Part shown: positions 1-33,160 of the stretch, piece by piece
How positions within the stretch are numbered: position 1 is the first letter of the stretch
Layout: every line of letters starts with the position of its first letter
Assembly (NCBI GenBank): GCA_003142535.1
Contig: PLMQ01000055.1
Location: forward strand, 65,835-98,994
Direction: 5' to 3'
DNA from: Syntrophaceae bacterium
Lineage (GTDB): Bacteria > Desulfobacterota > Syntrophia > Syntrophales > Smithellaceae
Length of the DNA stretch: 33,160 nt
Position numbers and translations under genes: made by a program
The notes under the pieces: model-generated
The model's input: only the letters and a program-made list of their open reading frames with translations
Database searches by the model: none
What the model was told of the DNA's origin: nothing

Positions 1-107
1 CACAAGTCGGAATTGGCAAGTTGAATCCGCCTGCGGCGGACTACGCAATTCCGCAAAGCGGAGGATATGAACCACAAAGCTTGCTTTGGGGTTCATATAT
101 GTGATAG
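1..107 (+). repeat. Palindromic intergenic repeat, family 1, copy A (5' truncated by window edge)
   Basis: The motif GGAATTGGCAAGTTGAA at 9-25 is shared with the copies near 18.7, 23.0 and 25.7 kb. It is followed by a TCCGCC/GGCGGA mini-hairpin (26-31 with 35-40, loop TGC), which the other copies lack here. The 3' end is a long hairpin: ATATGAACC (65-73) pairs perfectly with GGTTCATAT (90-98), and inside it CAAAGC (75-80) pairs with GCTTTG (83-88) around a TT loop. No coding capacity is credible. The copy precedes the S1-domain gene. Confidence 0.8.
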
Positions 108-170
108 CTATTTTGTGAAAGACAAATTATTTTTTTCGTGCTATCAGAGCCGCACGCAAGATAAAGAGTG

Positions 171-176
171 TATAAT
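171..176 (+). promoter_or_regulatory. Possible -10 box of the S1-domain gene
   Basis: A perfect TATAAT lies 28 bp before the ATG at 204. The hexamer 17 bp upstream (148-153) is GC-rich and does not resemble TTGACA, so this is only a candidate. Confidence 0.3.
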
Positions 177-203
177 TTATAGCCAAATGAGGTATTGCAT
201 AAT

Positions 204-1373
204 ATGGACGAAACAAAGAGTTTTGCTGAGTTGCTGGATGAATCATATATTACCCCCAAATATTTTTCTGTAGGCGAAAAGGTGGAAGCGGTAATTGTTA
301 AAATATCTCCCGAATGGATTTTCCTTGATCTGGGCGCCAAAAGCGAAGGCTATATCGATGCTCAGGAATTAACCGACGAAAACGGCAATCTTACTGTAAA
401 AGAAGGAGATAAGGTAAACGCCTATTTTCTTTCTTCCCAGCGCAGTGAAAAACTTTTCACCACTAAATTGCTGGCGCGCAAAAGCGTTGATGAATTTTTA
501 ATCAATGCCTATAAAAACAACATCCCACTGGAAGCAACAGTAGAAAAGGAAATAAAAGGCGGCTTCTCCGTCAAAATCAGCGCCAGTGCCAGCGGCTTTT
601 GTCCATACTCGCAGATGGATATCCGCAAGATTGACGATGTCGCGGCTTATATTGGCAAGAAATTTGATTTTGTCGTTATTGAATACGCAGACAATGGCCG
701 TAATATCGTTCTTTCCCGGCGCCCTCTGCTCGAAAAGATTGAGCAGGAGAAAATTAGTATTCTCAAGGAGACTTTGCAGAAGGGCATGACTGTGCGCGGG
801 ATTGTGAACTCTGTTCGTGATTTTGGCGCTTTTGTGGATATCGGTGGAATCCAGGCGCTGCTGCCCGTTTCCGAAATGTCCTGGGGTAAAGTAGAAGATC
901 CCCGATCACTTTACAGCCCGGGGGCAACCATTGAGGCAGTCATCATCAATCTGGATTGGGAAAATAACCGGATCACTCTATCCTTTAAAGATACCCTGCC
1001 GGATCCCTGGAATAAAGTAATCGGCAATTACCGGGAAGGCAGCATCTACAAAGGGAAAGTATCGCGCTTGACCGATTTCGGCGCTTTCATCACACTGGAA
1101 GCCGGAGTGGATGGGCTTTTGCATATTTCCAAACTGGCCAAAGGCAAGAAAATTAAGCACGCCCGCGATGTCCTTACTGCCGATGCCGAGGTAGAAGTGC
1201 GCATTGAAAAGATTGACCGGGATGCCAAACGAATTTCTCTGGACCTCGCGGCAAACGAAAATGATTCTTCCGCAGAGAGTGGCTCCGAAGATTTGCGCGG
1301 CTATATGGCGCAGACGCCAAAGACGATGGGCACGCTGGGAGATTTACTTAAAAAATCCGGCAAAAAACGTTAA
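204..1373 (+). CDS. S1 RNA-binding domain protein (ribosomal protein S1-like, four S1 domains)
   Basis: A 389-residue protein made of four S1/OB-fold repeats at about residues 24-93, 107-174, 193-263 and 278-349. The last two are the most canonical, with VRDFGAFVDIGG and LTDFGAFITLEAGVDGLLHIS. S1 repeats bind single-stranded RNA; proteins of this build act in translation initiation or as ribosome-associated RNA-binding factors in the cytoplasm. Classical S1 has six repeats, so this is either a short S1 or a paralogue, and I do not assign rpsA. A TTG at 195 is also in frame, but GAGG at 188-191 is 12 nt from the ATG at 204 and only 3 nt from the TTG, so ATG is preferred. The stop TAA (1371-1373) overlaps the stop of the convergent gene. 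Confidence 0.88.
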   Translation: MDETKSFAELLDESYITPKYFSVGEKVEAVIVKISPEWIFLDLGAKSEGYIDAQELTDENGNLTVKEGDKVNAYFLSSQRSEKLFTTKLLARKSVDEFLINAYKNNIPLEATVEKEIKGGFSVKISASASGFCPYSQMDIRKIDDVAAYIGKKFDFVVIEYADNGRNIVLSRRPLLEKIEQEKISILKETLQKGMTVRGIVNSVRDFGAFVDIGGIQALLPVSEMSWGKVEDPRSLYSPGATIEAVIINLDWENNRITLSFKDTLPDPWNKVIGNYREGSIYKGKVSRLTDFGAFITLEAGVDGLLHISKLAKGKKIKHARDVLTADAEVEVRIEKIDRDAKRISLDLAANENDSSAESGSEDLRGYMAQTPKTMGTLGDLLKKSGKKR

Positions 1374-3529
1374 TCTTTCGGTTTATCGGCAAGCACAATC
1401 AAAGCATCGGCCACAATCGGCTTTGCGCCGCTGATAATAATGGGGTTTAAATCGATCTCCGTTATTTCCGGATGCAACAAAGCAATATTGCCTAAAGCCC
1501 GCAGGGTTTTCGCCAGTTGATCTTTTTTCACGGGCGGCAGGCCGCGAAAATCTCCCAGCAACTTTCGGGCATGAATATCCGCAAACATCTCCTCCGTATC
1601 ACACTTGGTAATAGGAGCTAAGCGAATAGTTGTATCATTGTATATTTCAGTAAAAACTCCGCCAAGGCCAAAAACCACACAGGGGCCAAATCCGGCAAAG
1701 CGAGTCATGCCAGCCAGAAACTCCCTGTTACCGCTTAACATTTCCTGCACCAGCACCGGGACTTTTCTGCCGGCTGCTTTTTGAATGTTTTGGAATTTAA
1801 TTTTCAGCTTTATTTCATCTTCAACATTCAGGGCAATCAGGCCTTTGCCGCTCTTATGCATTATCTCCCAGCTACAGGCTTTTAGTGCTATCGGATAGCC
1901 AATCTTTTTTGCGGCGGCAATCGCTTCTTTTTCCGTCTTGGCCAGAATTTCTTTTGTTACCGGTACCCCATAAGCGGACAATAATATTTTCGCCGTGTGT
2001 TCATCCAACGCCTTTTGTTTATTTTTCAGGGCATCCCTGATGAAGCCTGCCGCCGCAGGATTCTTCTGCGGCAGTGTACTCACCTTACAGCGTTGGCGTT
2101 CTTTAATTTGTTTATACCTGTACATCGACAAAAGAGCCCTGGCAGTTTTTTCTGGAGAGTTAAAAACAGGAATACCGCTATTTTTGTAAGCGGTCGCGTA
2201 ACTGTCATCAATATCGAAAAAAGTAGAAATCAATAACGGTATTTTGTATTTATGTGGCAATTTTAATGCTTCGGCATCAATCGGGTTAAAGAGTTTCATA
2301 AATTCAGCGAAAGGAATATTTCCGAACAAGTCAGCGGCATGATGATAAACTTCGCGCATAAAACCGGTACCCATAGTGCCGTGTAGAAGGAGTGCATCCA
2401 CTTCGCCGCTTTTCATGATTAATTCGGGAATAGTCAACGCCAGCTTGCGCATATCGAGATCGAAAGTCATATCCACCGGATTGGCGCCCGCAGCTTGTGC
2501 CTGAATGTGCTGCCTGATTTCTTTCTGGAGCTTTTCTGAAAAACGCGGGACTTCCATGCCGCCTAAATCGCAAACATAAGACATGGCCGTTGCCGGGCCG
2601 CCGGAATTAGTCATCACGCCGACACGATTACCGCGCAGCGGCGGCTTTGTCGCGAGTGCCCACCCGTGAGCGTAAAGGTCTTCAATGCTTTCCACCCGGA
2701 TTATGCCGGCCTGCCGGAAAATACCGTTATACAAAAAATCCGGCCCCGCCATAGCGCCGGTGTGGCTCAATCCCGCGCGCGCACCGGCGGCGGTTCCGCC
2801 GACATATTGTGCCAGCACCGGTTTGTGCGGCGTAATTTTGCGCGCCACTTCTATAAATCTGCGGCCATCGCGCAGCCCTTCGATATAGAGAATAATTGCC
2901 TTGGTGTGTTTATCTTCGCCCAGGAACTCCAGCGCGTCAACAATGTTGATATTGGCTTCGTTACCCAGACTGATTGCCTTGCTGAAACGAATTCCCCTTT
3001 CTCTCAAATAAGCAAGTGTCTGCGTTATATATGTACCGCTCTGTGAGGCCAGGCCGAGCATACCCGGTTCATCCGGCATTCCGGCAACAGTTACATTCAA
3101 ATGAATCTGGGAATTGATGATGCCGACACAATTAGGTCCGACAAAACGTATGCCGTATTTTTCAGCCACAGCTACCAGATCATATTCCATATTACGTCCG
3201 GTTGTCCCCGTTTCTTTAAAACCGGCGGTGATGATGATTGCTTTTTTTGTCCCAATTTTGCCGAATCTATCCAACAGTTCAATTACAGCCTTGGTGGGAA
3301 CAATTAATATGGCCAGATCGGGAGTTTCGGGCAGGTCTTCAACCCGGGCATATGCTTTATGCCCGAGGACCATTTTTTCCGTAAGATGGACAGGATAAAA
3401 TTTTCCGCGGTAGCCGTCTTTTATTATACTCAGCGCCTGCATGGTTCCCATTTTCATCGGATTGTTGCTGGCGCCAACCACGGCAATGGATTTTGGATTC
3501 ATCAGCAGATGTAAAGGATTTTCCGGCAT
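1370..3529 (-). CDS. Acyl-CoA/acetyl-CoA synthetase, ADP-forming (fused alpha-beta type)
   Basis: A 719-residue member of the NDP-forming acyl-CoA synthetase family, which interconverts acyl-CoA + ADP + Pi with acid + CoA + ATP and so can conserve energy from acyl-CoA. Domain order: CoA-binding Rossmann domain (VVGASNN at 17-23), succinyl-CoA-ligase-like domains with SHTGAMAG near residue 255 (the histidine phosphorylated in this family), and a C-terminal ATP-grasp domain from about 495 (VPVTKE, then GLGGVFTE and ITEIDLNPII). The frame is open to 3763, but the start at 3529 is preferred: GGAG (3540-3537) is 7 nt upstream, and family similarity begins at MNPKSIAVVG. It is divergent from an AMP-forming ligase, so both chemistries of acyl activation sit side by side. 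Whether it runs as synthetase or as ATP-yielding thioesterification cannot be read from sequence. Confidence 0.9.
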   Translation of the reverse strand: MPENPLHLLMNPKSIAVVGASNNPMKMGTMQALSIIKDGYRGKFYPVHLTEKMVLGHKAYARVEDLPETPDLAILIVPTKAVIELLDRFGKIGTKKAIIITAGFKETGTTGRNMEYDLVAVAEKYGIRFVGPNCVGIINSQIHLNVTVAGMPDEPGMLGLASQSGTYITQTLAYLRERGIRFSKAISLGNEANINIVDALEFLGEDKHTKAIILYIEGLRDGRRFIEVARKITPHKPVLAQYVGGTAAGARAGLSHTGAMAGPDFLYNGIFRQAGIIRVESIEDLYAHGWALATKPPLRGNRVGVMTNSGGPATAMSYVCDLGGMEVPRFSEKLQKEIRQHIQAQAAGANPVDMTFDLDMRKLALTIPELIMKSGEVDALLLHGTMGTGFMREVYHHAADLFGNIPFAEFMKLFNPIDAEALKLPHKYKIPLLISTFFDIDDSYATAYKNSGIPVFNSPEKTARALLSMYRYKQIKERQRCKVSTLPQKNPAAAGFIRDALKNKQKALDEHTAKILLSAYGVPVTKEILAKTEKEAIAAAKKIGYPIALKACSWEIMHKSGKGLIALNVEDEIKLKIKFQNIQKAAGRKVPVLVQEMLSGNREFLAGMTRFAGFGPCVVFGLGGVFTEIYNDTTIRLAPITKCDTEEMFADIHARKLLGDFRGLPPVKKDQLAKTLRALGNIALLHPEITEIDLNPIIISGAKPIVADALIVLADKPKD

Positions 3530-3703
3530 TATTTTGCTCCTTGAATTGGATAACAGCCATTTTCTGACCGCCAGTACAAAATAAATGTCCGCTTCTGTCA
3601 AGCTAAAAATTAACGGAGGAACGAACACTTCCGCAATTACGATTTTGCTGCGGAGCATTTTCTGATTAAAACAAAATCGCAATAACCGGCCAGTACTTTT
3701 CCA

Positions 3704-3732
3704 TTGACGGATAACCTTGTCTCTCCTATACT
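3704..3732 (+). promoter_or_regulatory. Sigma-70-type promoter for the acyl-CoA ligase and cupin
   Basis: The -35 TTGACG (3704-3709) is followed by a 17-bp spacer and the -10 TATACT (3727-3732). Transcription would start near 3739, about 90 nt before the ligase ATG. It lies in the 298-bp gap between divergent acyl-CoA synthetases. I see no equally good promoter for the minus-strand gene. Confidence 0.6.
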
Positions 3733-3827
3733 TCAGCCGCAGAAGAGAGAATACATATGACAATGCAGAATAATCCTTGATTTGCTATCGTGAACCAAAA
3801 TTTTATAATCAGCGGTGAGGTAGAAAG

Positions 3828-5534
3828 ATGAAAGACATCAGAATGGATGAAGAATGCAAAAGACGGTACGAACAGTTAGAGCCTTGCATGTTCGACCATG
3901 TTGATAAGTGGGCCAAGGAAAAACCGAATGAGATTGCCCTGATCGAATACGATACCGGCGAGCAGGTAACATGGAAAGAGTTTGCCCTGCGCTCCAAGGC
4001 AATGGCGGCCAAGCTGCTGGCGATGGGTATTAAAAAAGGAGATGTGGTCGCCACGACGCTGGTTTTACTAAAAGAGCATGTTTTCCTGATGTATGCCTGT
4101 TACCGCATTGGAGCAATTATCGCTCCCTTGGACCCCCGTTTGAAAACTCATGAAATTGATCAGTGCTTTGAACAGGCCAGACCGGTTGCTTATTTTTTTC
4201 TGGGCAAGACACCTCTGGTTGACTTTCGTCCTATGGTGGAAGAAATAATGAAGAAACACAAAAATGTTTGCAAACACTGGATTCAATTTCAAAAAGAAGA
4301 AGACCTTATTATTGACGGCGCGGTGGGGATTGTCCGCTGGGCTGCCGATATCAAAAAGACTTTTATCATCCAGGGACTTATTCTGGGCAAGGTCAAAAAG
4401 GCACAAAAGCAGGTGGATAAACGGGATCCCTGTCTGATCATTTTTACGACCGGCTCTACCGGCAAGCCGAAACCGGCATTGCTTTGTCACGAAAACATTC
4501 TGATTCAAAATATCTGTCTGGCTGTTGGCTTTGGCTTTCAAGAGAAGGATATAATGCTGGTTAACCTGCCGCCGAGCCATGTCGGCTGCGTAACTGAGCA
4601 ATTGGCGACGACAATCTATGGCGGCAGCACGAGTGTTCTGCTGCATATTTTCGATCCTAAAAAATCATTGGATGCTATCCAAAAGTATAAAATAACTGCC
4701 TTCGGCCAGATTCCTGCTTTATTTTCCATGGAATGGCGTTTACCGGAATATGATCAATATGATCTTTCCACTCTCAGGTTCGCGCTTTATGGGGGGCAGG
4801 CCGTGACACGCCAGTTTTTGGAAAAGCTCTCCACAATGGCGCCGCAGTTCGGTACCGGTCTCGGTTTGACGGAAACCGCCGGCTTTGTAACCTACTCACC
4901 GCTGGACGGCACTGTGGATGAAATTTTATCCAGTGTCGGTTACGCCATGCCGCTTTGCCCGATATCCATAAGGGAGCCGATGAGAGATGACGGTTACGCT
5001 GGTGCGGAAAAGAAACCGGGAGAAATCGGTGAAATTTGTTTTTCCGGGCCGCAGATATTTTTGGGCTATCTTAATGATGAAGAGAACACTCGCAAAACCA
5101 TTTCTCAAGACGGTATTTGCTACACCGGTGATATGGGGCATTATGATGACAAAGGCTTGCATTTTGCGGGACGCAGTAAGCTGATTATTAAACCAAAAGG
5201 CTACCAGGTATTCCCGACCGAAGTAGAGGATTATTTTGAACAAAAGTTAAAAGGCAAAATTGCCGGTATCGCCTTGATCGGTGTGCCCCACGAGGTATTT
5301 ACCGAGGGGATCATGGCTTTTGTGGAAAAATCACCGATTGTGGATATAACTATTGTCGAGTTGGAGGCAGTGGCGAGTGAAATGGCTGCCTATAAAAGGC
5401 CCAGCCACTTCGAGATAATTGCGTCGGGGACGCTGCCGCTGAACCGAGTAGCCAAAACCGACTATGTTCTTTTAAGAGAAAAGGCAGCGGAGATAGCAAA
5501 GCGGCTGCGCACTGAAGGTAAATGGGATGCGTAA
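3828..5534 (+). CDS. AMP-dependent acyl-CoA synthetase/ligase
   Basis: A 568-residue ANL-superfamily enzyme that activates a carboxylic acid to acyl-AMP and then acyl-CoA using ATP and CoA. The phosphate-binding loop FTTGSTGKPKP is near residue 205. GLGLTETAGF is the substrate/adenine motif, CYTGDMGHYDDKG near 430 carries the ribose-binding Asp, and GRSKLIIKPKGYQVFP is the hinge. The C-terminal lysine region reads LPLNRVAKTDY, not the usual PxTxSGK, but keeps a lysine in place. GAGG about 10 nt before the ATG supports this start; a second ATG 15 nt on is possible. The cupin follows 24 nt downstream, probably in the same transcript. The acid substrate is not evident; long-chain, benzoate-type or branched acids are all possible in a syntrophic acid degrader. 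Confidence 0.9.
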   Translation: MKDIRMDEECKRRYEQLEPCMFDHVDKWAKEKPNEIALIEYDTGEQVTWKEFALRSKAMAAKLLAMGIKKGDVVATTLVLLKEHVFLMYACYRIGAIIAPLDPRLKTHEIDQCFEQARPVAYFFLGKTPLVDFRPMVEEIMKKHKNVCKHWIQFQKEEDLIIDGAVGIVRWAADIKKTFIIQGLILGKVKKAQKQVDKRDPCLIIFTTGSTGKPKPALLCHENILIQNICLAVGFGFQEKDIMLVNLPPSHVGCVTEQLATTIYGGSTSVLLHIFDPKKSLDAIQKYKITAFGQIPALFSMEWRLPEYDQYDLSTLRFALYGGQAVTRQFLEKLSTMAPQFGTGLGLTETAGFVTYSPLDGTVDEILSSVGYAMPLCPISIREPMRDDGYAGAEKKPGEIGEICFSGPQIFLGYLNDEENTRKTISQDGICYTGDMGHYDDKGLHFAGRSKLIIKPKGYQVFPTEVEDYFEQKLKGKIAGIALIGVPHEVFTEGIMAFVEKSPIVDITIVELEAVASEMAAYKRPSHFEIIASGTLPLNRVAKTDYVLLREKAAEIAKRLRTEGKWDA

Positions 5535-5558
5535 AACAGATAGACTATGGGGGATCTT

Positions 5559-5909
5559 ATGAAAATTTTATCTTACACCGATATAAAGGCGATTCACTTT
5601 GATAATGATGAGGCCAAAGGAGTTGCCGGCCGCGTTCTTGTCGGCAAAAAAGACGGTGCGAACAATTTTTGTATGCGTATCTTTGAGATTGCGTCGGGAG
5701 GGCATACCCCCAAACACTCGCACGCCTGGGAACATGAAATGTTCATCCATGCAGGCAATGGCGAAATTTATTGCAACTATCGGTGGACGCCTGTCCAGCC
5801 CGGACATGTTGCTTTTATTCCGGCCAATGAAAAACACCAAATAAAAAATTCGGGCAATGATTTATTAAAAGTGATTTGTCTTGTTCCGGCAATAGCTCCT
5901 GAAATCTGA
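5559..5909 (+). CDS. Cupin-domain protein
   Basis: A small single-domain cupin of 116 residues. Cupin motif 1 reads GGHTPKHSHAWEHEMFIHAG, with the usual HxH-then-E/H metal ligand set, and motif 2 ends in PGHVAFIPANEKHQIKN. Such stand-alone cupins often bind a metal and may be isomerases, dioxygenases or sensors; the substrate cannot be assigned. An ATG at 5547 is in frame, but GGGGGA (5549-5554) lies just before the ATG at 5559 and is a convincing ribosome-binding site, so the shorter start is used. It follows the acyl-CoA ligase closely and is likely cotranscribed with it. Confidence 0.8.
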   Translation: MKILSYTDIKAIHFDNDEAKGVAGRVLVGKKDGANNFCMRIFEIASGGHTPKHSHAWEHEMFIHAGNGEIYCNYRWTPVQPGHVAFIPANEKHQIKNSGNDLLKVICLVPAIAPEI

Positions 5910-6075
5910 ATAACCGGAGTCAGGCAAATAAGATGCAGTGACAGCTATTCCCAGCCGAACTGGTCTTATCCTTTATCCCGCTCAAGCAGAGATATATGAA
6001 ACTCATAGTTAATGAAACTATTGCAAAAATTATTCGTCAAATTGGACTTTACAAAACAGACTGTTCCTGATTAAA

Positions 6076-6096
6076 CTCCACGATGAGATCGTGGAG
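6076..6096 (+). promoter_or_regulatory. Perfect hairpin over the trxB translation start region
   Basis: CTCCACGAT (6076-6084) and ATCGTGGAG (6088-6096) form a 9-bp perfect stem with loop GAG. The 3' arm contains the candidate GTG start (6091) and the GGAG (6093-6096) that would serve the ATG at 6109. In mRNA the fold would hide the ribosome-binding site. No T-tract follows, so it is not a simple terminator. Confidence 0.45.
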
Positions 6097-6108
6097 AATT
6101 ATCCGGAT

Positions 6109-7071
6109 ATGGGTACAGCAAAATTGTCTGAATATGATTACGATATAATTATCATCGGCGGCGGACCGGCAGGATATACCGCTGGTCTTTATGCCGCCCG
6201 TGCGGGCTTAAAAACGCTGCTTGTGGAAGGTGCGGCAACGGTAAGCCAGATCACCATTACCGATATAATCGAAAATTATCCGGGAATCCCTGATGGTATT
6301 GGCGGCTTTGAATTGATGCAGTTATTTAAAAATCAGGCTTTGAAATTCGGCTTGGAAACAATAACTAAAGATGTTTCGGCTATAGTAAAAAGTGATTCAG
6401 CCCCGGCTTTATGGGTTGTCAGCGCCGGAGATAAATCCTATAGGGCGCTGAGCATCATTGCCGCAACGGGAGCGCAGTGGCGCAAACTGGGAGTACCGGG
6501 CGAAACGGAATTTGCAGGTCGTGGTGTATCGTATTGCGCAACCTGTGACGGGCCTTTCTACCGCAACAGGGATGTCGTCGTTGTCGGCGGCGGCGATTCG
6601 GCTATTCAGGAAGCCCTTTTTCTGACTCATTTTGCTAAAAAAGTCACCGTAATTCATCGGCGCGATCGCCTGCGGGCCGGAGGAATCCTGCAGAAAAGGG
6701 CATTCGCCGAAAAGAAAATCGAATTTGTCTGGAATGGAACACTGGCGGAAGTTTTGGGCGCTGATTTTGTCACCGGTGTCATGATTAAGAATGTTCAATC
6801 GGAAAAACTGACGGACATCGCTGCCGAGGGTGTCTTTATTTTTGTCGGACGCATACCTCATACGGAAATTTTCCGAGGAGTTTTCAATCTCGATACGGGG
6901 GGTTATATCATTACTGATGAAAATATGAAAACATCCGCGGAGGGAATTTTTGCCGCCGGTGATTGCCGCGCCAAACTTTTCCGGCAGGTGGTAACAGCGG
7001 CCGGTGACGGCGCCAACGCCGCATTCAACGCGGAGCTGTATATAGGAAATATGAAAGGCGAAGCATATTAA
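6109..7071 (+). CDS. trxB: Thioredoxin reductase (NAD(P)H/FAD)
   Basis: A low-molecular-weight thioredoxin reductase of about 320 residues that passes electrons from NAD(P)H through FAD to a CxxC pair and on to thioredoxin. IIIIGGGPAG near the N-terminus binds FAD, SYCATCDGPFYR holds the redox pair (C143 and C146 counted from the ATG), VVVVGGGDSA binds the pyridine nucleotide, and GIFAAGDCR is the C-terminal FAD motif. Length is normal. The frame extends to a GTG at 6091; the ATG at 6109 has GGAG 12 nt upstream, and the choice is uncertain because a hairpin covers both. No thioredoxin gene is adjacent. A family 2 repeat begins 3 nt after the stop. Confidence 0.93.
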   Translation: MGTAKLSEYDYDIIIIGGGPAGYTAGLYAARAGLKTLLVEGAATVSQITITDIIENYPGIPDGIGGFELMQLFKNQALKFGLETITKDVSAIVKSDSAPALWVVSAGDKSYRALSIIAATGAQWRKLGVPGETEFAGRGVSYCATCDGPFYRNRDVVVVGGGDSAIQEALFLTHFAKKVTVIHRRDRLRAGGILQKRAFAEKKIEFVWNGTLAEVLGADFVTGVMIKNVQSEKLTDIAAEGVFIFVGRIPHTEIFRGVFNLDTGGYIITDENMKTSAEGIFAAGDCRAKLFRQVVTAAGDGANAAFNAELYIGNMKGEAY

Positions 7072-7073
7072 TT

Positions 7074-7191
7074 GATGTCCTTTAGCTTTCTTCGGCTTCC
7101 TCAACGTATAACCTGAAGGTCACGGGTTAGTAATACGCCTGCGGAGCCTCCTTCTTGCCGCCTCGTTATCCTTTGAAAGCTAAAGGGCATC
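7074..7191. repeat. Palindromic intergenic repeat, family 2, copy A
   Basis: Terminal arms GATGTCCTTTAGCTTTC (7074-7090) and GAAAGCTAAAGGGCATC (7175-7191) are complementary over 17 nt with one T/C difference. The interior carries TCGGCTTCCTCAACGTAT, then ATACGCCTGCGGAGCC and CTTGCCGCCTCGTTATC, shared with the copy at 26.7 kb. It begins 3 nt after the trxB stop and could form the 3' end structure of that mRNA. Confidence 0.8.
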
Positions 7192-7265
7192 ATCTGGGCT
7201 GTCGCCGTTTATCAAATTATTGCGATTAGCACCCAATTAAACTCTGAATAAGGAAATAAAAAATT

Positions 7266-8105
7266 ATGGGATCATTTATCAACACCTGGCAACATTTACC
7301 GGCGCAGATCAATCCTGATCTTTTCAGTATCGGGTCATTTCACCTGCGCTATTACAGCCTGATGTATATTGTCGCCTTCGCCGTTGTCTATGCTCTTGCC
7401 CTCTACCGGATTAAGAGCGAAAAATATGAATATACAGCGGAGACAATTCAGGATTATCTTGTTTGGGCGATGATCGGCCTCATCCTCGGCGGCAGGCTGG
7501 GCTACGTTTTCTTTTATAACTGGAGCTACTACTCAAGTCATCTTCTGGAAATATTCCTGCCGTTTGATTTTGCGCAGGGCATGAAGTTTGTCGGCATCAG
7601 CGGCATGTCTTATCATGGAGGCCTCATCGGCGTTTTTATTACTACAGCTTATTTTTGCATCAAATATAAAATCAATTTTTGGCGTTTTGTCGATTTGCTA
7701 ATTCCGGCGATACCACTGGGTTACTTTTTTGGACGCATCGGCAATTTCATTAACGGCGAACTATTTGGCCGCGTAACAACCGTGCCCTGGGGAATGTATT
7801 TCCCGCTGGATCCGGCAAATAGCTTGCGCCACCCTTCCCAGCTCTATGAAGCGTTTTTTGAAGGATTCGTTTTATTCCTTGTGTTGTGGCTGATTAGAAA
7901 AAAGAACTTTTTCGCTGGTTATCTGCTGGGATTGTATATCATCGGCTACGGCCTGGTGCGCTTTTTTATTGAATTATTCCGCGAACCGGACTATCAGCTC
8001 GGCCTTTTCCTGGGCATTATCAGCATGGGACAAATTCTCTGTCTGTTAATGATACTTGGCGGTATCATCATTTTACTTTGGCGGAAAAACGCTGTAAGCA
8101 ACTAG
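7266..8105 (+). CDS. lgt: Prolipoprotein diacylglyceryl transferase
   Basis: A 279-residue integral membrane enzyme that moves a diacylglyceryl group from phosphatidylglycerol to the lipobox cysteine of prolipoproteins, the first step of lipoprotein maturation. The Lgt signature GRIGNFINGELFGR is present, together with MSYHGGLIG (essential His region), LRHPSQLYEAFFEG, and about seven hydrophobic segments, the first around residues 28-45. Length matches the family. The N-terminal INPDLFSIGSFHLRYYSLMY matches Lgt starts, and AAGGA lies upstream of the ATG. A palindromic repeat lies between it and the selenoprotein candidate downstream. Confidence 0.95.
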   Translation: MGSFINTWQHLPAQINPDLFSIGSFHLRYYSLMYIVAFAVVYALALYRIKSEKYEYTAETIQDYLVWAMIGLILGGRLGYVFFYNWSYYSSHLLEIFLPFDFAQGMKFVGISGMSYHGGLIGVFITTAYFCIKYKINFWRFVDLLIPAIPLGYFFGRIGNFINGELFGRVTTVPWGMYFPLDPANSLRHPSQLYEAFFEGFVLFLVLWLIRKKNFFAGYLLGLYIIGYGLVRFFIELFREPDYQLGLFLGIISMGQILCLLMILGGIIILLWRKNAVSN

Positions 8106-8124
8106 GGTAGTGTTTCAATTAAAC

Positions 8125-8213
8125 ATTGTCATATCGACCGAAGGGAGATATCTTTACTTCGCACCGGATTTCTTAAGATTTCTCATCCGCCTCAGGCGGA
8201 TGAGAAATGACAT
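8125..8213. repeat. Palindromic intergenic element, family 3 (single copy here)
   Basis: Outer arms TGTCATATC (8127-8135) and GAAATGACA (8204-8212) pair with one mismatch. GAGATATCTT and AAGATTTCTC also face each other. The centre is a perfect 14-bp hairpin, ATTTCTCATCCGCC (8178-8191) with GGCGGATGAGAAAT (8195-8208), loop TCA. No T-tract follows, so it is not a classic terminator. From memory it resembles a widespread repeat that gives spurious short ORFs in many genomes; I could not check that. Confidence 0.6.
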
Positions 8214-8257
8214 CATTGTAAAGCTGTTACTGTATCAGCACACTAGGGGTATAGGCC

Positions 8258-9589
8258 ATGGGGAAAAAATTGGTCATCATAGGCGGCGGAGCGGCCGGAC
8301 CATCGACCGCCGCTGAAGCCAAACGCAATAATCCTTCTTTAAATGTAACCATCCTGGAGAGGGGAAAATTTGTTTCTTTCGCCTCCTGACCGACGCCTTA
8401 TTACATCGGCGATGTAATAAAAGATGAAAAAAAGTTGATTGCCCGGACGCCGGAAAAATTCCGCGAAACAGGAATTGATGTTCAGTTGAATACGGAAGTG
8501 CTGAGTGTAAATTACGCAGGAAAAACCGTTGAGCTTCGCAACGAGAGAAATATTCCATTTGATATTTTAGTAATGGCTACCGGAGCAAGAGCGTTGCTTC
8601 CTGATTTGCCAGGCATTGAGAAACCGGGCGTATTTACTTTAAAGAATCTGGAAGATGCAATAAAGATTAAGACTTATCTGCAAGAAAAGAAATGCCGCAA
8701 GGCGATCATTATCGGCGCCGGTTTTATCGCGATGGAGATGAGTGAAGCCCTGCAGCAGGCCGGAATCCAAACAACCATATTGCACAGGGGTGAACTTCCG
8801 GCAAACCGCTGGGATCCGGAATTGGCAAAATTATTATTGGAAGAACTGAAAAATAACGGTGTGGAATTTATACCCCACGCCGAAACCACCGCCATCGAAG
8901 ACGGAAAAGATTACCCTCTTTGTGCTCTCAGCAATCAAGGTAAAATAGAAGCCGATTTAATTTTACTGGCCGTAGGCGTAAAGCCCAATGTGGAACTGGC
9001 CAAAGAAATAGGTTTGACAATCGGCCAAAGCGGCGCGATTGCAGTTAATTCCGCCCAGCAGACATCAAAGGAAAATGTATATGCAGTGGGTGATTGTTGT
9101 GAATCATATCATCGCGTAAGTAAACGTCCGGTCAACATTCCGTTGGGCGATATCGCCAACAAGCAGGGACGGGTGGCCGGACGTAACATTGGCGGCAAGC
9201 CGCTTACCTTTCCGGGAGTAGTCGGAGCTCAATCTTTCCGGCTTTTTAATCTGGAGGCAGCGGCCACCGGCATTGACGAAAAGGAAGCAGCGCTCGCCAA
9301 CTATAACCCTGTCAGCATTTTAGTTTGGGGAAATGCTATTATAGGATCGCTCGGTCTAAAGAAAATCGGTTTAAAACTTATCGCCGATAAATCATCGGGA
9401 AAATTATTGGGCGCGCAGGCCGTGGGCTTTGCGGGCGCGGTGAGCCGCATTAATTCTTTGTCCGTAGCGCTCTGGGCGGAAATGAATATTGATGAAATAG
9501 CCTATTTGGATTTGGCTTACTCGCCGTTTTTCAGCGGAGCATGGGATATTATTCACAATGCCGCTCAGGCTTTGCGCCGGGCGATCTAA
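8258..9589 (+). CDS. Probable selenoprotein: CoA-disulfide reductase/NADH oxidase-type FAD oxidoreductase (UGA = Sec44)
   Basis: The frame from ATG 8258 (AGGGG at 8244-8248 upstream) to 9589 encodes 443 residues, normal for the CoA-disulfide reductase/NADH oxidase/persulfide reductase family, if one TGA at 8387-8389 is read through. Before it are LVIIGGGAAG (FAD site, residues 5-14) and KFVSFAS; after it PTPYYIGDVI. Aligned with the family motif SFANCGLPYYIG, the TGA falls exactly on the single redox cysteine, so selenocysteine is the natural reading. Downstream are the NAD site IIIGAGFIAME (about 150-160), VYAVGDCCE (about 275) and the C-terminal LAYSPFFSGAWD dimer motif. No in-frame ATG after the TGA could rescue a functional start, because the FAD motif would be lost. 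The expected role is NAD(P)H-dependent reduction of a disulfide, persulfide or oxygen species. No sel genes are in the window. The alternative is a nonsense mutation or sequencing error. Confidence 0.85.
8398..8420 (+). promoter_or_regulatory. Candidate bacterial SECIS hairpin
   Basis: TTATTACATC (8398-8407) pairs perfectly with GATGTAATAA (8411-8420), giving a 10-bp stem with loop GGC. The loop starts 18 nt after the TGA, inside the known spacing for bacterial SECIS elements, and begins with G, as bacterial SECIS apical loops typically do. The stem is also coding (about LYYIGDVI), so both protein and RNA constraints act here. Confidence 0.72.
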
Positions 9590-9608
9590 ACGTAAGGAAA
9601 ATTATAAC

Positions 9609-10538
9609 ATGACTTTATGGTGGATTTTCTTTGCTGTTTTTATCCTGGTTATGCTGACACTGGATCTTGGTGTTTTCAGTCGCAGAGCGCATGCGGTAAA
9701 AATCAAAGAATCCCTCTACTGGACATCGTTTTGGATAGTACTGGCTCTGCTTTTCTGTGGGGGTGTGTATTTTTTTTACGGCCATCACAAGGCTTTGGAA
9801 TTCTTAACCGGTTATCTTATTGAATACTCGCTGAGCATCGATAATCTTTTCGTCTTTTTACTTTTTTTCCGTTATTTTTCGGTACCGGCCGAATACGAAC
9901 AGAAAGCTTTAATCTGGGGAATAATTATTGCGCTCATTATGCGCGGTATTTTTATTTTCACCGGTATTGCATTGATCAATCAATTTCATTGGGTGATATA
10001 TATTTTCGGGGCTTTCCTGATTTTCACGGCCATCCAGATTGCCCGGGGGAAAGAGCAGGAAGTTCATCCGGAAAAAAATATTGTGATCAAGCTGCTTCGT
10101 ATGTTTATGCCGGTTGCCCCTGTATATTCCGGACACAGGTTCTTAACCATCATCGAACGCAAGCGCTACGCTACACCGCTTTTGGTTGTTGTTTTAGCAC
10201 TGGGAACGACAGATGTGTTTTTTGCCGTTGATTCCATCCCCGCGGTTTTAGCGGTCACAACCGATCCTTTTATCGTTTATACTTCCAATGTCTTTGCCGT
10301 TTTGGGCCTGCGTTCTCTTTTCTTTGCCATTTCCGGCTTGATGAAACTCTTTCACTATCTGCAATATGGCTTGGCGGTAATTTTGGGTTTTGTAGGAATT
10401 AAAATGTTGATCACTGATTTATATAAGATTAATATCGTTGCTTCTTTAGCCGTAATAGCCTCTGTATTAGCAGTATCTATTATTGCATCGCTTGCTTGGC
10501 CGAAGAAACATCCCCCAATTATCACAGAGGAAAAATAA
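9609..10538 (+). CDS. TerC-family integral membrane protein
   Basis: A 309-residue polytopic membrane protein of the TerC/Alx family, associated with tellurite resistance and with manganese or other metal-ion export. Conserved acidic motifs lie within membrane segments: MLTLDLGVFSR near the N-terminus, EYSLSIDNLFVFLLFFRYF, and GTTDVFFAVDSIPAVLA. About eight to nine hydrophobic segments are visible. The frame extends upstream to 9558, overlapping the selenoprotein, but AAGGAAA (9593-9599) and the family-like start MTLWWIFF support the ATG at 9609. It starts 20 nt after the selenoprotein stop, so the two are probably cotranscribed. The transported ion is not deducible from sequence. Confidence 0.9.
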   Translation: MTLWWIFFAVFILVMLTLDLGVFSRRAHAVKIKESLYWTSFWIVLALLFCGGVYFFYGHHKALEFLTGYLIEYSLSIDNLFVFLLFFRYFSVPAEYEQKALIWGIIIALIMRGIFIFTGIALINQFHWVIYIFGAFLIFTAIQIARGKEQEVHPEKNIVIKLLRMFMPVAPVYSGHRFLTIIERKRYATPLLVVVLALGTTDVFFAVDSIPAVLAVTTDPFIVYTSNVFAVLGLRSLFFAISGLMKLFHYLQYGLAVILGFVGIKMLITDLYKINIVASLAVIASVLAVSIIASLAWPKKHPPIITEEK

Positions 10539-10548
10539 TCGAGCCTTT

Positions 10549-11328
10549 ATGAAAACCGAATTTCAGAATATTTCACAGGCCCAACTAAAAAGATGGGCAA
10601 GACTCGACGATAATAAATTCCGCCACGCAGAGGGAATATTTCTGGCCGAAGGAGCAAAGGTAGTCGAGGAGCTTTTGTCGAGTGACTGGCAAACAGAAGC
10701 CATCCTGGTTTTGCCGGAAAAAATTAAATACTGGGAAAAGCTAGTGGCAAAAGTTGATAACAATATCTCAATTTATCAGATCACCGGCTCCGAGTTAAAG
10801 AAACTCAGCCAAGATAAAGAACCGGAAGGGATAATGGTGGTAGCGGCAATACCGCAGAATATTTCTCTCACTTCCTTCCTGGCGCAGGCAGATGGGAATA
10901 TTTTAATCCTGCATGAGATCAGCAATCCCAACAATCTAGGAGCGTTGATGCGCAGTGCGCTGTGGTTTGGCTTTACCAATATAATTTTGAGCGCTAACTC
11001 CGCCGATTATACTAACCCCAAAACTATACGTGCCTCCATGGGCAGCCTTTTTCATCTGACTATTGTTTCTGATGTTGATTTAATCGCGGCTCTACCGCAA
11101 ATAAAAAAGATTCATCGTCTTGTAGGTAGTGATGTGCACAAAGGACAACCGCCGCACCCGCTGCCGCAAAAAGCAGCCCTGCTTTTAGGCAGCGAAAGTC
11201 ATGGCCTGCCGGAGCAATTATTGGCGCTTGCCGATGAGCGCTGGCGTATTCCCGGTAATGCCCAGGCGGATTCTTTAAGCTTGCCGCAAGCGGCAGCGAT
11301 ATTGATGTATGAATGCAGCAAAAAATAG
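10549..11328 (+). CDS. RNA 2'-O-methyltransferase, SpoU/TrmH family
   Basis: A 259-residue SPOUT-class methyltransferase that methylates a ribose 2'-OH in rRNA or tRNA using S-adenosylmethionine bound in a trefoil knot. The N-terminal substrate-binding region (FRHAEGIFLAEGAKVVEE) resembles RlmB/TsnR-type proteins. The SpoU motifs are NPNNLGALMRSALWFGF (motif 1), ALLLGSESHGLPEQ (motif 2) and ADSLSLPQAAAILMYE (motif 3). Motif 3 is slightly unusual, with SLSLPQAAA where SLNVSVAAA is common. The ATG at 10549 is 11 nt after the TerC stop; the ribosome-binding site is weak (GAG 5 nt upstream), suggesting translational coupling. The exact target nucleotide is unknown. Confidence 0.9.
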   Translation: MKTEFQNISQAQLKRWARLDDNKFRHAEGIFLAEGAKVVEELLSSDWQTEAILVLPEKIKYWEKLVAKVDNNISIYQITGSELKKLSQDKEPEGIMVVAAIPQNISLTSFLAQADGNILILHEISNPNNLGALMRSALWFGFTNIILSANSADYTNPKTIRASMGSLFHLTIVSDVDLIAALPQIKKIHRLVGSDVHKGQPPHPLPQKAALLLGSESHGLPEQLLALADERWRIPGNAQADSLSLPQAAAILMYECSKK

Positions 11329-11337
11329 GAGATTTTT

Positions 11338-11670
11338 ATGAAATCTTTTATTCAGGTAACGACGACAACAGAATCGAGGGAACAGGCAAAAAAGATTGCC
11401 GATTTTCTGGTTGAGCAAAAACTGGTCGCCTGCGTGCAGATTGTGGGGCCGATCGAAAGTACTTATCGCTGGAAAGGCAAAGTCGAAAATGCCCAAGAGT
11501 GGCTTTGCCTGATTAAGACACGTGATGATTTTTACAAGGAAGTAGAATCGGCAATTAAAGAAATGCATTCTTATGAAACACCGGAAATAATCGTTGTCCC
11601 GATACTTAAAGGCAGCAAGGAATATCTGAACTGGCTTGATGATGAGCTAGGGAATAAGCCTGAAGGCTGA
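11338..11670 (+). CDS. cutA: Divalent-cation tolerance protein CutA
   Basis: A complete 110-residue CutA1 protein: a small trimeric ferredoxin-fold protein linked to copper and divalent-metal tolerance, with a possible signalling role. Family hallmarks are LVEQKLVACVQIVGPIESTY, YRWKGKVENAQEWLCLIKT, and YETPEIIVVPI near the C-terminus. GGAG just upstream of the ATG gives a good ribosome-binding site, and the gene starts 9 nt after the methyltransferase stop. It is the last gene of the same-strand run that begins with trxB. Immediately downstream the base composition changes at the acquired gene. Confidence 0.95.
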   Translation: MKSFIQVTTTTESREQAKKIADFLVEQKLVACVQIVGPIESTYRWKGKVENAQEWLCLIKTRDDFYKEVESAIKEMHSYETPEIIVVPILKGSKEYLNWLDDELGNKPEG

Positions 11671-11780
11671 AGCAGGTAGCCTCTCCAACTGACTGTTGAA
11701 AAAAAGAGACAAGGTGAAATTTGGAATGCGGAAAAGCCAGTCCGAGTTGAAGCTGCTGCTAGGCCGGAACCAAAACTTGT

Positions 11781-13010
11781 TCAGCGCCAACCATCCAGAC
11801 TCTTGATAGCCGTGCTCAATTCTAGTACTTCGATGGGACACTCGCGCCAATCGTGCGTCCAGCAAACAATGAGGTCGCAGCCCGCGACCGGATGCTTGTG
11901 GCGTCGGAAGTCGGACGACGCGAACTCATACTCGATCAAGCACGGCACGAAACTTTCACGGGTGCCGAGGCTACGCCGCCTCGCCTCACAGTCTGGAAAC
12001 GCGCTACGGTTCCCCACAATTTCAAAACCGAGTTCGTCTGCGACTGCACCAAATAGTTGGACAACGTCATGCTCGGATGTAGGGCTATATGCGAACGCGC
12101 GGAAGTTGAGTGTACGGCCCCTTCGATGCGGAACCATTACGATGTCCGAGCCAGTGTCATCGTTGTCGGTAAGCCGGCGATGCTCAGTCTCAAGAAACTC
12201 CCTAATACCCTGTGGAATTCGTGCGCAGTTCGAGAACAAATGCTCTATGGCGAGTCGCTTGAACTGGTCGTAACCTCCGTGCCTACCGGAGAACGTATGC
12301 GACACGTATCGCGAGCGACGCGTCAGTTGAACGAGTGATGGCACCCGGCCAACGTCGATGGCGGCATTTAAGAAATCATCAGCAAGGTCAGTGAATGGCA
12401 CCTCTCGTTTGAAATTTGGAGAGGGGTTAAGACCTGCGGCGGACAAAGCCTTGTGCCACGATCCGAATACTTTTACTATGCGGTACGCACTGACATTTCC
12501 GTGTTCATCGAACTGTTCCGCCGTCAGATAGTCGTGCCCTAGCTTATTCGCGACGCGCTTCATTTCTTCGATGCAGTAGTCGGGTGAGAGGGAGCGTGCA
12601 AGTTCGGTACGGGCACTTTCCTTCAACCCCGAAATGGCGAGCGCGCCGCCCCAACTTCCGAAGCGACGGGAAACCGTCGACGCACTGATGCGCCCGTAAC
12701 GACGGAACTGCTTTGAAGACAGGGCTTCCGTATTGAGCAGGGCAGCGACCCGCTTCAACTCATTTACACATTGTGCGTCGGTGTAGTCTTGTTCACGGGG
12801 TAGTTGTGTAGGATTTGGAGCCGTCGTGATTCCCGCCTCCTCACAAGCGTCGCTCCAGGTGTCAAAGTGTTTGTAGATTGACCATTGAGACAAGCCTGTG
12901 CTTTCCATAAACGCACGCTGCGACAACGATGTGACAGACTCTTTGTCTGCCATGTCACGAATTATCTTTACTAACTCTTGCTTAGACGGTACTGGTGATT
13001 TACCTGTCAC
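11781..13010 (-). CDS. HNH-repeat DNA-binding protein with a PD-(D/E)xK-like nuclease C-terminus (acquired)
   Basis: A 409-residue protein. Residues 8-61, 74-129 and 139-194 are three copies of the homing-endonuclease-associated repeat, each a helical unit ending in a phrase like FGSWHKALSAAGL; a degenerate fourth spans about 200-258. Such repeats bind DNA as tandem modules. The C-terminal domain (about 285-400) looks like a restriction-type fold: helix SEHDVVQLFGAVADELGF, then SAFPDCEA (PD at 339-340), LIEYEFASSDF (E360, E362) and CDLIVCWTHDW. The lysine of a classical ExK is replaced (ExE), so catalysis is unproven. A GTG start is supported by TGAGG 6 nt upstream. The gene is visibly GC-richer than its neighbours and points against them, between cutA and tkt, consistent with horizontal transfer. 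Its role is unknown; mobile-element or defence functions are possible. Confidence 0.8.
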   Translation of the reverse strand: MTGKSPVPSKQELVKIIRDMADKESVTSLSQRAFMESTGLSQWSIYKHFDTWSDACEEAGITTAPNPTQLPREQDYTDAQCVNELKRVAALLNTEALSSKQFRRYGRISASTVSRRFGSWGGALAISGLKESARTELARSLSPDYCIEEMKRVANKLGHDYLTAEQFDEHGNVSAYRIVKVFGSWHKALSAAGLNPSPNFKREVPFTDLADDFLNAAIDVGRVPSLVQLTRRSRYVSHTFSGRHGGYDQFKRLAIEHLFSNCARIPQGIREFLETEHRRLTDNDDTGSDIVMVPHRRGRTLNFRAFAYSPTSEHDVVQLFGAVADELGFEIVGNRSAFPDCEARRRSLGTRESFVPCLIEYEFASSDFRRHKHPVAGCDLIVCWTHDWRECPIEVLELSTAIKSLDGWR

Positions 13011-13226
13011 TTTGGCCTCACGCCATCGTCATTGTCTATGGCCCAACAAGTTATTCCATAGTTTTCGGACAATCTACTTGAGCATAAATACTAAACTAAA
13101 TGATTGTTTCTAATATATAATCTTTCGGCCTTTATTTTACAATAAAAATAAAATTCAAGAAAAGTTCTAAATATGCTAGTACAATCATTATCCTGAATGA
13201 ACAATCTTTTATTTTAAGGAGAGCAT

Positions 13227-15287
13227 ATGTCGAGCAAAAATGAAGTAGAGAAAAAGTGTATTGATACCATCCGTTTTCTGGCTGCTGATGCCATTGAAAA
13301 GGCAAAATCCGGACATCCCGGCATGCCGCTGGGCGCCGCTGCTGCCGCTTTTACTCTGTGGACAAAACACTTAAAACATAATCCGAAGAATCCGCAGTGG
13401 CCGGACCGCGACCGCTTTGTGCTTTCTTCCGGTCATGCCTCGATGCTTTTATACGCACTGCTTCATCTCACCGGCTATAACCTTTCGCTCGACGATATCA
13501 AAAATTTCCGCCAATGGGGGAGCCTTACTCCGGGCCATCCTGAATATAAGCACACTGCCGGTGTGGAAGTAACCACCGGCCCCTTGGGTCAGGGGTTGGC
13601 TAATGCTGTGGGCATGGCCATTGCCGAGACGCATCTGGCGGCACGCTTCAATCGCGACGGCGCGAAACTAGTTGATCATTTCACTTACGTGATGACAGGT
13701 GATGGCGACATGATGGAAGGTGTTGTTAGTGAGGCCTGTGCGCTGGCCGGACATTTACGACTGGGGAAGTTAATTGTCCTTTATGATGATAACAAGGTTA
13801 CGCTTGCCGGTTCCGCGGCACTTTCCTGTACGGAAAATATTGAGCTGCGCTTTAAGTCTTACGGCTGGCAGGTGCAGAAAGTAAAAGACGGCAACGATAT
13901 TGCCGCTATTGACCGGGCTATCAAAAAAGCAAAAAAAGATACGGAGCATCCTTCTCTGATTTGCGTGCAATCAACAATCGGCTATGGCGCGCCCTGCAAA
14001 CAAGGCAACTGCGAAGCGCACGGAGCGCCGCTCGGGGCTGATGAATTAAAAGGGGCAAAAACAACTCTGGGCTGGCCTGCGGAGCCTTTATTTTTTGTGC
14101 CGGAAGATGCATTGAAATTTTTCCGCAAGGCGCAAAGTCGCGGTAAAAAATGGGAAAAGCAATGGCAGGAATCATTAACAAATATTAAACAAAAAGACCC
14201 GGCGCTTGTTGCCGAATTTAACCGGGCAATCAGCGGCGAGCTTCCCGCCGATTGGGAAACAGCCTTAAATCCGTTTCCCAACGGTTCCAAAGATATTGCC
14301 ACGCGCAAAGCTTCCGAAGGAATCATGCAGTCGCTGGCCGCGAAGATTCCCGAAATAATGGGTGGCTCTGCAGATCTGAATCCATCTACATTTACCTGGC
14401 TCAAAGGTATGGGCGATTTTCAAAGCCCGGCCACTTCATCTGAAGGACAGCACGGCATGGTTGGCGGTACCTGGAGTTATCTGGGACGCAATATTCATTT
14501 CGGTGTTCGCGAGCATGCTATGGGATCGATTGCGGTAGGTATGGCTCTGCATGGCGGTTTTATTCCTTATACGGCAACCTTTCTCACCTTTGCCGATTAC
14601 ATGCGCCCGCCCATGCGGCTGGCCGCTTTGATGGGCTTGCGGGCAATATTTATTTTTACTCATGACAGCATTGGTGTCGGCGAGGATGGCCCCACTCATC
14701 AGCCGATTGAACAAATTATGAACATGCGGCAAGTACCCAACCTGACGGTAATTCGCCCGGCGGATGCCAACGAGACCATGGAAGCATGGCGGCTGGCTTT
14801 AACGAAAACAACCGGGCCGACGGTTCTTGTCTTCAGTCGCCAGAATTTACCGGTGCTGGATCGCAATATCTGCGCTCCCGCTTCCGGTGCCCAAAGGGGC
14901 GGATATATTTTATGGGAATCGGCACCGGATCCGGAATTAATCTTTATCGCGACCGGTTCGGAGGTAGCCATTACGCTGGATGCAGTGCGAAAACTGGCCG
15001 CCACCGGCAGTAAAGTCCGGGTTGTTTCCCTGCCTTGCTGGGATGTTTTTGACAGTCAGCCGCAGGAATACCGCAACAAGGTATTACCGCCGCAAATTAA
15101 AGCCCGCATAGCAGTGGAAGCAGGTATTAAACTGGGTTGGGAACATTACGTAGGCCTGGAGGGCAAGATTATTGGTATGGCAGGCTTTGGCGCCAGCGCT
15201 CCCGGTCCCGTTCTTTACGAAAAGTTTGGTTTTACGGCGGATAAGATTGCTGCAGCAGCAAATAAATACCAGATTTCCGCATCATAG
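13227..15287 (+). CDS. tkt: Transketolase
   Basis: A full-length 686-residue thiamine-diphosphate enzyme that moves two-carbon ketol units between sugar phosphates in the non-oxidative pentose phosphate pathway. [12 protein letters not shown] is at about residues 27-38. The ThDP/Mg loop is GDGDMMEGV, ending at LYDDN. The pyrimidine domain carries [19 protein letters not shown] (catalytic Glu), and [20 protein letters not shown] carries the active-site His residues. AAGGAGA lies 7 nt before the ATG. The isomerase gene follows 8 nt downstream, forming a two-gene sugar-phosphate operon likely used for biosynthetic pentose supply in an organism growing on organic acids. Confidence 0.96.
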
Positions 15288-15295
15288 GAAAAATA

Positions 15296-16999
15296 ATGAA
15301 AGGTACACGTTTAACTTTTTCTCTGGGGCAATATGAAGCCGCAGTTAAATCCTGCCTGAACAATCTGCAGCAAGACAGAATTGTTGAACGCATTTGGGAA
15401 CAAGATTATACCGTCTGGAAGCCGTCGCCGGATAATATTATTAACCGGCTGGGCTGGCTTAATGCTCCCGCGGATACACTAAAAAAGATACAGTATATCC
15501 GCTCCGAAATTGTCCCGATAATTAACAGCGGCATTAAAGATGTAGTTTTGCTGGGTATGGGCGGATCGTCTCTCGCGGCGGAAGTATTTAAGGATGTTTT
15601 CGGCAGCACCGCTGATTGTCCGACTCTCAGAATTCTCGACACAACCGATCCGGCGACGATTGCCGCTGTCACCGCGTCTCTTAATCCGGATAAAACACTT
15701 TTTATTGTTTCTTCCAAATCGGGAACAACGCTGGAGGTTAATTCTCTCTTTCAATATTTTTATAATTTGCTGCTGAAAAAATCAAAGACCCGCGCCCGAG
15801 GACTTTTTCTCTTTATCACTGACGAAGGAAGCCCCATGATTAAACTTGCGGGTGAAGTTTCATCACTTCCCATATTTTTAAACAATCCTGCTATCGGTGG
15901 ACGTTACTCGGCGCTTTCCCTGCCGGGTATCGTTCCTGCTGCCATCATCGGTGTTGATGTGGAGAAACTGCTGCAAAATGCGGTAAGCGTAATGCTTCGA
16001 GAAAAAACTCATAAATCTTCCGGCAATCTTGATGACACGGGAACAGCTTTGGGCGCGACTTTGGGAACGCTGGCGCAAATGGGGCGAGACAAACTTACTT
16101 TGATCATGCCGTCTCGCTTCGCGTCTTTCGGCAACTGGCTGGAACAACTAATAGCGGAGAGCACCGGCAAAGAAGGAAAAAGAATCCTGCCGGTCACAGG
16201 TGAAAGTCTGTCCGAACCTGGCGCTTACGGTAATGATCGCGTATTTGTCATCTTTCCAGATGGAGACGAAGATTCTTCGCCCAAGATCGCTTCTCTTGCC
16301 GCAGCCGGGCATCCGGTAATCACTATCAAGAGCGATGATATTTATGAATTAGGCGCTCAAATGTTTATCTGGGAGATGGCTACCGCCGTTGCCGCTTACA
16401 TTTTAAAAATCAATCCTTTTGATCAGCCGGATGTGGAAGCAACAAAAGTGCTCACCAGCAAAATGATCGCCATGTATCGCGAAGAAAGGGCATTGCCGCA
16501 GGAAGAGCCGTCTCTCTTAACACCGGAGTTGAGCATTTACGGCGGCAGCAAAGCTGCAACACCGGCAGAGGCTTTGCATGACTTTCTGACTCAGGCCAAA
16601 GAAGGCGCTTATGTCAGCATTCAGGCATATCTAAGCCGAGCACCACAGATGGATGAAGCTTTGCAACAGTTGAAAACTGCAATTAATCGTAAATACCGCC
16701 TAGCGGTAACAGTTGGTTACGGCCCGTGTTACTTGCATTCCACCGGCCAATTGCACAAAGGCGATGCCGGCAATAGCTTATTTATTCAATTGACCGCTGA
16801 TGATTTTTTGGATTTAGACATTCCCGATCGCATTGGATCGGATAAGTCCAGCCTGACTTTCGGCACTCTGAAAGCCGCTCAGGCGCTAGGGGACAGACAG
16901 GCGCTGATCGAATTGGGGCGGAAGGTGATTCGTTTCCATTTTGCCAAAAATGCGACGGCGCATATAAAAATACTGGCGAATTCAATGACCATATTGTAG
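15296..16999 (+). CDS. Phosphoglucose isomerase-type protein (isomerase half of Tal-Pgi)
   Basis: A 567-residue SIS-fold protein related to the isomerase part of bifunctional transaldolase/phosphoglucose isomerases. Sugar-phosphate-binding motifs are VLLGMGGSSLAAEVF (about residues 83-97), VSSKSGTTLE and FITDEGSPM. NPAIGGRYSALSLPGI, then later ESTGKEGKRILPV and NPFDQPDVEATK, are typical of this branch. The transaldolase domain that is fused in front in other species is missing here; the ATG is 8 nt after transketolase. Likely reaction: glucose 6-phosphate to fructose 6-phosphate. The C-terminal third (about 430-567) is less typical of plain Pgi and matches the fused family's extra region. The assignment to a sugar phosphate isomerase is firm; the exact substrate is inferred. 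Confidence 0.82.
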   Translation: MKGTRLTFSLGQYEAAVKSCLNNLQQDRIVERIWEQDYTVWKPSPDNIINRLGWLNAPADTLKKIQYIRSEIVPIINSGIKDVVLLGMGGSSLAAEVFKDVFGSTADCPTLRILDTTDPATIAAVTASLNPDKTLFIVSSKSGTTLEVNSLFQYFYNLLLKKSKTRARGLFLFITDEGSPMIKLAGEVSSLPIFLNNPAIGGRYSALSLPGIVPAAIIGVDVEKLLQNAVSVMLREKTHKSSGNLDDTGTALGATLGTLAQMGRDKLTLIMPSRFASFGNWLEQLIAESTGKEGKRILPVTGESLSEPGAYGNDRVFVIFPDGDEDSSPKIASLAAAGHPVITIKSDDIYELGAQMFIWEMATAVAAYILKINPFDQPDVEATKVLTSKMIAMYREERALPQEEPSLLTPELSIYGGSKAATPAEALHDFLTQAKEGAYVSIQAYLSRAPQMDEALQQLKTAINRKYRLAVTVGYGPCYLHSTGQLHKGDAGNSLFIQLTADDFLDLDIPDRIGSDKSSLTFGTLKAAQALGDRQALIELGRKVIRFHFAKNATAHIKILANSMTIL

Positions 17000-17093
17000 T
17001 TGATTTCGCCTATTTATCCTGCTAATTGTTTTTCGATCGATTATAACAATCTCTTCCTTGGGAGATGTGTTATATCAGGAACAGGAGAACCAT

Positions 17094-18500
17094 ATGAATA
17101 TCGCAGAAGAAAAGGAAATTCGCGAAAAGCTTCAATTATATGAAGCAATTTTAAATAATATATTAAATGGTGTAATGATTACCGATCCGCAAGGATATGT
17201 AATGTTTTTCAGTGAAGCTTACGGAAGGTTCCTGAATATGGATCCGAAGAAGCAAATTGGTAAACATACAACCGATGTTGTTGAAAATTCACGTATGCAT
17301 ATTGTCGCCCAAACCGGAATTGCGGAGATTAATGATGCGCAACGCATAATGGGGCATGACATGGTGGTGCAGCGTATCCCCATAAAAATAGGTGGAAAAC
17401 TGGTGGCCGTATTTGGTCAGGTGATGTTCGAAGACGTAAGCGACGTCCAGGCATTGGCCAATAAACTGAACATTTTGGAATCAAAAGTCAAACTCTACGA
17501 AAAAGAACTGGAGAATCTGAGGGGCGCCAAATACAGTTGCAAAAATATTATCGGTAAAAGTTCCGTCATGACGGAAATACGCACACTGGCCATGAAAGCG
17601 GCAAAAGTTAACGCTCCCATTTTACTTACGGGGGAAAGCGGAACCGGCAAGGAGCTCTTCGCTCACGCTATTCATCATGCCAGCGACCGCCATATCGCTC
17701 CGTTCGTCAGAATCAATTGCGCTGCCATTCCGAAAGACTTGATGGAAAGCGAACTATTCGGCTATGAACCTGGCGCCTATACCGGTGCGGGAAGCAAAAG
17801 TAAACCGGGAAAATTCGAACTGGCCCATCAGGGCACCGTATTTCTTGATGAAATCAGCGATCTTCCGCTGGATATGCAACCGAAACTGCTGCGCGTACTC
17901 GAAGAAAAAGAGGTAGAACGTCTGGGTGGTAACCGCGTAACCAAATGCGATTTCCGCTTGATTGCGGCCACTCATGATGACCTGGAAAAACTTGTCCGCG
18001 AAGGTAAATTCCGGCAGGATTTATATTACCGTATAAATGTTATACCTCTGCACATGCCGCCGCTACGGGAACGCAAAGAAGATATTTCCATTATCGCCGA
18101 ACATCTCATAGATGGACTCAATAAGGATTGCGGAGTGAATATCAGTAAAATATCGCCGGAAGTGATAAAGATATTCGAGAAATTCGATTGGCCGGGTAAT
18201 GTCCGCGAGCTATCGAATGTGTTGGAAAGGATGATTTGTTCCATGGACGGAACGGAGGATGTGATACAGGTAAAGCACCTGCCGGTATTCTTTCTGGGAC
18301 TGACAAAACGACCCATTAAATCAGAATCGGTAATATTGAAAAATATCAAAGCGGACTCGGAAAAAGAGGCTGTGCTGCATGCAATGCATATCTCGAATTA
18401 TAACAAAAATAAAGCTTCCAAATTATTGGGTATCCATCGTACAGCTCTTTATAAAAAAATGAAGAAATTTAATATTCCCCTCGACGCGTCGGAGATGTAG
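17094..18500 (+). CDS. PAS-domain sigma-54-dependent transcriptional activator
   Basis: A 468-residue enhancer-binding protein with three parts. A PAS sensor domain (about residues 12-120, ILNGVMITDPQGYVMFFSEAY) is followed by a short coiled linker. The AAA+ domain has Walker A GESGTGKE near 180, the sigma-54 contact loop GAYTGA near 228 (usual form GAFTGA), Walker B VFLDEIS and the arginine-finger region. The C-terminal Fis-type helix-turn-helix ends in NYNKNKASKLLGIHRTALYKKM. There is no receiver domain, so a ligand or redox signal sensed by PAS, not phosphorylation, probably controls it. AGGAG at 17083-17087 supports the ATG at 17094 over the upstream frame start. It lies just before the CoA-transferase genes, and a sigma-54-like promoter lies between, so it is the likely regulator of gctA, gctB and the dehydrogenase. 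Confidence 0.92.
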   Translation: MNIAEEKEIREKLQLYEAILNNILNGVMITDPQGYVMFFSEAYGRFLNMDPKKQIGKHTTDVVENSRMHIVAQTGIAEINDAQRIMGHDMVVQRIPIKIGGKLVAVFGQVMFEDVSDVQALANKLNILESKVKLYEKELENLRGAKYSCKNIIGKSSVMTEIRTLAMKAAKVNAPILLTGESGTGKELFAHAIHHASDRHIAPFVRINCAAIPKDLMESELFGYEPGAYTGAGSKSKPGKFELAHQGTVFLDEISDLPLDMQPKLLRVLEEKEVERLGGNRVTKCDFRLIAATHDDLEKLVREGKFRQDLYYRINVIPLHMPPLRERKEDISIIAEHLIDGLNKDCGVNISKISPEVIKIFEKFDWPGNVRELSNVLERMICSMDGTEDVIQVKHLPVFFLGLTKRPIKSESVILKNIKADSEKEAVLHAMHISNYNKNKASKLLGIHRTALYKKMKKFNIPLDASEM

Positions 18501-18677
18501 AGTAATGCCTACATGTATAATATTAACTACACTAGCGGCAAACCTTTAGCTTGTTTTGTATTGTGATTTTTGAGATATTTTGCTGTATAAATTACTCTAC
18601 TGGTATTTCAATGCCGGTAAAATGGGTAAATGGAGAATAAGAAGTAATATCAGTTAAATACATAATATATTAGTTGT

Positions 18678-18692
18678 TGGTATCCTCTTTGC
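18678..18692 (+). promoter_or_regulatory. Candidate sigma-54 promoter for gctA
   Basis: TGG at 18678-18680 and GC at 18691-18692 have the required GG-N10-GC spacing, with TTTGCT matching the -12 half. The -24 half is TGGTAT instead of TGGCAC. It lies downstream of a sigma-54 activator and upstream of gctA on the same strand; transcription would start near 18704, at the edge of the repeat. Confidence 0.5.
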
Positions 18693-18701
18693 TTATTATT
18701 C

Positions 18702-18921
18702 GTGAAACTCCAATTCCCATAACGCAGTGTAGGGAAATTGGTAAGTTGAACAATCTCGCGAAGCGAAGGGTAATGAGACTCAAACTTCAAAAGCGAAGCG
18801 AATTGAAGCTTGTTAGCCGAATTCTCCCGTATAAGCAGGGGTATAATACTCCGCAGCGAGTTTTCGAATGGGTTTCCAAAGCTTGCCTTGGGGTGCGGCG
18901 ATACCCGTGGTTACAAAAAAT
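18702..18921 (+). repeat. Palindromic intergenic repeat, family 1, copy B (expanded, degenerate)
   Basis: It opens with GTGAAACTCCAATTCCC and GGAAATTGGTAAGTTGAAC, as in the copy at 22986, with CCAATT/AATTGG as an inner dyad. It continues with AATCTCGCGAAGCGAAGGG and ends with GCTTGCCTTGGGGTGCGG and ATACCCGTGG. It is about 80 bp longer than the other copies, through an inserted AGCGAAGCGAATTGAAGC segment, and pairs less well. Confidence 0.7.
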
Positions 18922-19135
18922 TGTATAATCCATTAAAGGGAGGTGAATAAGCACTACATAGATTAATTGTCGGAACGAAAATTAATGCCCCGGTATTAAT
19001 TATTAAATGTCGCAATTATCGTGGCTATTATCATCATCATGAATTATACTTAAAATTTCTTTGTTACCAGATGGAAATACAAGGGGAAGCGAGTCTTTAG
19101 CAAATAAAAATATTTATAAAAGGAGGTAAAATGCC

Positions 19136-20128
19136 GTGGATACAATTGAACAGGGAATAGGTGAAGTTTTCACAGATCCGGATGCGGATAAAGCCCGGGC
19201 TTTTTTCCGGACAAAATCACGCAAGATGGAAAATAAAGTCATGAGCGTGAAAGAAGCCGTGGAAAAGTTTGTTCATGATGGAGACTATTTAAAAGGAGGG
19301 GGATTTGGTGCGAATAGAGTGCCGATTGCTGTTTACCATGAGATTTTAAGGCAGGGGAGAAAAAATCTCGGTTTATCCGGTCAAACTACAACGCATGATT
19401 TTGAAATTCTTTGTGCCGGTGAAGCTTTTAACCGTTGTGATGCCGGTTATATCGTCGGACTGGAAGCGCGCGGTCTTTCGCCCAACGCCCGCCGGTATAT
19501 GGAATCGGGCAAGGTAAAGGTAAGCGAGTGGAGCAACTATGCTATGGCCGTACGTCTTAAAGCGGGAGCAGCAGGCGTTTCCTTTTATCCGGCACGAAAT
19601 TTTATGGGTACGGATACATTAAAATACAGTGGAGGAAAAGTAATCGAATGCCCGTTCACTAAAACAAAGTATGTGGCTTTGCCGGCATTATATCCTGATG
19701 TAGCCGCCATTCATGTTCATGAAGCGGATATGTACGGGAATTGCCGGGTACGCGGTATTACTGTATCGGATTTTGATGCGGCGCGTGCAGCAAAGCATGT
19801 AATAATAACCTGTGAAAGGCTGATTTCTACTGATGAAATCAGGCGCGACCCCAGTTTTACGGTAATACCTTTCTGGTGTGTGGACGCTGTTTGCGAAGTG
19901 CCTTATGGTAGTTATCCCGGTAATATGTATGGTGAGTATTTCTCCGACGAAGACCATTTGCGGGAATGGATGAAAGTGGAAACAGATCCGGAAGCATTCA
20001 AGGCGTTTCTGGATAAGAATATTTATAGTTGCAAAAACCACTTTGAATACATTCAGAAAAATGGCGGTATGGAAAAGATGCAGTTACTAAGACAAAAAGA
20101 AATGATGTTTGTAGGTGCGAGAAAATAG
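19136..20128 (+). CDS. gctA: Glutaconate-type CoA-transferase, subunit A
   Basis: A 330-residue alpha subunit of a family I CoA-transferase, which with the next gene swaps CoA between an acyl-CoA and a free acid. Family features are KEAVEKFVHDGDYLKGGGFG near the N-terminus, ALYPDVAAIHVHEADMYGNC, and VIITCERLISTDEIR. The start is GTG at 19136, with GGAGG (19122-19126) 9 nt upstream. An ATG at 19131 is out of frame and gives only a nine-codon peptide. The N-terminal 35 residues (VFTDPDADKARAFF onward) look like a genuine extension of the family. The gene lies 15 nt from gctB and downstream of a sigma-54 activator. Glutaconate or a related C4-C5 or aromatic-derived acid is the likely substrate; it cannot be fixed from sequence. 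Confidence 0.85.
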   Translation: MDTIEQGIGEVFTDPDADKARAFFRTKSRKMENKVMSVKEAVEKFVHDGDYLKGGGFGANRVPIAVYHEILRQGRKNLGLSGQTTTHDFEILCAGEAFNRCDAGYIVGLEARGLSPNARRYMESGKVKVSEWSNYAMAVRLKAGAAGVSFYPARNFMGTDTLKYSGGKVIECPFTKTKYVALPALYPDVAAIHVHEADMYGNCRVRGITVSDFDAARAAKHVIITCERLISTDEIRRDPSFTVIPFWCVDAVCEVPYGSYPGNMYGEYFSDEDHLREWMKVETDPEAFKAFLDKNIYSCKNHFEYIQKNGGMEKMQLLRQKEMMFVGARK

Positions 20129-20143
20129 AAAGGAGAAATAATC

Positions 20144-20914
20144 ATGCCTGATTATAATACAATGGAACTTATGATTTGTACTGCGGCGCGCGAATTGGAA
20201 GACGGCGCGACGGTCGGAGTTGGCACGGGCGCTCCCTGTGCCGCGGCGATGCTGGCGCAGAAGCTTCAATCGCCGAATTTATTGATTCTGTTTGAGGCGG
20301 GTGGTGTCGCCCCGCTGATTCCGGAAATGCCCATTTCTGTGGGTGACTCCCGGACAACTTATAAAGCGATTATGGCCAGTGGTATGTGCGAAGTTATGGA
20401 AACAGCGTGCCGCGGTATGTTGGACTACACATTTTTGGGTGGTGCCCAGATTGATATGTATGGTAATCTCAACTCCACGCGCATTGGTGCTGATCACCAA
20501 AAACCAAAAGTACGTTTCCCGGGCAGCGGCGGCGCCAATGATTTCGCTTCTTTCTGCTGGCGCATGATGGTGATGACGCCGCAGGATTCGAAAAGATTTG
20601 TGGAAAAAGTCAGTTACTGTACATCACCTGGATGGTTGACCGGCGGTGATTCGCGAGCTAAATCGGGTCTTCCTTTGGGAGCAGGTCCATATAAGATTAT
20701 CACCAATATGGCTGTAATGGATTTTGAACCGGAGTCAAAGCGTATGAGGCTGATCGCCTTAAATCCGGGATACTCGGAAAAAGATGTTCAGGATAACTGC
20801 GGTTTCGAGTTGTTAAAAGCAAAGAAAATAGTAGAAAACGAACCGCCTAAAGCAGAGGAACTGCATATTCTGCGTGATGTAATTGATCCGTATCGCTATG
20901 TGATTGGCAGATAG
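20144..20914 (+). CDS. gctB: Glutaconate-type CoA-transferase, subunit B
   Basis: A 256-residue beta subunit partnering the preceding gene. The catalytic glutamate that forms the CoA-thioester intermediate should be E51 in LLILFEAGGVAP, matching the known active-site Glu of glutaconate CoA-transferase subunit B. Also typical are YTFLGGAQIDMYGNLNSTRIG and FPGSGGANDFASFC, followed by the conserved TSPGWLTGG stretch. AAAGGAG lies 9 nt before the ATG. No lesion is seen. With subunit A it forms a heteromer in the cytoplasm. Confidence 0.88.
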   Translation: MPDYNTMELMICTAARELEDGATVGVGTGAPCAAAMLAQKLQSPNLLILFEAGGVAPLIPEMPISVGDSRTTYKAIMASGMCEVMETACRGMLDYTFLGGAQIDMYGNLNSTRIGADHQKPKVRFPGSGGANDFASFCWRMMVMTPQDSKRFVEKVSYCTSPGWLTGGDSRAKSGLPLGAGPYKIITNMAVMDFEPESKRMRLIALNPGYSEKDVQDNCGFELLKAKKIVENEPPKAEELHILRDVIDPYRYVIGR

Positions 20915-21080
20915 CAATTTGTATCCAACAGCGCAAAGCCATGGTTGGCAATGGCTAATAATGCAATACGGTGGAGTAATATTGGGGAGGGGTTCAAACC
21001 ACCAAAAGAAGACCTATTAAAAGAATAAAATTTTAATACGTGACTATTGAATTCAAATATCTTAAAAGGAGGGAAAGTTT

Positions 21081-21974
21081 ATGGCCAAAATTGAAAAGGT
21101 AGCATTAGTAGGTACCGGTATTTTGGGAGCTCAAATAGCTATGCTTGCAGCCAATGCAGGTAATAAAGTCAAAGCATTTGATCCGGTTCCGGGAGCGTTT
21201 GTCGGGACATACAACAAGATTTTTGCCGATCTGAAAGCTAAAGGCGTAAATCCTTTCATCCCCTGGGAACGCTGGGAATCATGTCGTGACGCAGTCAAAC
21301 AGGAGACAGATTTGGGAGAGGCCGTAAAGGACGCCGATCTCGTTATCGAAGCGGTTCCGGAAAACGTGGAATTAAAGAATAAAGTATTTGCTGATTTAGG
21401 GAAAAAAGCCAAGGCCGGTGCCATTTTAGCCACCAATAGTTCATCATTGCCGATCTCCAAAATGGAAGTAAGCAGCGGCAGACCGGAAAAATGCCTTAAT
21501 ATCCATTTTTATTTCCCGCTGCAGGGTGTCAATATGGTAGATATTATGGGCGGAACCAAAACCACTTCTGAGACGATGCAAGCCGGTATAGACTGGATTA
21601 AGTCTTTGGGTTGCGTACCTTTGAAAGTCAATAAAGAAATCCTCGGTTTCTGCTTCAACAACGTCTGGAGAGCGGTGAAAAGACAAGTTCTTTATACCTG
21701 GGGCAATGGCTTTGTTGATTTCCGTGATGCAGACCGCGCCTGGTGCATTTTCACTAAAATGAAAGAAGGACCTTTTGCTCTTATGGATAAAGTCGGCCTC
21801 GATGTTATTTACGATATCGAAATGTCTTATTACAACGATTCCAAAGACCCGAAAGATATGCCGCCTGATGCGCTTTTAAAAATGATCAAACGCGGCGAAT
21901 TGGGAGTGAAAAGCGGCAAGGGCTTCTATAAATATCCCAATCCGGAATTCCTTGACCCTAATTTCTTTAAATAA
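21081..21974 (+). CDS. 3-hydroxyacyl-CoA dehydrogenase (NAD), variant catalytic dyad
   Basis: A 297-residue two-domain NAD-dependent dehydrogenase of the 3-hydroxyacyl/3-hydroxybutyryl-CoA family, oxidising a 3-hydroxyacyl-CoA to the 3-oxo form in beta-oxidation. VALVGTGILGAQIA (7-20) is the Rossmann loop, LVIEAVPEN follows, and ATNSSSLPIS carries the serine. The catalytic histidine is H142 in NIHFYFPLQGVNMVDI. Twelve residues on, where the family has the glutamate of the His-Glu dyad, this protein has D154, and the usual FNP is YFP. GGCGEL-type end GELGVKSGKGFYKYP is normal. AAAAGGAGGG precedes the ATG. It is 166 bp from gctB and ends in a strong terminator, so it is likely the last gene of the unit. 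The substrate may be unusual, given the motif changes. Confidence 0.85.
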   Translation: MAKIEKVALVGTGILGAQIAMLAANAGNKVKAFDPVPGAFVGTYNKIFADLKAKGVNPFIPWERWESCRDAVKQETDLGEAVKDADLVIEAVPENVELKNKVFADLGKKAKAGAILATNSSSLPISKMEVSSGRPEKCLNIHFYFPLQGVNMVDIMGGTKTTSETMQAGIDWIKSLGCVPLKVNKEILGFCFNNVWRAVKRQVLYTWGNGFVDFRDADRAWCIFTKMKEGPFALMDKVGLDVIYDIEMSYYNDSKDPKDMPPDALLKMIKRGELGVKSGKGFYKYPNPEFLDPNFFK

Positions 21975-21990
21975 AATAATCAATATTTGC

Positions 21991-22033
21991 AAAAAGCCCT
22001 TTCCCTTTAGCTATTATGGGGAAGGGCTTTTTT
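21991..22033 (+). terminator. Rho-independent terminator after the dehydrogenase gene
   Basis: AAAAAGCCCTTTCCC (21991-22005) pairs with GGGGAAGGGCTTTTTT (22018-22033) around a 12-nt loop, with a T-run on the plus strand and an A-run at the left, so it could work in both directions. The truncated minus-strand gene reads into it. Confidence 0.9.
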
Positions 22034-22354
22034 ATAAGACTGATTTTGTCGCGGTCCGACAGGGTGACAAATAACTTGCGCCGACGGGTAGTACTGAAGT
22101 AAAAGGCCTGCACCACCGGCATGATCAATATGGATATGAGTCAGTAGAATATAATCAATTTTTTTAATGCCCCTTTCCCGCAGGGCATACATTAAGGCTG
22201 CAATGGTATTGCGCGGACCGGGGTCCACGAGGGTAATCTGATTGCCGGCATAGTAAATCCAGCAGCCGATAAAATTGTAAAATCCCTCCAATGGAATATC
22301 CAATTTAACCAGATCAATATGGGAACAGGAATCGTTTATTGCAGCGTCGTTCAT
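22007..22354 (-). pseudogene. Truncated metallo-beta-lactamase-fold hydrolase
   Basis: The 115-codon frame begins like a normal MBL-fold protein: SHIDLVKLDIPLEGFYNFIG, then QITLVDPGPRNTI and the zinc motif LLTHIHIDHAGG (HxHxDH). Family members run on for about 200 more residues with further metal ligands; here the similarity stops at QVICHPVG and about 16 unrelated codons follow, ending inside the terminator of the convergent gene. The 3' part has therefore been lost, probably by a deletion whose end lies near 22060. It starts 19 nt after the nitroreductase stop and was probably in its operon. A short functional protein is unlikely, since zinc site 2 is missing. Confidence 0.75.
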
Positions 22355-22373
22355 AGTATCGACCGGCTGATAA

Positions 22374-22943
22374 TCAGCCGATTATCTTGATAATCTGAGG
22401 TTCTTTTCTCTCCAGGGGTGCCGGTATTGCCTTGGGATAGCCAATAATAAGCGGCGCAATAATGCGAAAATTATCCGGCAAACCGATCTCTTCTTTTATT
22501 TTGCTCTCTCGAATATGCACTCCAAAGCCTATCCAGCATGTTCCCAAGCCTCTTTGTGCAGCAGAGAACATCATATAGTTTGCTGCCAGTGCGCAATCCA
22601 AATCCAGCGAATGAACATCCCTGGAACCGACAATATAAATCACGCAAGGAGCATTATAAAAAATATGAAATTTTTCATCTTTCAGAATTGCTTCATAGCT
22701 TTTGCTCAGCGCAGTATCGTTTTTGGAAAAATCGTTCAGCAAATTTTTTTTGCACTCATCAGAGATTCTCTTCATAACATCTTTATTGCTGATAATAATG
22801 AATTGACAGGGCTGGCCGTTGCTGGCCGATGGCGCCAGGCACGAATCCTTAATTATATTTTTAATTATTTCCAGAGGAACATTTTTCAACTGGAAATCGC
22901 GGATGGATCTTCTATTCTGCAAAAGCTCCGGAAAGGTCGCCAT
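22374..22943 (-). CDS. Nitroreductase-family flavoprotein
   Basis: A 189-residue FMN-dependent NAD(P)H oxidoreductase of the nitroreductase superfamily. RRSIRDFQLKNVPLEII is the FMN-phosphate contact, APSASNGQPCQFIII the second FMN motif, and QRGLGTCWIGFG then PLIIGYPKA are the C-terminal signature. Length is normal. AAGGAG lies 7 nt before the ATG. Physiological substrates of such proteins are rarely known (nitro compounds, quinones, flavins or enoates). A second, unrelated-length nitroreductase is at 24937. The truncated MBL gene follows it, and a 7-bp hairpin (22364-22380) overlaps its stop codon. Confidence 0.88.
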   Translation of the reverse strand: MATFPELLQNRRSIRDFQLKNVPLEIIKNIIKDSCLAPSASNGQPCQFIIISNKDVMKRISDECKKNLLNDFSKNDTALSKSYEAILKDEKFHIFYNAPCVIYIVGSRDVHSLDLDCALAANYMMFSAAQRGLGTCWIGFGVHIRESKIKEEIGLPDNFRIIAPLIIGYPKAIPAPLERKEPQIIKIIG

Positions 22944-22985
22944 AATTTTTTCTCCTTGGTTTTTTGAAGCAATTTTAATTTTTTA

Positions 22986-23120
22986 GTGAAACTCCAATTC
23001 CGAACGCGAAGCGTATCGGAATTGGTAAGTTGAACAATCCCGCGTAGCGGAGGGTATAATGCCCAGTAACATGCTGCGGAATAAGTTCTCAAAACTTGCT
23101 TTGGGGTTCATACCCGTGAT
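22986..23120 (+). repeat. Palindromic intergenic repeat, family 1, copy C
   Basis: It opens GTGAAACTCCAATTCCGAA and the facing GGAATTGGTAAGTTGAACAA, in which CCAATTCC and GGAATTGG are a perfect 8-bp dyad. CCCGCGTAGCGGAGGGTAT follows, and it ends with CTTGCTTTGGGGTTCATACC. The end stems are GGGTAT and ATACCC. It lies between the acyl-CoA dehydrogenase and the nitroreductase, both on the minus strand. Confidence 0.8.
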
Positions 23121-23123
23121 TCT

Positions 23124-24257
23124 CTACATAACTTCCCTGGCAACAACAATCCGCTGCACTTCGGAAGTGCCCTCATAAATGGAAGTGACCCGGGCGTCGC
23201 GGTAGAGCCTTTCGATTTTATATTCTTTCATGTAGCCGTATCCACCGTGGATTTGCAGTGTTTTATAAGCCACGCGGTTGGCCATTTCCGAGGCAAAGAG
23301 CTTGGCCATCGAAGCTTCTTTGGTAAAAGGCAGTTCCTGATCTTTCATGTCGGCGGCATGCAGGGTAAGGTGGTAAGCTGCCTCGATTTCCGTTGCGCTG
23401 TCCGCGATCATCCACTGAATCGCCTGAAAAGAATTAATCGGTCGCCCGAATTGCCGCCTGTTTTTAGCGTATTGGATTGCTTCATCCAGACAAGCCCGCG
23501 CAATACCCAAAGATTGGGAAGCGATCCCAATGCGTCCGCTGTCCAACGCAGCCATGGCAATTTTAAAACCGGTACCTTCCTTGCCCAACAAATTTTTCTT
23601 GAGAATCCGGCAATCTTCAAAAAGCAATTCCACTGTATTGGATGCTCTCAGCCCCATTTTGTCCTCTGTCCGCCCGATCGTAAAACCCGGAGCACCCTTT
23701 TCCAGCAAAAAGCCGGACAAACTGTGATTCGATTTTTTCTGGCCAGTGCGCACAATCAGAATAATTACATCAGCAAAGCCGCCGTTGGTAATAAATATTT
23801 TTGATCCGTTAACGAGGTAGTAATCACCTTTATCTTCAGCCCGCGTCGTTATAGAGCCGGGGTCCGATCCTGCGGCCGGTTCCGTAATGGCAAATGCACC
23901 GAGATATCGGCCTTCGGCCAATGGTTTTAAATATTTTTCTTTTTGTTCCTCATTGCCGAATTTCAGCAGAGGGTCACAGGAGAGGTTAGTAACAGACATG
24001 GTTACCGCGGTCGATGCACAGGAATAAGCGATTTCTTGTAAAGCAAGGGAATAACTGACCGCACCGGCACCGGCTCCGCCGTATTCCTGTGGCACCATCA
24101 TGCCGAACAAACCCAGCGCCCCTAATTTCTTGACAGTCTCCAGGGGAAAAATTTCTTTTTGATCCCACTGATGGGCATTAGGCTCCAGTTCGTTTCGGGC
24201 AAAATCACGCGCCATCAAGCGAATCATTTCCTGTTCTGAAGAAAGTTGAAAGGACAT
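23124..24257 (-). CDS. Acyl-CoA dehydrogenase
   Basis: A 377-residue FAD enzyme that oxidises acyl-CoA to trans-2-enoyl-CoA, passing electrons to ETF. Family signatures: AFAITEPAAGSDPGSI (FAD and substrate loop), YLVNGSKIFITNGGFAD, and DSGRIGIASQSLGIA. RQFGRPINSFQAIQ follows, then QIHGGYGYMKEYKIERLYRDA. The catalytic base is E362 in SIYEGTSEVQR, the position used by short-chain/butyryl-CoA types. GGAG lies 9 nt before the ATG and overlaps the stop of the decayed regulator upstream, showing that the two once formed an operon. Short- to medium-chain acyl-CoA is likely. Confidence 0.93.
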   Translation of the reverse strand: MSFQLSSEQEMIRLMARDFARNELEPNAHQWDQKEIFPLETVKKLGALGLFGMMVPQEYGGAGAGAVSYSLALQEIAYSCASTAVTMSVTNLSCDPLLKFGNEEQKEKYLKPLAEGRYLGAFAITEPAAGSDPGSITTRAEDKGDYYLVNGSKIFITNGGFADVIILIVRTGQKKSNHSLSGFLLEKGAPGFTIGRTEDKMGLRASNTVELLFEDCRILKKNLLGKEGTGFKIAMAALDSGRIGIASQSLGIARACLDEAIQYAKNRRQFGRPINSFQAIQWMIADSATEIEAAYHLTLHAADMKDQELPFTKEASMAKLFASEMANRVAYKTLQIHGGYGYMKEYKIERLYRDARVTSIYEGTSEVQRIVVAREVM

Positions 24258-24269
24258 GGCCTTTTCTCC

Positions 24270-24807
24270 TTATGGCGTATAAATAGTGACCAAGAGCTTT
24301 GTGCCGCTACGGTTAGATTGCTCAATTTATAATGCAGACCCGAATTGAAATGAATGCTGTCACATTTGCACCCACCTGTATAATCAACCCGCCTTTAAGC
24401 ATGTAAATAAACTCTTCACCTTCATGCCTGTACTCTATACCTTGATGTTCCGCACCCACATCAATAGTTACCAGATAGGCGCGCAGATGATTTTTGGCAG
24501 CGGCCTCAAGTCAGGGACGAATAAGCATAAGAAGCCACCCTTGCCTTGTCTTGTGGCTTTTTACCCTGTTATTGGATGCCTTTTTCCCATCCGCGGGCTC
24601 CTCGGCTTCCATATTGAGCTTTAATGTGCGGCTCAGTTGCAGTATTAAGGCAACCGGCGGCATAGTTTTGTCGGTCTCGACACTTTTCAGAATATTTGCC
24701 GGATTACCGGCTTCGCGGGCCAGATCATCAATGCTCCAGCCCTTTTTCTCGCGGGCTTTCTTCATCCTTTCACCCAGCGATGCCACGTTTTTTCTTATCT
24801 TTCTCAC
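24270..24807 (-). pseudogene. Decayed XRE-cupin transcriptional regulator
   Basis: The gene opens normally: GTG at 24807 with GGAGG upstream, and a helix-turn-helix (SLGERMKKAREKKGWSIDDL, NPANILKSVETDKTMPPV). An in-frame TGA (24511-24513) ends the first 98 codons. In the same frame after it runs a clear cupin: HLRAYLVTIDVGAEHQ, then YRHEGEEFIYMLKGG and VGANVTA. The next conserved piece, FNSGLHYKLSNL, is in another frame with about ten codons lost, and the expected end KLLVTIYTP-stop is in a third frame, its TAA at 24272-24270 overlapping the ribosome-binding site of the acyl-CoA dehydrogenase. One nonsense codon, one deletion and one frameshift make a pseudogene. It would have regulated the downstream dehydrogenase in response to a small molecule. 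Confidence 0.82.
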
Positions 24808-24936
24808 ATAAGCCTCCGCCTCTGGGTTTAGTCTATATTATTAGAATCATTTCTGCTATAATAGATTTATAATTGAGTACTGGATAAATATTTTAATGTC
24901 AATAATAAACGGATTAATTCCGCAAAGGAGGTTACA

Positions 24937-25602
24937 ATGGAATTAGCTGCTGCAATCAGAGAAAGAAGGAGTATTCGTAAATTCAAGCCGCAGGATGTAC
25001 CGAAAAGTATAATTACGGAAATTCTGGAGGAGGCGCGCTGGTCGCCATCTTGGGGTAATACTCAGCCTTGGTACTTATATGTATTGACGGGTAAAACACT
25101 GGCGCGATTTAAAGAAATGAATCTGCAGAAAACGCTGGCTGGTGAGGCTATTTCATCCGATGTACCTATGCTGGAGAATTGGCCTGCCGCCATAAAGGCC
25201 AGATATGTGGAATTGGGTAAAGTCGTTCTAACCGTGCAGGGCATAAAAAGAGAAGATAAGGAAGCACGTGCTGAATATTACCAGAGTATGGTCTCCGCCT
25301 TTGACGCCCCCTGTCTGATTTTTGCCTGTATTGCCCGGGATAATCTAGTCGAATACCAGATGCTGGATATTGGCCTTATCACCCAAACTATCTGTTTGAT
25401 TGCTCATGACAAAGGTCTCGGCACCTGTATAATGGCCGCAGCCGCGCGTTACCCGGCCGAAATAAGAAAGATAACGGCAATTCCCGATGATAAAAGAATT
25501 ATTGCGGGCATCGCTCTGGGCTATCCTGATTTGTCATTTCCTCTTAACAATATCGAACGGGAGAGAGCGAAATTAACTGAATTCGTCCATTGGGTGGAGT
25601 AA
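24937..25602 (+). CDS. Nitroreductase-family flavoprotein (second)
   Basis: A 221-residue FMN flavoprotein. RERRSIRKFKPQDVPKSII and ARWSPSWGNTQPWYLYV bind FMN; the C-terminus has KGLGTCIMAAAARYPAEI and IAGIALGYPD. It is divergent from the decayed XRE-cupin regulator and shares the 129-bp spacer with it. AAAGGAGG precedes the ATG by 6 nt. It is only distantly similar to the nitroreductase at 22374, differing in length and in the middle segment, so it is not a recent duplicate. Substrate unknown. A family 1 repeat starts directly after the stop. Confidence 0.88.
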   Translation: MELAAAIRERRSIRKFKPQDVPKSIITEILEEARWSPSWGNTQPWYLYVLTGKTLARFKEMNLQKTLAGEAISSDVPMLENWPAAIKARYVELGKVVLTVQGIKREDKEARAEYYQSMVSAFDAPCLIFACIARDNLVEYQMLDIGLITQTICLIAHDKGLGTCIMAAAARYPAEIRKITAIPDDKRIIAGIALGYPDLSFPLNNIERERAKLTEFVHWVE

Positions 25603-25603
25603 C

Positions 25604-25731
25604 GGACATAATACCGCAAAGCAAGCTTTCGGTATTATGTCCTCCGCTATGCGGCATTGTTCAACTTGCCAATCCCGATGCGCGAAGCCCTGCATTCGCC
25701 AGGCTTCGCTTTCGGAATTGGAGTTTCACGA
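25604..25731 (-). repeat. Palindromic intergenic repeat, family 1, copy D
   Basis: Inverted relative to the other copies. On the minus strand it reads GTGAAACTCCAATTCC, GGGATTGGCAAGTTGAACAA and GCCGCATAGCGGAGGACAT, then a long hairpin. GGACATAATACCG (25604-25616) pairs perfectly over 13 bp with CGGTATTATGTCC (25630-25642), and inside it AAAGC pairs with GCTTT. It starts 1 nt after the nitroreductase stop. Confidence 0.85.
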
Positions 25732-25738
25732 ATAAACA

Positions 25739-26371
25739 TTACATTATTGCGGATAGTAAAAGTGATATCGCTGTTAAAATAATATACTGAAAAAAGTTTA
25801 TTAGCGGGTTGAGCGCGCCGATATAAAGCAAACCGATAACTATAAAGAAGCCGAAGGGCTCGATTTGCACAAGAAACCTTGTGACTGATTCCGACGTAAA
25901 ACCCATCAGAATCTTCGAGCCGTCAAGCGGCGGAATTGGTATCAGATTAAAAGCGGCGAGCATGATATTGATCCGGGCAAAAAGGATTATAATTTGCTCC
26001 GGCATGCCGGAATGTTCCGGTGAAAAAACGCGATATATCAGCAGTGCAATGAAGGCGCAGATTATATTGGCAACTATTCCCGCAGATGAAACGAGAATAA
26101 GCCCCTTGCGTCGGTTCGGAATGTTTTCGATATTCACCGGAACAGGTTTTGCCCAGCCGAAACCGAAAACCAGGAGCATCAAACTGCCGATAAGATCAAG
26201 ATGCTTGATCGGATTGAGCGTTAGACGTCCCAGCCATTTGGCTGTTGGATCACCCATTTTATAGGCCACCCAGCCGTGCGCCAATTCATGAAATATTATT
26301 GAATATAGCAACAGCACCGATAATATTAGAAAAGCCACCGGATCTTTAAATAGTAACTGGATTAACCCCAT
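25739..26371 (-). CDS. Site-2 protease-like M50 membrane metalloprotease
   Basis: A 210-residue polytopic membrane protein of the small rhomboid-like/YwhC group of M50 zinc peptidases. The zinc site is HELAHG (HExxH, about residues 28-33) in the first part of the chain, and the third ligand region is NLIPIPPLDGSKIL. Four to six hydrophobic segments are present, including the first (about 12-30) and the last. No PDZ domain is seen. Such proteases cleave membrane-bound substrates, but this subgroup has no well-known target. There is no strong ribosome-binding site before the ATG. Confidence 0.88.
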   Translation of the reverse strand: MGLIQLLFKDPVAFLILSVLLLYSIIFHELAHGWVAYKMGDPTAKWLGRLTLNPIKHLDLIGSLMLLVFGFGWAKPVPVNIENIPNRRKGLILVSSAGIVANIICAFIALLIYRVFSPEHSGMPEQIIILFARINIMLAAFNLIPIPPLDGSKILMGFTSESVTRFLVQIEPFGFFIVIGLLYIGALNPLINFFQYIILTAISLLLSAIM

Positions 26372-26450
26372 GATAAAAAACTTTGCCTATTAGCGTGATT
26401 TGCTTTTCACTCCGTACTTATCTGTATTTCTTGCCGGAAGTGAAAATTAA

Positions 26451-26527
26451 TGGTGCCCCTGGCGCGAGTCGAACGCGCGGCACACGGATTAGGAATCCGT
26501 TGCTCTATCCTTCTGAGCTACAGGGGC
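26451..26527 (-). tRNA. tRNA-Arg (anticodon CCT)
   Basis: On the minus strand, acceptor GCCCCTG pairs with CAGGGGC, followed by A and an encoded CCA. The D arm starts TAGCTCAG. The anticodon stem is ACGGA/TCCGT with loop TTCCTAA, giving anticodon CCT (reads AGG). The T arm holds GTTCGACTC. Length is 77 nt with CCA. Confidence 0.96.
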
Positions 26528-26688
26528 AACCATATCATTACATTGAATATGCTGGGCTTTAACATGCATTTTTCTGACTGTCAATCCTCTTATAGCGGAC
26601 AGACGAAAAGGGATAATTATGTTAAAACTTAGTTGCAGAAAGATGGCAATAACAATCGTTCTTGGGCCTGGCCTGAGATCACACATTA

Positions 26689-26812
26689 TACCAATTCTAA
26701 ATCAAAGCGTCTATCTTTGTTAGCAGCGTCGTCGGCTTCCTCAACGTATGTACAATACGCCTCGTCGCCTCCTCCTTGCCGCCTCGATATCATCTCTGAT
26801 TTAGAAATGGTA
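26689..26812. repeat. Palindromic intergenic repeat, family 2, copy B
   Basis: Terminal arms TACCAATTCTAAATCA (26689-26704) and TGATTTAGAAATGGTA (26797-26812) are complementary with one mismatch. The interior has GTCGGCTTCCTCAACGTATG, then AATACGCCTCGTCGCCTCC and TTGCCGCCTCGATATC, matching the copy at 7.1 kb. The arms have a different sequence from that copy. It lies between tRNA-Arg and the 3' end of the formiminotransferase gene. Confidence 0.85.
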
Positions 26813-26826
26813 TTATGTGCTGTAGA

Positions 26827-27729
26827 TTAGCGGGGAAAGTTTTTCAAATGCGTTTCCAGCAAGCTATTCTTATCAAAATCCTTGAGCTTCAGATATTTCG
26901 GTTTGGTACCGGCAAAAGCAGCTTTGGGTATCAGCCCGATTAATTCCGATTCCAAAATCTCGACACCGCGATCAGCCGCCAGCGCCTGCACCATGTCATA
27001 AACAACCTTCAAGGGTGTATCTTTATGATCGGTCAGGTTCATTGATACCTGGGCAATTCCGCGGCTTTTCAGAATAACACCAATAGCCCTTACATTTTTT
27101 ATGCCGCCGCTTTTTTCCCTGATTTGAGAAGCAATTTTTTGCGCCAGGCGCAAATCATCAGAATTTAAATTAATATTATAAGCAATCAATGGCGCCCGCG
27201 CACCTACTGCGGTTGCACCCGACCGGGCGTTAAATACCGGCTTGCCAATATCCGGTGCATCTTCCGGGATGGACATCTTCTTCGCCAAGGCTTCATATCC
27301 CCCGCGCCGGACATTGGCCAATTCATTGCGCTGAGGAACAATTGCCGCCTCACCATAAAAGTAGACCGGCACACCGAAACGCTCATTTAATAGATTGCCG
27401 AAGCGATGGGCAATCTCAACTGCATCTTTCATCCTGGCTGTGGACAGAGGGATAAAAGGAACCACATCAACTGCGCCCAGACGCGGATGGACTCCGGCCT
27501 GTTTGCGCATATCAATTAGCTGCAAAGCTTTCCCGGCTGCAGCCAGCGCCGCTTCCAATACGTCATCAGGCTGTCCCAGAAAAGTATAGACGCTGCGGTT
27601 ATGATCCGTATCGCCGCTGAAATCAATCAAACGAACACGCGGAAATGATGTAAAAACTTTGGCAATCGCGGCTAACTTCTCCTGATTGCAACCCTCGCTG
27701 AAATTAGGAACACATTCAATAATCTTCAT
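26827..27729 (-). CDS. ftcD: Glutamate formimidoyltransferase
   Basis: A 300-residue stand-alone formiminotransferase domain (N- and C-subdomains) that moves a formimino group between formiminoglutamate and tetrahydrofolate. Signatures: IIECVPNFSEGCNQEKL at the N-terminus, SGDTDHNRSVYTFLG with the catalytic His region, and QAGVHPRLGAVDVVPFIPL. NARSGATAVGARAPLIAYNI follows, and the C-subdomain shows AQVSMNLTDHKDTPL. The cyclodeaminase half found in bifunctional enzymes is absent. AGG lies 10 nt before the ATG, and the gene begins 4 nt after the phosphatase stop, so the two are coupled. No histidine-degradation gene is nearby; a role in one-carbon folate metabolism is likely. Confidence 0.92.
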   Translation of the reverse strand: MKIIECVPNFSEGCNQEKLAAIAKVFTSFPRVRLIDFSGDTDHNRSVYTFLGQPDDVLEAALAAAGKALQLIDMRKQAGVHPRLGAVDVVPFIPLSTARMKDAVEIAHRFGNLLNERFGVPVYFYGEAAIVPQRNELANVRRGGYEALAKKMSIPEDAPDIGKPVFNARSGATAVGARAPLIAYNINLNSDDLRLAQKIASQIREKSGGIKNVRAIGVILKSRGIAQVSMNLTDHKDTPLKVVYDMVQALAADRGVEILESELIGLIPKAAFAGTKPKYLKLKDFDKNSLLETHLKNFPR

Positions 27730-27733
27730 TTTT

Positions 27734-28378
27734 TTATACCTGATAGATTTTTATCGCCGGCAGCTCAACGCAGGTGAGCTTACCGCCATAAACCACTCCT
27801 GTATCAATCCCGATCTTATTCGGCATAATTAGTGGATCCCTCAAAGGAGTATGCCCAAAAATTACAAGTTTACCAAAATCATAATCCGAATAGATAAACT
27901 CCTGTCTCATCCATAACAAATTATGTACCGGTTGTTCGCCTGGCAGCAAACCGGGCTTCAAGCCGGCATGAACAAAAATATAGTTCTTTGTTTCATAGTA
28001 AGGCAATAGAGACTGGAAAAAATGTAAATGCTCTTCAGGAATTTTCCCCTTTCTGACATTCGGCGGGTCAAAACGCAAAATGCGGTAATCAGAAAGTGTG
28101 GCAGTGCCGCCGTTATGCAAATACATTTCTTCATCAATGCCCTCCAAATAGCGCAGGAGCATATCCTCGTGATTGCCCAGAAGAAAGACAATATCGTTGA
28201 ATTCCCGCCGGAGCTTAATTACATAATCGACAACTTCCCTACCGGCTGTTCCGCGATCTATATAATCGCCGATAAATAGCAAAGTATCATTTTGCCGGTC
28301 AATATCGAGGCTTAATGTAAGCTCCTGAAGCTGATCGAGACAGCCGTGGATATCACCTATGGCAAAGATTTTCTTCAT
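27734..28378 (-). CDS. Calcineurin-like metallophosphatase (PrpE/ApaH/PPP type)
   Basis: A 214-residue phosphoesterase with the full PPP metal-site set: GDIHG (8-12), GDYIDRG (37-43), GNHED (68-72) and FVHAGL (about 137-140), with a later FGHTPL. These residues hold two metal ions that hydrolyse phosphomonoesters or diadenosine tetraphosphate. Length and motifs fit small bacterial Ser/Thr-protein phosphatases and Ap4A hydrolases equally well, so the substrate is open. The start is the ATG at 28378, 29 nt after the ftsY stop, with a weak ribosome-binding site. Gene order smc-ftsY-phosphatase-formiminotransferase suggests one long transcript. Confidence 0.9.
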   Translation of the reverse strand: MKKIFAIGDIHGCLDQLQELTLSLDIDRQNDTLLFIGDYIDRGTAGREVVDYVIKLRREFNDIVFLLGNHEDMLLRYLEGIDEEMYLHNGGTATLSDYRILRFDPPNVRKGKIPEEHLHFFQSLLPYYETKNYIFVHAGLKPGLLPGEQPVHNLLWMRQEFIYSDYDFGKLVIFGHTPLRDPLIMPNKIGIDTGVVYGGKLTCVELPAIKIYQV

Positions 28379-28406
28379 GAAGTTTTGCCGCTATTTTTTG
28401 CGGCAA

Positions 28407-29327
28407 TTAATCTAAAAGAGCTGAAACAAAATCACTACTATTAAAGCTGCGCAAATCGTCCATTCCTTCACCGACTCCGATATAACGAACGGGCAGGCCG
28501 AGTTCGCCGGCAATTCTCACCACCACTCCACCTTTAGCCGTTCCATCGAGCTTAGTCAAGACAATACCTGTGACGCCGATTTCTTTCTGGAAAGTCTTGG
28601 CCTGAATAACCGCATTTTGACCGGTTGTGGCATCAAGAACCAGCAGGATTTCCTGCGGCGCTCCCGCCAATTCTCTTCCCATGATTCTTTTTACTTTTTT
28701 GAGCTCTTCCATCAAGTTAACCCTGGTATGCAGCCTGCCTGCCGTATCCACTATGACAACTCCATTGTAACCGGATTTAACCTTACCTAAAGCATCAAAG
28801 ACAACCGCCGCCGGATCGGCGTTCGCATTTTGTTTGACGACGGTTACACCGGTGCGATTGCCCCAAACCTCCAGTTGTTCTATGGCCGCCGCCCGGAAAG
28901 TGTCTCCCGCAACAAGCATTACCTCGTGTCCGGACTTTTGCAGCAAGCCTGTCAATTTGCCGATTGTTGTAGTTTTACCACTACCATTTACTCCGACAAC
29001 CATGATTACGAAGGGCTGGCCTGCCGGGATTATCAAAGGCCTGTCAATCTGACGCAAAATAGCCGCCATCCGCTCCTGCAATACATTCTTAATCTGCACC
29101 GTATTTTGCAATTCTTTACGGGTCAGGCGATCACGGACATCATTGATTAAATCTTGAACAAATTGCGGTCCCAGATCTGCGGCAATGAGCAATTCTTCCA
29201 GTTCGTCAAATAGTTCCTTGTCCAACTCCTTTTTGTCGAAAACGAGATGATCAAGATTCTTTGCGAGAAGATTACGGGTTTTCGCCATACCTGACTTTAA
29301 TTTTTCCAGAATACCATCTTTGCTCAT
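28407..29327 (-). CDS. ftsY: Signal recognition particle receptor FtsY
   Basis: A 306-residue SRP-family GTPase that docks ribosome-SRP complexes at the membrane for co-translational insertion. The N-terminal helical N domain (about 1-95) precedes the G domain: G1 GVNGSGKTTT (112-120), DTFRAAAIEQLEVWG (insertion box/G2), DTAGRLHTRVNLMEEL (G3), TKLDGTAKGG (G4) and the closing GEGMDDLRSF. The acidic A domain of enterobacterial FtsY is nearly absent, as is common outside enterics. It follows smc, an arrangement widespread in bacteria, across a 207-bp gap that holds a short family 2 repeat. Confidence 0.96.
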   Translation of the reverse strand: MSKDGILEKLKSGMAKTRNLLAKNLDHLVFDKKELDKELFDELEELLIAADLGPQFVQDLINDVRDRLTRKELQNTVQIKNVLQERMAAILRQIDRPLIIPAGQPFVIMVVGVNGSGKTTTIGKLTGLLQKSGHEVMLVAGDTFRAAAIEQLEVWGNRTGVTVVKQNANADPAAVVFDALGKVKSGYNGVVIVDTAGRLHTRVNLMEELKKVKRIMGRELAGAPQEILLVLDATTGQNAVIQAKTFQKEIGVTGIVLTKLDGTAKGGVVVRIAGELGLPVRYIGVGEGMDDLRSFNSSDFVSALLD

Positions 29328-29368
29328 GAATATACCTTATTACATTGTTTTATGGCATTTTGCACTTA

Positions 29369-29433
29369 TACCATTTCGCGCTCGAAGGCTAACTTTGTTG
29401 GCTGTGTCGTTATCCTTTGAAAGCGAAAGGGTA
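29369..29433. repeat. Palindromic intergenic repeat, family 2, short copy C
   Basis: Arms TACCATTTCGCGCTCGAAGG (29369-29388) and CCTTTGAAAGCGAAAGGGTA (29414-29433) are complementary at 16 of 20 positions. The inner TCGTTATCCTTTGAAAGC matches the right end of the 7.1-kb copy, and the central core is missing, so this is an internally deleted form. It lies in the smc-ftsY gap. Confidence 0.7.
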
Positions 29434-29534
29434 TTATACAATAATAGTCAGAAACCCACGTGCAGCAGGTAATTAACTGTGACAGTCCGCCCAATTTTTT
29501 ATAACGATTTTTACCGGAAAAGTAAAGAAAGGGA

Positions 29535-32500
29535 TTAATTGAGATTTACGGAAACCAGAGAAGATATTCCCTGCTTCTGCATCGTGACACCGAAGAGGCT
29601 ATCGGCAACTTCCATTGTGCTCTTGTTATGAGTTATCATAATGACCTGAGACTTATTAGCGACATCCTTGATCAACCGGTTAAAGAGATTGGTATTGGCA
29701 TCGTCCAGGGCGGCATCAACTTCGTCCAGAACCAGAAACGGCGTAGGACGATACATCAAAATGGCAAAAATCAACGCAATAGCGGCCAAAGATTTTTCAC
29801 CGCCGGAGAGTAAACTGACATTTTGCGCCCGCTTGCCGGGAATCTGAATATCAATATCCACGCCGGTTTCCAAGAGATCGTTCTCATCGGTCAGTAGTAG
29901 CTCGCCGCGGCCTCCCGGGAAAACGTGGGCAAAGACTTCTTTAAAACAGGCATTCACGGCGGCAAAGGTCTCCGCAAATCTCGCCCGGGAAATTTTATTA
30001 ATGCGTGTAATCGTCCGCTGCAGAGCGCTGAGCGATGCATTCAGGTCGGAAATCTGTTCCGACAAAAACTTATAACGCTTATCGAGTTCCTCATATTCGT
30101 TGAGTGCCAGTAAATTCACTTCGCCGAAATTATTAATTGTCTGTTTATCCTTTTCCAGCAGTCTCATGAGTTCTTCCGCTTTTTCCTCATCGATCCCCGC
30201 AAATTCACTAAGTAAATTCTCCAGCGCAATATTATACTTCTCTGCCAGCGCACCTTTCAAATTCTCAATATGCAAGGCCGCTTCACGACATTGAATTTCC
30301 AATTCATTTATTTGATTACGCAAGTCATCGAGCTTCCTTTTGGCTTCCCGGATTTCATTTTCCTGCACTTTCAGTTGCTCGTCTTCACGATTTTTTCCGG
30401 CCTGCTTATCCGCCAAAGCTGCTTCACTCAATGCCAGCTTCTGATAATAATCTTTGAGGGATAACTGTTCTTCTTCAATCAATTGAGCCAATTGGGCCAA
30501 TTGCTTATCGCAGGCAACAATATCCGCTTCTTTCAGCGTGATTTCGTTTTCTACTGCGCCGATATCATTTTGCAGACGAGACATGGTCCTGATATCCGCA
30601 TCCTTTTTCTCTTCGAGCGAAGCCAGTAGAACTTTCTTGCCGGTCAAGTGGCGTTCCTGCTCGTCGATTGCGGCACGCGACTGTTCCTTTTCGGTATTAA
30701 AGGTCGATATGACTTCGTTGAGAGTTTTTTCCTCTTCTTCCTTATTTAAAACATCTCCGCTGATTGCGCGCAGTTTTTCTTCGGCTTCAGTCTCTTCGGT
30801 TTTGATATTCTGACGGTTGAATTCCAGTGAGGCAATTCTCTGTTTCAGTCGGGTTGCTTCATCATTAAAGCGTTCACAGTCTTTTTTTCTGCTGTTGATA
30901 TCAATTTCGAGTTTGTGAATTCCGCCTTTTACCTGGCTGAGCTCTTCGTCCCACTGGGCAATCAGGGAGACGAACTTCTTTTTCTGATTTGTCTGATTTT
31001 CCAGTTCGGCAGCCCGGGCAACGACTTCCTTTTCCAGTTCCAAAATTTCCCGCCTCGTGGCTAAAAGGCTTTTTTCTACCGCAGCTCCGCTGCCTCCGGT
31101 CAGCACACCGTTCGGGCTGATTGTATCGCCGTCAAGCGTAACAAAAGTGCCGCGGAAACCATTTTGTTTCCACAGGTTGATACCACTTTCGATGGTCTGT
31201 GTGATGAGCACATCACCCAGCAGACAATCGGCAATCTGTTGGAAATCAGCATTAACATTTACTTTTTGCAGCAAGGGTTCCGCTTCCCGGAGATGTTCGG
31301 CTCTGTATGTTTCGACTGAATTATTGCGGAGCTCCACGGGTACAAAGCTGCCCCGGCCCAGCTTATAGCTTTTCAGATAATCAATTGCCCACATGCCGTC
31401 TTCCTGGCTCTTTACTACAACATATTGAAGTTTGTCGCCTAAAACAGCTTCCACGGCAGTTTCGTATTCGCGGGGAACATTGATATGGTCGGCTACAACG
31501 CCATAAAATTTATCCCGGCTTTCCTGTTTCTTAATGATCGATTTAATTCCTTCATTTGACCACTTGTAGGATTCCTGAAATTCTTTCAGGGACGTAAGAC
31601 GGGATGATTTAATGCCTGTTTCTTCCTTGATTTCCGCAATCCGTTCCTCGCTTGATTGTAAATCCGACTTTGCATTTTCCAATTCGCCGGCAGTTGTTCC
31701 CTCTTTTTCCTGAAAACCGGCTAGCGCTTCCTCGTCAGCGGTCAAAGCATCATTTACCGATTGCAGTTTGGTAGTTAATTCCGCCAGCAGCTTATTATCT
31801 TCGTCGATTTCGCGGTTTTCTCTTTCTTCACGTTTCTTCAAATCTTCAATACTTTTGGTCAAAGACGAAATCATGTTCTTGAGCTTTGCTTTTTCCGTTA
31901 CTACATCGATGTAGGTTATTTTCTTTTCTTCCAGTTGGCTGTTAATTTCTTTATCGGCATTGATCAAATCCTGAATTTTCCGCTGTCCTTCCTCATGCTC
32001 CGTTGTTAGTGCCGCCATCCGGCCATCGGTTTGGGCGGCGTTCTTTTGCAGGTTTCCAATTTCGGAAACTAGATCGGATTTTTTCGTGCGTAAAAGATCA
32101 ATTTCGGCCAGATCTTTTTGTTTGCGTTCGGAAGCATCAGTTATTTGGCGGCGGGAAAACTCAATATTCTTCTCTTTGATGTTGATTGAATTTTTAACTT
32201 CGTAAAGCGCCTGTTGCCCCCTATTTATCAGCACTTCGTTTTCCAGAAGGCCGGCTTTCATTTCTTCGAGAGCCGATTCTTTCGCCTCCAGTTGTGCCCT
32301 AAATGCGGCATCCTGATTCTGCAGCTCACTACGCCGGACTTGCAAAGATGATTCTTGTTTCGCCAGTTCAGTATATTGCTGCAGGGCAAGAGTAAGTTCT
32401 GTTTCTTTAATGCGTTGCCTGATTTCTTTGTATAGCTCAGCCCGTTTGGCCTGCCGGGAAATGGCATTGAGCTGCGATTTCACTTCCTTGATAATATCAT

Positions 32501-33083
32501 TGAGCCGCTGCACATTCAATTTCGTTGAATCCATTTTGCGCACGGCGGAATCTTTGCGGCTCTTGTATTTGGAAACGCCGGCGGCATCTTCAATAAATAA
32601 ACGCCTGTCTTCCGGTTTTGCCTCAACCATCGTGGCGACACTGCCTTGTTCGACCAGCGAATAAGTCCTCGTGCCGACTCCTGTACCCATAAAAAATTCT
32701 TTAACATCCAGCAGGCGGCAGGGGGCTTTATTGATATAGTAGTCGCTTTCACCATCCCGGACGACTTTACGGGAGAGGGATATTTCGGTAAATTCCGCAT
32801 AAGCTCCGGGAAAAGCTTGTCCGTCTCTGGCCACTGTCATTGTCACTTCCGCCATGCTGACCGGAGCCGCATCCTGGCTGCCATTAAAGACGACATCGTC
32901 CATTTTCTTCCCGCGCAGGGCTTTTACACGCTGCTCACCCATAACCCAGCGAATAGCGTCAACGACATTCGACTTCCCGCATCCATTGGGGCCCACGACT
33001 GCCGTGACGCCCTCGGAAAAATCCATGACTACTTTATCACGAAATGATTTAAATCCCGATATTTCTAATCTTTTTAATTTCAT
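29535..33083 (-). CDS. smc: Chromosome segregation protein SMC
   Basis: A full-length 1182-residue SMC ATPase that forms the bacterial condensin with ScpA and ScpB and extrudes DNA loops for chromosome compaction. The N-terminal head has Walker A GPNGCGKS (31-38). Two long coiled-coil arms flank a hinge at about 515-660 (FYGVVADHINVPREYETAVE, with DTISPNGVLTGGSG at its end). The C-terminal head has the ABC signature LLSGGEKSLAA from 1091 and Walker B FLVLDEVDAALDD (D1120, E1121). The start matches the family (MKLKRLEISGFKSF), though the ribosome-binding site is weak. Only about 77 bp of upstream DNA is visible, so its promoter may lie outside the window. Confidence 0.97.
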   Translation of the reverse strand: MKLKRLEISGFKSFRDKVVMDFSEGVTAVVGPNGCGKSNVVDAIRWVMGEQRVKALRGKKMDDVVFNGSQDAAPVSMAEVTMTVARDGQAFPGAYAEFTEISLSRKVVRDGESDYYINKAPCRLLDVKEFFMGTGVGTRTYSLVEQGSVATMVEAKPEDRRLFIEDAAGVSKYKSRKDSAVRKMDSTKLNVQRLNDIIKEVKSQLNAISRQAKRAELYKEIRQRIKETELTLALQQYTELAKQESSLQVRRSELQNQDAAFRAQLEAKESALEEMKAGLLENEVLINRGQQALYEVKNSINIKEKNIEFSRRQITDASERKQKDLAEIDLLRTKKSDLVSEIGNLQKNAAQTDGRMAALTTEHEEGQRKIQDLINADKEINSQLEEKKITYIDVVTEKAKLKNMISSLTKSIEDLKKREERENREIDEDNKLLAELTTKLQSVNDALTADEEALAGFQEKEGTTAGELENAKSDLQSSEERIAEIKEETGIKSSRLTSLKEFQESYKWSNEGIKSIIKKQESRDKFYGVVADHINVPREYETAVEAVLGDKLQYVVVKSQEDGMWAIDYLKSYKLGRGSFVPVELRNNSVETYRAEHLREAEPLLQKVNVNADFQQIADCLLGDVLITQTIESGINLWKQNGFRGTFVTLDGDTISPNGVLTGGSGAAVEKSLLATRREILELEKEVVARAAELENQTNQKKKFVSLIAQWDEELSQVKGGIHKLEIDINSRKKDCERFNDEATRLKQRIASLEFNRQNIKTEETEAEEKLRAISGDVLNKEEEEKTLNEVISTFNTEKEQSRAAIDEQERHLTGKKVLLASLEEKKDADIRTMSRLQNDIGAVENEITLKEADIVACDKQLAQLAQLIEEEQLSLKDYYQKLALSEAALADKQAGKNREDEQLKVQENEIREAKRKLDDLRNQINELEIQCREAALHIENLKGALAEKYNIALENLLSEFAGIDEEKAEELMRLLEKDKQTINNFGEVNLLALNEYEELDKRYKFLSEQISDLNASLSALQRTITRINKISRARFAETFAAVNACFKEVFAHVFPGGRGELLLTDENDLLETGVDIDIQIPGKRAQNVSLLSGGEKSLAAIALIFAILMYRPTPFLVLDEVDAALDDANTNLFNRLIKDVANKSQVIMITHNKSTMEVADSLFGVTMQKQGISSLVSVNLN

Positions 33084-33160
33084 GAACTGTTTTTTTAACG
33101 CCTTTTTGACATTGAGAAAATCCTAACAAAAGAAATACCCTTTGTAAAGAAAAAATACAA

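Follow-up and report, generated by a model that had tools for sequence, protein, structure and literature searches.

A family of nested hairpin repeats, probably mobile, in a Smithellaceae-type genome and its relatives

Repeat copies in the window and their anatomy

The window analysed here is the whole stretch of 33,160 nucleotides at G000:C5:65835-98994, part of a genome of 2,928,323 bases in 70 contigs. Its transketolase gene is up to 86% identical to those of MAGs named as uncultured delta proteobacterium, Syntrophaceae bacterium, Smithella and Smithellaceae, and the host is probably a member of the Smithellaceae. Four copies of a repeat had been reported from it in a first-pass annotation and all four were present on inspection; their limits are redrawn here from the inferred insertion ends. 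Copy A, a composite element on the forward strand, runs from before position 1 to about 104, its left part being truncated at the window start, where the assembly has an NN gap (L049). It starts within an 18-nt unit (CACAAG) and continues with the 3' arm of hairpin 1, a palindromic 20-nt insert, TCCGCCTGCGGCGGACTACG (26..45, forward strand), placed after TTGAA in the linker, and a right-end stem at 63-100. Copy B (18699..18910, forward strand) is likewise composite and contains a second hairpin module (TAATGAGACTCAAACTTC...) of about 71 nt (18771..18841, forward strand, limits set by eye). Copy C (22983..23119, forward strand), also composite and flanked by two ORFs, carries at 22994..23025 (forward strand) hairpin 1, the region of CCAATTCCGA and TCGGAATTGG, the stem whose covariation has the best support in the family. 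Composite copy D lies on the minus strand (25600..25732) and has a perfect right-end stem of 13 bp (25604..25642, minus strand). All four copies are situated between ORFs and one overlaps a stop codon: if the terminal GTTA of copy D (25603-25600, minus strand) is an altered GTGA end, it would provide the TAA stop (25600-25602) of an upstream ORF (24937-25602) that by eye is nitroreductase-like. A tRNA gene (26454-26527, minus strand) was found by Rfam scan. Assembly NN gaps occur within several elements (L047, L049, L063, L066 and others), including just before the window start, and possibly reflect strain differences in unit number.

The simplest form of the element is about 85 nt long and consists of TT(H)GTGAAACTCC, hairpin 1, AAGTTGAACAAT, a CCGC/GCGG stem, a GGGTAT/ATACCC stem and a final GTGA. 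It had been proposed that the window copies share GTGAAACTCCAATTCC and AAGTTGAACAAT together with a small G+C hairpin; this is so for copies B, C and D, whereas copy A has the 3' half alone and a linker that holds the 20-nt insert. The left boundary is sharp: in 96 first units GTGAAAC is preceded directly by a T-rich flank of consensus TTATTH. The other boundary is sharp too, reading GTGATT in the 78 right ends found. By eye, GTGAAAC.. at one end and ..CCCGTGATT at the other do not form an inverted repeat. When 85 elements were aligned against the 85-nt base form, the variation in length was seen to consist mostly of insertions at a few positions and in set sizes. At base position 30, 18 of the 23 N-free insertions are exactly 18, 36, 54 or 72 nt long (eight, five, four and one cases respectively), and at base position 49 ten of the 14 insertions found among the 85 aligned elements are of 20-21 nt. 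Other inserts are modules of about 70 nt and, within the right-end stem, pieces of 25-26 or about 50 nt. An 18-nt unit, which the first-pass annotation did not mention, is responsible for much of this variation. Second tandem units account for 14 of 110 matches. At tandem 70-nt units the last base equals the flank base in ten of 14 cases, a duplication of 1 nt. Hybrid elements, in which hairpin 1 is joined to the second module, also exist, and in L075 and L092 element parts lie in reverse orientation between the two arms of hairpin 1.

The suggestion that structure is retained by compensating changes holds clearly for hairpin 1 and more weakly for the right-end stem, as judged against shuffles, which ignore the relatedness of copies. 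In 87 distinct insertion-free copies of CCAATTCCGA/TCGGAATTGG from the genome itself and related genomes, 91.7% of cells are paired against a shuffle maximum of 77.8%, and double-change cells number 135, where shuffles average 37.4 and do not exceed 54 and slid pairings give at most 33. Nine of the 10 pairs have some double change, but this count is not diagnostic: up to 9 appear in shuffles and 10 in one slid pairing. The 38-nt class of right-end stem (11 sequences) has ten double-change cells, compared with a shuffle mean of 2.8 and maximum of 7 and at most 2 for slid pairings, with no excess of further pair types. When every right end is included (45 sequences), 87.8% of cells in the outer 6 bp are paired against a shuffle maximum of 87.4%, and the ten double-change cells stand against a shuffle mean of 3.1 and maximum of 8; the same pairing slid by -2 also gives ten, with 58% paired. 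The end stems of copies A and D pair as had been described, around an AAAGC..GCTTT centre, whereas in copy C the outer GGGTAT/ATACCC alone is intact and the middle is interrupted. Folded as single-stranded DNA, copy C (z -4.4), copy D (z -8.1) and the short copy L086 (z -4.7) each beat all 200 shuffles.

Copy number and sites with and without the element

Genome-wide counting excludes chance. At one mismatch or fewer, GTGAAACTCCAATTCC occurs at 210 places in the genome, where base composition predicts 0.07 and the reversed-pattern control gave 0. These roughly 200 copies lie on both strands and are diverged and mosaic; the 79 stretches of the genome taken around the first 100 of the listed places contain 107 copies at up to two mismatches. 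At least one pattern match was found in 23 of the 34 other genomes of the family, the highest number being 67 (G022), so that the whole family ranges from 0 to 210, and some single matches within it may be due to chance. Outside the family one of 24 genomes has a match (L148) and this does not read as an element. Viral contigs gave 11 and 2 exact pattern matches and were set aside: by eye none in the printed stretches was an element, and the two matches to the 18-nt unit have no evident hairpin host. One locus, L127 (G003:C182:71963-74978), holds a simple 91-nt form of the element in three head-to-tail copies, the last cut short, and a composite in which the element lies within a second repeat family is common to L101 (G000) and L152 (G013), which belong to two genera. 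In a crude ORF screen of 70 elements two were seen in frame within reading frames, one HPr-kinase-like (L118, G000:C57:33500-34350) and the other ketoacyl-synthase-like (L109, G000:C54:750-1600).

Evidence for movement of the full element came from three 20-kb stretches of G015 with seven elements that were searched for in relatives of the same genus; five of the elements were aligned. Three of the five correspond to clean gaps of the form YA^T with no target duplication. In element orientation the empty sites read CTTTA^TRTTTG, where the element is absent in G011 and G033; TCA^TTATYCGG, where it is absent in G033 and, together with other changes, in G022; and TTTTTTA^TAACTG, where it is absent in G033. 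At the last of these an element-like sequence occupies the corresponding place in the more distant G022, and the absence from G033 may therefore reflect a loss; the right end of the copy at this site is mutated. A fourth element faces a clean gap in a G033 stretch of 97% identity and needs a slip of 4 nt; the site obeys the rule (TTCA^TTC) only if a TTCA repeat has contracted in the empty genome. For the fifth, the right junction is seen (TTTTTTA^TTC in G011) and the left flank has been replaced. The bases at the resolved sites are a T-rich YA^T in which TTTA, ATCA and TTCA vary. The TTCA repeat at one site was considered as a target duplication and rejected, since no duplication holds across 106 elements: among the 128 flank/right-base comparisons made in each set, which include a few rows from spurious matches, z reached at most 2.5.

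The 18-nt unit, its hosts and its sites

The 18-nt hairpin unit, TAACCTRAAGGTCACAAG, is found well beyond the element. Its 17-nt core, AACCTRAAGGTCACRAG, has 112 exact matches in the genome (control 0), and a wider pattern finds it at 144 places there, in 27 of the 34 other family genomes and in one of 24 others; five of the family genomes that have it (G005, G009, G021, G026 and G032) lack any match to the GTGAAAC pattern. Forty further stretches of the genome were examined, two around Y1 genes and the others around units away from the listed elements. The hosts of the unit include the window's second repeat family, palindromes of the form ATTCCGG..CCGGAAT, CCCGGC..GCCGGG hairpins, the second module of the element and the unit itself, which also occurs in tandem and within its own loop (L260). 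Across these unrelated hosts its ends are nearly constant.

Within the window the core has one match (chance mean 0.01), the unit TAACCTGAAGGTCACGGG at 7109..7126 on the forward strand, inside a copy of the unrelated second family (7089..7193, forward strand, approximate limits). A partial copy of the same host family (26729..26791, forward strand) reads CCTCAACGTA^TGTACAATACGCC and is the empty counterpart. This second family is MITE-like, with a complete copy bounded by ATACCAATTCTAAATC and GATTTAGAAATGGTAT; it occupies three places in the window (7089-7193, about 26690-26815 and 29378-29440) and its core 73 places in the genome. Among 30 distinct copies from these 73 places, ten carry the unit on the strand read, and reading of the copies added four with the unit on the other strand (L361, L364, L372 and L381, automatically labelled 'empty' in two cases and 'other' in two), so that one kind of host hairpin holds the unit in either orientation.

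Independent movement of the 18 nt is supported most strongly by one orthologous site, a single locus (L263) where G033 has exactly 18 additional nucleotides in the loop of a GGATTGT/ACAATCC hairpin. The same site lacks them in G006, where the hairpin is identical, and in G011, where it is one pair shorter; the counterpart in G015 is rearranged and uninformative. A gain in G033 is the simpler reading of the difference. No alignment was obtained to orthologous counterparts of the unit in L269 and L264. The host hairpins of L263, L265, L266 and L269 differ in their stems and have a similar CTACAT-like tail, and are perhaps another structure-conserved REP-like family, of genus g2. Three contigs of G006 (G006:C142, C163 and C173) hold a 47-nt sequence repeated many times at short spacing.

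The sites occupied by the unit show a preference for hairpin loops. One locus was taken from each related genome, giving 20 sites at 19 loci after one further site that lacked a flank was dropped; some hosts recur between genomes and the 20 sites are therefore not fully independent. At 13 of them the 3' arm of a stem of 6 bp or more begins no further than 2 nt from the junction, compared with 2.0% of 10,631 controls; the remaining seven have a shorter 3'-edge stem. With the threshold at 5 bp or more the figures are 16 of 20 and 6.0%, and at the 5' edge a stem of at least 6 bp is present at 4 of 20 (control 1.9%). In the genome itself a stem of 6 bp or longer surrounds 43% of 83 sites, against 8.5% of 2,401 controls, in a set in which many hosts are repeats of one another. 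Some of these sites lie in hybrid or tandem arrays that have no simple flanking stem, and in the second repeat family the unit sits at the other edge of the loop, on a stem of 4 bp. A GCGYA-like sequence precedes many of the junctions in the genome. Minimum-energy folding of 60 nt did not separate sites from controls, either for pairing of at least 4 bp (75 of 87 sites against 74.9% of controls) or for a position within the loop of a hairpin (28 of 87 and 36.8%); a direct stem search was used for the loop test in its place.

Machinery, alternative explanations and related systems

The repeats are best read as non-autonomous mobile DNA rather than as an RNA gene. The first-pass annotation had offered a functional RNA and a folded transposition substrate as alternatives; empty sites, sharp ends and nesting speak for the second, and nothing positive beyond the stems speaks for the first. 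It is probable that the family is mobile DNA assembled from nested mobile hairpins at two levels. At the first, the element of about 85 nt would insert at a T-rich YA^T that is not duplicated, the differences between orthologous sites presumably being gains and not losses. At the second, smaller palindromic units would enter fixed places within the element. Among these the 18-nt hairpin is probably mobile itself and favours the 3' loop edge of many hairpins including its own, and such insertion into its own loop would explain why arrays mostly grow by multiples of 18 nt. Given the compensated stems, the sharp ends without duplication and the use of loops as targets by the small unit, the form that is moved or recognised may well be folded single-stranded DNA, and the enzyme may act in trans. 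More tentatively, and short of an even chance when taken as a whole, we propose that the 18-nt hairpin is independently mobile, that it finds its target by structure (the 3' loop edge) and not by sequence, that neither a Y1/HUH transposase nor a resident reverse transcriptase moves it, and that its repeated self-insertion has produced the hairpin-in-hairpin mosaics.

An association with a REP-type transposase, which had been suggested, is so far not supported. The Y1_Tnp profile has two matches in the genome itself and none in G012 (43 pattern matches) or G015 (26) among the 30 genomes searched, a set that did not take in G022, and at none of the 20 Y1 loci fetched, from more than 60 matches listed in the 30 genomes, do both element ends lie around tnpA. 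An element about 30 nt from a Y1 gene on contig C57 was considered as a sign of a RAYT or Y1 link and set aside, being weak given some 200 copies and two copy-rich genomes without Y1. A search of 34 genomes for the RVT_1 domain, which likewise did not take in copy-rich G022, gave no match in the genome itself (210 copies), G011, G012 or G015. The Y1_Tnp and RVT_1 searches identified no catalyst.

Several other explanations are less likely. The full element may be a miniature of IS200/IS605 type (a PATE) moved by a Y1 TnpA, the 18-mer being a degenerate relative of its ends. Inverted repeats and target duplication are lacking, the element inserts on the 3' side of a short T-rich sequence, and hairpins lie near both ends; all this fits the description in PMC7290912, in which PATEs and other ends-only IS200/IS605 derivatives are non-autonomous, carry hairpins near their ends without inverted repeats or target duplication and have a short fixed 5' target. 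The explanation is nevertheless doubtful given the 20 Y1 loci without flanking element ends, the two copy-rich genomes (G012 and G015) in which Y1 was not detected, and an 18-mer that by eye has no sequence similarity to the ends of the element. Movement through an RNA intermediate, with RNA of the unit or element joined into the hairpin loop of another RNA, reverse transcribed and recombined into the chromosome, would suit the loop targets and the compensatory changes, which fit RNA folding. A route of this kind has reportedly been proposed for the small dispersed repeats (SDRs) of cyanobacteria, which the nesting and the lack of duplication resemble; it is distinctly unlikely here, with no RVT_1 in the host, G011, G012 and G015 (34 genomes searched, G022 outside the set) and with second-family hosts that hold the unit in both orientations. 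Host replication or repair, in which a structure-specific nuclease, of which SbcCD is an example, opens a hairpin at the loop edge and the gap is filled by template switching to an 18-nt hairpin elsewhere, would account for the frequent position of the unit at one loop edge, for the similar GCGYA before many junctions in the genome and for the failure of the Y1 and RVT_1 searches to find a dedicated enzyme. Template switching would be expected to vary the lengths and end points, whereas the ends of the unit are nearly constant across unrelated hosts, and we consider this explanation unlikely.

That the repeats are a functional RNA, terminator or regulator serving the cell is very improbable: the stems covary and the window's four copies occupy spaces between ORFs, in one case with overlap of a stop codon, but near relatives have sites free of copies, some 200 diverged mosaic copies lie on both strands and two elements are in frame within reading frames. 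There is also no Rfam match to the repeats in the window and seven loci, where tRNA alone was found at the gathering score and one sub-threshold match overlaps the tRNA of L072. Gene conversion between existing repeats could by itself shuffle the modules, and the hybrids of hairpin 1 with the second module would be its products. With the 18-mer immobile, this is scarcely credible, since several unrelated hosts carry the unit at positions that are not homologous and there is an orthologous site with a difference of exactly 18 nt.

The nearest precedent is that of the SDRs of Nostoc punctiforme, reportedly described by Elhai and colleagues in 2008 as highly dispersed repeats of 21-27 nt that are nested in themselves and in larger mini-transposons and show compensatory changes in their hairpins. 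Their targets are said to be tandem heptamers or HIP1 sites. The likeness, at the level of description, is in very small size, dispersal, self-nesting and compensatory changes in hairpins. In contrast, the unit here has 18 nt, as seen in arrays and at the orthologous site, against a reported 21-27 nt; the host is of Smithellaceae type and not a cyanobacterium, RVT_1 was not found in its genome, and the target is a hairpin-loop edge in place of the heptamers or HIP1 sites. The paper on these cyanobacterial repeats is cited in PMC3116915. The element resembles PATEs in having hairpins near both ends without inverted repeats or target-site duplication but differs in its small simplest form (about 85 nt), its nested sub-elements and the absence of a matching TnpA among the fetched loci. 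PATEs insert 3' of a fixed tetra- or pentanucleotide; the resolved sites here share a T-rich YA^T, with TTTA, ATCA and TTCA varying. REPINs and their RAYTs are likewise associated with short palindromes in hundreds of copies. However, the GTAG and CGTC tags of REP hairpins, as named in the title of PMC3733652, are by eye absent from the foot of the consensus hairpin, and Y1 was not detected in two copy-rich relatives. Unlike classical MITEs, the element has neither terminal inverted repeats nor target duplication. The two in-frame cases recall, by description, the Rickettsia palindromic elements, which PMC10969869 presents as palindromic repeats in frame within protein genes. Insertion into palindromic units is also found with IS1397-type sequences (a reference in PMC3116915), which share with the 18-nt unit a palindromic repeat as target and differ in that IS1397 is a full insertion sequence and not an 18-nt piece.

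No report of these elements was recognised by title or abstract in the searched literature on Smithella repeats or palindromes and on nested hairpin elements; most subscription papers lay outside this scope and novelty is unproven. To our knowledge an independently mobile 18-nt hairpin would be the smallest such unit reported, and, if mobile alone, it would rank among the smallest jumping DNAs known. The family would add a second example, far removed phylogenetically, of very small mobile hairpins nested in one another; it offers orthologous sites that have and lack them, and its structural target rule is testable. Its spread, from 0 to 210 pattern matches per genome, makes a hunt for the enzyme feasible, and the findings bear on the origin and growth of short bacterial palindromic repeats, on their entry into genes and on how small mobile DNA can be.
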